A DNA stretch of 64,000 bases, taken from the NCBI RefSeq assembly GCF_000332275.1, contig NZ_CM001776.1:4772008-4836007 (forward strand), in the 5' to 3' direction. The notes below the pieces were generated by a model that did no database searches, was not told the DNA's origin, and was given only the letters and a program-made list of their open reading frames with translations. Position 1 is the stretch's first letter. Every line of letters starts with the position of its first letter. Shown here in pieces: positions 1 through 64,000 of this stretch. Source of the DNA: Synechococcus sp. PCC 7336. Lineage in GTDB: Bacteria; Cyanobacteriota; Cyanobacteriia; Thermostichales; PCC-7336. The position numbers and the translations under genes were made by a program.

Positions 1-129
1 GAGGAGTTGATAGCGGTAGAAGCTGAGACTTACGCCCAGTTAGTTCGTGTCGGTCGTCTCAATGTCGAACTCTCGCCTGTATTGGAATTCGAGTCTTTAG
101 AGAAGTCTGCCGACCCCGAGTTGGCTTAG
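1..129 (+). CDS. C-terminal end of an unidentified protein (partial)
   Basis: An open frame enters from the left edge and ends at TAG 127-129, leaving 42 residues of C-terminus. The visible tail is acidic, begins EELIAVEAETYAQ and ends with PELA. No family can be named from this fragment. It runs convergently with the next gene, which ends at 168 on the other strand, with 38 bases between the stops. Confidence 0.5.
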   Translation, partial: EELIAVEAETYAQLVRVGRLNVELSPVLEFESLEKSADPELA

Positions 130-167
130 GCGATCGCTCTCCACGCTAACTGATTCACTGACAAGCC

Positions 168-1142
168 CTAAGTTGATGTAGAGTGACTCAAATCTGCCAA
201 ATGAAATAAACCATCTCCCTGGTTTGTTAGGGGGTTCTGTGCGTGACCAATCACTAATCCGTGCAAAGAAGCACGGATCTTGACATTTTTTTCGCCAAAG
301 GCGTCGGAAATAAATCCTAAAGTTTGCCCCTTGGCGACTGTCTGACCCAGCTCTACTTCTCTGTGGAAAATACCGCCGCGAGAAGCCCGAATCCATTTTG
401 TTTGGGTCACTTCCAGAGGAGGTTTAGATAACTCATTCAAGTCTGACTCGTACATTCCCAGTACTGACATCACCCGAAAAATGCCTTCTACTCCGGCCCG
501 AATCGCTTTGGCATCGAAGCGGAGAGCTTCTCCTCCCTCGTAGAGCAAAATAGAATTGCCGCGATGGGCTGCTGCCTGACGGAGGGAACCATCCCTCGTC
601 GCGGCGTGAATAATGACGGGAGTTCCAAAGGCTCGGGCGCAACGATAGGTCTCTGGATCTTGTAAGTCAGCCCGCAGTTGAGGCAAGTTGGTGCGGTGAT
701 GGGATGCTGTATGTAAATCGATGCCGTGGGTACAGTGGCTGACCACTTCTTGCAAGAACAAGTGTGCGAGGCGAGAGCCTAGCGATCCTCTGGCCGAGCC
801 TGGAAACAAACGGTTCAGATCGCGCCGATCTGGCAGATAGCGAGATTGTTCGATAAATCCGAACACGTTCACAATCGGAACGGCAATCAGGGCACCCCTC
901 AGTCGTTTGGGCTTAATGCGAGCTAAAACCTGTCGAATAATCTCGACACCATTGATTTCATCGCCATGAATGGCGGCACTCAGCCACAGTCGAGGCCCCT
1001 CGTAGCGGCCATTGATCGCTGTCACGGGCAAAGACAGCATCGTCTGGGTTGGCAGGCGGGCAACAGGAATTTCGAAGCGCTGCTGGGTGCCAGGAGTCAC
1101 GGTCACTCCAGCAATTTCAAATATGGGGGCAGGGGCTTTCAT
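168..1142 (-). CDS. Succinylglutamate desuccinylase/aspartoacylase-family zinc hydrolase
   Basis: This is a predicted zinc-dependent amidohydrolase of the AstE/AspA (M14-like) family, about 324 residues, a normal length. The zinc-binding HGDE motif lies near residue 60 (AAIHGDEINGVEI), followed by DLNRLFPG and a second metal histidine region HGIDLHTASHH. ATG at 1142 is chosen over a TTG one codon upstream. It lies 11 bases downstream of a rimK-like ATP-grasp ligase on the same strand. This pairing is common in bacteria and suggests that one enzyme adds and the other removes an amino acid from a protein or peptide. The actual substrate cannot be read from sequence. N-acetylaspartate or succinylglutamate hydrolysis are family possibilities, but the context argues for a RimK-linked role. 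Confidence 0.85.
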   Translation of the reverse strand: MKAPAPIFEIAGVTVTPGTQQRFEIPVARLPTQTMLSLPVTAINGRYEGPRLWLSAAIHGDEINGVEIIRQVLARIKPKRLRGALIAVPIVNVFGFIEQSRYLPDRRDLNRLFPGSARGSLGSRLAHLFLQEVVSHCTHGIDLHTASHHRTNLPQLRADLQDPETYRCARAFGTPVIIHAATRDGSLRQAAAHRGNSILLYEGGEALRFDAKAIRAGVEGIFRVMSVLGMYESDLNELSKPPLEVTQTKWIRASRGGIFHREVELGQTVAKGQTLGFISDAFGEKNVKIRASLHGLVIGHAQNPLTNQGDGLFHLADLSHSTST

Positions 1143-1153
1143 CAACTCACGCC

Positions 1154-2059
1154 TCAGTATTGGACGCGATCGCGCTTGTTCCCCGGAGCGGCATTTTTCT
1201 CAATAAATGCAACGATCTTGCCCGCAACATCTACCCCCGTTGCAGCCTCGATCCCTTCCAATCCAGGGGAAGAATTGACCTCCATAATCACAGGGCCGTG
1301 GTTGGAGCGCAGCAGATCCACTCCAGCAACTTGCAGTCCCATCGCTTTGGCAGCCCGAACTGCCGTGCTGCGTTCTTCTGGGGTGAGCTTGATGGCAGAA
1401 GCCGAGCCCCCGCGATGGATGTTCGAGCGAAATTCTCCTGGAGCACCCTGACGCTGCATAGAAGCGATTACCTTTTCCCCCACCACAAAGCAGCGGAGAT
1501 CGGCTCCTCCTGCCTCTTTAATAAACTCTTGTACCAAAATATTGGCATCTAAGCCCCGAAAGGCTTCAATTACTGACTTAGCTGCCGATCTCGTTTCTGC
1601 CAGCACGACTCCAATGCCCTGCGTTCCCTCCAGCAGTTTAATCACTAGTGGAGCTCCACCCACTGTATCGATCAAACCCTCGATATCTTTGGTGGAGTGG
1701 GCAAATCCAGTCACGGGCAAGCCAATTCCCTGGCGAGTTAGGATTTGCAAACAGCGTAGTTTATCTCTCGAACGGGCGATCGCTTGAGAGCTATTGGCTA
1801 CAAAAACTTCCATGACTTCAAATTGCCGAACCACCGCCGTTCCATAAAAGGTTTGAGAGGCTCCAATGCGGGGAATAATTGCATCAAAATCTTCTAAAGG
1901 TTCGCCTTGATAAATAATTTTAGGGTTATGGGCAGTAATATTCATATAGCAGCGCAAGTAGTCAATTACTTTGACTGTATGTCCGCGCTCTTCACTAGCT
2001 TCTTTGAGGCGACGAGTCGAGTAGAGCGATTCCTTTTGGGATAAGATGGCGATTTTCAT
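1154..2059 (-). CDS. rimK: RimK-type ATP-grasp ligase (ribosomal protein S6 glutamate ligase family)
   Basis: At 301 residues this matches RimK in length and start (MKIAILSQ). Family RimK enzymes are cytoplasmic and use ATP to attach glutamate residues to the C-terminus of ribosomal protein S6 or related targets. Visible signatures are the pre-ATP-grasp segment [11 protein letters not shown], the ATP-grasp core around [11 protein letters not shown] and VQEFI, and the metal-binding end [15 protein letters not shown]. It is the first gene of a two-gene unit with the downstream aspartoacylase-like hydrolase. The 224-base region upstream is AT-rich and shared divergently with the next gene. The ligase fold is certain; the S6 substrate is assigned by homology only. 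Confidence 0.88.
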
Positions 2060-2283
2060 AAGATTACCTAATATGTCTGTTCGAGCGCCTTTTCTTTGCT
2101 TTTACTCATTTAATAATCTTATCATAAATGTCAAAAAAGATTGAAAAAAATTAGAAAATTTCTGTCTGGCTCAGCTCAAATTTGATTTGCCCCATATCTC
2201 TAACTCCTTTGCTCATCCCGTGCTGTCGAGGGCATTCAACTGGTGTACAACAGGTGTATAGAGAAAGATTGCCGAGCTTCAAA

Positions 2284-2844
2284 ATGGTATGTATCTCCAC
2301 CAAGTTTGCGCCTTGTTTGAGTTTCCAGCGGAGTTTGTGCGGGGTCTGCTGGGCGATCGCCATTCTACTGACGGTCTCAGTTTATTGGAATGGGCTGGCT
2401 TCGCCCGCGATCGCTCGTCTGGATTTCGTGCAAGAGGCTCCGGGGCAGATGCTCTACAAGTCGTTTCAATCCCTTAAAGACGATGCGGGACGACCTTGGC
2501 AGGCGATCGCCTTCAAACGATCGTTTCCCGATGGCAGTGCTTGGATGTTGTTGCGGCTAGTGGGGTTTCCCGGTGGGGTGGAGGTGCAGCGAGGAAAAGC
2601 CTTGAGGCTGACGAACTATCGCGGGCAAACGTTTGTGGCGACCGATGCCTCCGAGCGAGTGTTTGCGGATAATATCGTGCCTGCGAATGTGGGGCAATTC
2701 GATATTGCTGCCATTGTGTCGCAGGTGGATGCGAATGCGCCGTTGAAGTTGGTTTTGCCAACGCTGGATGGAGATGTGGCAATTGCGGTGCCTGTGGGGG
2801 CGATCGAAGAATGGCAAACGGTCGCGTACCGAGAAGCCAAATAG
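2284..2844 (+). CDS. DUF3122-type exported cyanobacterial protein
   Basis: About 186 residues from ATG 2284, which was chosen because a hydrophobic segment (CWAIAILLTVSVYW) then sits in signal-peptide position, followed by an Ala-rich region ASPAIA that could be a cleavage site. The mature part contains SFQSLKDDAGRPWQAIAFKR and a basic/aromatic core typical of the cyanobacterial DUF3122 family, whose function is unknown. The product is probably exported to the periplasm or lumen. The open frame extends upstream to 2182 with no convincing start. It is divergent from rimK. Confidence 0.7.
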   Translation: MVCISTKFAPCLSFQRSLCGVCWAIAILLTVSVYWNGLASPAIARLDFVQEAPGQMLYKSFQSLKDDAGRPWQAIAFKRSFPDGSAWMLLRLVGFPGGVEVQRGKALRLTNYRGQTFVATDASERVFADNIVPANVGQFDIAAIVSQVDANAPLKLVLPTLDGDVAIAVPVGAIEEWQTVAYREAK

Positions 2845-3073
2845 AGTCTAACGAAGAATTGTTCTCGGATACCTATCGAGTGATTTACATTGCGAGCGCC
2901 ACTCTTGTAGGGTGCGTGATGCTGTCGACAACCTCCAACCTAATCCCCAGTCGTCGGTTGTTCCCTGTGGTAAAGTGATAAACTATCCCCATTCGGCAGC
3001 TTTTTGTTTGTCTTCCGACCAAATCTGAGTAGCTCTTCAAAAAAGCATACTTTTAGTGCTATTGAAAATCTTC

Positions 3074-3805
3074 ATGAATCAAAAATCTTATCTTTCAGAG
3101 AAGCCGATTGAAACTAAAGAAAGGCTAATATTTGCCCTTGACTTTGATGGACGTGAAGCAGCAAAGTCAATGGTTGAAACATTAGGAGATTCAGTTGAAT
3201 TTTATAAGCTCGGTCTAGAGATGTTCATGGCAGGCGGCTACTATGACATGGTATCTTGGCTCGTCGATCGCGGCAAGAAAGTTTTCGTCGATCTGAAGTT
3301 TTTTGATGTCCCTCAGACGGTTGGATCTGCTGTTAAACAGCTAAAAGACAAGGGAGCCATATTTGCGACAGTGCATGGGAACGATGCAATTTTGGAAGCA
3401 GCGGTTCGAGCGAAAGGCGAATTAAAAATTTTAGCTGTAACCGTCTTAACTAGCCTAGACAGGGGCGATCTGAATGACTTGGGATTTCAGTGTGATGTTG
3501 AAGAGTTGGTTCTTTCGAGAGCAAAAAGAGCTCTTAGCTTGGGATGTGACGGTGTTATTTCTTCTGGGTTAGAAGCAAGGGAGTTAAGAAGCGATTTAGG
3601 GAAAAATTTTTTGGTCGTCACACCAGGTATAAGACCAGTCGACAATACTGACGATCAAAAGCGCACCGTTGATATCGAAGCAGCATTTCTCAATGGTGCG
3701 GATTATATTGTTGTCGGCAGGCCGATTAAGTATGCGGCTAATCCTTATCAGACGGCCTGTGAGTTTCAACGACGCATCAAGGATCTCTTTGAAGCTGAAC
3801 GTTAG
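3074..3805 (+). CDS. pyrF: Orotidine 5'-phosphate decarboxylase
   Basis: This enzyme converts OMP to UMP in the last step of de novo pyrimidine synthesis. The catalytic DLKFFD motif (the DxKxxD tetrad) lies near residue 67, LIFALD opens the barrel, and the phosphate-binding loop VVGRPI is at the C-terminus. Length of 243 residues is normal. ATG 3074 is preferred over an upstream non-ATG start at 3056. Base composition is unusual: no full GCGATCGC occurs in the gene, and AT-rich codons such as aaa, gaa and tta are frequent compared with both neighbours. Its FDVPQTV variant of the signature also looks unlike the form I expect in cyanobacteria, so horizontal acquisition is possible. Its stop overlaps the convergent DUF1823 gene. 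Confidence 0.9.
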   Translation: MNQKSYLSEKPIETKERLIFALDFDGREAAKSMVETLGDSVEFYKLGLEMFMAGGYYDMVSWLVDRGKKVFVDLKFFDVPQTVGSAVKQLKDKGAIFATVHGNDAILEAAVRAKGELKILAVTVLTSLDRGDLNDLGFQCDVEELVLSRAKRALSLGCDGVISSGLEARELRSDLGKNFLVVTPGIRPVDNTDDQKRTVDIEAAFLNGADYIVVGRPIKYAANPYQTACEFQRRIKDLFEAER

Positions 3806-4185
3806 TCACTATCATCCTTGCCGCTAGGCGATATTTGCGCCGTCAAGCGAAAGAGTAGCCAATTCGCTGCAGTCGCCCGCCGAGTTTTTTGGGGTGTGAG
3901 TTCGTGGACTTGGTAGCCCTGAAAATCGAGTCGTTCTTTGAGGAGTTGTTTGTATTCCTTTGGGATAGAGCGGGTCAGCGCAATCGTGTCGGGGCGGCTG
4001 CCGATGAAGTTGGGAGCTTCGACCTCGTGCCAAGGAGGCTCGGCAGTTGATGCATCCCACCGATCTGTGTCGGGATCGTAGCTATAGTTGAGCGATCTCC
4101 AGACCAAAGCATTCACCACCTCGTCTTCGAGATCGCCGTTCAAAATGGCCCAAATCGTATCCACTGATAGATTGGGAAGCTCCAT
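3802..4185 (-). CDS. DUF1823 family protein
   Basis: A 127-residue soluble protein beginning MELPNLSVDTIWAI. It closely follows the pattern of the cyanobacterial and plastid-lineage DUF1823 family: an N-terminal DTIWAILN segment, a central SRPDTIALTRSIP and a C-terminal PQKTRRATAANWLL block. Function is unknown. ATG 4185 is preferred to GTG 4191 because AAGG lies about seven bases before the ATG. The gene converges on pyrF and the two stops overlap by 4 bases. Confidence 0.8.
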   Translation of the reverse strand: MELPNLSVDTIWAILNGDLEDEVVNALVWRSLNYSYDPDTDRWDASTAEPPWHEVEAPNFIGSRPDTIALTRSIPKEYKQLLKERLDFQGYQVHELTPQKTRRATAANWLLFRLTAQISPSGKDDSD

Positions 4186-4335
4186 AGTCACACCTTATAT
4201 ATTGACTCTCATCTCTATATTGACCCCCACGTCGAGCCAGGGCGAGATCTTCTCATCGCAAAACTATGGACTTTCGCGTATGCCCCCCTATTGCCGAATC
4301 GCTAGGATAGTCATGAAGTCCCCAGCATCATCCCC

Positions 4336-5598
4336 ATGAGCTCGATGTCTCCCCTCAAACTTGCGGCGATCGCGATCGTGACTAGCCTGCTGAGCATGCA
4401 GATGGCTAGCCCCAGTTGGGCCGAATTGCGCAGTAGTCCTAAAGAGATCGTGGACGAGGTTTGGCAGCTCGTCAATCGAGAATTTGTGGATACTGGCTAT
4501 AACGGTCAAGATTGGCTGCAGCAGCGTGCCGAGCTACTCGCGCGCGAGTACGTCACCGACGAAGACGCCTACGACACCATTCGCGATCTGCTGGGAACGC
4601 TGGACGATCCTTTCACGCGCTTTTTAGATCCCGATGCATTTGCTTCTATGCGTATTGAAACCTCCGGGCGACTGACGGGGGTAGGAATGCAGTTGGCGGT
4701 AGATGCGGACACCGAAGACATTGTGGTGATTGCCCCGAACGAAGGCTTCCCGGCAGCGGAAGCAGGCATTTTAAGCGGGGATGCCATTGTGGCTGTGGAT
4801 GGGGTGAGTACAGAGGGTATGGACATCTTAGAAGCGGTCAATCTGATTCGGGGTCAGGTGGGCACATCCGTCACCCTCTCCGTCCGCCGCCAGGGCGAAG
4901 TACTGGATTTCACTATGGTACGCCAGGTGATTTCGTTACCTGCCGTTCGCCACGACCTGCGTCGCATCGGCTCAGACACGATCGGGTACATTCGCATTTC
5001 TCAGTTCAGCAGCAACGCCGCCCGAGAGATGCGAGCCGCTCTGGAAGAGCTGGAGGAGGCCGGGGCGCAGGGGTACGTGCTCGATCTGCGCTCCAATCCT
5101 GGGGGACTGCTGTTTTCCAGCACTGAAATTGCCCGCATGTTTGTGGATGATGGGGCTCTCGTGCAGGTGGTCGATCGCCAGGGGGTGCGCGAACAGGTGT
5201 TGGCCCACAATCGCGCTCTTTCCGATAAGCCCATTGTGGTTTTAATCAACGGCGGTTCTGCCAGCGCCAGCGAAATTTTAGCCGGTGCTCTACAAGACAA
5301 CGATCGCGCCACACTGGTAGGCACGACGACATTTGGCAAAGGATCTGTCCAGGCGGTTCACGCTCTGTCGGGGGGGGCGGGCTTGGCCCTCACCACGGCG
5401 CGCTATCGCACTCCTTCAGGACGGGATATTCATCAGGTGGGGATCGACCCCGATGTGGAAGTCGAACTCACTGTCGCCGATATTGCCCAGCTCGATCTCA
5501 CGCCTGCCGACATCGGTACCCAAACCGATCCTCAATATGCCGCTGCCATTCGCGTGTTGACGCCGATGTTGGCTGCTGGTTGGAGGGCAGGCAGCTAA
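4336..5598 (+). CDS. ctp: Carboxyl-terminal processing protease (S41), exported
   Basis: A 420-residue S41 protease. The N-terminus has a signal peptide (LAAIAIVTSLLSM, then ASPSWA). A CTPA N-terminal helical segment follows (EVWQLVNREFVD), then a PDZ domain around residues 105-190 (GMQLAV to VDG), and the S41 catalytic domain. The catalytic serine is in GGSASASE and the lysine in FGKGSVQ. In cyanobacteria CtpA matures the photosystem II D1 protein in the lumen while CtpB and CtpC have other envelope roles. I cannot tell which paralogue this is. A diverged copy of its last codons reappears at 6421-6480. Confidence 0.9.
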   Translation: MSSMSPLKLAAIAIVTSLLSMQMASPSWAELRSSPKEIVDEVWQLVNREFVDTGYNGQDWLQQRAELLAREYVTDEDAYDTIRDLLGTLDDPFTRFLDPDAFASMRIETSGRLTGVGMQLAVDADTEDIVVIAPNEGFPAAEAGILSGDAIVAVDGVSTEGMDILEAVNLIRGQVGTSVTLSVRRQGEVLDFTMVRQVISLPAVRHDLRRIGSDTIGYIRISQFSSNAAREMRAALEELEEAGAQGYVLDLRSNPGGLLFSSTEIARMFVDDGALVQVVDRQGVREQVLAHNRALSDKPIVVLINGGSASASEILAGALQDNDRATLVGTTTFGKGSVQAVHALSGGAGLALTTARYRTPSGRDIHQVGIDPDVEVELTVADIAQLDLTPADIGTQTDPQYAAAIRVLTPMLAAGWRAGS

Positions 5599-5646
5599 CA
5601 TTGCTGCTTCCCGAGCTGATGGGTTTTCTGCTGCGTCCTACTGCTG

Positions 5647-6372
5647 TTAGAGGCGAATGGGCTCGTCGCGACTGGGCACATCCAACCTGAACGATCGCGT
5701 CAGATTGGCGGCAGGGACCGCAATCTCCAGTCGTACGGGAGCGGACACTGCAGCGGCACTAAAGGTGAATGTGAGGGTGCTGCGATCGCGATCGCCCAAC
5801 CGTGCCCTTCTGGTCTGACTGCGGCCTGTTGCACTGCGCAGCGTTGCTTCCAGCACTACATCCTCAGTGCCGCGAGGGGCCACAACCATCACACTGGCGG
5901 TATATTCCGATGGAAATGTGGTGTTGTATTGTCTGGCACTGGGTCTGGCGGGGATGCCCGAGGACGAACCGAGCCTGAAGGTGTTGCGGCGGGGACGACC
6001 TGCAAACGGAGGGGGCGGGCCGGTGGCGACAACGCGGACTCGTCGGATTTGGATACTGCCGAGGTCGAGCTCGGCTGCCTCGATGCGTTCGACATTTGCT
6101 CTCAAAATCTGAGGGCTCGGCGTTTCAGCGGGTTCGGGCACTGGGGTAGGAGTCGCGGCAGCCAATTGTTCGAGCCGATCGCGATATGCCTGCAGCTCTG
6201 CCCATCGCTCGGGCTCGGCTGCCATCAACTCGTCCACAATGGCGATCGCCTCTCCCCAGGCTCGATCGCCTACGGCACGGTCCAGTTGCTGGTGCAACTC
6301 CAAGGCGGTCCGAGCGATCGCCGGAGCGATCGATAAGCTCAATACAACGATCGCCAATAGTAAATTTCGCAC
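5647..6372 (-). CDS. Exported hypothetical protein with N-terminal helical region
   Basis: 241 residues with a clear signal peptide (MRNLLLAIVVLSLSIAPAIA). A helical segment rich in Glu/Ala/Arg (about residues 22-75) could be a single TPR-like hairpin. A proline-rich linker (TPTPVPEPAETPSP) and a C-terminal beta-rich domain follow, with a region resembling extracellular Ig-like or adhesin folds (TLTFTFSAAAV). I do not recognise the family. The gene faces ctp tail to tail. It is bracketed by two related segments, the genuine ctp end at 5544-5609 and a diverged copy at 6421-6480, suggesting it arrived in a duplication or insertion event. Confidence 0.65.
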   Translation of the reverse strand: MRNLLLAIVVLSLSIAPAIARTALELHQQLDRAVGDRAWGEAIAIVDELMAAEPERWAELQAYRDRLEQLAAATPTPVPEPAETPSPQILRANVERIEAAELDLGSIQIRRVRVVATGPPPPFAGRPRRNTFRLGSSSGIPARPSARQYNTTFPSEYTASVMVVAPRGTEDVVLEATLRSATGRSQTRRARLGDRDRSTLTFTFSAAAVSAPVRLEIAVPAANLTRSFRLDVPSRDEPIRL

Positions 6373-6420
6373 GACCTTACTCCAGCATCATTCCCATCCT
6401 AGGCAAGATGCCCAATCGCA

Positions 6421-6480
6421 TGCCATTCGCGTGCTGAGGCTGGTGTTGGCCGCCGGCTGGAGGAGGCGATTGCTGCTTGC
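6421..6480 (+). pseudogene. Diverged copy of the ctp 3' end
   Basis: The segment aligns with the end of ctp (5544-5609). A shared run begins at TGCCATTCGCGTG, and the following 30 bases match at 23 positions by my count, ending GGAGG; both copies then reach ATTGCTGCTT. In protein terms it reads AIRVLRLVLAAGW against AIRVLTPMLAAGW in Ctp. There is no start or upstream Ctp sequence, so it is a remnant and not a gene. Confidence 0.6.
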
Positions 6481-6584
6481 TGTAAATTGGAGTTCTCAAC
6501 CGCGCAGCAAGCGAGCCGCGATCGCCTCTGTAGGTCTGATGTCGACCCGTTAAGGTAGAGATAGATTCTGCAGGAGAAGCTGCT

Positions 6585-7286
6585 ATGAGTGCTAAACCTT
6601 GGCCCGTATTGGCGGTGGCAGCAGTGGCGATCGCTCTGGGAGCCTGCAACGATACCGGACAATTGGAAAAAACGGGCAACTGCCCCGGTTGCAATCTCAA
6701 CCGCGTCGATTTGCAGGGGGCCGATCTCGATCGGGCCAATCTGATCGATGCAGAATTCGAGCGGGCGGATCTGCAGGCGGCCAATTTAGTCGATGCCGAT
6801 CTAGAGGGAGCCCAACTGGCTAATGCCAATCTCCGCTATGCCAATTTGGCAGGAGCCAACCTCTCGGGGGCCAATCTGCGCGGAGCCAATCTCGCGGGAG
6901 CGGATCTGCGGCGGACGAACTTCGAGCGGGCCAATTTAGCCGGGGCGGATCTGCGGGATATCGAGTGGGGGCAGGAGGATATTGGCAGTGCGATCGCCGC
7001 AGGGGTTCCCCTCTGGGCGGAGGTTCTTCGCGAAGCCATTATGCGTCAAGCGGAGGTGGAAGAAGACCAGCTCTTCGAGCCTGACGGTGCGATCGACCTC
7101 GACGATCGAGATTTGGCCAAAATGCTCTTCATTTCAGCGCTGATTCAGGGCACTGATATTGCCGAGTCCCAAATTCAGGAAACCCTCGCGCCGTTGCCCA
7201 ACTTCCGCAATGCCCTTTACGATCGCAACACTCAATTCCCCAACGGCTTCAATCCTGACGATGCGCAAATGCGAGAGATCGAATAG
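6585..7286 (+). CDS. Pentapeptide-repeat lipoprotein
   Basis: 233 residues. The N-terminus is a lipoprotein signal with lipobox LGAC (Cys at about residue 21), so the product should be membrane-anchored after acylation by Lgt, encoded at 43136. Residues 35-125 are about 18 pentapeptide repeats of the A(D/N)LxX pattern (GADLDRANL, GANLSGANL), predicting a right-handed quadrilateral beta-helix. A C-terminal acidic domain of about 100 residues follows, containing DRDLAKMLFISALIQG. AGGAG stands 8 bases before ATG 6585. Such proteins are abundant in cyanobacteria and mostly of unknown role. Confidence 0.85.
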   Translation: MSAKPWPVLAVAAVAIALGACNDTGQLEKTGNCPGCNLNRVDLQGADLDRANLIDAEFERADLQAANLVDADLEGAQLANANLRYANLAGANLSGANLRGANLAGADLRRTNFERANLAGADLRDIEWGQEDIGSAIAAGVPLWAEVLREAIMRQAEVEEDQLFEPDGAIDLDDRDLAKMLFISALIQGTDIAESQIQETLAPLPNFRNALYDRNTQFPNGFNPDDAQMREIE

Positions 7287-7360
7287 ATCTGCATCAACCC
7301 ACTGCAAGCTTGCCTGACAATGCATTGACCCCCTCGACATTTGCCCGCAACCGGCGCGAC

Positions 7361-8044
7361 CTAACCTAGATCGCGCAACAGATCCGCCAAGCGATTTTTC
7401 TGCAGTACATAGACCCCGCGCAGCTTGCCCGGTCCAATGCGGACGGAGGCCCGCGAGAAAGCCAAAATAGGGGTGACAAATGGCCATTGCTTCAATTGCT
7501 GGACCGCTTTTGCCTGCCTCAGCGTTTGGGCCAGAAAATCGTTCTCGAAGTCGTAGATCTCTTGACCGTACTGCCTGCGCAGCCGCTCGCCGTCTTTTAT
7601 GACGTGGCCGCGATGGGATTTAACCTCGATCGCATAGGCGTTGCCCCGAGGAGATCGGCACACCACATCCACATCCCCCACGCTCAGAATCTTGAGGCCG
7701 TACTCAATCGCCCACCCTTCAGTTTTGAGTTGAGAGAGCTCGGCGGCAATGCCTTCCTCCCCCTTTGCCCCCTGGATAACCCGATCGCCTTGCCGCCACA
7801 GCAAAACTCCGTAAGCGAGTTGAGAGATCGCCAGCAGTGCAAAGATTGCATAAACGTAAACAGGCACCCGCACGGGCGTTTCCCCGACGATCCTGAATGC
7901 CTCGTTCAGGTTCTGGAAATAGTAGTGGAGCACAAACGATGCAATGAAGGTTAACCCAGCAGCCCCAAACACCTGTATAGCGCGAATGCGACGAGCTAAG
8001 GCGAGCGAGTGAGGATTGCGACCGGCATGTGGGCGAAAAGACAT
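7361..8044 (-). CDS. NERD-domain membrane protein (nuclease-related)
   Basis: 227 residues with two N-terminal membrane helices (FGAAGLTFIASFVLHYY and VYVYAIFALLAISQLAY). A cytoplasmic NERD domain follows: GAKGEEGIAAEL near residue 97, GDVDVVCRS, and the EVKSHRG box expected for the PD-(D/E)XK-like fold. NERD proteins are predicted nucleases with few characterised members. It converges with the pentapeptide gene and stands next to a NYN-domain gene on the same strand, 87 bases downstream of that gene's stop. Confidence 0.8.
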   Translation of the reverse strand: MSFRPHAGRNPHSLALARRIRAIQVFGAAGLTFIASFVLHYYFQNLNEAFRIVGETPVRVPVYVYAIFALLAISQLAYGVLLWRQGDRVIQGAKGEEGIAAELSQLKTEGWAIEYGLKILSVGDVDVVCRSPRGNAYAIEVKSHRGHVIKDGERLRRQYGQEIYDFENDFLAQTLRQAKAVQQLKQWPFVTPILAFSRASVRIGPGKLRGVYVLQKNRLADLLRDLG

Positions 8045-8131
8045 GGCTGGTGAGAAGCCTAGAGGTCCAGTAGGATGAAGCTTGCGCTAGGTGATGTTAG
8101 GTGGCTCAAACTACTCTCATCTAGTGTCTGG

Positions 8132-8782
8132 CTACCAATTTGCAGGCTTCCTGATGTTTCGCCCTGAAGCTCCTGTGAGACTCTGAGGAAATTGAGCCTT
8201 TGAAAGCAGCACTGTTGGTAAACTTTTATGCTTGTCAGCAACCCGCCTCAATTCTCTTGCTGCTCCTCGTCTACGATCAGACGCAGGAATATAGACAGTA
8301 ACTTTGATCGCTGGATGTCTTTTCTTGACTAGCTTCACCGCTGGTACTAAATCGGAGTCACCCGAAACAAGAACTATGCGGTCACAGGCACCTTGATATG
8401 CATCATCTAGCATTTGTAGAGCAATATTGACATCCGTTCCTTTTTCTTCAGGAACCTTATAGGATTTCTTGCCTTGATAGCCACACCCATTTATTTTGCA
8501 GCGCAAAGTTTTGAGTTTATACAGCCCGAATACCATTTCAATGAGCGGCAAAGTGGCTAGCGCATCAAAGTAGGTTTCTTGCCTGGCTAGCTGGTTTCCG
8601 CTGACTTTTGCGGTAAAGTACCAAATTTTTTTTATATCATCAGCCTGTCTAAGCAGCTTGAAATATTTCTGTAGATCTAGCCACTTATGAGGAGTGCCCT
8701 TGACTGCACCATAATAGAAATTGAAGCCATCTATATATATGATGCTACGTTTAGCCAAAGTTGCTTGCCTTTCCAAAAACAA
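8132..8782 (-). CDS. NYN-domain (LabA/PIN-like) RNase-type protein
   Basis: 216 residues. The NYN/PIN-like fold is visible: IIYIDGFNFYYG carries the first acidic metal ligand, EEKGTDVNIALQMLDDAY the second, and VLVSGDSDLVPAV the third. NYN proteins are usually metal-dependent RNases; the cyanobacterial LabA relatives affect circadian output. Two Cys (CKINGC) may form a small metal site. The true start may be within the first ten residues, before AKRSIIYIDG. AT content is higher than in neighbouring genes and no GCGATCGC occurs, suggesting transfer. Confidence 0.85.
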   Translation of the reverse strand: MFLERQATLAKRSIIYIDGFNFYYGAVKGTPHKWLDLQKYFKLLRQADDIKKIWYFTAKVSGNQLARQETYFDALATLPLIEMVFGLYKLKTLRCKINGCGYQGKKSYKVPEEKGTDVNIALQMLDDAYQGACDRIVLVSGDSDLVPAVKLVKKRHPAIKVTVYIPASDRRRGAARELRRVADKHKSLPTVLLSKAQFPQSLTGASGRNIRKPANW

Positions 8783-9097
8783 AGCCTGCCAACTTGTAAT
8801 GGGCAGACTTTAAATTTCTTAAACTTAGAGGTAGCCATTTAGGCTACCCAACCAGCTATTACTGGGGAGTTGTACTATAAGCATATGTCATCGTTACCGT
8901 ATCGTCAAGTACCTTTTCCTCAGAGGGACAAAAAACAGGGTTCTCGCTTGCCACCTAACATTTCATTGCACCGGAACGGAGGTTTAGGCTGTCGGCTGTG
9001 CTTGAGTACATCTCCGTCCGGTGAATTCTACCTTAGCGAGAGTACCCACGAACAGCGATCGCGATCTGCTGGCATGACAGGAGTTGGAGGTAAGCCC
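8783..9097. other. 315-base intergenic region with two inverted repeats
   Basis: No gene is seen here. A perfect 7-bp hairpin GGTAGCC-ATTTA-GGCTACC lies at 8829-8847, close to the NYN start. A second imperfect inverted repeat, CACCGGAACGGAG (8969-8981) against CTCCGTCCGGTG (9012-9023), lies in the leader of the rhodanese gene. Neither is followed by a T-run, so they are more likely regulatory or recombination structures than terminators. Confidence 0.5.
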
Positions 9098-9589
9098 GTG
9101 ACGAAATGGACCTCTCGTCCCCTAACCATCGGATTGAGCGTAGCCGTTCTCGTTGCTGCACTCTCTGCGGGGGTAGCCGCCTACGATGTGCGGGCTCGGT
9201 TTGATGCGAATGGCGTGCCCGAGGTCGAGGCGATCGCACTAATTGCTACCCCTGCGCCGCAACCGATTCTGCTGGTAGATGTGCGTTTTGGTTGGGAATA
9301 CGAGCGCGATCGCATTGGCGAAAGTGCCTTACTTCCACTGCCGCAATTGCGATCGAAGGCTGGAGTAGAACAATTGCGCGCACTCGTGGCAGAAGTGCAA
9401 CGGGAAACCGGACAGCAACCCGAGGTAGTGCTGTATTGCGAGCGAGGTGTTCGGTCCGCTCGGGCACAGCAGTACTTGGCCGAAGTCGGTATAGATGCCA
9501 GCAGTCTGGCTGGGGGCATTCGAGCTTGGCGACAGGAAGTCTCCGCCGAACGGGATACAGAAGTTCTAGCTGCAAACCGCCTATTTTAG
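9098..9589 (+). CDS. Membrane-anchored rhodanese-like protein
   Basis: Starting at GTG 9098 gives 163 residues; GGAGG at 9086-9090, seven bases upstream, decides this start over ATG 9074. The N-terminus has one signal-anchor helix (TIGLSVAVLVAALSAGVAAY). The rest is a single rhodanese domain: LLVDVRFGWEY opens it, the active-site loop is CERGVRS with the sulfur-accepting Cys, and AGGIRAW closes it. Rhodanese domains carry persulfide sulfur or act as regulatory modules. It is convergent with arsS, with 13 bases between stops. Confidence 0.85.
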   Translation: MTKWTSRPLTIGLSVAVLVAALSAGVAAYDVRARFDANGVPEVEAIALIATPAPQPILLVDVRFGWEYERDRIGESALLPLPQLRSKAGVEQLRALVAEVQRETGQQPEVVLYCERGVRSARAQQYLAEVGIDASSLAGGIRAWRQEVSAERDTEVLAANRLF

Positions 9590-9602
9590 CTGGAGCCATG
9601 AA

Positions 9603-10751
9603 TTACTTCTCAGTTGCCCCGCCGCAGGAACTGCCTGCCCCTGCCGTGCAGCCAAAGCAGTGGCGATCGGTCACAATAGTTCGCTGGGCCAATAATTCTG
9701 GATCGAAATTGTGGATGGTGGGGCGCTGTTTGTCCGGCAATGCTAATTCCAAATCCAGCATTTGATTGAAATCGCAATCGTAGATGCGGCCATCCCAGCC
9801 AATGGAGAGGGTATTGCGGCACATCAACCCCTCGATCGCCCCCGGATTGAACGCATTCACCAACAATTCCATATAGCTTTGCAAGTTATCTGACTCTTGC
9901 AACCATTCCAAATAGCGAGAGATGGGCATGTTATTGATGGCGATTAGGCGATCGAACGTGACGCCGTGGTTGCGCTCTAGCCCTTGTTTCCACTCTTGCT
10001 CCGCGCGCTCTCGATCGCGGCTTAAAAACGCGCCGACGGGATTGGTTACTAAGGTCAGGCGTCGTTTGGGGTTTCCTTGACCGTAGCCAGCGGCATTGAG
10101 TCGCTTGAGCGCTTCAATCGATTGCTCGTAGGTACCGTCCCCCCGTTGCGCATCGGTATTGCGCTGGCGGTAGTGGGGCAGCGAGCAAGCCACTTCTACA
10201 CCGCGATCCGCCAGCCATGCAGGTAAATCCTGTCGCCCCGGCAGCAGCAGCACGGTAAGGTTGCAGCGATCGATAACGTGCTTGCCTCGGGCGACGCATT
10301 GGTCCACCAAATAGCGGAAGTGGGGGTTGAGTTCGGGAGCTCCTCCCGTGATATCGACGGTATGGGCTTGCGTGCGATCGAGGGCGGCCAAACAGGCATC
10401 GATAGTGGCGCGATCCATATTTTCGCGGGTGCGATCGGGGCCGGCATCGACGTGACAGTGACGGCAGGCCATGTTGCACAACTTGCCGATGTTGATCTGA
10501 AAAATTTCGAGAGTACCGGGGGAAAGCCGTGCCCAATCGCTGTTGGCTAAGGCAGTCTTGAAGTCACTCGATTGGCTATTTTCGGCAATCTCTAGCTCCT
10601 GCAGGACGGCCAGTTGATGTTGAGGGGAGGCCAGGGGCGATCGGCGTCTCAATAGCGACAGGATCCGTTTGGGTCCAGCCTCGCTCGAATCGAGATCGAT
10701 CGCGGCAGGATCGACAGAAGCCCAAGCTGGGGTCGATACGATATCTTCCAT
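9603..10751 (-). CDS. arsS: Arsenosugar biosynthesis radical SAM protein (ArsS-like)
   Basis: 382 residues. The radical-SAM iron-sulfur motif is CRHCHVDAGPD preceded by NMA, giving CxxxCxxC as CNMACRHC near residue 92. A substrate or auxiliary cluster region at the C-terminus has CRNTLSIGWDGRIYDCDFNQML and a cysteine cluster CFGCTAGAGSSC. This arrangement matches the ArsS family that forms the ribose-arsenic bond of arsenosugars. The upstream gene on the same strand (38 bases away) encodes the AhpD-like protein usually found with it, which strengthens the assignment. No arsM or arsenic regulator is present in the window. Confidence 0.85.
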   Translation of the reverse strand: MEDIVSTPAWASVDPAAIDLDSSEAGPKRILSLLRRRSPLASPQHQLAVLQELEIAENSQSSDFKTALANSDWARLSPGTLEIFQINIGKLCNMACRHCHVDAGPDRTRENMDRATIDACLAALDRTQAHTVDITGGAPELNPHFRYLVDQCVARGKHVIDRCNLTVLLLPGRQDLPAWLADRGVEVACSLPHYRQRNTDAQRGDGTYEQSIEALKRLNAAGYGQGNPKRRLTLVTNPVGAFLSRDRERAEQEWKQGLERNHGVTFDRLIAINNMPISRYLEWLQESDNLQSYMELLVNAFNPGAIEGLMCRNTLSIGWDGRIYDCDFNQMLDLELALPDKQRPTIHNFDPELLAQRTIVTDRHCFGCTAGAGSSCGGATEK

Positions 10752-10789
10752 TGCAAACGGTCCTCAAGCGGTTTAGATGAATGGTTGGC

Positions 10790-11122
10790 TTACATCGAGA
10801 TCTGGTTGACGCGATCGAGCATTTGCAGCCCGTGAATGAGCGAGGCCCCGCCGCGAATGGCTGCGGCCACATGCACCGCCTCGGTCATTTCCTCCAGATC
10901 GGCCCCCTGCTGCAACGATTCCTGGCTGTACGCCTCAATGCAGTAGGGGCATTGCACGGTATGGGAGACGGCCAAGGCAATCAATGCTTTTTCTCGCTTC
11001 GAGAGCGCTCCACCGGCAAATACTGAATTGTAGTAGGCAAAAAACTTCTCGGCTAGCTCGGGATTACCTTCGCCGATTTTGCTGAAGTTGGGCAGGTGCT
11101 CTGGTTTGTAGTAATCGCTCAT
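10790..11122 (-). CDS. AhpD-like (carboxymuconolactone decarboxylase fold) partner of ArsS
   Basis: 110 residues from ATG 11122, reading MSDYYKPEHLPNF; an open frame runs 30 bases further upstream. The CxxC redox pair is visible in CPYCIEAYSQ, followed by the conserved downstream His in VHVAAAIRGG. The fold is that of AhpD peroxidase-like proteins. In other genomes this subfamily sits beside arsS, and here arsS follows 38 bases later on the same strand, so the two are probably co-transcribed. The chemical role in arsenosugar synthesis is not established. Confidence 0.85.
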   Translation of the reverse strand: MSDYYKPEHLPNFSKIGEGNPELAEKFFAYYNSVFAGGALSKREKALIALAVSHTVQCPYCIEAYSQESLQQGADLEEMTEAVHVAAAIRGGASLIHGLQMLDRVNQISM

Positions 11123-11315
11123 GCGTTTGGGAAGCTCGCGATACGATTGCACACCAGACTACTCTACGACTGTGGTGACTGACTAAAAGCACGATGAGAA
11201 TATCCGAAGTTGACAGATTGTTGCACGCCCTTCGAGGAGGTTGGCTTTCGCAACGATTCTGACGATCGCGAGGTCTAGGCGTCATAATAGCTGGGCACCT
11301 CTGCTGTTCGATCGT

Positions 11316-12521
11316 ATGTCTGACATCAACGGCACTATGCTGCAGTGCTTTCACAGCTTCTCGCCCCCTAGCAACAAGCTGTGGCAATCGCTAGCCGATC
11401 GGGCTTCACAGCTGGCGACAGTTGGATTCACTGCCCTTTGGTTGCCCCCGGCTCATACCGTCAGTCAGATGGACGGTCTCGATGAATTGTTGTCCGAAGC
11501 GTGGCTACACCCAGGAACGCCTGACTTCGGTTCTAGCGCCGCCTCATTGCGGCAGTACAACCAGGGGGGAGAATTGGCCGCGACCGTCAAGGCACTGCAG
11601 GCCGAACAAATGCAGGTCTATGCCGACATTGTGTTTCACGGCGAATCGGGGATTGTGCGCGATCGCCTGCCGGAGTGGAGCCGCTGGTTTTTAGAGGTAA
11701 CGGGGGTGAACGGATTTCGGTTGGATGCAGCGATCGATTTGCCGTTTGAGGCGATCGCCGCTTGGCTCGACAGCCTCGATCGCACCGCTCGAGATCGAGG
11801 GCTGTTGCCTGGAAAGTCGCTGTTCAACTTTGGCGAATATTGGTTGGGGGATGTGGGGCCGCTGCGCTGGTTTCTAGGCGAAACAAAGCACCGCTTGGCG
11901 TTGCTGGACGTGCCGCTGCACTACAACTTTCACCACGCCAGTCGCGCAGGCGATCGGTACGATCTGCGCCAAATCTTTCGGGGAACGCTAGTGCAAGAAT
12001 GCTCCAGCCGAGCGGTCACGTTTGTGGACAACCACCACAGCCAGCCGCTAGAGATACACGACTCAGTGGTGGAAGCTTGGTTCAAGCCGCTGGCCTATGC
12101 CCTCATCTTGCTGCGCCAGGGAGGGTATCCCAGTGTTTTCTGTGCCGATTATGATGGCGCGGAGTATGAAGGAAGGGGGGGAGACGGACACACTTATCAC
12201 ATCGTGATGGATTCCCATCAGTGGTTCATCGATCGCTTGATGGAGGCCCGCACCCACTACGCTTATGGCGAGCAGCGAGATTATTTTGACGAGTCCCATT
12301 TGGTGGGGTGGACCCGCTGGGGCAATCGCGATCGCCCCAAAACCATGGCGGTGGCCATGAGCAATCGGTCGGGAGGGATGAAGCGCATGGATGTAGCTCG
12401 GCCCAATGCGGCCTACCGCGACATTACCGAACAGGTTTCCCATCTGGTATATTCGGACCCGTCTGGGTGGGGGGAGTTTGTCTGTCAGCCAGGATCGGTA
12501 TCTGTTTGGGTGGAAATATGA
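11316..12521 (+). CDS. Compact GH13 alpha-amylase-type enzyme lacking domain B
   Basis: 401 residues from ATG 11316 (an alternative is ATG 11337, MLQCFHSF). It is GH13-like: GFTALWLPPAH, then VYADIVFHG in the place of the usual DVVxNH, then GFRLDAAID with the nucleophile Asp137, NFGEYW with the acid Glu174, and TFVDNHHSQP with Asp238. Only about 30 residues separate the first and second motifs, where cytoplasmic alpha-amylases carry domain B, so that domain is missing and the family's conserved NH is altered. Substrate is uncertain. The stop overlaps the next ATG (ATGA), so translation with the MscS channel is probably coupled. Confidence 0.8.
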   Translation: MSDINGTMLQCFHSFSPPSNKLWQSLADRASQLATVGFTALWLPPAHTVSQMDGLDELLSEAWLHPGTPDFGSSAASLRQYNQGGELAATVKALQAEQMQVYADIVFHGESGIVRDRLPEWSRWFLEVTGVNGFRLDAAIDLPFEAIAAWLDSLDRTARDRGLLPGKSLFNFGEYWLGDVGPLRWFLGETKHRLALLDVPLHYNFHHASRAGDRYDLRQIFRGTLVQECSSRAVTFVDNHHSQPLEIHDSVVEAWFKPLAYALILLRQGGYPSVFCADYDGAEYEGRGGDGHTYHIVMDSHQWFIDRLMEARTHYAYGEQRDYFDESHLVGWTRWGNRDRPKTMAVAMSNRSGGMKRMDVARPNAAYRDITEQVSHLVYSDPSGWGEFVCQPGSVSVWVEI

Positions 12522-14338
12522 AAGTTCGCGATCGACGTTGGCTTGTGGGCTTACTACTGGGGGCGATCGCCAGTTTGGCGTTCAGTTGGCAACCTGCCCC
12601 TGCCGCCAATCCCCCTCAATTCGTGGCCCAATTCCCCGATCTCGGGCTAGACGAGTTAGTCAATCCGCGGTTCGAGTCGTTCGATTCAGAGATTGAAACC
12701 AGTTGGGTAGTTTTCGACGGTCGCCAAGTGATTTTAGTGGCGGCCCCAGCAGCGATGACCAGTCCTGAGGAAAGCGAACCCATTTCCCCAGCCGATAACC
12801 GCGCTCGCCAAATTGAGAGGCAACTGCGAGCGATCGCCCGCGAGGCCGTTGCCAGTCCGACGCTACCTGAGGTCCGCGCCGTTCGGGAGGATGGACGCGG
12901 CTTTCTGGTGATTGAAGTGGACGGTCAATATCTCATGAGCGTGACGAACCTGGATGCTCAGATCGCAGGGGTTTCCTTGCCTGTGAGAGCCCAAGAGATC
13001 GTCAAAAGTGTAGATGCCGCATTATTGCGGGCTCGACAGGAGCGCTCGCACCGCTATCTCGTTCGACAGGGAATTGTGGCAGGGCTTTTGGTCGCGGGCT
13101 TAGCGGGATCGAGTCTGTTTATCTGTTGGCTAAAAAAGCAATCGAGCCGGCAACACGAACGCACCCTCGCGCAACTCGAAGAGGAAACTGCAGATTTAGC
13201 GCCATCGGAAGATCTCGAAGCCCCCCCATCGGACAATATTGACGAAGCAACCGAAGTCAAGCGGGTTGCGGCAGAACAGGCCCGAGAGGAGCAGAAAAAA
13301 CGCATCCAAATGCACGACGATCTATTCCAGTTTTGGCTTCAGCTCGCGCTAATTTCAATCTGGCTGGTCGGTCTTTTGTATGGTTTGGGGCTGTTCGTTC
13401 AAACGCGACCGTTGCAGTTAATTGCCCTGCGCTGGATTCAAGGCTCACTGTTTCAACTCGCTGCCGTTATCCTGGTAGTTTATGTTTTGCTGCGGTCGAG
13501 CTATGTGGGGATTAACCGGCTGTTTGCCGCTATCAGCGAAGGCTCTCTCTGGAGGATAGACAGCACTTCCGATCGCCTGTCCAAACGCATTCAGACCATT
13601 TCGGGGGTCTTGAAAAGTATTGCGACGATCGCGATTGTCGGTGGCGGCATTCTAGTGGGTCTATCGGTGCTCAGCATTAACATCGGCCCCATCTTGGCAG
13701 GGGCTGGAATTTTGGGATTGGCGGTCTCATTTGGCGCTCAAAGCTTGGTCAAAGATGTCATCAATGGCTTTTTTATTCTGTTAGAAGATCAGTTTAGTGT
13801 GGGGGATGTGATTGCCACGAGCGGTGTGGCTGGATTTGTAGAGGATCTCAATTTGCGCGTCACGCGACTGCGCAGTGCCGATGGCAATTTGATTGTGATT
13901 CCCAATGGCAATATCTCGACTGTCGAAAATCTGACCAATGGGTTTTCGCGTGCCAATTTAAGCATTGAGGTGGCTTATAACACCGATCTCGATCTCGCGA
14001 TCGCCACAATCGGCAAAACGGCCAATGACATGGCTGCCGATCCCGACTGGAAAGAGCTGATTGTCCAAGACCCTCAAGTGCTTGGGGTGGATGCCTTTGG
14101 AGACAACAGCATCACCATCCGTATTTGGATCGATACGCAACCCCTCAAGCAATGGTCGGTGGCACGAGAATTTCGCCTGCGACTCAAAAAGGCCCTCGAT
14201 CGCGCAGGCATCTCCATCCCGTTCCCGCAGCGATCGATCTGGTTTGAATCGCCTCTGCGGACGTTAGACAAGAGTCTGAATGAGAGTGAATTGCAGCAAT
14301 TAGTGACACTGCGATCGTCCGGTCGGGAGGGCAAGTGA
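12518..14338 (+). CDS. MscS-family mechanosensitive channel
   Basis: 606 residues from ATG 12518. It begins with a signal peptide (LLLGAIASLAFSW, then APAA), then a periplasmic region of about 150 residues. One membrane helix (GIVAGLLVAGLAGSSLFICW) is followed by an acidic coiled coil, and three or more helices lead to the pore-lining segment GPILAGAGILGLAVSFGAQS and the beta domain (FILLEDQFSVGDVI, IPNGNIS). MscS channels release solutes upon hypoosmotic shock. The long extracytoplasmic N-terminus makes this larger than the 286-residue E. coli MscS. It overlaps the GH13 gene by 4 bases. Confidence 0.9.
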   Translation: MKVRDRRWLVGLLLGAIASLAFSWQPAPAANPPQFVAQFPDLGLDELVNPRFESFDSEIETSWVVFDGRQVILVAAPAAMTSPEESEPISPADNRARQIERQLRAIAREAVASPTLPEVRAVREDGRGFLVIEVDGQYLMSVTNLDAQIAGVSLPVRAQEIVKSVDAALLRARQERSHRYLVRQGIVAGLLVAGLAGSSLFICWLKKQSSRQHERTLAQLEEETADLAPSEDLEAPPSDNIDEATEVKRVAAEQAREEQKKRIQMHDDLFQFWLQLALISIWLVGLLYGLGLFVQTRPLQLIALRWIQGSLFQLAAVILVVYVLLRSSYVGINRLFAAISEGSLWRIDSTSDRLSKRIQTISGVLKSIATIAIVGGGILVGLSVLSINIGPILAGAGILGLAVSFGAQSLVKDVINGFFILLEDQFSVGDVIATSGVAGFVEDLNLRVTRLRSADGNLIVIPNGNISTVENLTNGFSRANLSIEVAYNTDLDLAIATIGKTANDMAADPDWKELIVQDPQVLGVDAFGDNSITIRIWIDTQPLKQWSVAREFRLRLKKALDRAGISIPFPQRSIWFESPLRTLDKSLNESELQQLVTLRSSGREGK

Positions 14339-14426
14339 GGTGGGCAAAGACGTTGTGCGAGCGATCGCTCAATCTAACGATTGCCGTTGAGGCGATCGCG
14401 ATAAGTCAGTTCGAGCCGATGGTTGC

Positions 14427-15101
14427 TCAACGCAGACTGCTGTAGCTGGACTCGATCGCGCTGTCGCGAATGCGAGCCACCAGTGCGGCAAGGTTGCCCC
14501 TGTTGACGCGATAGCTAATGGGATGGGCCACTAAACGGGCAGTACTCTCGTAGATACATTCCAGCTCCACCAGCCCGTTTTCCCGTAGGGTGCGGCCGGT
14601 GGCCACCAAATCGACGATCGCCTCTGCCATTCCTGTCAGTGGAGCCAATTCCACCGACCCGTAGAGGGGGATTATTTCCACCGGTAGATCCAACCCCTCG
14701 AAATAGTCGGCAGCACAATTGACAAACTTGGAGGCAATACGAGCGTTGGGAGGTAGGTCCCGAGCAGACGTGTAGGAGCTATCTTGCTTAACCGCCACTG
14801 ACATGCGGCAGCCGCCAAACTTGAGATCGGCTAATTGAGCGACACGAGCTCGCTTTTCCCGCAACACGTCGTAACCTGCCACACCCAACTGAGCCTGACC
14901 GTATTCCACATAGACCGGCACATCGTGGGTGCGCACCAGCAGGGCTTCGTAGCGATTGCCATCGGGACTGATGGGGGAGGTGACTCGCAAAAGACGATTG
15001 CTTTTGTCGAGCAGTTGGCTGAAGTCAATGCCCACCCGTTGAAACAGGGCAATCCCTCCTGCCAGTAATTCCCCTTTCGCTAAAGCTACAGTGACGGTCA
15101 T
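14427..15101 (-). CDS. hisG: ATP phosphoribosyltransferase, short form
   Basis: 224 residues, the short HisG form that needs HisZ. It joins ATP and PRPP in the first step of histidine synthesis. Recognised by [12 protein letters not shown] at the start, the motif [18 protein letters not shown], and the PRPP loop [18 protein letters not shown] near residue 160. The long-form regulatory C-terminal domain is absent, as expected. The start overlaps the hisZ stop by 4 bases, so the two subunits are translationally coupled. Confidence 0.93.
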
Positions 15102-16351
15102 GACAGGGCCTCCTGCAAGCGCGTGACGGCAGACAGGTGGGTGGTGGTGCTGTGGTGGCTGCCGTCAGCTTGTACCCAAGTAATTTCGGCGATACCGCAG
15201 GTTCGGGCGTAGGCAGCAATCTCTTCAGGGGTGCGATTGCCCCGAGCAGTGGCAAACTCCCCCAATAATTCGATTTCAATGCTGTGCTCGGGGGATTGCG
15301 ATCGCCATTCCGCCGCCAGCCGCAACACCGCCGGGACGGCGGCAGCGTCGAGGGGCACCAGCAGGGTCTGGGGTGCAGTCAAGCCATCGGGCAGTTGGCC
15401 CGTAGACTGCAACACCCGCTGCAGCGCCTCCAAAGTGAGAGAAAAACCAATCCCTGCCTGTTGTTCGCCTGCAGGGCTGTAGAGACCGAATAGCGAGTCA
15501 TAGCGACCGCCCAAGCCCAATTGTTCGGTCCCGCTGACTGCTTCGAACATCATGCCAGTATAGTAGCGGTACCCTTCCAGCAGGCTGAGATCGAGTACGA
15601 GGGGCACCTCCTGCTGGGTCAGAACCCCGCACAAGCGTTCGAGATCTCGCACCCGCCGTCGCTGCTGACTGGGTAACGACATCCCTTGCAGTTGGGCGAA
15701 GACCTGTTGGGGTTGACCGCGCAAGTCGAGCACCTGCAAGGCGGCTTGGCGATCGCGCTCGGGAATTTCGGCAGTTTCGAGACCGACGCGATCGAGCTCG
15801 AGAATGGCCCGCTGCACCAGCGGCTGAGCGGAGGGAGAGATGGCACCGAGCAGGCTTTGGGTCAGGCTCACCTCCCCTAAAATCAGCGTCCAATTATCTA
15901 AATTCAAGGCCCGCAAGCAGTCTGCCAACAGTAGTATCACTTCAGCATCGGCCAACCACCCCGGTGCGCCAATCAGTTCTACCCCCGCCTGGAAAAACTC
16001 CTTTTCGTGGCGCGTATTGCGAAACACATTGGTGTTGTAGTAGAGGCGTAGGGGCAGGGCCGCACCCGCCATGCGAGTGGCGGCGGCACGGGCGATCGAG
16101 GCGGTCAGTTCCGGTCGCAACCCCAGGGTTGTCCCTTCGCTATCGCGCAACTGCAGCACCGTATCGGGATCGACAGCTCCTCCGGCCACAAGGGTATCCA
16201 GTCGCTCTAGTGTAGGGGTAATAATGCGGCGATAGCCCCATTGCCGGAAGGTTTGGCGGAGGTGTTTTTCCACCCATTGCTTCTGCGCTACGTCCAGCGG
16301 GAGGAGATCCCGCGCCCCCGATGGAGGACGGTGAAAGGTGGATTTTGTCAT
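15098..16351 (-). CDS. hisZ: ATP phosphoribosyltransferase regulatory subunit
   Basis: 417 residues resembling the catalytic core of histidyl-tRNA synthetase (motif 2-like [15 protein letters not shown], then [16 protein letters not shown]; motif 3-like [11 protein letters not shown]). In the HisZ family this fold no longer aminoacylates. It binds histidine and activates short HisG in a hetero-octamer. The C-terminal anticodon-binding domain of true HisRS is missing or strongly altered. Its position directly before short-form hisG, with a 4-base overlap, supports HisZ rather than HisS. Confidence 0.92.
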
Positions 16352-16445
16352 GGCCTAAGTCCGAGTCAGTCCGAGCCAGATTCAATCTACCAAGCTCTCG
16401 GACGAGATTGGCGAGGAGTTTTGGGGAGGGAGGGCTGCAGAAGCC

Positions 16446-17693
16446 CTATTGTTTGAGTTGAAAAATCCGTTCGATCGCATCGGACACCATGCGATCGGGA
16501 GTGGATGCCCCCGAGGTAACCCCGACCGCAATCGCACCTGCGGGCAACCAGTTTTGGCTGATTTGAATGCCGCCGTGCAGGGTTTGGTGGCGAATGCTAT
16601 TGTCGTCGCGAATACAGGCAGGACCGTCAATGTGGAAGGACTTGAGCCCTTTGGCGGTGGCAATTTCCTGCAGGTGGGTGGTGTTGGAAGAATTAAATCC
16701 GCCAATCACCACCATCAGATCGAGCGGTTCTTCAACTAGCTCGAACATGGCATCCTGACGCTCTTGGGTGGCATTGCAAATGGTGTTGAAGCTAATGAAA
16801 TGATCGTCCAATTCCTGCGGACCGTATTTGCGCAGCATGGTGGTTTCGAACAATTTGGCGATCGCCTTCGTTTCCCCTTCCAGCATCGTGGTTTGGTTGG
16901 CAATGCCCACCCGCTCCAAATCGGTATTGGGGTCGAAGCCTGCCGACATCGCCTTCTCAAATTTCTGCATAAACTCTGTCCGCAGTTCGGGCTGTGCGGC
17001 TGGGTCGTCTGCAGCGTGAAGGATGTAGTGGGCGACGTAGCGGGCTTGCTCCATATCCAGCACGATTAAGTACTTGTCGGCAAAAGAGCTGGTGGCGATG
17101 GTTTCTTCGTGGGCGTATTTGCCGTGGATGATGGAGGTAAATTCGCGGGTGCGGTGCTTATCCACCTGGTTCCAAACGCGAGAGACCCAGGGGCAGGTGG
17201 TATCGACAATTTCGTTGCCGTTTTGCTGGAAAAATTCCATCTCTTGCAGGCTGGCTCCAAATGCGGGCCAGAGGATGACATCGCCTGGAGAAATTTTGGA
17301 GAAGTCTTTAACGCCGTCCTGTTGCACCACAAACCGAACGCCCATGTTGCTCAACTGCTGGTTCACTTGGGGATTGTGAATAATTTCGTTGGTGATCCAC
17401 AACTGGCGATCGGGGAAGCGACGGCGGGCTTCGTAGGCGTATTCAATCGCCCGCTCTACCCCCCAGCAAAAGCCGAAGGATTGAGCCAGCTTAATGGTGA
17501 CATCTCCTCGGGTGTAGGTGTAGCCGTTGGCGCGGATGGTTTCGACCAATGTGCTTTTGTACTGTGTCTGGAGTTCGTCGCGAATGGTCTCTTGCAGTTC
17601 GGGAAACCCCTTGGCATAGTAGGTGTCGGACCGACGCAGGGTCTGTCGCAGGGCTTTAGGATTGCTAGTGGCGGAAGCGGTGGATTCAGTCAT
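16446..17693 (-). CDS. ispH: 4-hydroxy-3-methylbut-2-enyl diphosphate reductase
   Basis: 415 residues from ATG 17693. IspH is the iron-sulfur enzyme that forms IPP and DMAPP in the last step of the MEP isoprenoid pathway. The three cluster cysteines are in [18 protein letters not shown] and TICNATQER. Substrate-binding histidines are in [10 protein letters not shown] and HGKYAHEET. The protein has the N-terminal extension and insertions of the cyanobacterial/plant type, which uses ferredoxin as electron donor. An open frame continues 90 bases upstream, but the ATG at 17693 gives the conserved start MTESTAS. Confidence 0.93.
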
Positions 17694-17840
17694 TGCGGAG
17701 GTGCAGCCAGCCAAAACTAGTTTCAGCTTACGCCAAGATGCGGGTCGTGTTGTTGGTTTGGTAGCCTGAATCGCGCGGCCCATCGATCGCCACTGGCGAT
17801 CGCAGTCTGTAACAATGGGTTAGTCTACAGAGAAGATCGG

Positions 17841-17922
17841 GCCGCAGTGACATCGCGCTTGCCGCAGTAACATCATCGTGCTTGCCGCAGTAACATCATC
17901 GCGCTTGCCGCTCGAACATCAC
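17841..17922 (+). repeat. Short tandem repeat upstream of petG
   Basis: Four head-to-tail units each starting GCCGC: 17841-17860 (20 bases), 17861-17883 and 17884-17906 (23 bases each, differing at one position), and a degenerate fourth from 17907. The consensus is GCCGCAGTAACATCATCG followed by CGCTT. The array ends about 30 bases before the petG start and so lies in its promoter or leader. Confidence 0.8.
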
Positions 17923-17952
17923 ATTGAAGTCGAATTAAACAGGAGAATTTTC

Positions 17953-18066
17953 GTGGTTGAACCTCTTTTGCTAGGCATCGTTCTGGGCATGGTTGCGGTC
18001 ACCCTAATTGGTCTTTTCGTCGCTGCCTATACCCAATACCGCCGCAGCAACACCTTCGGTCTGTAA
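17953..18066 (+). CDS. petG: Cytochrome b6-f complex subunit 5
   Basis: 37 residues starting at GTG 17953, with AGGAG at 17941-17945. The sequence [12 protein letters not shown], a single membrane helix and the end [14 protein letters not shown] are diagnostic of PetG, a small thylakoid-membrane subunit needed for assembly and stability of the cytochrome b6-f complex. The gene is monocistronic here, preceded by the 82-base tandem repeat and followed after 91 bases by panC-cmk. Confidence 0.93.
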
Positions 18067-18157
18067 CGACCTCCCACTCGATTCGGGCTGAATGTGCTCC
18101 ATTTGACAAATGGTTTCCCTCCTGTGACTCTGATGCAGTCCGGCATTTGTATTGCAC

Positions 18158-19699
18158 ATGCATCTGGCTCGATCTGTTGCCGACCTACGCTGTCAATTAG
18201 TGGCAGAGCGATCTGCCCGAGTGGGGCTCGTTCCAACGATGGGGGCGCTGCACCGGGGGCACCTCAGCCTGCTCGATCGCGCAGTGGGAGACTGCGATAT
18301 TACAGTTGTCAGCATTTTTGTCAATCCGCTGCAATTCAGCCCCCACGAGGATTTCGATCGCTATCCGCGCCAACTCGACAGTGACTTAGAGATCTGTCGC
18401 AATGCTGGTGCGGATATTGTTTTTGCCCCCGAGGCGAGTGTCATGCTTGCCAATGCCGATCCGGCGGCAGTGACACAAGTGATTCCCCCGGCGGCGATGC
18501 TGGAGCATTTGTGCGGTCCCTGGCGTCCCGGCCACTTTGAAGGGGTGCTGACGATTGTGGCGAAGTTGTTGCATATCGTGCAGCCCCAGCGGGCCTATTT
18601 CGGTCAGAAAGATGCCCAGCAGTTAGCTCTGATTCGCCGTATGGTCCGAGATTTAGATTGGCCGATCGCCATTGTTGGCTGCCCGACTGTACGGGAGCCG
18701 GAGGGACTGGCCCTCAGCTCTCGCAATCAGTACCTGAGCCCGCAGGAACGCTGGGCGGCACTGGCCCTATCGCGCGGTCTGTTTGCCGCCCAGCAGCAGT
18801 TCGCAGCAGGCGATCGCCGAGTCGACACTTTGCTGAAAACCGCCCGAGCCGTATACGATGCACAGTTGGGCTTGCAAGTGCAGTACCTGGAATTGGTCAA
18901 TCCCGAAACCTTGCAACCCATTGTCGACACGATAAAGGAGCGCGGACTGTTGGCAACAGCAGCATGGGTGGGTCAAACCCGCCCGATCGATAACGTCATG
19001 CTCGAAGTGCCGCGCCAGCCGATTTTGGCGATCGACGGCCCTGCTGGGGCGGGGAAATCGACGGTGGCCCGACGCCTTGCGGCGGCCCTCAACCTGCGCT
19101 ATTTGGATACGGGAGCTCTATATCGGGCTGTAACCTGGCTGGTCTCAGACACGGGCACGCCAGTGACGGATGGAGCGGCGATCGCCCGCTTGGCTGCATC
19201 AGCCGAGATTCGCTTAGAAGCACCCGAAGATGTGGCTTTGCTGACGAGAGTCTGGGTGAACGGGCGGGAAGTGACTGCTGAGGTGCGATCGCCAGAGATA
19301 ACTGCACAGGTCTCGGCAGTGTCTGCGCTACCGCAAGTCCGACAGGTTTTACTGGATGTGCAGCAGCAGATGGGGCGTGCTGGCGGTGTGGTGATGGAAG
19401 GGCGCGATATCGGCACGCAGGTGTTTCCCGATGCCGAACTGAAAATCTTTTTGACCGCTTCGCCGCAGGAGCGGGCGCGGCGGCGACTGCGAGATTTGCA
19501 GGGGGCAGGCAGTTCAATTCAATTAGAGGAATTGGAGCAGCAGATTCGGGAGCGCGATCGCAAAGACAGCGAGCGGGCGATGGCTCCCCTCAAGCAGGCG
19601 GCAGATGCGATAGCAGTCAATACCGACGGTCTGACGCAGGACGAAGTGGTGGAACAGATCGCAGAGCTTTACAGGCAATTGCCTCACACGAGTCAATAA
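18158..19699 (+). CDS. panC-cmk: Bifunctional pantoate-beta-alanine ligase / cytidylate kinase
   Basis: 513 residues from ATG 18158 (a TTG lies two codons upstream). Residues 1 to about 277 are PanC, which makes pantothenate: VPTMGALHRGHLSLLDRA with the HxGH nucleotide motif, then FGQKDAQQLALIRRMV and LSSRNQYLSP. Residues from about 283 are Cmk, which phosphorylates CMP/dCMP: AIDGPAGAGKSTVAR is the Walker A, and EGRDIGTQVFPDAE a conserved core. This fusion is characteristic of cyanobacteria and couples coenzyme A and pyrimidine nucleotide metabolism in one polypeptide. Confidence 0.95.
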   Translation: MHLARSVADLRCQLVAERSARVGLVPTMGALHRGHLSLLDRAVGDCDITVVSIFVNPLQFSPHEDFDRYPRQLDSDLEICRNAGADIVFAPEASVMLANADPAAVTQVIPPAAMLEHLCGPWRPGHFEGVLTIVAKLLHIVQPQRAYFGQKDAQQLALIRRMVRDLDWPIAIVGCPTVREPEGLALSSRNQYLSPQERWAALALSRGLFAAQQQFAAGDRRVDTLLKTARAVYDAQLGLQVQYLELVNPETLQPIVDTIKERGLLATAAWVGQTRPIDNVMLEVPRQPILAIDGPAGAGKSTVARRLAAALNLRYLDTGALYRAVTWLVSDTGTPVTDGAAIARLAASAEIRLEAPEDVALLTRVWVNGREVTAEVRSPEITAQVSAVSALPQVRQVLLDVQQQMGRAGGVVMEGRDIGTQVFPDAELKIFLTASPQERARRRLRDLQGAGSSIQLEELEQQIRERDRKDSERAMAPLKQAADAIAVNTDGLTQDEVVEQIAELYRQLPHTSQ

Positions 19700-19799
19700 A
19701 AATACCGTTCATTATGTCTCTCTTGGCGACTCTCTGGTTAGACTCATTGAGGTAATGCCATAGAGAGTATTATTGGGGACTTGCAGAGGGGCGATCGCC

Positions 19800-19826
19800 A
19801 AAAAAGAGGACCGCTCGAGGCAGTCC
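19800..19826 (-). terminator. Rho-independent terminator of the haloperoxidase gene
   Basis: On the minus strand GGACTGC pairs with GCGGTCC around a CTCGA loop (19808-19826, one G-T pair), followed at once by TC and six T (19800-19805). It lies 27 bases past the haloperoxidase stop. Confidence 0.75.
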
Positions 19827-19853
19827 CCCTTGCAACTAACGCTCAGTCACGCT

Positions 19854-21512
19854 TCAGACCTGGATGGGAGCGCCAGTGATGCTATCGAACTGAAATGGCC
19901 CCACTTCTTCTCGGTAAGTGACTTTGACATCGCGCAGCATACTGACTGCCATATTCTCTCCGAGCAGGTTGCCGCCCGTCGCAATCGCCGTACCGGGATT
20001 GCCAGCGGTGGTGCCGTCCGTGCGCCAGTGCATCCCGGCTCCATCGCGGAACAGAGTGACGTTTGCAATCAGCTTGTTGAGCTCGCCATGCACCGTCAGC
20101 GGCGGACCGTTGAAGGGCACCAATCCCTGACCGTCTGCTGTCGGCACCACCGGATCGGAAATTACGCCGTCGGCGAAAAACGCTTTCGCAATCGTCGCGC
20201 CAGCAGCGATGAAGGCGGAGTGTCCGCCTGGATAGGAGGGGTGGGTGGGGGAGCCTTCTGGGAATCCCATCGGCAGCAACCAGGTGCCATCCGTATCTCC
20301 GCGATTGAAGGTAACGTTCTGGGCCTTATTGTGTTCGAGGATGCGTTCGAGCACTGTGGTGGTCTGCCAAACGTCTGCACCCGCACCAAACAGCTCGTTG
20401 AAGCGAGCGTCGAAGGGCTGACCCAAAATGCCGCGCCGGAACAGTTCGAGGCGCTGCCCGTAAACTTCCGGGCGAAGGCGTCGATGGACACCCCACTTTT
20501 GGAACCAGGCATGCTTGAGTCCGTAGACAGCGGCAAATCCACTCTGGATCGTAATGTCCGGGCCGCCGAGGCTGCCAAAGGCATCAGAAGTGGTGATGGC
20601 TCCACTGGCGTAGGGGCTGGCGGCAGAGATCGCCGCGGCTTTCCCCAGCAAAATAATGGTGGCCCAGAGGCTGGATTGATGGGGAAAATCAATATGGACC
20701 CACTGACCGGCATCCCGCAGCGTTATGATGTAGCGCGTCCCGACAAGGACATCGTCGCCGGTCGGATCGACATCTCCGTTATTGACTGCAAGCCAGGTCT
20801 CGAAATCCGTCATGAAATCGAGACCCTCCTGCGGATAGCGTTGCAACTGACGAATGGGTTGATTGCCGAAATCGAAATCCTGCAAGAGAAACTGGGAGAC
20901 GTGGGGGCCGACATCGCAGCCCTCGTAAGGCCCTCTGAAGATGTTGTCTGGCGTGCAAACGAAGCCAAACTCTTGCTCGAACCCAAGGTTATTGAGATCC
21001 GCACAGGCTTCGGCGATGAGCGGGCTAGTCGTATATTGGTCGAAGGGGACGTCCCGGCTCAGGGCCATCCAGTAGCGCTCGACCATATCGACAGCGGTAT
21101 TGCGGCTGTCAAAGGCAGGGGCCGCTGCCATGCGCGCCCCATTCGAGTCGTTGCCAATGAGCTGGAATGAATAGGTATTGAGGGGATTGGCGAGCAAGCG
21201 AACGCCGCCACCGAGCTGGACATCCTCAAATGCTGCCTGAGTTTCTGCTTCGATCGCATCCAGCAGCGAAGTAAACGAGGCTGGGTCCACCAAACCGTCT
21301 TCTGAATTGTGGCTCAGGGCTTTTGTGAAAGAAGCGAAGCCTGGGAGGTCGAGTGAATCAAACCGTGCTTCATCTCCGTTGGTCTCGGGAGGCGTGGTTT
21401 CGAATGCGTCAAATGCCTCTCGTTCCACATCATTGCGAATGGCTCTAGCATCTTTCCGGCGAACGTTAAAATTCTGTTTACCTGAATTACCTTGTTGGGA
21501 ATTAGCCATCAT
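19854..21512 (-). CDS. Vanadium-dependent haloperoxidase
   Basis: 552 residues from ATG 21512 (ATG 21509 is equally possible; GGAG lies just upstream). It is a PAP2-fold vanadium haloperoxidase. The vanadate pocket is visible in three blocks: KWGVHRRLRPE, SYPGGHSAF with the acid-base His near residue 431, and RDGAGMHWRTDG with the vanadate-linked His near residue 495. These enzymes oxidise bromide, iodide or chloride with hydrogen peroxide. The SYPGGHS form resembles algal and marine cyanobacterial bromoperoxidases. No signal peptide is visible. Halide preference cannot be read from the sequence. A terminator follows at 19800-19826. Confidence 0.88.
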   Translation of the reverse strand: MMANSQQGNSGKQNFNVRRKDARAIRNDVEREAFDAFETTPPETNGDEARFDSLDLPGFASFTKALSHNSEDGLVDPASFTSLLDAIEAETQAAFEDVQLGGGVRLLANPLNTYSFQLIGNDSNGARMAAAPAFDSRNTAVDMVERYWMALSRDVPFDQYTTSPLIAEACADLNNLGFEQEFGFVCTPDNIFRGPYEGCDVGPHVSQFLLQDFDFGNQPIRQLQRYPQEGLDFMTDFETWLAVNNGDVDPTGDDVLVGTRYIITLRDAGQWVHIDFPHQSSLWATIILLGKAAAISAASPYASGAITTSDAFGSLGGPDITIQSGFAAVYGLKHAWFQKWGVHRRLRPEVYGQRLELFRRGILGQPFDARFNELFGAGADVWQTTTVLERILEHNKAQNVTFNRGDTDGTWLLPMGFPEGSPTHPSYPGGHSAFIAAGATIAKAFFADGVISDPVVPTADGQGLVPFNGPPLTVHGELNKLIANVTLFRDGAGMHWRTDGTTAGNPGTAIATGGNLLGENMAVSMLRDVKVTYREEVGPFQFDSITGAPIQV

Positions 21513-22236
21513 AAAATCTCCATTATGGTTGTTCGATTGTTTGAGAAGTAACAATACTCTGTCTGAAAAATGGTCGAATAGAGTAAGTGAGAAGTTTGGA
21601 TTGAGCAGCAGCCTAGATAGGCAATACATCCAAGTTCTAACCCTAGATCTGGCAAGGGCTCAAAAAACACATAGATCCTAGGCTTCTAAGAGCTATGCGT
21701 AAAAACTAATCTGCCATTCTTGCATAGCTACTCAATCGGTCTCTAGCGCAACAAATGCAAATATCGTGCGATTCTGGAATCTTAATTTCACAGATGATAC
21801 CCCAGGCAAATCTGCCGATCCAGAAAACCAATAGATTGAGATGAAAAATTAGAGTATTTGAATCTAGCTTACCTTCCTTTCAATAGATTAATCTCTCATA
21901 AGAATATTCGGCTGTGATAATCAGCACACTCAAATACCAAAACATGCCTAGTCAGAAAAACTTAGTTTTGCAAAAACCGCCATATCCCTTGCAGGCAGAG
22001 GGCTACGATCTATTGGATCCTTTCGAGCCCCCTCTAGATCCCTGTGTAGGCGTAGTTTGATTTGCGCATTTTCAGGAAAATCGACGCCATTGTAAGCCAC
22101 CTTGGATGAATTTCTACGAATATGAATTTATTCTTTCCGTACAGAAAACACTCAACACTTGAAGATAACTAGTGACTCTCCTATGGATTTAGCTTAGACT
22201 ACTGAGTTGTTAGCTCCCGATCGCCTGAGGTATTCC
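21513..22236. other. AT-rich 724-base intergenic region
   Basis: No gene is convincing here. The part nearest 21512 carries the haloperoxidase promoter and ribosome-binding site. The rest is AT-rich and lacks HIP1 except near 22216, with short T- and A-runs but no strong hairpin that I can see. Confidence 0.5.
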
Positions 22237-22419
22237 ATGGCACCCTTACAAATATTTGCGTTGGTTGCGATCGCCATTTTGGCTGTCAAACTGGTCACTT
22301 CACTCCTCGATCGCGATATTGCGATCGTCAGTCTTGCCACCTCGGGGGTTTTGCTTGCCTTTATCGGGTTCGAATTGTGGAAATTGGGTGGGGCATTGCT
22401 AGAACGCTTCGCATATTAG
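22237..22419 (+). CDS. Small two-helix membrane protein
   Basis: 60 residues from ATG 22237: MAPLQIFALVAIAIL, a first helix, then the charged loop LLDRDIAI and a second helix (LATSGVLLAFIGFELW), ending ALLERFAY. I do not recognise a family. The compact two-helix form, with cytoplasmic charges and good coding composition with HIP1 sites, supports a real gene. It precedes uvrA by 147 bases on the same strand. Confidence 0.55.
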   Translation: MAPLQIFALVAIAILAVKLVTSLLDRDIAIVSLATSGVLLAFIGFELWKLGGALLERFAY

Positions 22420-22566
22420 ATGACACGATTCCTGCTGGACTGTGCTGCGTCGGCCCCTGCTGTTCGGCTCCGCGCCTCAACCAGGGCTGCCCCTAGCGAC
22501 GGAAGCGTTTTATCGGTTCCGAACATCTCCGCTACCATGAGTAGGAACACTTAACCCCTTGCCCCT

Positions 22567-25488
22567 ATGCCCGACCGCAGCGAGATTCGCGTCATTGGCG
22601 CGCGGCAGCACAATCTCAAAAACGTCAGCGTCACCATTCCCCGCGATCGCCTCGTGGTCTTCACTGGGGTCTCTGGATCGGGCAAATCCTCTCTGGCCTT
22701 CGACACCATCTTTGCAGAAGGACAGCGGCGCTATGTGGAATCGTTGAGCGCCTACGCCCGCCAGTTTTTGGGACAAGTGGATAAACCCGATGTGGAACGG
22801 ATTGAGGGGCTCAGTCCCGCCATCTCCATCGATCAAAAATCCACCAGCCACAACCCGCGATCGACCGTCGGCACCGTCACCGAAATCTACGACTACCTGC
22901 GTCTCCTGTTCGGTCGCGCAGGGGAACCCCACTGCCCCCACTGCAGCCGCCCCATTACTCCCCAAACGGTAGACCAAATTGCCGATCGCGTCATGCAGTT
23001 GCCGGACGACACGCGCTTTCAACTGCTAGCTCCGGTGGTGCGAGGGAAAAAGGGCACCCATGCAAACCTGCTGTCCAGCTTGACCTCGCAGGGTTTTGTC
23101 CGGGCTCGGGTAGATGGCGTCGTGCAGGAGTTGACCGACACCATCAAGCTTAAAAAGAATGTCGCCCACGATATTGAAGTGGTGGTCGATCGCCTCGTCA
23201 AACGGGATGGCATTCAAGAGCGCCTGGTTGATTCCCTCACCACCTGCCTGCGGGAGGCCGATGGAGTGGCCCTAGTGGAGCTGGTGCCGCGAGAGCCGGA
23301 AGAGGCGGCACAAATTTTAAAAGCTGCCGAATCGGTGGGCCAATACAAGGTGGAAGGCAAATCCGGCGAACTGATCTTCTCGGAGAAATTTGCCTGTCCC
23401 GCCCACGGCTCGGTGATGGACGAACTGTCCCCCCGCCTGTTCTCCTTCAACTCCCCCCTCGGAGCCTGCCCCGCCTGCCACGGTTTGGGCTATGTCCCCA
23501 CCTTCGATCCCGACCTGATTGTCCCCGACCCCTCCCTACCCATCTACGCGGCGATCGCCCCTTGGGCGGAAAAAGACAATCCCTACTACCTCTCTCTGCT
23601 CTCCGGTGCTGCCGATGCTTTCGGCTTCGACATTCGCGATCGCTGGACCAGCCTCTCTGTCGAACAGCAGGATATTCTGCTCTACGGCAGCGACGAAGAA
23701 ATCTTCATCGACTCCGAATCGAAATACCGCCCGACTAAAGGTTATTACCGCAGCTACGAAGGGGTAATTCCCCAACTGCAACGCCACTATCGAGAAGCAA
23801 AGTCGGATGTCTATCGCCAGAAACTAGAAAAGTACCTGATCGATCGCCCCTGTTCCACCTGTCACGGCGCGCGTCTCAAGCCGGAGGTCTTAGCCGTTAC
23901 CATCGGCGGCCATACCATCACCGACTTCACCGAAATTCCCATCGACGAATGCCTGCAGCAATTGGAGGCTTTGAAACTCACCCCCCGTCAAGCCCAAATT
24001 GGCGATCTGGTGCTGCGGGAAATCCAGGCGAGGCTGAAATTCCTCTTGGATGTGGGGTTGGATTACCTGACACTGGGTCGCCCCGCCGCCACACTCTCCG
24101 GTGGCGAGGCCCAGCGGATTCGATTGGCCACCCAAATTGGGGCCGGTCTGACGGGAGTGCTCTACGTCTTAGACGAACCTTCGATTGGCCTGCACCAGCG
24201 GGATAACCGACGCTTGCTCGACACCCTCAAGCGCTTGCGAGATCTGGGCAACACGTTGATCGTGGTGGAACACGACGAAGAAACGATGTACGAGGCCGAC
24301 CACATTGTGGATATCGGTCCTGGCGCGGGGGGCCACGGGGGCGAGATTGTGGCTCAGGGCACGATTGAGGCGATTGCCAACTGCGAATTATCCATCACCG
24401 GTCGCTATCTCTCCGGTCGCAGCCAAATTCCTACCCCCAGTCAGCGGCGATCGGGTAAAAAGCAAAAGCTGACGCTGCAGAAAGCCAGCCGCAATAACCT
24501 CAAGCACGTCAATGTGGACATCCCGCTGGGGCGCTTGGTCTGCATCACGGGGGTTTCCGGTTCGGGTAAATCCACCCTGATTAACGAACTGCTCTACCCC
24601 GCTATTCGCCATCAAATGGGCCACAAAGTACCCATGCCCGCCGAACTGGACAAGCTAGCGGGGGCCAAAAACCTCGATAAAGTCATTGTCATCGACCAAT
24701 CTCCCATCGGTCGTACCCCCCGCTCCAACCCCGCCACCTACACGGGCGTCTTCGATTGCATTCGCCAAACTTTTGCTAAAACCATCGAGGCCAAGGCGCG
24801 GGGCTACCAACCCGGTCACTTTTCCTTCAACGTTAAAGGCGGACGCTGCGAAGCTTGCAAGGGCCAAGGGGTGAACAAGATCGAAATGAATTTCCTGCCC
24901 GATGTTTATGTGATGTGCGATGTCTGCAACGGCAGCCGCTACAGTCGAGAGACGTTGCAGGTGCGCTACAAGGGCAAGACGATCGCGGATGTTTTGAATA
25001 TGACGGTCAGCGAAGCGCTGGAGTTTTTCGCGGCGATCGCCCCTGCGAAAAAAATTCTGCAGACGCTAGAAGATGTGGGGCTCAACTATATTCGTTTGGG
25101 TCAGTCGGCTCCTACGCTCTCGGGGGGCGAGGCACAACGGGTCAAGCTGGCATCGGAATTGTCGAAACGGTCCACAGGCAAGACCCTCTATTTACTCGAC
25201 GAACCCTCCAACGGCCTCTCATTCTACGACGTTCACAAGCTGCTCGACGTGATGCAGCGGCTGGTAGACACGGGCAATACCGTGCTGGTGATCGAGCACA
25301 ATCTCGACATCATTCGCTGTGCTGATTGGATTGTCGATTTGGGGCCGGAAGGGGGCAATCGCGGCGGCGAAATTGTGGCGGTCGGAACGCCTGAAGAGGT
25401 GGCCGATATCCCGACTTCTTATACAGGTCAATACCTCAGGCAAGTGTTGGAGCGGCATCCGCCTGCTGCTGCACCTTTGGCAGGCTAA
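22567..25488 (+). CDS. uvrA: Excinuclease ABC subunit A
   Basis: 973 residues, full length. UvrA is the DNA-damage sensor of nucleotide excision repair and loads UvrB. Two ABC ATPase modules are present: Walker A motifs GVSGSGKSSLAF (about residue 37) and GVSGSGKSTLINE (about 660), signature motifs LSGGEAQRIRLA and LSGGEAQRVKLA, and Walker B VLDEPSIGL and LLDEPSNGL. Zinc-finger cysteines are in CPHCSRP, CPACHGLGY, CSTCHGARL and CEACKGQGVNK. The 4 terminal bases overlap the convergent DUF3143 gene. Confidence 0.97.
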   Translation: MPDRSEIRVIGARQHNLKNVSVTIPRDRLVVFTGVSGSGKSSLAFDTIFAEGQRRYVESLSAYARQFLGQVDKPDVERIEGLSPAISIDQKSTSHNPRSTVGTVTEIYDYLRLLFGRAGEPHCPHCSRPITPQTVDQIADRVMQLPDDTRFQLLAPVVRGKKGTHANLLSSLTSQGFVRARVDGVVQELTDTIKLKKNVAHDIEVVVDRLVKRDGIQERLVDSLTTCLREADGVALVELVPREPEEAAQILKAAESVGQYKVEGKSGELIFSEKFACPAHGSVMDELSPRLFSFNSPLGACPACHGLGYVPTFDPDLIVPDPSLPIYAAIAPWAEKDNPYYLSLLSGAADAFGFDIRDRWTSLSVEQQDILLYGSDEEIFIDSESKYRPTKGYYRSYEGVIPQLQRHYREAKSDVYRQKLEKYLIDRPCSTCHGARLKPEVLAVTIGGHTITDFTEIPIDECLQQLEALKLTPRQAQIGDLVLREIQARLKFLLDVGLDYLTLGRPAATLSGGEAQRIRLATQIGAGLTGVLYVLDEPSIGLHQRDNRRLLDTLKRLRDLGNTLIVVEHDEETMYEADHIVDIGPGAGGHGGEIVAQGTIEAIANCELSITGRYLSGRSQIPTPSQRRSGKKQKLTLQKASRNNLKHVNVDIPLGRLVCITGVSGSGKSTLINELLYPAIRHQMGHKVPMPAELDKLAGAKNLDKVIVIDQSPIGRTPRSNPATYTGVFDCIRQTFAKTIEAKARGYQPGHFSFNVKGGRCEACKGQGVNKIEMNFLPDVYVMCDVCNGSRYSRETLQVRYKGKTIADVLNMTVSEALEFFAAIAPAKKILQTLEDVGLNYIRLGQSAPTLSGGEAQRVKLASELSKRSTGKTLYLLDEPSNGLSFYDVHKLLDVMQRLVDTGNTVLVIEHNLDIIRCADWIVDLGPEGGNRGGEIVAVGTPEEVADIPTSYTGQYLRQVLERHPPAAAPLAG

Positions 25489-25748
25489 ATATCGAAAGCC
25501 GCAGCTTCAACATCGGCACGGCTGAGGGCGTAGGGAAAGGTCAGTACTTTGGAGGAACCATCGCTGAAGGCATAGCTCACCTTGAGCGCCGTTTGTTCCA
25601 TCTCAATTTCCGCTCGCCAGTCCTGCCGTTCGCAATACCAGCGGGTGGGGTCTTCGCGATCGCGGCTGCATTGCTGCGACTCCAGCCAGTGTTCGATCGC
25701 AGGTAAGGGATGGTTGTAGAGGGGGGCAGAATCGGGGGGTAACTTCAT
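25485..25748 (-). CDS. DUF3143 family protein
   Basis: 87 residues from ATG 25748. The PLYNHPLPAIEHWLES opening, the CSRDREDPTRWYCER block and the end FPYALSRADVEAAAF fit the cyanobacterial DUF3143 family of unknown function. The product is small and soluble with no signal. Its stop overlaps that of uvrA. A start four codons upstream (TTG 25760) is possible. Confidence 0.75.
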   Translation of the reverse strand: MKLPPDSAPLYNHPLPAIEHWLESQQCSRDREDPTRWYCERQDWRAEIEMEQTALKVSYAFSDGSSKVLTFPYALSRADVEAAAFDI

Positions 25749-25891
25749 GCAGGGGGGCAAACGATCGGGAGGAACAGGACGATCGCCTCGAGGCGATAGA
25801 GTTTAGTTTACGACTGAGCGGCCGCGAGCGTCCAAACCAGAAGGAAGTAAGATCCAAGAAGATAAGATAAGGAATTGCGATCGAGGCCCAA

Positions 25892-26098
25892 ATGCTGCTA
25901 GCCGCTCTATATGCTGCCCTTGCCGGGATTTATCTAGTTGTCATCCCGTTGTTTGCCATGTACTATCTCCAGTTGCGTTGGAATGTCTCTAGTGGCTGGG
26001 AAAAGGGACTGATGTTTTTTCTCGTCTTTTTCTGCTTCCCCGGCACGATCTTGCTCGGTCCCTTTCTCAATTTTCGCCCCCAGCAACGCCCGCTGTGA
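25892..26098 (+). CDS. ndhL: NAD(P)H-quinone oxidoreductase subunit L
   Basis: 68 residues with two membrane helices (LYAALAGIYLVVIPLFAMYY and GLMFFLVFFCFPGTILLGPF). The spacing and end PFLNFRPQQRP match NdhL, a cyanobacteria/plastid-specific subunit of the NDH-1 complex of cyclic electron flow and respiration. The following gene, a DUF3007 protein, is the neighbour usually found with ndhL. Confidence 0.9.
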   Translation: MLLAALYAALAGIYLVVIPLFAMYYLQLRWNVSSGWEKGLMFFLVFFCFPGTILLGPFLNFRPQQRPL

Positions 26099-26170
26099 TA
26101 TTGAACGTGTCTCTGTAAGGACATTGCTGAGCCAGGAATACCAGTAAGGCAGGGATACCGGGAGCCAATC

Positions 26171-26500
26171 GTGCGCAAGTTCGACGTACTCACCATCGGG
26201 CTCATATTATTGCTGGCAGGTGGGGGAATTTATGGGATTCTCCAACTGCTCGGCATCGAAACCCAGCAACCGGGCACCTGGATTGGAGGACTCTCGATCC
26301 TGCTGCTCTTGGGGTGGACTGCCACCTATCTGAATCGCTTTTTGACTGGCAAGATGTCGATTCACCAGCAGGGAGAGATGTATAAGACCGAGCAGTTCAA
26401 GCAACAGCTCGAGGCCATGACCCCAGAAGAGCTGGCCGAGTTTCAAGCTGAGCTGGGAATAGACTCCATAGCGGAAACGATTGAAGACAAGGGGCAGTAA
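26171..26500 (+). CDS. DUF3007 family membrane protein
   Basis: 109 residues starting at GTG 26171. Two helices (DVLTIGLILLLAGGGIYGIL and WIGGLSILLLLGWTATYL) are followed by a cytoplasmic helical tail with MTPEELAEFQAEL. This matches cyanobacterial DUF3007 proteins, often encoded next to ndhL. It follows ndhL by 72 bases on the same strand and is probably co-transcribed with it. Function unknown. Confidence 0.85.
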   Translation: MRKFDVLTIGLILLLAGGGIYGILQLLGIETQQPGTWIGGLSILLLLGWTATYLNRFLTGKMSIHQQGEMYKTEQFKQQLEAMTPEELAEFQAELGIDSIAETIEDKGQ

Positions 26501-26676
26501 AAGAGTTTCCGACGCTCTTGCAGGTGTCTGGCTGCCTGCAGGGGGCTAGCGATCGCACTCGGCGGGAAGCAGGCAGCGGACATATCTATATCTGTATCTG
26601 TTGTTAAGTACACTAAAATAACTGGAAAGTCGGGTTAGGGTAATGAACGTGTGAAACCGCAAGGAGTCTGAGAAAC

Positions 26677-26889
26677 ATGAGCCTTTCTCAAGTCATTTCT
26701 AAAGAATTAGAAGAAGCCCGCAACACCTGCTCGGAGTACGGTGAAGGCGATCCCCACTGCCGCGCGGCTTGGGATGCCGTAGAAGAAGTATTGGCCGCCC
26801 GCAGCCACCAGCCCGTCCAGCCCAATAGTTTGGAGCAGTTCTGTTCTGACAACCCCGAATCTGCAGAGTGCTTAATCTACGACGACTGA
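26677..26889 (+). CDS. cp12: CP12 domain protein
   Basis: 70 residues. CP12 is an intrinsically disordered regulator that, when oxidised, binds GAPDH and phosphoribulokinase and switches off the Calvin cycle in the dark. Both redox cysteine pairs are present: NTCSEYGEGDPHC (N-terminal) and QFCSDNPESAEC (C-terminal). The AWDAVEEVLA core is the CP12 signature and the LIYDD tail provides the GAPDH contact. AAGGAG lies 12 bases before the start, and a strong terminator follows at 26965. Confidence 0.92.
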   Translation: MSLSQVISKELEEARNTCSEYGEGDPHCRAAWDAVEEVLAARSHQPVQPNSLEQFCSDNPESAECLIYDD

Positions 26890-26964
26890 CCCCTCACAAC
26901 AGTCGGTTTTAGCCGACTTGCTCTAGGACAAAACATTTGGCCCAAATTTGATATCGTCTCTCCG

Positions 26965-26986
26965 AGCCGCCTGCGGGCGGCTTTTT
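26965..26986 (+). terminator. Rho-independent terminator after cp12
   Basis: AGCCGCC (26965-26971) pairs with GGCGGCT (26976-26982) around a TGCG loop, followed by a T-run to 26986. A weaker hairpin, AGTCGG with CCGACT, lies between it and the cp12 stop. Confidence 0.85.
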
Positions 26987-27084
26987 CCTCGGCACGCAGT
27001 CCCGCAAGAGTGATGGGACAAAGTGGCGATAGGATAAGGTACGGTAGGGCTCCCGCAGAAGCGGCCTCGACATTGGAGAACGAC

Positions 27085-27543
27085 ATGCTGCTGATTGGTT
27101 CCGGCAATAAGTTTGTCAAGGCCCTCGAACGGGCCGGGGTGTTGGCTGCATCGGTACCTCCCGAAGGGGGCTCTGAAGGTCATTACCGCCGTCGCGTTGC
27201 TGGTGCTGGATACCAGGTGGTGCATATGAGTGCTCGGGGTCTGGGGGATATCACCAGCTTTTTCCAGCAGATACACGGCGTTTGTCCCGCCCATCTCGGC
27301 AAATCGAACCTGCGTACCTACTACTTCCCGCCGCTAATCGAGCAATACCGTCAGGCCATGCCCCCCCAAAAGAAGGGGCTGGTGTTTTGGCTGATCGAGG
27401 GGCAGTTTCTCTCCCGGCAAGAGCTGAGTTGCCTGCAGCAGTTGTCCCGGCAGGAGCCCCAGGTTAAGTTTGTGATAGAAGTCGAAAGCGATCGCGTCTT
27501 TCGCTATCAGCCTTTAGAGAATCTCTTGAAAGCGATCGCCTAA
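27085..27543 (+). CDS. ndhN: NAD(P)H-quinone oxidoreductase subunit N
   Basis: 152 residues from ATG 27085 with GGAGA upstream. Matches NdhN, a peripheral subunit of cyanobacterial NDH-1: EGGSEGHYRRRVAGAGY, ARGLGDITSFF, the HLGKS loop, KKGLVFWLIEGQ and the tail DRVFRYQPLENLLKAI. The last 116 bases of the gene and the following 85 bases exist a second time at 29532-29732, where only the C-terminal part of ndhN is present. Confidence 0.88.
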   Translation: MLLIGSGNKFVKALERAGVLAASVPPEGGSEGHYRRRVAGAGYQVVHMSARGLGDITSFFQQIHGVCPAHLGKSNLRTYYFPPLIEQYRQAMPPQKKGLVFWLIEGQFLSRQELSCLQQLSRQEPQVKFVIEVESDRVFRYQPLENLLKAIA

Positions 27544-27628
27544 CCCGATCGCGCTACAGTCTTCATCAAAGTCCTCTCCCTCACGATCCGTGCTGGCGCG
27601 CAGTCCTTCCGAGTCACTACAACAGGGC
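27428..27628 (+). repeat. Direct repeat copy 1: ndhN 3' end to ldpA 5' end
   Basis: Together with 29532-29732 (same offset of 2104 bases throughout, no indels seen) this forms a long direct repeat with scattered substitutions. Copy 1 contains the true ndhN end, then the first codons of ldpA (GTG CTG GCG CGC AGT), and stops matching at AACAGGGC. The partner copy contains a truncated ndhN end and the intact ldpA start. The two Rpn genes lie between the copies. Confidence 0.85.
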
Positions 27629-27681
27629 GGTGAGAGATTTGCCTTTGAAGGTGATTGGGTTGGGGTCACAATCGCGATCGT

Positions 27682-28545
27682 CTACCGATGCTCCTGAAGC
27701 CAAGCCGCCAAATCGACCTCACTCGGAAAATCCAACAGTGCTTCCCCCAGCGCTTCCAAAGACGCGAGTGAAAGACTATCGATCTTTTGCTGTAGCTTGG
27801 GGGACAGATCTCCAAAGCGATGCTTTAGCTGACGCAAAACCACAGATAATTCTCCTTCGCGCTTGCCTTCGCGCTTGCCTTCGCGAAGGCCCTTGCTCCG
27901 ACCCCGCTCTTCCGCCGTCGAGACAATCTCTTGATAAATCGCCGACTCCTTCATCACATCCTCCCTCAGTACGCTCCGAATCAGCTCCTTCTCCAATACT
28001 AACCCTGCCAGAATCGCTGTAGAGGCCGCCACATCGGCCCGTTGCTCCCGATCGCCAATCGCCTCAATCCGTTCCGATACCTGCTGCAAGGTCTGCTCGC
28101 GATCGCCTGTCTGAGCCAACACCGCAAACGGCAGCAAACCCGGCAACTCTTGAAATTGCGAGGCGGGTACTTCCCAAATACGGATGACTTCAAACTCGTG
28201 ATGTATTCCGTCGCGATCGAAGCTGGTCTGGTAAACCAGTGGGGATTGCGATCGCCTTAGGTAAATGACCACCTGATGCACTCTCTTGTTGGGAAAGCGG
28301 CGGAATCCCCGTACCGCATAGTCCGTCATTCGGAACGGGATTTCTGCTTTGGGCTCCACTTGAAACTCGATTTGGAGCACGAGATCCCTCGACTCCAACA
28401 GCACTAACGAATCGGCATAGATGGGGCTGCTCAACAACTCTGCAAGCTCCAAACGAGCCAATTCAACCGGTTCCCCCAGCAGCCAAGTGGCAAGGTCAGC
28501 CGTAAAAGTTTCTGCGATGAATTTGCAAACGCTGTCGAAGGGCAT
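27682..28545 (-). CDS. Rpn-family PD-(D/E)XK nuclease with DUF4351 tail, copy A
   Basis: 287 residues. Residues 1 to about 110 form the Rpn/transposase-like nuclease domain (FIAETFTADLATWLLGEP, then ADSLVLL with a likely metal Asp and VLQIEFQ with the Glu-x-Gln). A C-terminal DUF4351 segment (LKHRFGDLSPKLQQKIDSL, then LLDFPSEVDLAAWL) follows a charged linker with repeats of REGK. Rpn proteins of E. coli promote RecA-independent recombination and are DNA endonucleases; cyanobacteria carry many of these genes. It differs from copy B in two residues (Pro2 for Ser, and Arg for Gln in SERIEAIG). Confidence 0.85.
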   Translation of the reverse strand: MPFDSVCKFIAETFTADLATWLLGEPVELARLELAELLSSPIYADSLVLLESRDLVLQIEFQVEPKAEIPFRMTDYAVRGFRRFPNKRVHQVVIYLRRSQSPLVYQTSFDRDGIHHEFEVIRIWEVPASQFQELPGLLPFAVLAQTGDREQTLQQVSERIEAIGDREQRADVAASTAILAGLVLEKELIRSVLREDVMKESAIYQEIVSTAEERGRSKGLREGKREGKREGELSVVLRQLKHRFGDLSPKLQQKIDSLSLASLEALGEALLDFPSEVDLAAWLQEHR

Positions 28546-28597
28546 TGCATTCCTATCCCTCGCGAGGTGATTGGGTTGGGGTCACAATCGCGATCGT

Positions 28598-29461
28598 CTA
28601 CCGATGCTCCTGAAGCCAAGCCGCCAAATCGACCTCACTCGGAAAATCCAACAGTGCTTCCCCTAGCGCTTCCAAAGACGCGAGTGAAAGACTATCGATC
28701 TTTTGCTGTAGCTTGGGGGACAGATCTCCAAAGCGATGCTTTAGCTGACGCAAAACCACAGATAATTCTCCTTCGCGCTTGCCTTCGCGCTTGCCTTCGC
28801 GAAGGCCCTTGCTCCGACCCCGCTCTTCCGCCGTCGAGACAATCTCTTGATAAATCGCCGACTCCTTCATCACATCCTCCCTCAGTACGCTCCGAATCAG
28901 CTCCTTCTCCAATACTAACCCCGCCAGAATCGCTGTAGAGGCCGCCACATCGGCCCGTTGCTCCCGATCGCCAATCGCCTCAATCTGTTCCGATACCTGC
29001 TGCAAGGTCTGCTCGCGATCGCCTGTCTGAGCCAACACCGCAAACGGCAGCAAACCCGGCAACTCTTGAAATTGCGAGGCGGGTACTTCCCAAATACGGA
29101 TGACTTCAAACTCGTGATGTATTCCGTCGCGATCGAAGCTGGTCTGGTAAACCAGTGGGGATTGCGATCGCCTTAGGTAAATGACCACCTGATGCACTCT
29201 CTTGTTGGGAAAGCGGCGGAATCCCCGTACCGCATAGTCCGTCATTCGGAACGGGATTTCTGCTTTGGGCTCCACTTGAAACTCGATTTGGAGCACGAGA
29301 TCCCTCGACTCCAACAGCACTAACGAATCGGCATAGATGGGGCTGCTCAACAACTCTGCAAGCTCCAAACGAGCCAATTCAACCGGTTCCCCCAGCAGCC
29401 AAGTGGCAAGGTCAGCCGTAAAAGTTTCTGCGATGAATTTGCAAACGCTGTCGAAGGACAT
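28598..29461 (-). CDS. Rpn-family PD-(D/E)XK nuclease with DUF4351 tail, copy B
   Basis: 287 residues, identical to copy A except at two positions by my comparison (MSFDSV start; SEQIEAIG). Same domain order: Rpn nuclease domain, REGK-repeat linker and DUF4351. Both copies look intact, so either could be active. The tandem arrangement would allow loss of one copy by homologous recombination. Neither overlaps a neighbouring gene; 84 bases separate its start from the right direct repeat. Confidence 0.85.
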   Translation of the reverse strand: MSFDSVCKFIAETFTADLATWLLGEPVELARLELAELLSSPIYADSLVLLESRDLVLQIEFQVEPKAEIPFRMTDYAVRGFRRFPNKRVHQVVIYLRRSQSPLVYQTSFDRDGIHHEFEVIRIWEVPASQFQELPGLLPFAVLAQTGDREQTLQQVSEQIEAIGDREQRADVAASTAILAGLVLEKELIRSVLREDVMKESAIYQEIVSTAEERGRSKGLREGKREGKREGELSVVLRQLKHRFGDLSPKLQQKIDSLSLASLEALGEALLDFPSEVDLAAWLQEHR

Positions 29462-29531
29462 TGCATTCCTACGCAGACCACCCAGCCATCATATTTGATG
29501 CCAGTGGCGATTGTGGTGTACTAGAGGATAG

Positions 29532-29732
29532 GTTGTTTGCGGCAATTGTCCCGGCAGGAGCCTCAGGTTAAGTTTGTGGTGGAGATTGAAAGCGATCGCG
29601 TCTTTCGCTATCAGCCTTTAGAAAATCTATTGAAAGCGATCGCCTAGCCCGATCGCGCTACAGTCTTCATCAAAGTCCTCTCCCTCACTAGCCGTGCTGG
29701 CGCGCAGTCCTTCCGAGTCACTACAACAGGGC
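29532..29732 (+). repeat. Direct repeat copy 2: ndhN 3' remnant and ldpA start
   Basis: Counterpart of 27428-27628. It contains an orphan C-terminal piece of ndhN ending in the same codons (LENLLKAIA, stop at 29645-29647) and then the genuine ldpA start. Copy 2 carries silent and missense differences from the working ndhN end, so it is drifting as a pseudogene fragment. Confidence 0.85.
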
Positions 29733-30785
29733 AGGTGGTTCAAGCTGATTGGCGGTGCTAGCCTGCACCACTTGCCGTCCGTGCGCAATTTAGCGTTCGT
29801 CTTTACGGCTGCAGGAGCGGACTGCATTGATGTCGCCGCCGATCCAGCAGTGATGCGAGCGGCGAGAATGGGTGTGGCTGCTGCATTGGAGCAATACCCC
29901 GACATCACGACCCCTTGGCTCATGGCCAGTTTTAATGACGGAGAAGATCCGCATTTTCGCAAAGCCACTGCGATCGCCCACACCTGCCCCAGCGATTGCC
30001 CCCAACCCTGCATCTCCAGTTGCCCTCCCCTGGCGATCGCCGCCACCGAGACAGGGATTTCAATCCATGCCCAGCTCTGCTACGGCTGCGGTCGCTGCGA
30101 ACCCCTCTGCCCCCACGATCTGATTCGCACTGAAAACTACCGCGTTGCAGCGGCTAGCACAATGCCGCAACTGGTGGCGATGGGGGTGCAGGCGATCGAA
30201 ATTCACACTCGCATCGGTCGAGAGCGGGAATTTGCCAGTTTGTGGCAGCAACTCTCGCCCTGGATTGGCTCTTTAGAGCTGGTGTCGGTGAGCTTTAACG
30301 ACGGCCGAGGACTGGCAGACTACTTGCAGGCCATCGTGGCCGAGATGCAACCCCTGCCTCGCCACCTGATCTGGCAGGTGGACGGTCGCCCCATGAGTGG
30401 CGATATTGGAGCGGGGACCACGCGAGCGACGTTGCGGTTGGCCGCTAAAGTCCTCGGGCTGGGCTTGCCGGGGTTCATTCAGTTGGCGGGCGGCACCAAT
30501 CCAACCACCATGCCCAAAGCCCGCCAGTTAGGATTGAGGGTGGCAGGAGCAGCCTTTGGCAGTTATGCTCGCCAACTGGTGGCAGAAGCCACCGACCCCA
30601 GCGAGAACGATCGCCCTCCGCTCGCATCTCAGTCCCCCGCGCTCGCAGAGGCGATCGCCAAAGCCCGCCATTTCGTCTCCCAAGTCAAAGGCTGGCCGGA
30701 GCCCGAGGAGCTCCCCCCTGCTGCGATCGCCAATGACCCACAGACTGCCCTCATACCGTTCGGCCCCTCGGGGTTTTATTCATGA
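29694..30785 (+). CDS. ldpA: LdpA-type iron-sulfur circadian/redox protein
   Basis: 363 residues from GTG 29694. LdpA (light-dependent period) binds two 4Fe-4S clusters and tunes the Synechococcus clock to redox state. The opening [20 protein letters not shown] is characteristic. Two ferredoxin-type cysteine clusters are visible, [15 protein letters not shown] and [15 protein letters not shown]. The remainder is TIM-barrel-like with [10 protein letters not shown]. The stop overlaps the next gene (ATGA, 30782-30785). Its first codons also occur in the upstream direct repeat at 27594-27628. Confidence 0.85.
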
Positions 30786-32557
30786 CTCTCCAGAACCACC
30801 CTCCCGACACCTCCTCCCCTGCCCCACTCGCCGCTTGGCCCAACCAACAGGACGTAACTGACGATCTCGATGCCTTGCTCGATATTTTGCCGCAACCGTT
30901 GCGAGAAGCCCTGATCGATCGCCCGAACAAAGCAGAGTTGGTGGAGGTGGTCTTAGACTTAGGACGACTGCCAGAAGCCCGCTTCCCGGGGTCGGCAGAA
31001 TATTTAACCCAAACCCCCATTCAGCGAGCAGAGCTCGATTACTGCATCCAGCGGGTGGGGGAATTTAGCGAAGACAACCGTGCGGGCATCGAGTCCACAC
31101 TGCACCGCATTAGTGCCATTCGCAATCGCCAGGGCACCATCATTGGCCTCACCTGTCGGGTGGGGCGATCGGTGATGGGCACCATCGATCTGATTCAAGA
31201 TTTGGTAGAGCAGGGGCGTTCTATCCTCCTACTCGGGCGTCCGGGGGTAGGCAAAACCACTGCGCTGCGGGAGATTGCCCGCGTATTGGCGGATGATTTT
31301 GAGAAGCGGGTGGTAATTATTGACACCTCCAATGAAATTGCGGGGGATGGAGATGTGCCCCATCCGGCGATCGGGCGGGCGCGGCGCATGCAGGTGGCCC
31401 GACCTTCGGAACAGCACAGGGTCATGATCGAGGCGGTGGAGAACCACATGCCCGAGGTGGTGATTATTGACGAAATCGGCACCGAATTAGAGGCATTGGC
31501 GGCTCGCACGATCGCCGAGCGAGGGGTTCAATTGGTGGGTACCGCCCACGGCAACCAGATTGCCAATCTGATTAAAAATCCCACCCTCTCCGATTTGATT
31601 GGGGGGATTCAGTCGGTCACGCTGGGGGATGACGAGGCACGGCGGCGGGGCAGCCAAAAAAGTGTGCTGGAACGCAAGGCTCCTCCCACCTTTGAAATTG
31701 CGGTGGAAATGCTGGAGCGCACCCGCTGGATAGTACATGCGGAGGTGGCTGAAACGGTGGATAATCTGCTGCGCAGGCGGGATGTCACCGCTGAGGTGCG
31801 CACTCTCGACGACAATGGCCAGATTGTGCGCGAATCCACAACGACTCCTGCCCCCAAGCGGGAGGTTCCGAGGGGCCGACGCGATCGCAACTTGCCAATG
31901 TACGACAGCCCAATGTATGGCAGCGGTCGAGGCGGTTGGCAGCGATCGGGGCGAATGGCTCCACTGCCATTGGAGGTAATACCCCATCCTGGTGCTCCCA
32001 GTCCTGACAGTTGGATGAACGTCGTGCCGGTGGCTGAGGAGGATGGCGGGTTGAGCGGTACGACCGTGTATCCCTATGGGGTGAGCCGGTTTCACCTCGA
32101 ACAGGCGATTCAAACGCTGCATTTACCGGTGCGGATTACTAAGGATATCGACACTGCCGATCTGGTGCTGGCCTTGCGATCGCACGTGCGCAATCGTTCT
32201 AAAATTCAGCAGTTGGCTAAAGCTCGCAGCATTCCCATTCACACTTTAAAGGCCAATACCTTGCCTCAGATTACGCGAGCACTGCGTCGCATCTTGCAGA
32301 TTGACGAGCCGCCCTCTTCCCCCGAGACGGATTTGGATGCGTTTATGTTTGGGGATTCGGAAGACGAGATGGAGGCGTTGGAGGAGGCGCGCTTGGCGGT
32401 CGAGCAGATTGTGATTCCGAAGGCGCAGCCGGTGGAGTTATTGCCGCGATCGGCCTCAATTCGGCGGATGCAACACGAGTTAGTGGAGCACTATCACCTC
32501 AGCTCGAAGAGTTTTGGCGAAGAGCCCAATCGGCGCATTCGTATCTATCCTGCCTAG
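30782..32557 (+). CDS. Ycf45-like AAA ATPase with R3H domain
   Basis: 591 residues. The N-terminal half is a SpoIIIAA/Ycf45-type P-loop ATPase with Walker [16 protein letters not shown] (near residue 156) and Walker [13 protein letters not shown] (near 222). The C-terminal third has an R3H nucleic-acid-binding segment ([24 protein letters not shown]). The family is conserved across cyanobacteria and in red-lineage plastid genomes as ycf45, with unclear function, possibly nucleic-acid related. Translationally coupled to ldpA by a 4-base overlap. Confidence 0.85.
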
Positions 32558-32646
32558 TTAGCAAAACTCCGCTCTCGCGGACAGAATGGTCAGATGCAGC
32601 TCAAGGACCCAGGATTCGTGGGACTCGAACGTCAAACCCCCTCAGC

Positions 32647-33079
32647 TCAAGCACTGTCTTCCGTCTTTTGATTTCGATTCGCCATATATCGTGCCACAAA
32701 GAGCTGTCGTGCAAAGTCATATAGTTGAAAATCTAGTGCATTACATCGACGGATTTCAGAGATCTCAAAATCACTCAACTCAGCAATTTTAGGTCTTACT
32801 TTTGTTTTAGTCTTTACGTCTCGAACAGCAGTGTTTTGAAAGCCGTGTCGATCGCAGAACCACGACTGATACTCAGACAAAAATTCCAAAATTCCAAAGC
32901 TGTCAAAATTGTGGGTGAGGTTATGCTTAGCGATCTTCAGCAGATTGCGTTCCCCAATCGAACCTCCGTATAAACCCAAGATACGATTTACAGGAAATCC
33001 TGCGATATATTTCGTTTGTTGGTTTTGATGTTTAGCTAATTGATAAAATTCAACCAGGCTAAAGCGCTTGGCATCTCTT
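32647..33079 (-). pseudogene. C-terminal remnant of a sulfotransferase-like gene, cut by IS5
   Basis: About 144 residues of genuine-looking sequence: KYIAGFPVNRILGLYGG, IGERNLLKIAKHNLTHNFDSFG, and LDFQLYDFARQLFVARY. The last block resembles C-termini of bacterial sulfotransferase-family (Sulfotransfer_2-like) proteins. The N-terminal part, with the PAPS-binding motif, is absent because the IS5 element begins at 33081. On the far side of the IS the same frame continues for only about 20 codons before a stop, so the upstream half was probably already degraded. The sulfotransferase assignment is tentative. Confidence 0.5.
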
Positions 33080-33080
33080 A

Positions 33081-33941
33081 GAACGTGTCTGAAAAGTCTC
33101 AAGCCAGCCTACGAAGCATGAGATTGACCATAGCAGCGTAAAGCATCGTCTCACTCGTAGTGGGCAAATATTCGTAGTCCTTGCTCAAGCGACGGTATCG
33201 ACCAAACCAGGCAAAGGTGCGCTCAACCACCCATCGCCGAGGTAAAAGCTGGAACCCTTTTTGCTCAGCAGGCCGTTGTACGACTTCAATAGTCCAGCCA
33301 AACGCTTGCTCAACCCAAGCCACAAAAGATTTGCCACCAAAGGTTTTATCGGTCCAAATCAATTGCAAGCAACTCCACATACTGGCAAACCAAATCCCCA
33401 GCAAGGTGAGGCCGTCATGGTCGGAGCGTCGGGCACTGTGGACCTTGGCACCCAGCAGTAGACCCATCGTATCAACCAGGATAGTGCGCTTGCGACCTTT
33501 AACTTTTTTGCCTCCATCAAAGCCTGTTTCTTGAGCGGCACCAGCTGTTTTGACCGATTGGGAATCCAGGCAGGCTGCCGAGGGAGAAGGATTGCGCCCC
33601 ACCGTTTCTCTCAGTTGCTGGCGCAGAGCATGGTTGAGAGCTTCCCAGGTGCCATCGGCTTCCCACTGACGGAAGTAATGGTAGACCGTTTGCCAAGCGG
33701 GGAAGTCGTGGGGCAGCAGACGCCAGGCACATCCGGCTCTCAACAGATAGAAGATGGCATTGACCACTTCGAAAACGTTGACGCTGCGGGGACGACCGCC
33801 TGGCTTAGCTGGCGGTAATAGCGGAGCTAGAAGCTCGCACTGGGCAGGGGTTAGATCGGTGTCGTAGGATTGGCATGTCATTGGTTGGGAGGCTCTAACT
33901 CAGCCTCTCAACTTTATCTGCTGACCTTTTCAGACACGCTC
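33081..33941 (-). mobile_element. IS5-family insertion sequence, apparently complete (861 bp)
   Basis: The ends are imperfect inverted repeats: GAACGTGTCTGAAAAG at 33081 and, read on the other strand, GAGCGTGTCTGAAAAG from 33941. A TA flanks each side (33079-33080 and 33942-33943), consistent with a 2-base target duplication. One intact transposase fills the element. It lies against the sulfotransferase remnant. Confidence 0.85.
33099..33881 (-). CDS. IS5-family DDE transposase
   Basis: 260 residues in a single frame. The DDE residues are visible in CLDSQSVKTA (first Asp), LIWTDKTFGG (second Asp) and WVVERTFAWFGRYRRLSKDYE (Glu with the Y(2)R(3)E(6)K-type signature). The N-terminal helix-turn-helix region (LTPAQCELLAPLLPP) and the GCAWRLLPHDFPAWQTVYHYF block are typical of the IS5 group with DUF4096-like N-terminus. 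No frameshift is seen, so the element may be active. Confidence 0.92.
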   Translation of the reverse strand: MTCQSYDTDLTPAQCELLAPLLPPAKPGGRPRSVNVFEVVNAIFYLLRAGCAWRLLPHDFPAWQTVYHYFRQWEADGTWEALNHALRQQLRETVGRNPSPSAACLDSQSVKTAGAAQETGFDGGKKVKGRKRTILVDTMGLLLGAKVHSARRSDHDGLTLLGIWFASMWSCLQLIWTDKTFGGKSFVAWVEQAFGWTIEVVQRPAEQKGFQLLPRRWVVERTFAWFGRYRRLSKDYEYLPTTSETMLYAAMVNLMLRRLA

Positions 33942-34309
33942 TAAGTGCAGAGATGATTGAACAGTATACGCAAGCCGCGATTGACTTGATTCTGAATGGC
34001 GTTCAAAACTCAAGCACCCACCACTAACTTTTAAACTACTGCCAACACCTGTAAGTGAAGCAGTATCACGGCCTTGAGGTTAGCGGTGCTAGATAGCCTC
34101 TCAACGAAGAGCAATAGTTTTGCCAAGCATCCGCTGCGGCAAATTATGGGGAGACGAGCTACTGGTTCTAACGTTTTCTGTGGTCGGAGTGTTTTTACTT
34201 ATTCAGGCAAACATTTTAATGCCTCATAACTTGCATCCCTGTTATCTATAGTTTATCTTTCGTCAGAAGATACACGTATTTACAACAAAATAATGCACTA
34301 TATCTACAG
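33942..34309. other. Intergenic stretch between IS5 and an IS66 remnant
   Basis: 368 bases, AT-rich, without a convincing gene. It may include decayed sulfotransferase sequence next to the IS5 end and an in-frame upstream extension of the IS66 reading frame from about 34250, without a recognisable start. Confidence 0.4.
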
Positions 34310-35766
34310 AAGCTTGCAGCAAAATACTGCAGCCAGCCGCTAGAGCTCGAAGCCCTGAAGCAACTGTGCCCCGAGCAGTTGGCCAAGCTAGTGCTGGAGC
34401 AGCAGCAAGTCATAGAGCAATTGCAAGCGCAGTTGGAGAAGTTGCGAGCCCAATTAAAGCTAGATAGCGAAACCTCATCCAAGCCCCCCTCAAGCAACCT
34501 GCTCAAGAAACCGGAAACGAGACCGGAAGCATCCACAGAGGCAGAGGGCAACAAACGAAAGCCCGGAGGCCAACCAGGCCATAGAGGAAAAACTCGTAAA
34601 GGGTTCGGTCGGGTGGATCGTTGTGAAATCCTGCGTCCGCAACAGTGCCAGGTGTGTGGCAGCCTCAGCTTTGCGGAGGAGCCCGTCAGGGTGCAAACCC
34701 AGCAAGTGGCGCAGTTGGTGGCCAATCCGATCGAAGTGGTGGAGTACCAGCGTCAGCGGTGCCAGTGTGCCCACTGCGGCCAGGAGCAAACCGCTGATTG
34801 GCCCAGCAGCATCGTGCCCGCTCAAGACCTGGGAGTGAGTTTACAAGCCATGCTGGTGTGGCTAGGCAACCTGGGGCACCTCCCCTATGAAAAGCAACAG
34901 GAATTTGTGCAAGAGCTGGGCGGTATCTCAATCGGTCTGGGAACATTACAGGCCACCAATAGTCGCATGGCAGATGCAGTGGAGCAGCCCGTAAACCAGT
35001 TATGGGATTGGGCCGTAGAGCAACCCCATGTGCATGTGGACGAAACTCCTTGGCCGGTCAAAGGAGTGAAAGAGTGGTTGTGGGTCGTGGCAGGCAATCT
35101 ATTTTGCCTCTTCCATGCCGCCGACACCCGCTCGCGTGCGGAGTTAGAGCAGCGTCTGGGGGAATCCGTTTGACGGGGTGCTCAGCAGCGATGATTACAG
35201 CGTTTACAACGGCTATGGGGCAGCGGCACAACAGAAATGTTTAGCGCATCTGCGCCACCATTTCCAACGGCTGGTGCGACTGGTGCGAGGCCAACAGGTC
35301 GAACTCGCACAAGTGTTTGTGGATTTAATTGACGAAGCCTTTGAGGCGTATCGGCACTGGCAACAGATTGCCGAGCGCGAGCAATGGAACCATTGGGCCT
35401 CAGAGTTTCAAGAACGGTTGGCGCAAGCGATTGCCCAGTGGTGGCCTCATGCTGGGCATGACGCGGGTAATCTGCTGCGCTCTTTGGAGAAAAAAGCAGC
35501 TCAGTGGTGGTACTTTCTCGACCATCCTGAGATCCCCCCCCGACAACAACTTGGCCGAGCGCTCGCTCCGCTTAGCGGTGACCAAACGCAAGGTCAGTGG
35601 GGGGTCGCGTTCTATGCGCCGTTTTGAGCAGACTGCTGACTTACTCAGTGTCATTCAAACCTGTCGCCGACAGGGCCGCTCAGCTATGCAATTTTTCCGA
35701 CAGGCCCTGACCGCTGCTCATCATACACGGCCGATTCCTTCTTTCATTCCTGAAATTCAGATCTGA
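34310..35766 (+). pseudogene. IS66-family transposase with two frameshifts
   Basis: Three collinear pieces of one IS66 TnpC-type transposase. The first, to about 35173, carries the coiled coil (LAKLVLEQQQVIEQL), the SKPPSSN and GGQPGHRGKTR blocks, zinc cysteines (CQVCG, CAHCG) and HVHVDETPW. The second, from about 35178 to about 35540, includes SSDDYSVYNGYG and CLAHLRHHFQRL. The third, from about 35540 to 35766, has NNLAERSLRLAVTKRKVSGGS and ends IPEIQI. The frame changes near 35173 and near 35545, close to a run of eight C. Accessory genes tnpA and tnpB and clear terminal repeats were not found. Confidence 0.8.
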
Positions 35767-35786
35767 ATCCTTACCTTTTAGCTACC

Positions 35787-36494
35787 ATGACAATTTCCTT
35801 GAAGCTTTTATTTGAAGAGATTCACCAGCTTAAGCACGAGGATGATTTGCGATCGCACCTTGCGGCCAAGGTTGGTGAGTACTTTGCGGCCAAGCGGTCG
35901 GGAATCTTTTTCTTTGACCAGCTTCTAGCCGAACGCAAGTTTCAAAGTGTTCTCAATATAGTCCTATCCCTTGAACATAATCCCCTAGCCCGCTACCTTG
36001 CAGAATGTCATACCCCCGTCCACGAAGGACTGGTGACAACACCCAAAGCTTGGAAGTCGATCTGTCCTCGTCCGGATCACTGGCATGTCATGGCAGGGCC
36101 GATTGTTAATGGCGGTCAGTTAATCGGTACGGTAGGTTGCACTCGTGAAAAATCGATGCCAGCCTTTGACACTCAGGATTTAGCCGATCTAGGCGCAGTT
36201 TGTTTGCATTTATCTACCTGGACTGCAACCGCGCGACTCGCGCGAAGCACAACGAGACCTCGGCAAGAACCATTGAGCACTAATCGGTTAACACCTCGTG
36301 AATTACAGATCGCACATTTGGTTGCTTTAGGACGAACCAATGCAGAAATCGGGAATGAACTTTGGATTACCGAAAATTCTGTCAAGCAGGCTTTGAAGCG
36401 AATGTTCCGTAAGCTAAGCGTTTCGTCTCGTACAGAAGTGGTCGTACAGCTCCACACCACACAACCCTCTATTGCAAGTAACGAGACGTCTTAA
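35787..36494 (+). CDS. LuxR-family transcriptional regulator with GAF-like sensor
   Basis: 235 residues. The N-terminal 150 residues look like a GAF sensor (GEYFAAKRSGIFFFDQ, then HWHVMAGPIVNGGQLIGTVGCTR). The C-terminal LuxR/GerE helix-turn-helix is clear: LTPRELQIAHLVALGRTNAEIG, then ITENSVKQALKRMFRKLSVSSRTEV. It starts only 20 bases after the IS66 remnant. Ligand and targets are unknown. It lies near an AraC regulator and an NTF2-like gene, a small regulatory cluster that may have been acquired. Confidence 0.85.
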   Translation: MTISLKLLFEEIHQLKHEDDLRSHLAAKVGEYFAAKRSGIFFFDQLLAERKFQSVLNIVLSLEHNPLARYLAECHTPVHEGLVTTPKAWKSICPRPDHWHVMAGPIVNGGQLIGTVGCTREKSMPAFDTQDLADLGAVCLHLSTWTATARLARSTTRPRQEPLSTNRLTPRELQIAHLVALGRTNAEIGNELWITENSVKQALKRMFRKLSVSSRTEVVVQLHTTQPSIASNETS

Positions 36495-36640
36495 TCGGGC
36501 TTGGTGTCAAACTCTCACCAGTAACCTTTCGCCTATGCCTTGGTCACTCTAATTAGCCGCATAACGTCGCCCATCACCCGCCGCAGATCAGCTTTGTAGC
36601 ATACCGATTAACTCTCAACGGCTGCTATACATGGGCGTTA

Positions 36641-37024
36641 TTAAGCACCGGGGCCAGACGATGAAAGTGGGCAGACTTCCATGCCTTTAATCAAGCCATG
36701 CTCAAAGGTGAAACGGTGGCCGACCTGCTCATCGGCAAGCACGGCTCCAGCCGGATCGCGCACGACCTGATGCACCTCGACCAAGACCTGCCCACCCTCC
36801 TCTAGGTGAAAGGCAACCGGCTCGGTGTGGGCATCGATCTCGTTCGACTGCTCCGTCCAGTAAGCGCGGACTTCTTCCGGCCCACGGACAAAACCACCCT
36901 TGAATGCTCTTGGCCAATGCACGTCGGGAGTCATGATGGCGAGGACGGCATCAAAGTCACGCGCGTTGAAGGCCGTGTACGCCGTGCGTAGCAGCTCGAT
37001 TTCTGGTGTCGGTCGATCTAGCAT
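36641..37024 (-). CDS. NTF2-like (SnoaL-type) small protein
   Basis: 127 residues from ATG 37024, with AGGAGA 9 bases upstream. The cone-shaped NTF2-like fold is suggested by IELLRTAYTAFNARDFDAVLAIMTPDVHWPR at the N-terminus and the later VEVHQVVRDPAG and HRFTFEHGLIKGMEV strands. Members include isomerases, hydrolases and ligand-binding proteins, so the activity is unknown. It is divergent from the AraC gene (122 bases between starts), which may regulate it. Confidence 0.8.
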   Translation of the reverse strand: MLDRPTPEIELLRTAYTAFNARDFDAVLAIMTPDVHWPRAFKGGFVRGPEEVRAYWTEQSNEIDAHTEPVAFHLEEGGQVLVEVHQVVRDPAGAVLADEQVGHRFTFEHGLIKGMEVCPLSSSGPGA

Positions 37025-37146
37025 AAACTTATCTCCTTTTGTGGACACCCCTACAGTAGGCGTAGCCTCAACCTGCCGTCTCATCCAATTCTGCTAAAGT
37101 TATCCCAATCCTGCTTAGGATGTGAAACCTTGACTGGGTAAGACCT

Positions 37147-38034
37147 ATGGTGAATCGAGCAACCTCCACGCTGGATTTTACAAACCACGAGGAAGTAGCG
37201 CGAGTGCTTCCACAAGCACCTCTAGTCGCTAGCTATCACACCGGATGGAAGGGGTTAACCTTCAGCCACTACTGCCACCCTCCCCATGAAACGGTGGAGC
37301 ATCACCTTCTACAACATTCACTGGCGATCGCAGACCCCAAAAGCTGCTTTCAGGTAGAGCGTCGTTTGAATGGCAAATTGAAACCCTATGCCCACGGCAA
37401 CGGTCGCGTAGATATCATTCCAGCATTGCTCAGTCATCGGACAAACTGGGATCGGGACGTTGAATTTTCGGTGATTGCGATTTGTCCAACATTGCTGCAT
37501 CATGCCACTCAAGAATTGATGCAGCGTGAAGTAGAACTGATGCCACAGTTTGCGATCGCCGATCCGGTCATCCAACAGTTAGCCCTCGCGCTCAAGCTGG
37601 AAATCCAAACGGGTTGTCTGTCTGGCAGGTTGTATGGCGAGTCATTGGGAACCGCACTGGCTGCTCGTTTAGTGCAGAACTATGCCGTCAGCAAGCCTGA
37701 GTTCAAAGCCAACGGTTTACCCCAGTCACAATTGGAGCGAGTTGTTGACTACATGAAGGCAAATTTGGCTCAAGATGTGTCGATTTTGGATTTGGCAACT
37801 CTGACTGGCATGAGTGAGTCCCACTTCAGCCGCTCCTTCAAGCAGTCAGTGGGAGTTTCACCCTATCGGTATTTGACGCAGCAGCGCGTGGAACGAGCCA
37901 AGCAATTACTGGAACAGCGATCGATGGCAATTAGCACCATTGCCCTAGATTGCGGCTTTGCCAATCAAACTCATCTAACAAAAGTCTTCCGTCAGATGAC
38001 AGGCATGACACCCAAAGCTTATCAAAAGCAATGA
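37147..38034 (+). CDS. AraC-family transcriptional regulator
   Basis: 295 residues. The C-terminal 100 residues have two helix-turn-helix units: LTGMSESHFSRSFKQSVGVSPYRYL, then ISTIALDCGFANQTHLTKVFRQMTGMTPKAY. The N-terminal region (GWKGLTFSHYCHPPHETVEHH) is an effector-binding cupin-like domain. It is divergently placed from the NTF2-like gene and probably controls it and itself. Inducer unknown. Confidence 0.9.
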   Translation: MVNRATSTLDFTNHEEVARVLPQAPLVASYHTGWKGLTFSHYCHPPHETVEHHLLQHSLAIADPKSCFQVERRLNGKLKPYAHGNGRVDIIPALLSHRTNWDRDVEFSVIAICPTLLHHATQELMQREVELMPQFAIADPVIQQLALALKLEIQTGCLSGRLYGESLGTALAARLVQNYAVSKPEFKANGLPQSQLERVVDYMKANLAQDVSILDLATLTGMSESHFSRSFKQSVGVSPYRYLTQQRVERAKQLLEQRSMAISTIALDCGFANQTHLTKVFRQMTGMTPKAYQKQ

Positions 38035-38175
38035 TCCAAAGTGGATTTTGGGGTTACAGATCTACGCACGGCAAGATGTAAGCCTAACGTTTCGCTTCAC
38101 CCGCCGTCAGTGACTTTCTCGAACTCAGCCAACTATTTTATACAGTCGGTGTGCAAGCGGATTGTTATACGGCGG

Positions 38176-38763
38176 CTACGGCTGACTTGCAGCTTCTAAA
38201 GCAACTTCGATCGCCCGTTTCTTTTGCGGATCTGCCCCCTGAGCATATTCCAGAGAAAATGGAACCTCAATATCCGGTTCAACAACCACCCCTTCGAGGC
38301 GGATGCCATCCAATTGAACATCTGCATAGGCTAAGTACAGGATGCTGCCATCCCCCATTACCCGTAAATTGCCACCGACTACGGCACCCGCCGTTTTTGT
38401 CCCCACAACAGGGCCAATTCCATACTTACGAAATCCGTAGGCAAGGATTTCCTTGCCGCTGCGGCTGCCTTCATTGACCAGCATCACCACAGGCTTACTC
38501 CAGGCTGAGTTGGATGTGACAGGTGGGCGATCGCGAGTCGCTCTGGTAATTCTGAGATTGTAAGGGGCGTACAGGTTAAGGTCAGTAGCCGATGCCCCCC
38601 AGCCGTCCCTCAAATCGAGGATGAAGCTGTCAACATCTTTGAGCTAACCGTAGGACAGTTCTACTCTGAGCGCGTCATGAAGTTGCTCTCCCGCATAGGA
38701 CCACGCGTGAACGTAGCCAATTTGCTTACTGTCTCGCTCGATGACCTCAATACTGGCCTTCAT
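38176..38763 (-). pseudogene. S41-family peptidase remnant with internal stop
   Basis: From ATG 38763 the frame reads KASIEVIERDSKQIGYVHAWS, then VELSYG followed by TAG at about 38637, then continues in the same frame as LKDVDSFILDLRDGWGASATDLN. Later blocks are SKPVVMLVNEGSRSGKEILAYGF (the position of the catalytic Ser) and GTKTAGAVVGG (with the Lys). The two halves clearly belong to one S41 peptidase, a family unlike the ctp at 4336. The N-terminal PDZ region is missing. The amber codon and the truncation mark a pseudogene. Confidence 0.75.
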
Positions 38764-39089
38764 TACGATAAATCAGCTTTCGACAGGCGACCTTCAAGCA
38801 ATTCTGTCCTTTTTCTATGCATAAATTAATTCAATTACGCTCGATCAAGTGTTGTTTGTTCACGCTGCTCTAGAGAATGACTCGAGAATGATTCCAATGC
38901 CTGGAATCACTAGCAGCGATCGCCTCTAGATTTTCAATGCGCTGTTTAAACTCCTCCAAGGTTCTCTCTGGCAATAGAGCCTCATGCCCGCGATCGCATA
39001 ATTTTCTTAAAGTCACGATCGTGCTAACTGCTGAACAGAACACAATTGAGGCTGGCAAAAAAAGCACTTTCTGATAATGTGCGCTAGCG
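38764..39089. other. Decayed sequence between an S41 remnant and an IS66 remnant
   Basis: A 65-codon minus-strand frame (38870-39067) contains LRKLCDRGHEALLPERTLEEFKQ in part, which looks like a coiled-coil fragment of a real protein, but it has no plausible start or ribosome-binding site. The rest is AT-rich and empty as far as I can see. Confidence 0.3.
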
Positions 39090-40130
39090 CCTCGCCAAGC
39101 CCGTAAGCTCTATCCAGTCGAGTCATGTCAGCAAGTGCAGGAAGTGTTTCCAGAGGTCTGTAGTGACTGTGGAGCAAGACTGAGAGGGCGTGATAGCCAT
39201 CCTCACCGGCATCAGCAGATTGAGTTACCGCCAATCGTGCCGAGAGTGAGCGAGTATCAATTGCATCAATTAACCTGCGATCGTTGTGGTTGTGCCACCC
39301 GAGCAAGCTTGCCTGTGGGAGTGTCATCACTGGGATATGGGGAACGCCTAACAGCTGTCGTGGCGTTATTAAGTGGGTCATACCGTCAGAGTCATCGTCA
39401 GGTCCAAGGGCTGATGAGAGACCTGTTCAACTTGACGGTATCCCGTGGCGGCGTGAGCCGTCTACGGCAACAGATGAGCGCAGCCGTGAGTGAGACCGTG
39501 GCACAGGCCAAAACGTATGTGCACTCGCAAGCGGTCTTGCATAGTGATGAAACGGGCTTTGAACAAACCAATCGAGACGGTCTCAACCCAGAAGAACGCC
39601 AAGGCTGGCTGTGGGTCTTGTTCACCCCAATGGTGAGCTTTTTCGAGGTGGTTTTGAGCCGCTCTCAGGCCACGTCTAAAGCTCTCATCGGCGAAGCGTT
39701 TGCGGGCATCGTCAATTCCCACCGCTATAGTGCCTACAATTGGATTGCTTTGAATCAACGGCAACTGTGCTGGGCGCATCTCAAACGAGACCTCACCGCC
39801 ATCGCTGAGCGCAGCGGTGTGTCTCAAGAGATTGGTGAAGCTCTACTGCGTCGCGAGCGACGGCTGTTTGGCTGGTGGCATCAATGCAGAGCAGGGACTT
39901 TGTCTCGCTCAAGCTTGATGGCCTGCGTCGAGCACTTACGGGCTGGCTTCAAAGCTGAGCTAGAAGCAGCGGCAGCCTTACCCATTGCCAATGGTGAAAC
40001 AACGCCGCTGGCCAAAACGGTGCGCACTTGCTGCAAGTTGTTGACACTCGAGCCTGCCTTATGGACGTTTGTCTACACTGCGGGCATAGAACCGACCAAT
40101 AATGCAGCGGAGCGGGCCTTGCGACCTCGG
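39090..40130 (+). pseudogene. IS66-family transposase truncated at both ends
   Basis: The frame is open from about 39090 (ALAPRQARKLYPVESCQ) to 40130. It lacks the N-terminal coiled coil and the GGQPGH block that should precede KLYPVESC. Zinc cysteines (CSDCGARL, CDRCGC), the DDE core (AVLHSDETGFEQ, SHRYSAYNWI, CWAHLKRDL) and GIEPTNNAAERALRP are present. After AERALRP the expected C-terminus is lost because the sequence switches into a Uma2 gene. It is a different IS66 type from the remnant at 34310. Confidence 0.8.
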
Positions 40131-40788
40131 CGATCTCCTCGCTTGGCACTGGCGCGATCGCACTGATTGGTTCTGGGGCATTAACTTAGCCGTCTATTAC
40201 AAACTCAATACACCTGCTATTGTCCCGGATGGCTTCTTGAGTCTGGGGGTGGAACAGTTCGATCGCTCGGATGGCAGACAGAGCTATGTGGTCTGGCATG
40301 AGGGGGCGCTCCCGATTCTGGTGGTGGAATACGTCTCTCGCAGCTACGGGCAAGAGTACGGCTCCAAGATGAAAGACTACGCCAGTATCGGAGTGTTGTA
40401 CTACGCGATCTACAATCCCGTTTACTGTTCCCGCAAACGGCGTCAGCCCCTAGAGATTTACCGACTCGAAGGCGATCGCTATGTCTTGCTGGAGGGGGAC
40501 CCTGTTTGGTTGCCCGAGATTGGCTTGGGCTTGGGCAGGGAGTTTGGCACTTACCGAAATTGCCAGAGAGAGTGGCTGTATTGGTACGACCGAGAGGGGA
40601 ATCGACTGACGGCACCTGCAGAGGTGGCCGAGCAGGAACGACTGTTGCGCGAGCAGGAAAGCCAACGGGCCGAACGGGAACGATTGTTGCGCGAACAGGA
40701 GAGCCAGCGGGCCGAACGGGAACGACAGTTACGCGAACAACTGCTGGACAAACTCCGGCAAAAGGGAATCGATCCAGATACGCTCTAG
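40131..40788 (+). pseudogene. 5'-truncated Uma2-family endonuclease
   Basis: From about 40131 the frame matches, nearly identically, the Uma2 protein encoded at 56569-57357, beginning at LAWHWRDRTDW. The first 40 or so residues of the paralogue are missing, replaced by the IS66 end. The Uma2 nuclease core remains (VPDGFLSLG, ILVVEYVS, KMKDYASIGVLYYAIYNP). The C-terminal charged coiled coil differs in repeats: EQERLLREQESQRAERER here. A short in-frame read-through from 40102 exists but is unlikely to give a working protein. Confidence 0.8.
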
Positions 40789-40842
40789 GTCTCGAACATA
40801 AACCTCGTCCATGTTGAGACCTGGAGTTTTCAGACATTGCAC

Positions 40843-41330
40843 TCAGCCCCCTAAATCCCCCACCAGTGGGGGACTGTTGATGGGTTTCTGGATGGGACCA
40901 CTGCTGCTGAGGGCCTTCCACCAACCGCGCCTGAACGGCTGGGTATTTGAGCAGATGATAGTCACGACCCCGCAGCAGATAGCCCAATTCAGCCGATTGA
41001 ACAATGCTGAGTAGACTGGGACTGCCATACAAGCCATCCAATCGCACTAAAGCCGTTGCCTCGGGTAACTGATGATGCAGCAAGTAAGCTTGGATGACTC
41101 GACAGGATTGCTTGAGTTCCTCCACTACATCACCACATTGCCAGGGCCTGCGAAAGCGTTGCCGCGTGGTCTGACTGTGCCGTCCACGTCAAACACTAGG
41201 TAGCGATCGCCTTGCCGGTCATACAAACCCACCTCGGAGGAGGGGGGAATGCTATGAGCCAACAAATCTTGTTCAAATAGGTCTCGAATGTCAAACTGAC
41301 GTTGAAAAAGAGAGCATTTCTCCAGCGATA
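40843..41330 (-). pseudogene. DDE-type transposase fragment with frameshift
   Basis: Two minus-strand pieces join across a frameshift near 41165-41190: first FDIRDLFEQDLLAHSIPP, then GLYDRQGDRYLVFDVDGTV, and after the shift QTTRQRFRRPWQC, VRLDGLYGSPSLLSIVQSAELG and LLRGRDYHLLKYPAVQARL. The D-G-x-Y-G and RGxDY blocks resemble IS4-superfamily transposases common in cyanobacteria. N- and C-termini are missing. I cannot assign the exact IS group. Confidence 0.55.
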
Positions 41331-41366
41331 AAATGAAAGTAAGGGGGGTGTTGGAGGGTGTTCGAT

Positions 41367-41735
41367 ATGTTGTATGACGAAGGTGTAGCGACCGATCTCG
41401 CCCAAGCCCCATGCTTGGCTGAATTTTGGCGAAATGCAGAAGCTGAATCCTCTACCGTGCTGGCTTCCAAGCCAGAAAAACAAGAACGCAAATACTGGGA
41501 AGACAAGCTAAAAGACGTACAGGAGCAATGCGAAGACTTGGCTCCAATCAGTGAGGGAGAAATATCTAAAACTTCCGACCAGTTTTGGAGAAATATTGTG
41601 CATTTTGCTTACGAAAAGTTGCGCGAAGATCTAGACGATGCCGAGCGGAAATACTGGACGGCCTGTCTGGCAGAAGCACACACTCAAAGAATGCTGCTGC
41701 ACAGACCGAGAAGTGCTTCAGAGCACCTCGGTTAG
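41367..41735 (+). CDS. Hypothetical charged helical protein
   Basis: 122 residues from ATG 41367, with GGAGG 9 bases upstream (GTG 41358 is an alternative). The protein is acidic and helical, and two related segments are visible: KQERKYWEDKLKDVQEQ and DDAERKYWTACLAEAHTQ, an apparent internal duplication around ERKYW. No family recognised. It lies between a transposase remnant and the McdB-like gene, convergent with the latter. Confidence 0.5.
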   Translation: MLYDEGVATDLAQAPCLAEFWRNAEAESSTVLASKPEKQERKYWEDKLKDVQEQCEDLAPISEGEISKTSDQFWRNIVHFAYEKLREDLDDAERKYWTACLAEAHTQRMLLHRPRSASEHLG

Positions 41736-41794
41736 CCGGTTTGCGATCGCGTCACTCGAGGTCGATCGCGAGTGGATTCGTTGAAGGGCGATCG

Positions 41795-42385
41795 CTACAG
41801 CAGCCAGGTTTGTTTGGAAAAGTCCTCGCCATCCTGCGAGGGATTGAGGGGGGGACCGACTGGTCGGCGACCGTAGGGGCCTTGCTCGGCGGGGAGGACG
41901 GGTTTGGCCAGCTTAGCGGATTTGGCAGGCACAGCCGGTTGAGCAGTTCTGTCTGGAATGCCGGGGCGAGTCGGTATCGGCCTCCGACCCAAAGTTGGCT
42001 GCTGCTTGAGGGCCGCGTTTTCTGCTTCTAGTGTGGCGATTTTCTGCTGCGATTCATCGAGTTCGGCTTTCAATCCATTGGCCTTGTCGAGATAGCTGCG
42101 CAGTTCTTCGACATAGCCTTCTTTATCGTTGAGTTGGGCCTGCAAATTTTCCACTTCGGCTTGCGAGTCCGCCAGTGCCGCTTTCAGATCTTTTATCATG
42201 CCGAGCAGGTCGGCTTTGGTGGGCGATCGCCGCGGGGTTTGCGTTTGGGTAGCCGTTTGAGTATTGCTTGATTCAGACATTGTTTTAGCTTCAGCCTCGC
42301 TTGTGGATATAGAGTCTTGCGGTGTAGGCCCGTTGAGGTGCTCGGATTCTTCTTTGAGTAAGTCGGATAGTCGCCGTTTTGCCAT
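41795..42385 (-). CDS. mcdB: McdB-like coiled-coil partner of ParA (carboxysome positioning candidate)
   Basis: 196 residues from ATG 42385, one base overlapping the ParA stop. A basic N-terminus ([13 protein letters not shown]) is followed by a polar, Gln/Thr-rich disordered stretch and a long coiled coil (residues about 60-125, DLKAALADSQAEVENLQAQL). A Pro-rich C-terminus ends in KQTWLL, with a near-terminal Trp. This layout, next to a ParA-type ATPase, fits type 2 McdB, which tethers carboxysomes to McdA on the nucleoid. A generic ParA partner or plasmid-partition relic is the alternative. Confidence 0.6.
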   Translation of the reverse strand: MAKRRLSDLLKEESEHLNGPTPQDSISTSEAEAKTMSESSNTQTATQTQTPRRSPTKADLLGMIKDLKAALADSQAEVENLQAQLNDKEGYVEELRSYLDKANGLKAELDESQQKIATLEAENAALKQQPTLGRRPIPTRPGIPDRTAQPAVPAKSAKLAKPVLPAEQGPYGRRPVGPPLNPSQDGEDFSKQTWLL

Positions 42386-43089
42386 TAATTCCTCCAATCC
42401 CGCTGAAGCTCTTCGGCCACGCGGCGGTAATCTGCTTGGGCTTCGCGAGCCTGTTTGCCCTTCCACTGCAAGATAGTCATGCCCTCTAACGCCGCCCGCT
42501 CGTGAGCTTTGTAAGCTCTGACAAAGGCATGAAAAGCGGGAATGCCCAAGTCGAGCAGCGTGTTCTGCGCTTCCATCGTCTCCCGCAAACTGCGGGGATC
42601 GACGCGGGTGAGCAACACTCGGTGGCTGACTCCAGCCGGTTTGACCGCCGCTCGCACGGTTTCAATCAGCACTGCTAAATCCATCGGGGCCGGTGGAGTG
42701 GGCAGGACCAAATAGTCTGCTGAGGCGATCGCCGCTGCCAGTGCTTTGGATGCCAGTGCGGGTGGGGTGTCTACCACTACTACTTCATAATCGCCGATTT
42801 GCGGCACGCGATCCAACTTTGCTGGGCTGGCGATCGGTTGTACGTCAAATCCCAGACCCGTTTCGCTTCTTTTAGCCCACCAGGTGGCCGAGCCCTGCGG
42901 ATCGGCATCGAGCACGAGCACGCGCCGGTCTTTTGCGGCAAAGGCTGCTGCCAGATTGATGGCCGTGGTGGTTTTGGCAACGCCGCCTTTGCCATTTACG
43001 ATCGCCACAACGCGCAGAGAGTTTGGCAACGTTAACTCCTCTCGGGGGTTTCCTATGGGGACGACTATACCGTTTTGCAGCGGTTCCAT
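42385..43089 (-). CDS. mcdA: ParA-family ATPase, McdA-like
   Basis: 234 residues. The deviant Walker A is [20 protein letters not shown] with the signature lysine; [14 protein letters not shown] and [11 protein letters not shown] follow. ParA ATPases bind nucleoid DNA as ATP dimers and position cargo. Here the downstream gene (1-base overlap) encodes a coiled-coil protein with McdB features, so the pair may space carboxysomes. No parS-like repeats or replication genes are nearby, arguing against a plasmid-partition role. It is divergent from lgt with 46 bases between starts. Several later starts are possible. Confidence 0.7.
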
Positions 43090-43135
43090 CTCCTACAATT
43101 GGCGACATGGCTTGCAATTCGTTACAGGAGCCCCT

Positions 43136-43990
43136 ATGAGCGCTTTGGAGCTAGTCAGCTCAGTTTTTGCCTTTTCCTCTCCCGGTCCCGTGTTGGTGCA
43201 GCTAGGGCCGCTGGCGATTCGCTGGTATGGCCTGTTGATTGCATTAGCAGTGGTGCTGGGGTTGTGGCTGGCCGGTCAGTTGGCCAAAAGACGCGGCATC
43301 GACCCCGATTTGATGGGGGATTTAGTGGTGTGGCTAATCGTGGGAGCGATCCCGATGGCGCGAATTTATTATGTAATCTTTCGATGGGATTTTTACCGCC
43401 AAAATCTGGGGGAGGCGATCGCCATTTGGCACGGGGGAATTGCGATTCACGGTGCGATCTTGGGGGGTACGATCGCGACACTCATTTTTGCCAAGCTCAA
43501 GCAGCTCCAATTTTGGCAATTGGCAGATATTTTGGCCCCTTGTTTGATTATGGGGCAGGCGATCGGTCGCTGGGGAAATTTCTTTAATTCCGAGGCGTTT
43601 GGCGTTCCCACCGATCTACCCTGGAAGCTCTATATTCCGCCATTGAACCGTCCGCCAGGGTTGGAGTCTTACGAGTTTTTCCACCCGACGTTTTTATACG
43701 AGTCATTGTGGAATGTGGGGGTGCTCGTGTTGCTGCTCGGTCTGTTTTTTAAGTGGCCGAAGGCGAAGCCGGGAACGCTGATTTGCGTCTATGCGATCGC
43801 CTACAGTTTGGGGCGCGTCTGGATTGAGGGATTGCGGATCGACAGCCTCTATCTGGGGCCGTTGCGAATTGCCCAGGTGGTGAGTGTTGTCTTGATTGGC
43901 CTGGGGCTATTGGGTTTGGCGTGGCTGTATGGGGCAAAGCGCCAGTTGCCGGATGTGACTCCTCCCGATCGGGCGGCAGGACAAGCTTGA
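43136..43990 (+). CDS. lgt: Prolipoprotein diacylglyceryl transferase
   Basis: 284 residues from ATG 43136, with AGGAG eight bases upstream. Lgt transfers diacylglycerol from phosphatidylglycerol to the lipobox cysteine of prolipoproteins in the inner membrane. Seven membrane helices are apparent. The Lgt signature [13 protein letters not shown] is present at about residue 148, with [13 protein letters not shown] and [12 protein letters not shown] substrate candidate in this window is the pentapeptide lipoprotein at 6585. Confidence 0.94.
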
Positions 43991-44057
43991 AACATGGACT
44001 ACCTGCTGCAGCATAGAATCGTTAAATATAGCTCGATCTCTCGCCTCTGACCGTTAT

Positions 44058-44273
44058 TTGACCTCTGAAACAACGCTCGAACAAGTCCTCGAATTTGTGA
44101 AAACTCGCGATCCCAAATTTAAGCGCCTCGACGCCAAGAAAGTAGCAAAAGCGATCGCCACTTACCGCAAAGACAACGATATCGAGAGCCTGACTTTCCT
44201 TACCAAACAAAAATGCGGTGTCGGTAAAGCCAAACTCAAGCCTCTTGCCCCTTATCTCGTTCTTGAAGATTAA
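44058..44273 (+). CDS. Small basic hypothetical protein
   Basis: 71 residues, apparently starting at TTG 44058 because an in-frame stop lies just upstream and no ATG fits. It is lysine-rich and helical ([25 protein letters not shown]). The end [18 protein letters not shown] resembles helix-hairpin-helix turns, but I do not recognise the family. Same strand as lgt, 67 bases after it. Confidence 0.55.
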
Positions 44274-44534
44274 TCCACAACGTCAGTTCGACAAGCGTCT
44301 GGCCCCCATTCCCTAACCCCTTCCCCCCTCGCGAAGCGTTGTGTCAGCCGTAATTCTGGAGGAAGGGGAACAGAACCGTAGATTGAGGATTTCAGGCTGT
44401 TGCTCCCCTCTCCCCAGGGAGAGGGGTTGGGGGTGAGGGCAATGCAGAGCTATCGAACTCAGGTTCCACAGCACTCCCGTTGAGCTCTATTGCAATCTTC
44501 CCAATCCTGCGAATCCCTTCGCTAGACTGGCGAT
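44274..44534. repeat. Intergenic G/C-tract repeats with a perfect hairpin
   Basis: No gene. At 44405-44426 a perfect 10-bp stem CCCCTCTCCC-CA-GGGAGAGGGG is followed by GGTTGGGGGTGAGGG, a dispersed repeat type common in cyanobacterial intergenic DNA. A related, weaker pair (CCTTCCCCCCTC near 44323 and GGAGGAAGGGG near 44360) precedes it. Confidence 0.65.
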
Positions 44535-45521
44535 ATGGTTCACCAACTCTCCTGCCCGCACTGCGGCGAGCCACTGTATTTTGCCGATGCCACCGAGTCC
44601 GATGAGGACTTTCAGGAGGCTTTATGTCTTTGCCAGATGGTATTTGTCATGCGGCAAGTAGACGTGATTGGATTTTCAGCTAAACTCGCCCACAATCCGT
44701 TAGGAGAGAGTCAGCGCCACTACGCGATCGCCGCCACCAACCTCTCCGGCGAAACGATCCAGCTCAATTTCAGTCGCCCGATCTCCGAGCCACCCCTGTT
44801 GAGCGGCCCCAAAGATACCCTCTTGCTAATGTACTCTGTTTGCCGCGACGAGCCGGACACGTTGGTATGCGTGAAATCTGCTAGCAACGATCGCACTCTC
44901 GAACTCGCCCCCATGCACTGGCGATCGCTCCGGCGGGGCAGTCGAGCAGGATTGCTGTCTGGAGTCGCGGGCGCGATGCTGTGCCTGCCATTGGGAAGCG
45001 GGGGCGAGCCGCTCTATTGGCTGGCAACAGCAGCCGTTTCGGTGACAGTCGGCCTGTTGGGGGTGCGGAACGATCGCTTGCGGTTGCACGATCGCGCTCG
45101 GATCGCGCGGCTGGATGCAGAACAGCATCTGTTGCAACAACAGTCTGAAGTGGAGCGGAAACAGTCCTATTACGATCGCCACTTGCAACAGCAACAACGA
45201 CTGTTGCGTCGATTGAAAGCATTGCAATTTCGCATGCAGGAGGCCGATCCCGCACTCTACGCCCGCCGCATCAAAGTGCTGGGCCGGGGTATCGACACTC
45301 TGCAGGAGAGCACTGGTTTAACCCAAAGTTTGCGCAACGGATACAAGCAGTTAGCCAAAATGTTGGCAATCGAATACGAAACCTCCCGACTGGCAGAGCA
45401 ACTGCCGCAGGACGGGACGCAGCACATCCTGCAGCGCCTGGGGGACCTGGAGCAGTTAGAAGACCGGCGCAGTCACTTAGAAACTCTAGTCGATCCGCAA
45501 TTGCTGTTACAGGAGATTTGA
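44535..45521 (+). CDS. Membrane protein with zinc ribbon and long coiled coil
   Basis: 328 residues. An N-terminal zinc-ribbon-like CPHCG is followed by CLCQMVF. Around residues 135-175 two membrane helices appear (SGVAGAMLCLPLG; YWLATAAVSVTVGLLGV). The C-terminal half is a long Gln/Glu/Arg-rich coiled coil (LDAEQHLLQQQSEVERKQ and on). Family not recognised. The next gene starts 1 base after its stop, so they are co-transcribed. Confidence 0.7.
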   Translation: MVHQLSCPHCGEPLYFADATESDEDFQEALCLCQMVFVMRQVDVIGFSAKLAHNPLGESQRHYAIAATNLSGETIQLNFSRPISEPPLLSGPKDTLLLMYSVCRDEPDTLVCVKSASNDRTLELAPMHWRSLRRGSRAGLLSGVAGAMLCLPLGSGGEPLYWLATAAVSVTVGLLGVRNDRLRLHDRARIARLDAEQHLLQQQSEVERKQSYYDRHLQQQQRLLRRLKALQFRMQEADPALYARRIKVLGRGIDTLQESTGLTQSLRNGYKQLAKMLAIEYETSRLAEQLPQDGTQHILQRLGDLEQLEDRRSHLETLVDPQLLLQEI

Positions 45522-45522
45522 A

Positions 45523-46278
45523 ATGGAGTCAGCCACCGAGGGTTTGACATCAATGGAAACAGGCGATCGCCCGCGCGGGGCAACCTCCTTCTCCGCTACA
45601 CGATGGTTGCTGCACGCACTCTCAATGCTGAGCGGACCAGTGATTCTGTTTGCCTTAGCCCAATGGCATCCTTTCCTGCTCGGCCCCAACATGTTTCTCT
45701 CCACATTGCCGCTAGCCAACGAATCGATCGCCTTTCACCTGCTGCAACTGTGGGGGCTTGGCTTTGTGGCGATCGCTGCCATGCAACTGGTGCGGGGACT
45801 GAGCGGCACCGCCGCTCAATTGAGTCGGATCGGATGCCTGGTCTTTTGGGGGATGGTTCTGGCATTAGATCCGACGGTTCCAGTACTGGCTGCCACGCTC
45901 GGGAGAAACTTGCAAGGATTGCCAGCCGATCCTGAAGCCCTCATGGATGTGGCTAGCCTGCTGCCCCTCGACGCCTTTGGCACGATCGCCCATCCAAACA
46001 CAGTGGCTGCGATTGTCTGGTTATTAACCGCCGTTGCCGCTGCAATTGCCTTGCGCCAAGCAGGGCGATCGTGGCTGGTTTCCCTCTGTTTAATTGGGTC
46101 GGGGTTGCTGTTTGGCTTCGGGCACCCTCCGCTGTCCCGCGGGATTGGCTTGGCTTGTTTTGCGATCGCCTGTGTTTGGGGAGAAGTGGAGCGGTGGCGA
46201 TCGCCTGCCTTGACGGAGGCACAGCCGCTCGCAGGAAAGCCCAGAGAAGGGGAGGTCAGCCCTGACGATGGTGCATAG
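45523..46278 (+). CDS. Polytopic membrane protein of unknown function
   Basis: 251 residues, with about six membrane helices (HALSMLSGPVILFALAQW, LLQLWGLGFVAIAAMQL, CLVFWGMVLALDPTVPVLA, TVAAIVWLLTAVAAAIAL, LVSLCLIGSGLLFGFG, GLACFAIACVWG) and a hydrophilic C-terminal tail. Starts one base after the coiled-coil gene before it, implying joint function in a membrane complex. Family not recognised. Confidence 0.7.
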   Translation: MESATEGLTSMETGDRPRGATSFSATRWLLHALSMLSGPVILFALAQWHPFLLGPNMFLSTLPLANESIAFHLLQLWGLGFVAIAAMQLVRGLSGTAAQLSRIGCLVFWGMVLALDPTVPVLAATLGRNLQGLPADPEALMDVASLLPLDAFGTIAHPNTVAAIVWLLTAVAAAIALRQAGRSWLVSLCLIGSGLLFGFGHPPLSRGIGLACFAIACVWGEVERWRSPALTEAQPLAGKPREGEVSPDDGA

Positions 46279-46293
46279 AAAGCTCCGAGCCCG

Positions 46294-46575
46294 CTATTCT
46301 GGCTGCTGCTGAGATAGCGCCTGTATGGCCCGAGCGTTGCTATCGACGAGCTGACGGGTTTCCTTCAGCTCCTCATGCACCACTTTCAAATCCTCATGCA
46401 CGGCTCTCAAATCCTCATGCACGGCCCTAAAGTCTTGCTCAATGGCTTGAAAAGCTTGCTTAGAAAACTCAAAACTTTCTCTTTGGGCGTTAGCCAGTTG
46501 AGCGATCAGATCGGCAGTACGGTCTTGCTTGGCAGTCAACTGCACGATCGCCTTTTCCATTTGTTCGGGGGTCAT
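46294..46575 (-). CDS. Small coiled-coil protein, copy 1
   Basis: 93 residues, entirely helical, MTPEQMEKAIVQLTAKQD at the start and ALSQQQPE at the end. The core has three tandem 7-residue units (AVHEDLR, AVHEDLK, VVHEELK), so it is a repeat-built coiled coil. A second copy lies directly upstream at 46587. Such small paired coiled-coil genes are frequent in cyanobacteria; no function is known to me. Confidence 0.7.
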   Translation of the reverse strand: MTPEQMEKAIVQLTAKQDRTADLIAQLANAQRESFEFSKQAFQAIEQDFRAVHEDLRAVHEDLKVVHEELKETRQLVDSNARAIQALSQQQPE

Positions 46576-46586
46576 AGTTGTTTATC

Positions 46587-46847
46587 TTACTCCGGCTGCT
46601 GCTGAGATAGCGCCTGTATGGATCGAGCATTACTATCGACAAGTTGACGAGTTTCCTTTAACTCCTCTTGCACCACTTTCAAATCCTCATGCACGACTCT
46701 AAAGTCTTGTTCGATGGCTTGAAAGGCTTGCTTGCAAAACTCAAAACTTTCTCTCTGGGCGTTAGCCAGTTGAACGATTAGGTCGGCGGCACGGTCTTGC
46801 TTGGCAGTCAACTGCACGATCGCCTTTTCCATTTGTTCGGGGGTCAT
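46587..46847 (-). CDS. Small coiled-coil protein, copy 2
   Basis: 86 residues from ATG 46847. It is a close paralogue of copy 1 (same start MTPEQMEKAIVQLTAKQD and same end) but one heptad unit shorter (RVVHEDLKVVQEELK). The genes are 11 bases apart and likely co-transcribed. The heptad difference is 21 bases, consistent with slippage. Confidence 0.7.
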   Translation of the reverse strand: MTPEQMEKAIVQLTAKQDRAADLIVQLANAQRESFEFCKQAFQAIEQDFRVVHEDLKVVQEELKETRQLVDSNARSIQALSQQQPE

Positions 46848-47015
46848 GGTTGTTTGCCGCAAGCAACACTCCCCTGACAATAGCTTTTACAAGAGAGGAC
46901 TTCAACTGAATGGTTATTCCAACGGTTGAAAGCTCCCACAGCCGCTTGTAGGAAATGCTAGGGATTGGGGAATTTCAGCCCTTACGATGGTGTGTGATTG
47001 TCGTTGCAGCATCGT

Positions 47016-48701
47016 ATGAACATTCAGGGGTTTGAGGACATTCGACGGTTTTGGCAGCAGCGACCGGGCCTGCGAGCCGTCGCGATCGCCGCGATCGCCT
47101 TTTTCACCCTCGTGCTGGGCCTTTCCCTCCATACTTACCTCAACTTCTATGCCTCTGAAGCCAGCTTCGATCGAGGCATCTTCAATCAGGTGTTTTGGAA
47201 CGGCCTGCATGGCAATTTTTTCCAAGGGTCTCTATCCTCCAGCCTCTCTGCCGAAGTGGTTCACAACGGCGATCTCCCCCGCGTCAACTACCACCGGCTG
47301 GGTCAACACTTCACCCCCGCCTTACTGCTGTGGCTGCCCATCTACGCCCTCTCCCCCAACGCGATCGCCCTCACCACCCTACAAGTAGCCCTCGTCACCA
47401 CCGCAGGACTGGTGCTCTTCGCCCTCGCTCGGGAGCACGAGCTCGAACCGGCGATCGCTGCCACCCTGACCGTTAGCTTCTACTGCGCCACCGCCGTTAT
47501 CGGTCCCACCCTGCAAAACTTCCACGACTTCAGCCAACTGCCCCTATTTGCCTTCGGCATGCTATACGCCCTCGAAAAGCGCTGGTGGTGGCTGTACGTG
47601 CCCCTTGCCATCCTCATCCCGATGGCCCGCGAAGATTCAGGCGTATTGCTGTTTAGCCTCGGAGCCTATCTCGCCCTCAGCCGCAAAGCCCCTCGCCTCG
47701 GCCTCGGCTTGTGCGCCTACAGCGTTATTTACGTTCTCACCATTACCAATGTTGTCATGCCCTGGTTTTCTGCTGATGTATCGCAGCGGTTTGCGATCGA
47801 GCGCTTCGGTCAATATGTCGAGTCAGACTCTGCCTCCACGCTGGAACTCCTATTGGCAATGCTCCGGCGCCCTTGGCTTTTGGCGATCGAATTGGTGACC
47901 CCCTTCAGTCGCACCCTCAGCTATCTATTGGGCCAGTGGCTGCCCCTAGCGTTTATTTCCGCCATCTCCCCCGCCGCTTGGATTGCCTCTGGAGCTCCCC
48001 TCCTACTGCTGCTACTGGCCAAAGGCCAAACGGTTCTCTCCATCACCACCCGCTACGCCCTTGCGGTTGTGCCCGGTTTGTTTTACGGCAGCCTGCTGTG
48101 GTGGTCTCGCCACCCCAAAGCCTTTCGCCCCCGCTTGCGCAAATTCTGGAGCTTTTGCCTCGCCCTTTCTTTGCTTTTCACCCTCACCCCCAACCCCCAC
48201 CGCAGCTTCTCCTTCCTTCTGCCAGATTCATTCGAGCCGCGAGTTTACGCTGGCCTCGCCCCGCAATGGCAACAGGCCTCAGAGATTCGGCAGATCCTGT
48301 CCCTGATTCCCCCCCATGTCAGCGTGAGTGCCACCTCCCATTTGGTGCCCCATCTGTCCAGCCGCCGCGAGATTCTGCGGTTGCCCGCTCTAGAGTTGCA
48401 AAACGACGCGGGGCAGGTGGAGCGGATGGAGTATTTGCTGGCAGATTTGTGGCAGTTAGAGCAGTATCGAGTGGCCTTTGGGGGGGAACGGACGGCGTTT
48501 CGGCAAATTGTCCCTCTATTCGATCGCCTCTTGGACAGTGAGGAATATGGGGCGATCGCCGTCCGTGCAGGAGTGGTTTTACTTCAGCGTCACACCCCTT
48601 CCAATCCAGCAGCCTTAGAAAATTGGCTCGCTTATCGATCGCATCTCCAAGCTATTTTCGAGACGGCTTCTTCTCCATCCTCTCATTGCTTAAAAGGCTA
48701 A
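47016..48701 (+). CDS. DUF2079 integral membrane protein
   Basis: 561 residues from ATG 47016 (MNIQGFEDI). About ten membrane helices and the motifs FDRGIFNQVFWNGLHG and HFTPALLLWLPIYAL near the N-terminus identify DUF2079, a family related to GT-C type glycosyltransferases with an aspartate in the first extracytoplasmic loop (SFDRGIF). The sugar donor and acceptor are unknown. It stands alone, with the small coiled-coil pair divergent upstream. Confidence 0.82.
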   Translation: MNIQGFEDIRRFWQQRPGLRAVAIAAIAFFTLVLGLSLHTYLNFYASEASFDRGIFNQVFWNGLHGNFFQGSLSSSLSAEVVHNGDLPRVNYHRLGQHFTPALLLWLPIYALSPNAIALTTLQVALVTTAGLVLFALAREHELEPAIAATLTVSFYCATAVIGPTLQNFHDFSQLPLFAFGMLYALEKRWWWLYVPLAILIPMAREDSGVLLFSLGAYLALSRKAPRLGLGLCAYSVIYVLTITNVVMPWFSADVSQRFAIERFGQYVESDSASTLELLLAMLRRPWLLAIELVTPFSRTLSYLLGQWLPLAFISAISPAAWIASGAPLLLLLLAKGQTVLSITTRYALAVVPGLFYGSLLWWSRHPKAFRPRLRKFWSFCLALSLLFTLTPNPHRSFSFLLPDSFEPRVYAGLAPQWQQASEIRQILSLIPPHVSVSATSHLVPHLSSRREILRLPALELQNDAGQVERMEYLLADLWQLEQYRVAFGGERTAFRQIVPLFDRLLDSEEYGAIAVRAGVVLLQRHTPSNPAALENWLAYRSHLQAIFETASSPSSHCLKG

Positions 48702-48751
48702 ATTTCCACTCGGCACACTGTATTTTTTGACCAAAAGAAATTTACAGATCT

Positions 48752-48776
48752 AAATGTTTGACACTACGTCTTTTGA
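48752..48776 (+). promoter_or_regulatory. Repeated upstream motif, copy before the CHRD gene
   Basis: AATGTTTGAC followed by CGTCTTTTGAC after four bases, 22 of 25 positions shared with 49480-49504, which precedes petJ. It contains two direct TTTGAC half-sites and lies about 105 bases before the CHRD start codon. It may be a binding site for a shared regulator. Confidence 0.5.
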
Positions 48777-48879
48777 CAAAGCCAGGGTCTGTACTCAGGA
48801 TTAAAAGGGAATCTCAGTTGAGGCTATCATCGCAGCTCTCAAATATTCCTTCGGAGATTGCAAATTCGGGGAGTGAGCT

Positions 48880-49334
48880 ATGAAAATTAGTGCTATTGGC
48901 TTATTCGTTAGCGCAGCTATAGGGGCAACTATAGGGGCAACTATTGGCTCTGCAAGTGCTGCAACTTTCTTTGAGGCAACATTAAGTGGAAGCCAAGTAG
49001 TACCTACCTTCGATACAGATGCAGGTGGTTTTGCCAGGTTTGAACTCAACGATACACAAACAGAACTGAGTTATTTCATTCAACTCAATGGGCTGACATT
49101 AGAGCCCGAGATTGCCGATCGTACCGAATTAAATGACGTCACTAGGATCCACCTTCATACAGGGCCAGTAGGCGAGAACGGAATGCTTCAGGAACTACTA
49201 AACTCTTGAGTAACTTTATAGATGAACTACTAGCAGGGGATATCTATCTGCAAGTTCAAACGCTCGCATCAGATACGCCTCCTGTCTCTCCAGGAGAGCT
49301 GCGCGTACAACTGATCGATTGCGATCGAATTTAA
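48880..49334 (+). pseudogene. Exported CHRD-domain protein gene, frameshifted
   Basis: ATG 48880 gives a signal peptide (ISAIGLFVSAAIGA, cleavage near ASA) and most of a CHRD domain (EATLSGSQVVPTFDTDAGGFARF, then IHLHTGPVGENG) but stops with TGA at 49207-49209. Another frame at once continues with FIDELLAGDIYLQVQTL and PGELRVQLIDCDRI to TAA 49334, the expected CHRD C-terminus. The join lacks part of the usual spacer, so a small deletion or frameshift inactivated the gene unless the frames are bridged. CHRD domains are extracellular, with unclear roles. Confidence 0.7.
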
Positions 49335-49479
49335 ATCTGCGGATTTAAAGCGTTGGTGCCGATGCTTTTTCGTTGATGTCTGCGATATTAACAGACTATG
49401 GCTTTCAAGCTTCACCCTAGCTGAGGCTGATTAAGGTACTTCTACATCGCCTAATTTTACTTGGAGATTGACAAAACTT

Positions 49480-49504
49480 AATGTTTGACAACTCGTCTTT
49501 TGAC
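49480..49504 (+). promoter_or_regulatory. Repeated upstream motif, copy before petJ
   Basis: Same motif as 48752-48776 (AATGTTTGAC then CGTCTTTTGAC), about 95 bases before the petJ start. Distances to the start codon are similar in both cases, which suggests a conserved promoter or operator. Confidence 0.5.
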
Positions 49505-49599
49505 TGATGTCAGTGGGCACTTTACAGTACCCTCCGAGCTGCTTTGCCTGTAAGTCAGCTGTGTATGTGTCACACTTAATTAACATTGGAGTAATTTGA

Positions 49600-49938
49600 G
49601 TGAAAAAATTAATTAGTATAACCTTCGTTGTGATAGCTGTTTTAGTGATTGCGTTTGGCTCTCCTGCACGAGCAGAACCCGATCTGGCAGTGGGGAGATC
49701 GGTCTTTAACGCCAACTGTGTTGCTTGTCATAAGGGTGGAGCTAATCTCGTTATGGCTGCTAAAAATCTGCAGAAAGCAACCTTGGAAAAATATAATATG
49801 GCTTCGATGGACGCCATTCAATATCAGGTTAAGAATGGCAAAAATGCTATGCCTGCATTCTCCGGTCGCCTCGACGATAGGCAAATTGAGTCCGTTGCAG
49901 CTTATGTTCTCGCTCAGGCAGATGCTAACTGGCAATAA
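49600..49938 (+). CDS. petJ: Cytochrome c6
   Basis: 112 residues from GTG 49600 with GGAG upstream. A signal peptide (ISITFVVIAVLVIAFG, ending ARA) exports it to the thylakoid lumen. The heme motif CVACH is near residue 41, and the axial Met is in GKNAMPAFSGRL. It carries electrons from cytochrome b6-f to photosystem I or cytochrome oxidase, replacing plastocyanin when copper is scarce. It has a motif at 49480 in common with the CHRD gene. Confidence 0.93.
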   Translation: MKKLISITFVVIAVLVIAFGSPARAEPDLAVGRSVFNANCVACHKGGANLVMAAKNLQKATLEKYNMASMDAIQYQVKNGKNAMPAFSGRLDDRQIESVAAYVLAQADANWQ

Positions 49939-50001
49939 CACTCTGGTTAGTTCAACCAGATCTAACAGCCTATTTCATCAAATGAGAGTTGCAATAAGGG
50001 T

Positions 50002-50913
50002 ATGTTCAATATTTACCAATCTCTCACCCAAAGGCTTAGCGATATAAGAACCAATATTGCCAGTTTCGCACTGGCAATATTTTTCTCGCTGACACTATCT
50101 AGCACAGTTGCTGCCAGTCCGTTCGCGCAGGGCTTGCATCATTTCGAAGATGGAGACTTTACTGCTGCCGTAGAGTCGTTTACCCAAGCGATCGAGGCAG
50201 ATAAGACTTCTGCAGCCGCTTACAGTAACCGATGCCTCTCGTATCTGAAGCTAGACAATTATCAGGACGCGATTGAGGACTGTTCGCACGCACTCGAGCT
50301 ATTTCCCAATAATTCTGAAGGTTACCTCAATCGAGGATTGGCCTACCACCGCCTAGGACAATATACGGCTGCAATGGACGATTACAACCAGTTGCTCTCC
50401 ACTTGGCCACAGGATTTCAGAGCTCACCACAATCGGGGGTTGACGGAAACAGAGCTAGGAAGATTTACCTCTGCACTGGGAGATTTCGAATTAGCCGAAC
50501 GATTCTCTCGGCAGGCAGACTCTGCAATTCGAGCTTCTATCTTTAATGATTGGGGACTAGTATTTTTTCATCAGGGGAACTGGGAAGCTGCTCTTACGAA
50601 GTTCAATCGCTCCATTCGTCTGAATCCCAACCATATTTCGCCATATTTCAATCGAGGTTGTGTTTGCCATCGCAATGCAGACTATGCTTGCGCTCTGAAA
50701 GATTTTACACAGGTTGTGCAACTAGAACCTAATTCTGCCGATGCTTACATGAATCTCGGCATGACTCATGCTGCACTTGGACGGCCGGGGAAAGCCCGAC
50801 AGAATTGGGAAGCTGCAGCAGCTCTATTCCTAGAACGAGGAGACGAGCAAGCCTATCGGCAAGCGCAAGTCTTACTGCATTGGGATAATGGCTTAGCTTC
50901 GGCAATTGGTTAA
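50002..50913 (+). CDS. Exported TPR-repeat protein
   Basis: 303 residues. An N-terminal helix (SFALAIFFSLTLSSTVAAS) acts as signal peptide or anchor. Six to seven TPR units follow, each with the W/G-Y-A-P pattern (GDFTAAVESFTQAIEAD; DNYQDAIEDCSHALELFP; GQYTAAMDDYNQLL; GRFTSALGDFELAE; GNWEAALTKFNRSI; ADYACALKDFTQVV). TPR arrays are protein-binding scaffolds. It follows petJ by 63 bases and precedes a hairpin terminator. Confidence 0.85.
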   Translation: MFNIYQSLTQRLSDIRTNIASFALAIFFSLTLSSTVAASPFAQGLHHFEDGDFTAAVESFTQAIEADKTSAAAYSNRCLSYLKLDNYQDAIEDCSHALELFPNNSEGYLNRGLAYHRLGQYTAAMDDYNQLLSTWPQDFRAHHNRGLTETELGRFTSALGDFELAERFSRQADSAIRASIFNDWGLVFFHQGNWEAALTKFNRSIRLNPNHISPYFNRGCVCHRNADYACALKDFTQVVQLEPNSADAYMNLGMTHAALGRPGKARQNWEAAAALFLERGDEQAYRQAQVLLHWDNGLASAIG

Positions 50914-51040
50914 ATAGCTGAGCAAAATACAGGTAACTGCCCTATGGTTTATGTTTAAAGAATGACCTGGAATGACCTGCGAACTGTTGCGAAGATCTTC
51001 GACTGAGCAAAGTCTATATTCTTGAATTCAGTAAATTATT

Positions 51041-51087
51041 AGCCTCATCTACATTTCATATTTTACTACTAGGAAGTAGATGAGGCT
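51041..51087. terminator. Hairpin shared by convergent TPR and superoxide dismutase genes
   Basis: AGCCTCATCTAC (51041-51052) is the exact complement of GTAGATGAGGCT (51076-51087), with a loop of 23 bases between them. It sits between the two stops, so it could terminate both. Confidence 0.7.
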
Positions 51088-51135
51088 TAGATTTCAATGC
51101 GGCAACTATACCGATGAATTTCTTATGTAATTAAA

Positions 51136-51921
51136 TTAGCTTTGTGCCTGTTCAAATCTCTCATTAACCTTCTCCCAATTCACGACATTCCACCAAGCAT
51201 CGAGATAATCTCCCCTACGATTCTGATACTTCAGATAGTAAGCATGCTCCCAAACATCATTACCCATTACCGGATAACTACCTTCAAGGAAAGGGCTATC
51301 CTGATTAAGTGTATTTGTGATTTTTAACTCTCCATCTTTGGTCAGAACCAGCCAGGCCCAGCCGCTACCAAAGCGTCCTTTACCTGCAGCATTGAACTCT
51401 TGCTTAAAGCTTCCAAAGTCTCCAAAAGTATCATCAATTGCTCGTGCAATAGCACCAGTGGGTTGCCCTTGACCATTCGGCGTCATAATTTCCCAGAACA
51501 TCGTATGGTTTGCATGACCTCCACCGTTATTACGTACAGTAGTACGGATGTCATCTGGGATACTATCTAGATCGCGTAAGAGCTCTTCTACCGATTTTCC
51601 TTTAAGTTCGGGGTGTTTGTCGATTGCTGCATTCAAGTTTCTAACGTAGCCAGCATGGTGCTTATCGTGATGCAGCATCATTGTCTGCGTATCAATATAA
51701 GTATCAAGAGCGTCATAGTCATAAGGCAAAGAGGGTAAGATAAATTCCTCAGTCTGAGACTGGGCAATAAGATAGCTGTTAGGGATTAAAAGTTCTGTAT
51801 CCTGGGCTACTTCATTAGAGTGTGTGGCTGCCAAGCTACTAGTAACTTGAAAACAACTCAAAACTATAAATATAGCTAGAGCAAATGGGAGAGCTAGCCA
51901 AGAAAAACGCATCGATCGCAT
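51136..51921 (-). CDS. sodA: Exported superoxide dismutase (Mn/Fe type)
   Basis: 261 residues. An N-terminal hydrophobic segment ([18 protein letters not shown]) followed by about 35 linker residues precedes a complete Mn/Fe SOD. Metal ligands are in [23 protein letters not shown] and [24 protein letters not shown] and the [12 protein letters not shown] end suggest the Mn form. The N-terminal helix, if uncleaved, anchors it to the thylakoid or cytoplasmic membrane facing the lumen or periplasm. AAGGA lies about 10 bases before ATG 51921; ATG 51912 is an alternative. Confidence 0.9.
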
Positions 51922-52242
51922 GATTTCATTATCCTTGTAGGATTACTCACATAGACTGCGTTATTATAAATCACTATATCTATCAATTCCAGCTTCCTTA
52001 GGTCTAATGGAATGAAGCTTAACCTGATGTAAAATAGGATCTGAATGTTGCTATAAAAACAACTGGTTGTGGGGTTCATCTCCGGTGTGAATCGGCTGGA
52101 CAATCTCTCATCGGAGCTTAATGTTATTGGTTCGGCTCAGCAGGTAGGCTGTCAGCGTCCTCGCTCCCCAGCATTGCTGGCGATCGCCCGAGCAATTGCA
52201 AATGGCGTGCGAGTGCTTCATTCAATCTAAGGAATCTCTGCA
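51922..52242. other. Divergent intergenic region between superoxide dismutase and rubrerythrin
   Basis: 321 bases, AT-rich near the superoxide dismutase start, GC-rich near rubrerythrin. AAGGA precedes ATG 52243. I see no strong hairpin, riboswitch or tRNA. It presumably contains both promoters. Confidence 0.4.
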
Positions 52243-52941
52243 ATGGACCTGTCTAACGCCAAGACCTACCAAAACCTCTCCGATGCCTTTGGTGGCGAGT
52301 CGATGGCCAATCGCAAATATCTCTTCTTTGCTGAAGTGGCTCGCAAGTTGGGCCTGTCCGACTTGGCCAAGCTATTCAAAGAAACCGCCAGCCAAGAAAC
52401 CGAACATGCCTTCGCCCACTTTCGCCTGCTGCATCCCGAATTGGTGGTGGAGGATCCTGACGCTTTATCGGACGAGCAAAAGAAGGCGATCGCTTCCCGC
52501 TGTTTAGAGCTGGCGATCGAAGGCGAAACCTACGAATACACCACCATGTATCCAGAATTTGCCGCTGCTGCCCGCACCGATCGCGACAGCGATGCTGTAG
52601 CCGAGTTTGAATCCCAGCAGCAAGAGTCCCGAGAACATGCTGCCATCTTCCGCAAAGCCGCCAGTAATTTCGGCTTTCTCACCTCGATCGAAAACCACCA
52701 CGCCAATCAATACACAGAAGCCCTCAAGGGTCTAGATGGCATTGCCCCTGCCCCCAAAGCCGCCGCGCAAAAGTGGATTTGCCGCCAGTGCTCCATGATT
52801 TACGATCCGGCTGTTGGCGATCCCGACTCCGGAATTGATGCAGGCACGGCTTTTGAAGCGATTCCCGACGACTGGTCTTGCCCCATTTGCGGCGCGACTA
52901 AATCCCTGTTTGTGCCCTACGAAGAGGCGATCGCCGCCTAA
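52243..52941 (+). CDS. rbr: Rubrerythrin
   Basis: 232 residues. A ferritin-like di-iron domain comes first with Glu-rich helices ([67 protein letters not shown]). A C-terminal rubredoxin domain has [10 protein letters not shown] and CPICGATKS (four Fe-binding Cys). Rubrerythrin reduces hydrogen peroxide to water. It is encoded divergently from an exported superoxide dismutase, and together they would dispose of superoxide and its peroxide product, though in different compartments. Confidence 0.93.
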
Positions 52942-53143
52942 TTGAGTGTTCGTTCAGCGCGAGTCAGGAGGGAGCTTAGCTTTCTCCTGGCTTTGTTGTG
53001 GGGGGCGATCGAGCTGGCTTGAGGGAGGCTTTAGAGTCGAGTCTCAAACTCTGGTTCGCGGTCTACGTAAGTATAAGCATGACGGGAATTGTGACGGCCG
53101 CGTGTATATTAGGCCCATACAGATATCCGATTGTTCGATCGCT

Positions 53144-53785
53144 ATGAAAAGCATTTTAGTGATTGACGACGACGCAATCGTCGTGGCCCTTATTGTTAAA
53201 TTGCTGAAATCGAAAGGCTTTCAGGCGATTGGTCGCTCGGATGGAGAATCGGGGCTGGAACTGGTCCGCAGCCTCATTCCCGACTTGATCGTGTGCGATG
53301 TGGTGATGCCGGGGATGAATGGCCACCAGATCCTGGAGACAGTACGCCGAGATCCTCAAACTGTCCACATTCCCTTTATCTTTCTGACCTCTAAAACAGC
53401 CAAACGAGATCTGTTAGAGGGCATTCACCTCGGGGCCGATCACTATCTGCCAAAACCGATCGAGCCAGAAGGGTTTTTAGCTACGATCGCAGCGCTGTTT
53501 GCCGACCTAGAGGACTCAACTAGCGATCGCGACGCCGAACTCAGTCCCGATCTCAGTGGACTGTCCGCCCATTGGCGTCGCGATCTCGTCCCAGCCAAAA
53601 TCGAAGAAGAATATGCTGGCTGGTGGGTGGCGGTGGAGCCGGACTCGCAGCGGTTTTTCTTGGGCAAGACCCGCGAGCTCGCCTATCAATCAGCCGCGCG
53701 CAGCTTTCCCGATGGTGTTTTTCTCTATCGCCAACTGGGTATGCTCCCCTTTTGTGCCCTGACGGTGCCAGTGCCCCTGACATAA
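53144..53785 (+). CDS. Response regulator with non-standard C-terminal domain
   Basis: 213 residues from ATG 53144. An N-terminal receiver domain has the acidic pair in VIDDDAIV, the phospho-acceptor Asp in DLIVCDVVMPGMNG, the Thr in FLTSKTAK and the Lys in YLPKPIEP. About 90 residues follow that are not a DNA-binding HTH: EEEYAGWWVAVEPDSQRFFLGKT and LAYQSAARSFPDGVFLYRQL. This may be a signalling adaptor; the output is unknown. No histidine kinase lies in the window. Confidence 0.82.
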   Translation: MKSILVIDDDAIVVALIVKLLKSKGFQAIGRSDGESGLELVRSLIPDLIVCDVVMPGMNGHQILETVRRDPQTVHIPFIFLTSKTAKRDLLEGIHLGADHYLPKPIEPEGFLATIAALFADLEDSTSDRDAELSPDLSGLSAHWRRDLVPAKIEEEYAGWWVAVEPDSQRFFLGKTRELAYQSAARSFPDGVFLYRQLGMLPFCALTVPVPLT

Positions 53786-53802
53786 TCGCCCTGGCATAAC
53801 GA

Positions 53803-54204
53803 CTACGATTGCTGTCCCGGCGTGTGGGCGTCGATATCGGCAAAGGTTTTGAGCAGCAGGCGTTTGGCTTGTAACTGCCAGCCCCAGCGCTGCACGCTAA
53901 CAGCGGCAACTGTGCCCCCGATCGCCGCCACCCAGCCCACAGGCACCCCCAAAAAGCCTTCTAACAGACCCAATCCGGCGATGCCCCATAGGGGTAGAGC
54001 AAAGGTCTGACGTTGCTCTTCAATGGCTTTGACAATCCCGCGTTTCGGCATCTCTGCCCGAAGCACTTCGCGCACCTGCTGTTGCTCGGCTCGCGACACC
54101 GACAGGCTAATTTTGCGCCGCAATTTTTCGATTTTGCGCGCTTCGGTACTGTATTCGGCGAGTTCGTCACCTGCCATCAGGAGAAGGCGCTCTAGTTGAC
54201 TCAT
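53803..54204 (-). CDS. Small membrane protein downstream of a MerR-type regulator
   Basis: 133 residues with an N-terminal helical, charged segment (ARKIEKLRRKISLSVSRAEQQQ), two closely spaced membrane helices (ALPLWGIAGLGLLEGFLGV and GWVAAIGGTVAAVSV) and a short cytoplasmic end. Family not recognised. It starts 5 bases after the MerR-type gene stops, so the two are co-transcribed. Confidence 0.65.
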   Translation of the reverse strand: MSQLERLLLMAGDELAEYSTEARKIEKLRRKISLSVSRAEQQQVREVLRAEMPKRGIVKAIEEQRQTFALPLWGIAGLGLLEGFLGVPVGWVAAIGGTVAAVSVQRWGWQLQAKRLLLKTFADIDAHTPGQQS

Positions 54205-54209
54205 GGGGT

Positions 54210-54608
54210 TTAGGGATTGGGGGTTAAGGGAGGATTGGGGCGATCGCCTTCTGGGGCTGGGTTGTCTTCGTCGATCCGATCTTCGAGGGTGGCGATTTGG
54301 CCGTGCAGTCGCAGGATTTCCTGCTGCATTTTCTGTTTTTGCCGTTCCAACTCCTGTTGCAGGCGGGTGATTTCTTCCACCCCCGCTAAATTAACCCCTA
54401 AATCTTGGGTCAGTTCTTGGATGTAGACAATCCGATCGATGTCGTTTTGAGAGTAAAGACGATTCTTACCGTCGCGGCTGGGCTTAACCAAGCCGCGACG
54501 CTCGTATTGGCGCAGGGTTTGGGGGTGCATATTGACCAAATCTGCCGCAACAGAGATGGCGTAGACGGGCTTATCTCTAGGATTGGGGGGCTCTGCGGGC
54601 GAACTCAT
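54210..54608 (-). CDS. MerR-family regulator, HspR-like
   Basis: 132 residues. The MerR helix-turn-helix is clear: AISVAADLVNMHPQTLRQYERRGLVKPSR, then GKNRLYSQNDIDRIVYIQELTQDLGVNLAGVEEI. A C-terminal coiled coil (LQQELERQKQKMQQEIL) follows. The NMHPQTLRQYERRGL form is the HspR subtype, repressors of heat-shock genes in other bacteria, though no chaperone gene is adjacent here. Confidence 0.85.
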   Translation of the reverse strand: MSSPAEPPNPRDKPVYAISVAADLVNMHPQTLRQYERRGLVKPSRDGKNRLYSQNDIDRIVYIQELTQDLGVNLAGVEEITRLQQELERQKQKMQQEILRLHGQIATLEDRIDEDNPAPEGDRPNPPLTPNP

Positions 54609-54681
54609 ATGCTTCGACTAGACTCAGATGACTTGATTTTACCAGCCTCAACACGATGGGGGATCCGCACTTGAGGGGGCA

Positions 54682-56085
54682 CTACTCAGCTTGTGCCAGC
54701 CATTCCACCAAATCCGCTGCCCGAGCCTCTCCTCGCCTGACACAATCGCCCAATGCCACGCCATCCAAGTAATTGGTACACAACACCAAGCCGGAATAGT
54801 CTGCGAGCAATTCGTCAATGCGGGCAAGGCGCTGTCGGTGACCGAGGGTGTATTGAGGAATGGCGCGGGGCCAGCGGCGTACGCCCATGACGCGCGGTTC
54901 AGCTTCTTTCACCAACAGAGTTTTGCTCAGGTCTTGGTGGACCGTTCGAGCTAAGGCTTCGTCCGTCATTTGAGCAATGTCAGGGTCGGTGGCACCGCCG
55001 ATGTAGCTGAGGGTGCATTGATAGCCTGCCGGGGCGCGGCCGGGGAAGAGGCTGGAGGTCCAGATGGTGCCGAGGGTGCGGATGCCTTGGCCGCGCGGGA
55101 AGAGTTGGCCGAATCCGGCGAAAGGTTGAGGCAGGGCATCGGCGGGGTAGGCCAGGGTAACGGCCCCAACGTGGGGATAGGGAATGGCAGCGAGTTCGTC
55201 GGCAAGGGCAGTGTCGAGGGATTTGAGTAGGGGGGCGGCACGGTAGGCAGGGACGGCGAGCAGGATGGCTTTGGAGGAGACGGTTTGGGGGCCACTGGGG
55301 GTTTGGAAAGTGGTGCGGTAGCGATCGCCTTCTTTGACAATCTCAGCCGCTTCCCACTGCAGCTTGACGGCATCGCCGAGCTGCTGGGCGATCGCGTCGG
55401 GCAATTCCTGCAATCCCTCCACAAAATTACCGAGCTGGCCGCGTTTGGGCAGGGGGTCGATTTTTGCGGAGATGGGGGGTTTGGGGGATTTGGGGGAGCG
55501 GATGATGCCGGCAATAATGCTGCCGTATTTACGTTCTAGATCCGCCACTTTGGAGAACGCGGCTGTGGCGCTCAGTTGCTGCGTGTCGCCTGCATAGACG
55601 CCGGAGGTGAAGGGGCCGACCAAGCGCTCGACCACCTGAGGCCCCAGTTGGCGGGCAAAGAATTCTTCGACGGTCTCTTCTTTGTCGGGGGCTTTGGCTG
55701 TAAAGCCGAGAATGCCCAATAAGGCGCGCAGCTTAGCCCCAAAGCTGAGCAGGTTGGACTTGATTAAGTCTGGGGGAGTCATGGGAACGAGGGTGAGTTT
55801 GCCTTCGAGGTAGACGAAGCGGGGTAACTTGCCATCTGCCCACAGGAGGCGATCGGCAATGCCTGCGTCGGCGATGAGGTTGAGGAGGGCGGGGGAGGGG
55901 GTGAAGCTGTTGGGGCCTTCTTCCCAGCGAAAGCCGTCTTGAGCGCGGGTGGTGATGACGCCGCCAACGCGCTCGGCGCGCTCGGCCACCAATAGATCTT
56001 GTTGCTGTTGGTGGAGTCGGAAGGCAGCGGATAGGCCACTGATGCCTGCGCCGAGAATCAAAATATCGGGGGTGTGGGAGCCCAT
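54682..56085 (-). CDS. hemY: Protoporphyrinogen oxidase (FAD, HemY/PPOX type)
   Basis: 467 residues from ATG 56085. The FAD motif GAGISGLSAAFRL is near residue 12, followed by ERVGGVITT, EEGPNSF and the PPOX signature VGPFTSGVYAGD. It oxidises protoporphyrinogen IX to protoporphyrin IX, feeding heme and chlorophyll synthesis. The C-terminus has NYLDGVALGDCVRRGE. This oxygen-dependent type is the plant/HemY type, while many cyanobacteria use HemJ; presence of HemJ elsewhere is unknown. A start 14 codons upstream is possible. Confidence 0.9.
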   Translation of the reverse strand: MGSHTPDILILGAGISGLSAAFRLHQQQQDLLVAERAERVGGVITTRAQDGFRWEEGPNSFTPSPALLNLIADAGIADRLLWADGKLPRFVYLEGKLTLVPMTPPDLIKSNLLSFGAKLRALLGILGFTAKAPDKEETVEEFFARQLGPQVVERLVGPFTSGVYAGDTQQLSATAAFSKVADLERKYGSIIAGIIRSPKSPKPPISAKIDPLPKRGQLGNFVEGLQELPDAIAQQLGDAVKLQWEAAEIVKEGDRYRTTFQTPSGPQTVSSKAILLAVPAYRAAPLLKSLDTALADELAAIPYPHVGAVTLAYPADALPQPFAGFGQLFPRGQGIRTLGTIWTSSLFPGRAPAGYQCTLSYIGGATDPDIAQMTDEALARTVHQDLSKTLLVKEAEPRVMGVRRWPRAIPQYTLGHRQRLARIDELLADYSGLVLCTNYLDGVALGDCVRRGEARAADLVEWLAQAE

Positions 56086-56371
56086 TGTTTGTCGGGGGAT
56101 TGAGTAGAGTATCTCTCCGTCTAACAAGTTCTGGGGGGTGGTGTCAATGGCGCGATGGGGATTGGGCGGTTGGGATGGGCACAGTGAAGGCGATCGCTTT
56201 CGGGAGCAAAACTGTCACGATACTCACTTGGAGGGACAGGCGAGCGAAAAGGCGATTGTTAAATTTACTGCAACAAGTCCATGAAGTAGGCTGTTGATAA
56301 AGAGAGATAAGAGTTTGAGTCATGACAGATAAGGAAGCAATCTCGGGGATGGTTCAGATTCCTCAGCGGTA

Positions 56372-56458
56372 GGGTAACACTTTGAGGCTAGGTCAGATCT
56401 CACAAAAGGCGATTTAGCATGGGTTTGAGGCTTTGATAATTAACCGAAAGTGTTACCC
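56372..56458. mobile_element. 87-bp MITE-like element
   Basis: Bounded by perfect 12-bp inverted repeats, GGGTAACACTTT (56372-56383) and AAAGTGTTACCC (56447-56458), with a 63-base AT-richer centre and no coding capacity. The same end (CGAAAGTGTTACCC) occurs at 57741-57754 beside an IS4 remnant, so a mobile relative probably supplies the transposase. No clear target-site duplication is seen. Confidence 0.6.
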
Positions 56459-56568
56459 AAAATTACCAGGTTTTGAACCAAGCCAAGCGGAGCATTGCTT
56501 TGACGCGGGTGGAGTAAAGCGACTGGAAATTTAGAGGGGCGATCGCACTGCTCATTCCGCTTCACGAG

Positions 56569-57357
56569 CTAGAGCGTATTTGGATCGATTCCCTTTTGTC
56601 GGAGTTTGTCCAGCAGTTGTTCGCGCAACTGTCTTTCCTGTTCGGCCCGCAGGTCCGCCTGTTCAGCTCGCAGGCTTTCCTGCTCGCGCAACTGTCGTTC
56701 CTGTTGAGCCCGCAGGTCCGCCTGCTCAGCCCGCAAAGCTTCCTGCTCGGCCACCTCTGCAGGTGCCGTCAGTCGATTCCCCTCTCGGTCGTACCAATAC
56801 AGCCACTCTCTCTGGCAATTTCGGTAAGTGCCAGACTCTCTGCCCAAGCCCAAGCCAATCTCCGGCAACCAAACAGGGTCACCCTCCAGCAAGACGTAGC
56901 GATCGCCTTCGAGTCGGTAAATCTCTAGGGGCTGACGCCGTTTGCGGGAACAGTAAACGGGATTGTAGATCGCGTAGTACAACACTCCGATACTGGCGTA
57001 GTCTTTCATCTTGGAGCCGTACTCTTGCCCGTAGCTGCGAGAGACGTATTCCACCACCAGAATCGGGAGCGCCCCCTCATGCCAGACCACATAGCTCTGT
57101 CTGCCATCCGAGCGATCGAACTGTTCCACCCCCAGGCTCAAGAAGCCATCTGGGACAATAGCAGGTGTATTGAGCTTGTAATAGACGGCTAAGTTAATGC
57201 CCCAGAACCAATCCGTGCGATCGCGCCAGTGCCAAGCGAGGATGTCGCCCAAGAGGCTGGCGACGAGCGTTTGCAATTCGCTATCCACAGGGGCAAAGTC
57301 AGTTTCGGGGAGTTCGTCTTGAGTGGGGAGGTGTTGGCGGGGTTTGAACTGGACCAT
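56569..57357 (-). CDS. Uma2-family endonuclease (intact paralogue)
   Basis: 262 residues from ATG 57357 (an open start at 57381 also exists). Uma2 is a PD-(D/E)XK nuclease-like family much expanded in cyanobacteria. The core is visible: VPDGFLSLG, ILVVEYVS and KMKDYASIGVLYYAIYNP. The N-terminal 40 residues missing in the copy at 40131 are present here. The C-terminus is a charged coiled coil of repeats AEQADLRAQQERQLREQES. It is flanked by mobile-element ends with identical 12-bp repeats (56372 and 57743). Function in vivo unknown. Confidence 0.85.
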   Translation of the reverse strand: MVQFKPRQHLPTQDELPETDFAPVDSELQTLVASLLGDILAWHWRDRTDWFWGINLAVYYKLNTPAIVPDGFLSLGVEQFDRSDGRQSYVVWHEGALPILVVEYVSRSYGQEYGSKMKDYASIGVLYYAIYNPVYCSRKRRQPLEIYRLEGDRYVLLEGDPVWLPEIGLGLGRESGTYRNCQREWLYWYDREGNRLTAPAEVAEQEALRAEQADLRAQQERQLREQESLRAEQADLRAEQERQLREQLLDKLRQKGIDPNTL

Positions 57358-57742
57358 CAGCTCTGCTCCAATTGAGCTCACTCTATCGTAGCGAAGTGGG
57401 CCAATGCTACCCCTGTGAGAGCCAGACTCCAGGCAGAATTAGAGGGGTCTATAGGAGCTGAAATCTAGGCAGGGCATAGAGATTGACTATATTAATCAAC
57501 TTCAGCTTGAGAAGCCGTTTCGGCTTGATAGTCAAAGAAATGGAGAATTATCCGTACTATTGAAGAGGCATTTGAGGGCATGGGAGGGGCCAATTTAGCA
57601 AGTGCATGAATGTAGATCGCCTTGCGAACTTCTGGGCTTAAGCTGGCTGCGACTGAAGGGGCTGATTTCATTCGGTGCGATCAATTCGGAGCGGTGACGA
57701 CAAGCATTCACATTACACCGATCGCTCCAGCAGGTCGCGTCG

Positions 57743-58470
57743 AAAGTGTTACCCTCCGATGAACCACGCCCTGAATCGGAACTGTCACTTTCTGGGGCGT
57801 GTGCCTGCCAACGTGAAATTTGAGGTGGTCAAACAACTCGCAGACGGGTCTTATTTGAGTTGGGTCGCACCCGATCGCAAATCGAAGAAAAAAGGAGGTG
57901 GACGCATTCTCGTGCGAGTGATTGAGTACACCATTGAGCAAGACGCTCAGCCACAAACCTACCGCTTGATTACCGATTTGCTCGATATAGAGCGGTTTCC
58001 AGCTTTATTACTGGCCCAGGAATATCACCAACGTTGGGAAGTGGAAAATACACTCGATGAACTCAAAACTCATCTCAATGGCCGCAAAACCCCCATCCGC
58101 TCTAAAAATCCCCGTGAAGTGGTGCAAGAAATTTATGGGTGGTTGTTAGCTCATTGGGCTGTGCGCTGCTTGATCTTCCAAGCCGCTGAGCAGGCTGGGA
58201 TTTCCCCTTTGCGTCTGGGCTTTATTGGCACCCTCAGAGTGGTTCGCCGAGCGCTTCCCCAGTTTCAAGCCACACAGCCGCAAGAACTCCCCCTTTTTTG
58301 AGTTGGCTAACCCAAGAGATTTTGGACCAGAAACTCCCACCACGACAGGGCAGAAGTAATCCTAGAGTCGTCAAGAAGCCACGCTCCAAGTTCCCCTCCA
58401 GGAAGCCAAAGCACAGAGGGAGTGGAAGCAAGTTGGACGGATTGACTTTTACCATCCCCAACACTGCGTA
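57743..58470 (+). pseudogene. IS4-family transposase remnant
   Basis: C-terminal half of an IS4-type transposase: CHFLGRVPANVKFEVVKQL, VIEYTI, YRLITDLLD, LLAQEYHQRWEVENTLDELK and REVVQEIYGWLLAHWAVR. At 58290-58303 a run of six T precedes TGA. One extra base there would join LPLF to the expected C-terminal frame (LSWLTQEILDQKLPPRQGR to TAG near 58470), so the gene is frameshifted as well as 5'-truncated. The left limit coincides with an AAAGTGTTACCC end at 57743-57754. Confidence 0.75.
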
Positions 58471-58474
58471 GAGC

Positions 58475-59191
58475 CTATCCGAACAGTATTGGTTCGCGCC
58501 CCAACTCTCGGTTGTAGGACTTCTCCAAGGGGGAGAGCTCTCCCCCCTTGGGCTTTTTCCTTGGGATGAAGCTATTGGCATGGTAATCAGCCATCCCTTG
58601 ATAGCCGCTGTCTTGCAAGCTCTGCGTCTCGGGGTGGAAATAAACGCCAGAGGCTTTGAATAGGCTGAAATCATGACGACTCCCCTGGCCAAAGAAGGTG
58701 CAGATGATTTGCCTGGTTTGCTGGTCGAGGATAATTTGGCATTTGAGCGTATGTTGCTTCTGCTTGCAGCAATAGAAGCGTCTTTGCTTGCGCTTGGGGC
58801 GTTCAATCAGGGTTTCTATCACATCCATCACCACCACCTCCGGTCTGCCAAAGCCTTGGACTAAGCGCTTTTTACCGGGTAAACGAAATAAGCCGGAACG
58901 CATCAGAGTATCCTCGACCCAATGAACAATGCGGCAGACGCTCAATTCTGAGACTCCCCAGTCGGTACTGATATGAAAGTATGTGCGATATTCTCGCCAA
59001 TACTCCAGAGCCACCAACACGCGCTCTTCCAGGCAGAGACTGGGTTTGCGGCCTCGTCCCGAGAGTTTAGGCAATTGCTCCTTCAAGGCTTTGACCATGC
59101 GTTTAAATGTGGGACGACACACTCCAAATCGGCGTTTAAACGATTTGGGGATGAGTCGTTGGGCTGATTCATAGTTCATGGGCAGAAACAT
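58475..59191 (-). pseudogene. IS5-like (DDE_Tnp_4 type) transposase, C-terminus truncated
   Basis: 238 residues. An N-terminal helix-turn-helix (RRFGVCRPTFKRMVKAL) is followed by the DDE_Tnp_4-like core: VVVMDVIETLIERPKRKQRR, then CQIILDQQTRQIICTFFGQG and LQDSGYQGM. The catalytic third acidic residue and arginine-rich C-terminus should follow SYNRELGRE, but the frame ends four residues later at the edge of the IS4 remnant. It is therefore incomplete. No terminal repeats were identified. Confidence 0.72.
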
Positions 59192-59306
59192 CGGCGATCC
59201 TCACCCTGTGGAATGCCATGGCTAGCGCTCCTTCCGCAAGTGCTTCGCAGGTGGGGAAAATCAACTAGACTACCACAAAACTTTTTTGCAAGAGCTCTAT
59301 TCTAGA

Positions 59307-60374
59307 CTAAGCTAACTTATATTTAGTGATCGCAGCCACATCTATCTGATTAGTGACCTCAGCTAAGTAGCAGAGTCTATCACAGATTTCACTTATCGAC
59401 ATTTGATGTTCAGAATTTACAGTGAACTGCCCCGAATAATACTGGAGAAACTTCTCATCAACAATCCCATTTCTGTGTGAGTACAAATGCCGTATTTGTA
59501 GGATTTTTTCGATTTCTTCCTCTTTTGCTTGGTCAATAACATGTAAATCGCTTATTTGCTTATTTTCTTTAATAAAGTTTTTTACACTTCCTTTTTGTAG
59601 TTTACTAATCTTTTGCTTAGCCCAATACTCAACAAAATCTTGTAAATCGGAACAACTAAGAACCTCTTCAATAGTTACTTGCTGCTTAGATTTCAATGTC
59701 GCTGGTATTGCGAGGAATATCTCGAATAGCAGATCAGATAAATATGTTTCAAAGTTGTCGATAAAAGAAGAAAATAAAATCCTTGAAAGAACTTTACCTT
59801 CTTGATTACTTGTGGGTTTACCTGGATCCAAAGGGTAAAGGATTAGTCCAAGGTCGTCTACTATTTTTAAGATACTCTGGTAATGCTCAATTAGTTTAAC
59901 TTTAGCACTAGTTGCCTTCTTCTTATAATCTTCAAGTTGTTGACTGATATTCTTTATTCTTGAGTAGCCGTGGGATTTAAAATGTATTTTAGTTGGATTG
60001 ACTAATTTCGTTCCTTCATCGTCTCTATCATATATTCTGTCTTCAAAAGAAATTAGCTTTTCTGATTTTTCAATTTTAATCACATAGAGCTTTTTCCCTT
60101 CATAAATAACATATTGATAATGTACTTGTGGCTGAGATGATAGAAGGTCTAGTGCTTTATGAGTAATTGAATTCGCATGAAAGTCATCACTTAGTCCATT
60201 TATTTCAAGATCATCAGATATACCTAGAATAATGTAGCCACCATCAGTATTTGCGAATGAGCTTATGAGTCTAGCAATCGTTCTAGAAGGTGGTAAAACA
60301 GCTTTATATTCGAGTTGAGGTCCTTCAGGGCTACCAATGATCTTACCTACTTCATTTGTAATATCCATATTCAA
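59307..60374 (-). CDS. AlbA_2 (Schlafen-type) protein with HEPN-like C-terminus
   Basis: 355 residues if started at TTG 60374, or 353 from ATG 60368. Residues 15-130 are an AlbA_2 domain: PQLEYKAVLPP, then ISSFANTDGGYIILGISDD. After a coiled coil (about 135-165), the C-terminal 200 residues are helical and contain IRHLYSHRNGIVDEKFL. There R295 and H300 make the RX4H motif of HEPN RNases, and the RH...HRNGIVD pattern is frequent in such proteins. A toxin-like RNase role is an inference. The gene overlaps the ATPase stop by 4 bases. AT-rich, with no HIP1. Confidence 0.75.
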   Translation of the reverse strand: MNMDITNEVGKIIGSPEGPQLEYKAVLPPSRTIARLISSFANTDGGYIILGISDDLEINGLSDDFHANSITHKALDLLSSQPQVHYQYVIYEGKKLYVIKIEKSEKLISFEDRIYDRDDEGTKLVNPTKIHFKSHGYSRIKNISQQLEDYKKKATSAKVKLIEHYQSILKIVDDLGLILYPLDPGKPTSNQEGKVLSRILFSSFIDNFETYLSDLLFEIFLAIPATLKSKQQVTIEEVLSCSDLQDFVEYWAKQKISKLQKGSVKNFIKENKQISDLHVIDQAKEEEIEKILQIRHLYSHRNGIVDEKFLQYYSGQFTVNSEHQMSISEICDRLCYLAEVTNQIDVAAITKYKLA

Positions 60375-62923
60375 ACTGGGATTCTAGTAATTCCTGTGTT
60401 TTTTAAGATCTTACCTAATGTCAAGCATTTGGGATCTTGTACACCATCATCAATCCATAACTCAGCACTAGGTTCGTCTAAAGTATCTTTTTCAGAGCTA
60501 TAGTAAATAATTACTTCACCACTATCAGATGGCCTTACAACAATATATACGGGCAAACCATCCTTCTTGATACCACCAATTACAGTAGTTGCCAATTCTT
60601 CCCAATCACTGCAATCATATTCACTAAGATTTTGTAGATACTCAAGAACATTATTCTTAGCCCTACCTATTAAATTCTGAACATGCATAAACATTAAGGC
60701 TGATGGCGTTGATATATGAGTAAATTGCTCTGCAATATTTCTATCTTTTAGAGCTTCTTCTAACTCCTCAATAGAGGTTACTCCTAAACTTAGTAGGACT
60801 TCTTCTGTGATTTTTATCTTTCTGTTGTCACTAGATTCTTGTGCTGATACCAATATGTCCTTCAGTTCGGATACATTACTTATGTTGAATTCTTGCAGTA
60901 ATTTTTCTAGTTCTTCAACTTTTTGGATGTTTTCAGATATATCAGACTTATCTTCTATGGACTCTACAACTTCTGCAAGCTGGCTCAGATCCTTACAAGA
61001 TCTCATGACTCTATAAAGACTTTCCTTATCTTCGATAGTATTCATAAAAAGCTCAGCTCGCTTGCTGTACAATTCCGTAAATAGCTTTGCTCCCAAATTT
61101 GAATTGTTCTCAAACCATCCAGATAGAAGATTAATTGCTTCCACGGTATTATCTGTACTATCAGGATTTTTTAGCTTTTCAGTAATCGCTGCCGCAATAT
61201 CCTTCTTGCCTTTAGCAGCATAATCCCCAAATTCTACTAAGTCATGCCTAAGTATATCATTCCAATCTTCACCCAATAATCTTAATACTTGAATAATATC
61301 ATCGTCATTTATCTCATCAATGAACAAGCTTTTTTGTGTCCTGAAAATTCTATTTTTATTGGGAACAATCAAACTTCTCTCAAACAAATAATAGTTATTT
61401 GAATCTTCAAGGATGAATTCACCAAGAGTATTTAACCATTTAAAGGCTTCAACTTCTGACTTACCTAGATCTTTGCATAGCTTATCAATATTTTTGCGCC
61501 CTGTAATCGCATTGATTATGTCTTTATAATTAACTAAACTCCATCCATCCCAGGACAAGCTACACCATGATTGCAAATGATTTTTTTTACATACAGTATT
61601 AGGTGAAAGATCAAAGATAAATTGCCAAATCTTTTCTCTTACAATCTCTGAAAAAGATTTATTTGGGAAATCCAGCTCACTGATTGATCCCTTAGCATTC
61701 TCAAATGCTTCAAGTTCAACAATTTCAGCATCAAGGATGAATTTCCTGAGTGGCTTCTGAATGTAGTTTTCATACCACTTATCATCAAAATATCTTCTAT
61801 CAGTAGAAGGCATTTTAGTTTCTACAAGATTATATAGATTAAAAAAGTTACCTCCTGCAACTAGAGCAACTTGTTGTTTGTATAACTCAACAGCATCATG
61901 TAAAATTTTCTGATTCTCTTTAACCTCTATATCATCATTACCTTTCAACCATATTCCATCTCTTTCTGTCAGAGGGTTAAAGAAGAAACTATTCACAATC
62001 ATAGGGAAATGGAAATTCTCAGTACCAATGAGAGGAAAGTCGCAAAACAACTTTGGGACGTTAGCTATCTCTTTAATTAAAAACCCTTTCTCAATTTTCT
62101 CAATCTCTGTGGCAATCGAAACCCCTCCATTAGAAGCATGCAAGATAAAAAGATCTGTTGTCTTATCATTCTCTGTCTTCAATATATGCAAAACAGGATA
62201 ATCTTTTTTGTCATTGTCATTCGTAAAAAAAGTTTCACATTTGCTAACTCTATCTATAATCTTTACTTTAGCTATTTTAGGGATAAACGCTAATACAAAT
62301 GGGATTAAATCTGAGAACTGTTTTATTCCCATCTTCGCTATTTCTTTTTGCCGATCTGTTTCCAAGTAGTAGCAAAAAGAAGTATTAAGTTGATTTTCTT
62401 CAAAATCATGTGTGACTTTTTCCACAGAATCGCGGAAATCATTCCAAGACTTCTCAATTCGTGGCAATAGTTGAGATGTAGTATTACCTCGCCTGTCTAA
62501 CAAAAAGTTAAAACGATACAAACTCTTGTCTTCTGCTCTTAGAACACCTCTGACCTTAATTACTCTGGAAAGAAGATGTGTTGTCAGGAAACCTGTTCCA
62601 AATCGACCTGTCTTTTTTGTCTGAGCCTCCTCCTCAACTTCTTTGGATGAAATTTGGCTTATAAGACCTATAACATCCTGCTCTGTAAAGTGAGTTCCAT
62701 CATGTTTAAATTCAATACTATTTTGATTTAGCTCTATCTGAATATGTAGAGTTCTTTCATCTTCATCTGCAATACTATCTTTTGCATTCTGCAAAAGCTC
62801 CCACGCCCAGCGCCCTAAATTGTTTTCAACAGTTTTTTCTAGATCATGCAAGCGCTTCACTATTTTTTCAGCGATTGATCTATCTCCAGCATCCTTTCTC
62901 CCTTTTTCAATAGATTGAATCAT
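60371..62923 (-). CDS. Large GHKL (sacsin/Hsp90-like) ATPase of a defence-type operon
   Basis: 850 residues. The N-terminal ATPase is GHKL type: WELLQNAKDS with Glu42 and Asn46, FKHDGTHFT at 72-80, and GRFGTGF at 106-112. This arrangement, with long following regions, fits sacsin-like ATP-binding proteins of bacterial defence loci. Residues 150-620 show no domain I can name. A glutamate-rich helical zone (about 640-740) precedes a conserved-looking end (IVVRPSDSGEVIIYY, LGKILKNTGITRIPV). No nuclease motif is visible in it. It is the first gene of a two-gene operon; composition is about one-third G+C in the row I counted at 60601. Confidence 0.78.
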   Translation of the reverse strand: MIQSIEKGRKDAGDRSIAEKIVKRLHDLEKTVENNLGRWAWELLQNAKDSIADEDERTLHIQIELNQNSIEFKHDGTHFTEQDVIGLISQISSKEVEEEAQTKKTGRFGTGFLTTHLLSRVIKVRGVLRAEDKSLYRFNFLLDRRGNTTSQLLPRIEKSWNDFRDSVEKVTHDFEENQLNTSFCYYLETDRQKEIAKMGIKQFSDLIPFVLAFIPKIAKVKIIDRVSKCETFFTNDNDKKDYPVLHILKTENDKTTDLFILHASNGGVSIATEIEKIEKGFLIKEIANVPKLFCDFPLIGTENFHFPMIVNSFFFNPLTERDGIWLKGNDDIEVKENQKILHDAVELYKQQVALVAGGNFFNLYNLVETKMPSTDRRYFDDKWYENYIQKPLRKFILDAEIVELEAFENAKGSISELDFPNKSFSEIVREKIWQFIFDLSPNTVCKKNHLQSWCSLSWDGWSLVNYKDIINAITGRKNIDKLCKDLGKSEVEAFKWLNTLGEFILEDSNNYYLFERSLIVPNKNRIFRTQKSLFIDEINDDDIIQVLRLLGEDWNDILRHDLVEFGDYAAKGKKDIAAAITEKLKNPDSTDNTVEAINLLSGWFENNSNLGAKLFTELYSKRAELFMNTIEDKESLYRVMRSCKDLSQLAEVVESIEDKSDISENIQKVEELEKLLQEFNISNVSELKDILVSAQESSDNRKIKITEEVLLSLGVTSIEELEEALKDRNIAEQFTHISTPSALMFMHVQNLIGRAKNNVLEYLQNLSEYDCSDWEELATTVIGGIKKDGLPVYIVVRPSDSGEVIIYYSSEKDTLDEPSAELWIDDGVQDPKCLTLGKILKNTGITRIPV

Positions 62924-63125
62924 AAGTACCTATATACGAAAATATTTCTACTGGTAATTCCTGAATCCTGGTATCGCCCTGCTATATTCTTTCTTTTGCA
63001 TATTTGAGAAGTCTTAATGTAGCTATTTCATTACTTGCCAGTCCTATTTGAACTACTAATGCCTAAGGTTCTCAAATAGTAGGTATATTGAGATCTAACG
63101 AACATTTTAGCCGGACCGCTGCCAA
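62924..63125 (-). promoter_or_regulatory. Promoter/operator region of the AT-rich operon with inverted repeats
   Basis: TATTTGAGAA (63001-63010) is the exact complement of TTCTCAAATA (63069-63078), 58 bases apart. A third related half-site, CTATTTGA at 63044-63051, also pairs with TCAAATAG at 63072-63079. These lie 80-155 bases upstream of the ATPase start, in the place expected for a repressor site. Confidence 0.4.
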
Positions 63126-63363
63126 ATGACGAACTATTTGAAACGAATCTGGGCTTGGTTCAACGGGGGGTTACAGTCCGAGGGGCGTTTCTGGAGCAAA
63201 TCAGCAATCTTTCCGTGGGATCTGCGATCAGCTGAGCATGAGCCTGGATACTCGGAGATCGGTGTGTCCCCTTATGATCGCAAAGAATGTTCCAAGCCCC
63301 CTCAGTCGCAGCCAGTCTGCCTCCAGCTACCCGGCAGCAATTGGCCGTGGAAGTGTTATTGGA

Positions 63364-64000
63364 TTAGGAATCCTCCCCTGGCAACTGCCCCTCCACTAAG
63401 CGATAAAACTCCTCCTCCGCCCTCAGCTCCAACGCCCGCAGATTGTAGCGCTCGTAACTCGCCTCCGAGCGATGCCCCGTCAGTAGTCGAGCCAACTGCC
63501 CCTCCATCCCCATCACGGCAAGAAGCGTCGCAAACGTATGCCGCATCTGGTGGGGATGGCTGCTGTCGATCCCCGCTGCCACTGCCAGCCCCTTAAAAAT
63601 CGAATACAGACCGTTGTAGGACAGCCGCCTCCCCCGATAGAGCGGATCGGGGCTGTGAGACACAAACAGGGGATCGCCCCCACTCCCCTCAAACCCAGCC
63701 CCCGCTCTCCAGTCCAAATACCTCGCGATCGCCTCCCGTCCCTCACTCCCCAGCGGCACTGACTTCCAACGCTGAGTCTTTGACTGAAACACCCGCAAGC
63801 GCGTCCCGTCGAAATCCTCAATATTCAGTCCGACAATTTCCGAAGCTCGCAACCCGTGAGAGAGAACGTGCAGCAGCGCCGTATCGCGCACCCGATTCTC
63901 CCCCCGATTCGCCAGCGCCTCGAACAGCTCCTGCACCTGTTCGCTCGGTAAATCCTTTGCCACCCAAGGTTTATCTTTGACCTTCTCCCACTGAGCAGTC
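63364..64000 (-). CDS. Tyrosine recombinase/integrase, N-terminus beyond window
   Basis: At least 212 residues; the frame stays open to the window edge. Catalytic residues of the XerC/XerD-integrase family are visible: Arg in HGLRASEIVGL, a lysine turn near FQSKTQRWKSVPL, HQMRHTFATLL (His-x-x-Arg), LTGHRS (His) and the nucleophile Tyr in SYERYN. It has GC-rich codons with HIP1, unlike the AT-rich operon 440 bases away, so it belongs compositionally to the host genome or an older element. It could be a Xer recombinase or a genomic-island integrase; the missing N-terminal domain would help decide. Confidence 0.85.
   Translation of the reverse strand, partial: TAQWEKVKDKPWVAKDLPSEQVQELFEALANRGENRVRDTALLHVLSHGLRASEIVGLNIEDFDGTRLRVFQSKTQRWKSVPLGSEGREAIARYLDWRAGAGFEGSGGDPLFVSHSPDPLYRGRRLSYNGLYSIFKGLAVAAGIDSSHPHQMRHTFATLLAVMGMEGQLARLLTGHRSEASYERYNLRALELRAEEEFYRLVEGQLPGEDS

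Follow-up and report, generated by a model that had tools for sequence, protein, structure and literature searches.

The window, a stretch of 64,000 nucleotides from the genome of Synechococcus sp. PCC 7336, contains a gene for a CHRD-domain protein and, downstream on the same strand, petJ, which encodes cytochrome c6 (Table 1). A complete PF07452 (CHRD) domain in one reading frame was not found; the frame is shifted, and the rest of the domain, recognized by eye from the likeness of its C-terminus, seems to continue in another frame that ends at position 49334. The frameshift may be real or an assembly error. Directly 3' of petJ, after a gap of 63 bases, lies a TPR-repeat gene that is possibly co-transcribed with it. 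A TPR homologue occurs behind petJ on the same strand, within 1.3 kb, at 26 of the 72 distinct petJ loci for which 1 kb or more was available (the 72 include the second petJ gene of this genome, L003), and the TPR-repeat gene may be a conserved partner of petJ. A gene for an Fe/Mn superoxide dismutase is convergent with the petJ-TPR pair.

The CHRD gene and petJ are each preceded by a copy of the same 25-base element, as the original prediction had claimed. The two copies, AATGTTTGACACTACGTCTTTTGAC before the CHRD gene and AATGTTTGACAACTCGTCTTTTGAC before petJ, lie 727 bases apart and are identical at 22 of 25 positions, with weaker similarity continuing upstream, so that the pair spans 41 nt at 80% identity. 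The first copy starts at position 48753 and not, as earlier given, at 48752. The second copy ends 95 bases before the petJ GTG (49600), exactly the predicted distance, while the gap from the first copy to the CHRD ATG (48880) is 102 bases instead of 105. Each copy was also said to contain two TTTGAC half-sites at 18-base spacing. Both TTTGAC sequences are present in each copy, but their start-to-start distance is 15 bases. No exact match to the direct half-site pattern with 18-base spacing (TTTGAC-N12-TTTGAC) exists in the window, and of the 10 matches with up to two mismatches, none falls at either element. The copies also contain an inverted repeat, GAC-N5-GTC, which the original prediction did not describe, and all three mismatches between them lie within its five-base spacer. 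Because the differences are confined to this spacer, the element is better read as a palindrome followed by TTGAC than as two direct half-sites.

Table 1. Features of the CHRD-petJ region in window coordinates; R1 is the site model described in the text
Feature	Position	Strand	Basis
Element copy 1, 5' of the CHRD gene	48753..48777	+	R1 rank 2 genome-wide, 20.2 bits, E 3.65e-3
GACACTACGTC, predicted PetR operator core, copy 1	48760..48770	+	sequence comparison
TTGACA, predicted -35 box, CHRD promoter	48773..48778	+	inferred
CAGGAT, weak candidate -10 box (CHRD)	48796..48801	+	17-base spacing, 3/6 matches to TATAAT; inferred
CHRD-domain ORF, signal-like N-terminus	48880..49209	+	PF07452 E 3.3e-13, domain positions 1-62 of 117
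Rest of CHRD domain in another frame, approximate start	49200..49334	+	frame translation
Element copy 2, 5' of petJ	49480..49504	+	R1 rank 1 genome-wide, 22.5 bits, E 6.3e-4
GACAACTCGTC, predicted PetR operator core, copy 2	49487..49497	+	sequence comparison
TTGACT, predicted -35 box of petJ	49500..49505	+	inferred
TACAGT, candidate -10 box of petJ	49523..49528	+	17-base spacing, 4/6 matches to TATAAT; inferred
petJ, cytochrome c6, GTG start	49600..49938	+	PF13442 E 9.2e-17
TPR-repeat gene	50002..50913	+	profile match
Fe/Mn superoxide dismutase gene	51136..51921	-	

Evidence that the element is a regulatory site came from the upstream regions of petJ in other cyanobacteria. Matches to petJ were found in 93 of 96 genomes (this one included), and the set analysed comprised the 89 best-scoring matches and one lower-scoring match (G015), minus the two from Synechococcus sp. 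PCC 7336 itself; weaker matches lay outside the set. Every pair of 3-mers separated by 0 to 15 bases was counted in the 300 bases upstream of these genes and compared with dinucleotide shuffles. The top dyad was GAC-N5-GTC, present in 39 of 59 upstream regions from 48 relatives that carry petR, the gene for a BlaI-family regulator, where 2.6 were expected. The next dyads, GTC-N4-GAC and GAC-N12-GAC, are other spacings within the element seen in the window. Among relatives without petR, GAC-N5-GTC was present in 1 of 29 upstream regions (26 genomes; 1.5 expected; Fisher p 7e-9 for the difference from the petR-bearing relatives). In 20 of the 59 upstream regions of petR-bearing relatives, no exact core was found within 300 bp. 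One genome with a doubtful petR match (G085) contributed no petJ upstream region. The single exception among genomes lacking petR, G050, has the operator core at both petJ and petE. Its assembly is 87% complete, so its petR may fall in a gap.

Complete sites, with the palindrome followed by TTGAC, numbered 37 from 36 genomes (petR-bearing genomes supplied 36 sites, and G050 one) and could be aligned without gaps to give the consensus TTTGACAGGCTGTCTTTTGAC. While GAC, GTC and TTGAC are constant in the alignment because the search pattern demanded them, the free positions agree too: T precedes TTGAC in all 37 sites, and the two bases before it are T and T in 36 and 34 sites. A hexamer resembling the -10 box fits best 17 bases behind TTGAC, with a mean of 2.84 of 6 matches to TATAAT across the 37 petJ sites, as compared with means of 1.08 to 2.22 at other spacings from 10 to 23 bases; four or more matches at the 17-base spacing were seen in 12 of the 37 sites. 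Two tandem sites, 73 bases apart, precede petJ in loci L184-L188 and in a Microcystis record (L346). The 37 sites, none of them from Synechococcus sp. PCC 7336, were used to build the site model R1.

When R1 was run against the whole genome of Synechococcus sp. PCC 7336, the petJ copy ranked first and the CHRD copy second. The third rank was held by a site upstream of a second petJ gene (754338-754655; 62% identical to petJ), which scored 14.8 bits (E 0.19) and is a one-mismatch copy of the element, with its GAC 100 bases before the start of the match (region 754235-754655). In two weaker R1 matches, at 2,556,623 (E 0.23) and 1,392,452 (E 1.1), part of the element is missing, and neither was treated as a member. 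The former, at 2556623-2556644 on the minus strand, lies about 95 bases before an open reading frame, whose product we take to resemble a fused sterol desaturase/short-chain dehydrogenase. The exact pattern TTTGACN5GTCNNTTGAC has only two matches in the 5,066,637-base genome, namely the two copies in the window, each of them before a gene. These data bear directly on the possibility that the similarity is due to chance or reflects a functionless dispersed repeat. Similarities between two copies are common, and with up to two mismatches allowed the pattern is no more frequent than a backward control (35 matches vs 66), which means that loose matches as a class are noise. However, the exact pattern occurs only twice in 5.07 Mb, each time before a gene, and these copies take the top two genome-wide scores of a model built on other genomes. 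We therefore reject a dispersed repeat, the outcome that would have undermined the original prediction, and consider this explanation as a whole extremely improbable.

The regulator most readily connected with the site is PetR. In Synechococcus sp. PCC 7336, petR is the sole match to PF03965 (BlaI family) in the genome, at 97.8 bits; the closest PetR matches in other genomes are 69% identical, and many are lower. It overlaps by one base with petP, a gene for a BlaR1/M48-type protease (L023:4279-5118) that scores above the cut-offs of both PF05569 (32.0 bits; cut-off 31) and PF01435 (23.5 bits; cut-off 20.3). Across 386 genomes of the phylum, R1 sites at E<=0.01 were present in 99 of the 109 petR-bearing genomes and 8 of the 277 petR-less ones, and at E<=1e-3 in 82 of 109 and 1 of 277, respectively. 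Exclusion of the genomes that had contributed training sites left 86 of 95 petR-bearing genomes with a site at E<=0.01. The petR-less genomes seem, among the matches listed, to come mostly from a few small-genome families, so that shared ancestry inflates the phylum-wide association. The exact 18-base form TTTGACANNNTGTCTTTTGAC occurs in at least 117 stretches when one genome of each of 84,980 species is searched; 78 of 80 records among the matches listed are cyanobacteria by name, the others being Algoriphagus and Nitrosomonas (assigned by eye).

Further support came from petE, the plastocyanin gene. The upstream region of petE in Synechococcus sp. PCC 7336 carries TTGACAAGCTGTC, whose GAC lies 166 bases 5' of the start of the match. 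In a subset of petE matches (30 loci, petE genes beside fetched petJ genes, and 20 further chosen stretches), the core was present in 17 of 44 upstream regions from petR-bearing relatives, with no exact core within 300 bp in the remaining 27 of 44. With the own genome added, the count was 18 of 45, as compared with 1.9 expected and a maximum of 7 in 200 shuffles. A smaller first set of 27 upstream regions, contained in this set of 45, had placed GAC-N5-GTC at rank 63 among dyads (6 of 27 vs 1.0 expected). Among petR-less relatives, only G050 had the core at petE (1 of 12). The layout of the site differs between the two genes: a TTGAC abutting the core was found in 0 of 44 petE upstream regions, but in 36 of the 39 petJ upstream regions that have the core (Fisher p 1e-11; 36 of 59 overall). 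In Synechocystis, PetR activates petJ and represses petE, and how one PetR gives both effects is called unknown in the same study (PMC7896320). The difference in layout suggests that a single promoter grammar could account for the opposite effects, with the core plus an abutting -35 box giving activation and the core without that box giving repression.

Sequence comparison shows the element, its conservation, its association with petR, the petR-petP pair and the contrast between petJ and petE; from these we infer that PetR binds the site, which way it regulates, where the promoter boxes lie and that the CHRD gene is under its control. The element before petJ and the CHRD gene is very probably a landing site of PetR, the copper-sensing switch of photosynthesis. 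A PetR dimer would bind the palindrome GAC-N5-GTC, with the consensus GACA-N3-TGTC, and the TTGAC two bases behind it would serve as the -35 box. The 17-base optimum for the -10-like hexamer makes the second TTTGAC the most likely -35 box, which would leave the palindrome immediately upstream, in the position of an activator site; at petJ and the CHRD gene, this position is likelier than that of a repressor. Bound PetR would then contact RNA polymerase from just upstream, switching on petJ and the CHRD gene under copper shortage. In the presence of copper, the PetP protease would remove PetR and both genes would fall silent; removal of PetR by PetP when copper is present is reported for Synechocystis in the available passages of several studies (PMC7896320; PMC13421787, PMC12292863). 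At petE, the core without an abutting -35 box would fit repression. Since both copies in the window are of the petJ type, the CHRD gene too is predicted to be activated when copper is absent. We strongly favor this combined reading, in which a PetR operator abuts the -35 box as an activator site and both genes are predicted to be on when copper is short.

An alternative is that the element is the operator of another copper or redox regulator with the same distribution as petR, such as an OmpR-type response regulator acting on direct TTTGAC repeats. Direct repeats are a typical layout of response-regulator sites, the co-occurrence of the site with petR is a correlation, and the petR-less genomes belong largely to other families. 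Nevertheless, the most enriched dyad is a palindrome, which is the arrangement expected for a BlaI-type dimer. Moreover, the core occurs at petE without a second TTGAC, so what the sites share is not the direct repeat, and petJ and petE are both published targets of PetR (PMC7896320). A different regulator is improbable. The suggestion in the original prediction of a copper-responsive operator for a PetR (BlaI/CopY-family) protein gains strong support from comparison in that the site is shared with petJ of petR-bearing relatives, tracks petR, and occurs in a genome with petR and petP, whereas the two-half-site layout with 18-base spacing finds no support, and a repressor at petJ and the CHRD gene is unlikely in view of the -35 position and the published effect on petJ (PMC7896320).

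A rival reading specific to the CHRD gene holds that only the petJ copy works as a PetR operator, the other copy being a by-product of a duplicated petJ promoter that drives nothing useful. The short distance between the copies (727 bases) and their 80% identity over 41 nt fit a duplication, and the shifted frame suggests that the CHRD gene is broken, in which case its copy would have nothing useful to drive. CHRD genes elsewhere also mostly lack the site in the stretches examined. Neither 30 CHRD loci retrieved from relatives (42 other genomes have a CHRD match) nor the regions surrounding the CHRD genes in the 9 other genomes that matched most closely in the phylum sample contained it, although a retrieved stretch may end short of the promoter where the CHRD protein is long. 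These results led us to reject CHRD as a general member of the regulon. A search of 142 pattern-matching stretches from named species genomes by tblastn gave no close relative of the CHRD protein. Arguing against the by-product explanation, a perfect site lies 78 bases before a 1017-residue DUF4347-CHRD-RTX open reading frame of Okeania hirsuta (L334, 2568-5618, minus strand), and this case emerged from the site search and not from a CHRD search. The CHRD stretch of that protein is 44% identical to the window CHRD protein over 79 residues. Okeania hirsuta is the only other genome seen with a link between the site and CHRD, and this gene is 1 of the 218 downstream reading frames described below. 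In addition, the CHRD copy in the window has diverged in its spacer but retains all conserved positions of the site. According to the available text of PMC5776111, the iron-regulated genes of Trichodesmium include RTX-type genes that are said to carry CHRD domains. On balance, a non-functional CHRD copy seems unlikely, and control by PetR is a likely feature of the CHRD promoter.

Genes behind the site in other genomes suggest a wider role for PetR. R1 matches at E<=0.5, up to 8 per genome and with chance matches included, were the source of 121 sites at which downstream genes were read (30 best R1 loci and 80 further regions taken from the matches listed, with known petJ sites mostly left out); a further 119 exact sites came from the TTTGACANNNTGTCTTTTGAC loci among the matches listed. 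Together they gave 218 downstream reading frames (113 and 105), 198 of them distinct by their last 60 residues, which were clustered by BLASTP linkage, with family names taken from one or two members each. The largest cluster was petJ (56 members, 44 distinct), followed by DsbD_2 and ferric-reductase-like membrane proteins (43, 39 distinct), small GLTT-repeat proteins (21, 20 distinct) and TonB-dependent receptors (18, all distinct). Smaller clusters comprised a family without a Pfam match (10, 9 distinct), a histidine-rich family (8, all distinct), PepSY_TM (7, 6 distinct), MbnP (6, all distinct), Phenol_MetA_deg (5, all distinct) and ABC permeases (3, all distinct). TonB, ExbB, DUF2231, DsrE, DUF1775 and petR itself occurred as single or paired downstream genes, and many of the single short reading frames are probably not genes. 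The common theme of the site-marked genes appears to be metal uptake across the outer membrane together with copper binding, and it suggests that the copper-starvation regulon extends beyond the four proteins given for Synechocystis. We lean toward a view of PetR as the cyanobacterial master regulator of copper starvation, which would read the core and -35 grammar and, through the activating form, run a copper-acquisition regulon of TonB receptors, TonB, ExbB, MbnP, PepSY, DsbD_2/ferric-reductase, DUF1775 and GLTT-repeat proteins, with CHRD proteins added in Synechococcus sp. PCC 7336 and Okeania.

The predicted operator has parallels with CopY and BlaI/MecI operators, which are likewise short inverted repeats with ACA and TGT half-sites bound by a dimer of the BlaI/CopY family. 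The consensus of the CopY cop box is TACA-N2-TGTA. Half-sites TACA and TGTA two bases apart were not found in the site consensus; in GACA-N3-TGTC the outer bases are instead G and C, and the spacer is longer by one base. A further difference from the cop box is that, in the petJ form, the predicted -35 box lies two bases behind the palindrome, which would fit activation over simple repression.

The closest known counterpart, PetRP of Synechocystis sp. PCC 6803, was reportedly described by Garcia-Canas et al. in 2021. It consists of a BlaI-family regulator and an adjacent BlaR1-type protease (slr0240/slr0241), as here, and its targets petJ and petE both carry the predicted operator in Synechococcus sp. 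PCC 7336. The available passages on Synechocystis give the PetRP regulon as four proteins, namely plastocyanin, cytochrome c6 and the products of slr0601-slr0602, the latter two unknown (PMC7896320, PMC13421787, PMC12292863, PMC9252766, PMC12382314). Unlike that system, the site described here also precedes a second petJ and the CHRD gene and, in other genomes, genes for transport and copper-binding proteins. Neither a published PetR operator nor such a copper-starvation regulon was found among the titles, abstract openings and passages of the literature, and the 2021 PetRP paper may describe the motif.

A parallel concerns Anabaena sp. PCC 7120, where limitation of copper, but not of iron, induces seven TonB-receptor genes (PMC2771747), much as the site precedes TonB-receptor genes of other cyanobacteria. 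The copper-induced receptor genes of that strain are alr2209, alr2581, alr4028, alr3242, all2674, all4924 and alr2592. In the available text of that study, neither a regulator of the receptors nor the regulating network is identified (PMC2771747). An available passage on the same strain reports that the TonB-dependent transporter IacT affects copper transport (PMC8141849). A defined operator and promoter grammar would make both the dual effect of PetR and the question of the TonB-receptor regulator testable. The operator also predicts genes that would respond to copper shortage in many genomes and offers candidate copper importers. Finally, it may put on a rational footing the copper-controlled petE and petJ promoters that, according to passages of two reports, are in use for expression (PMC10278186, PMC13183708).
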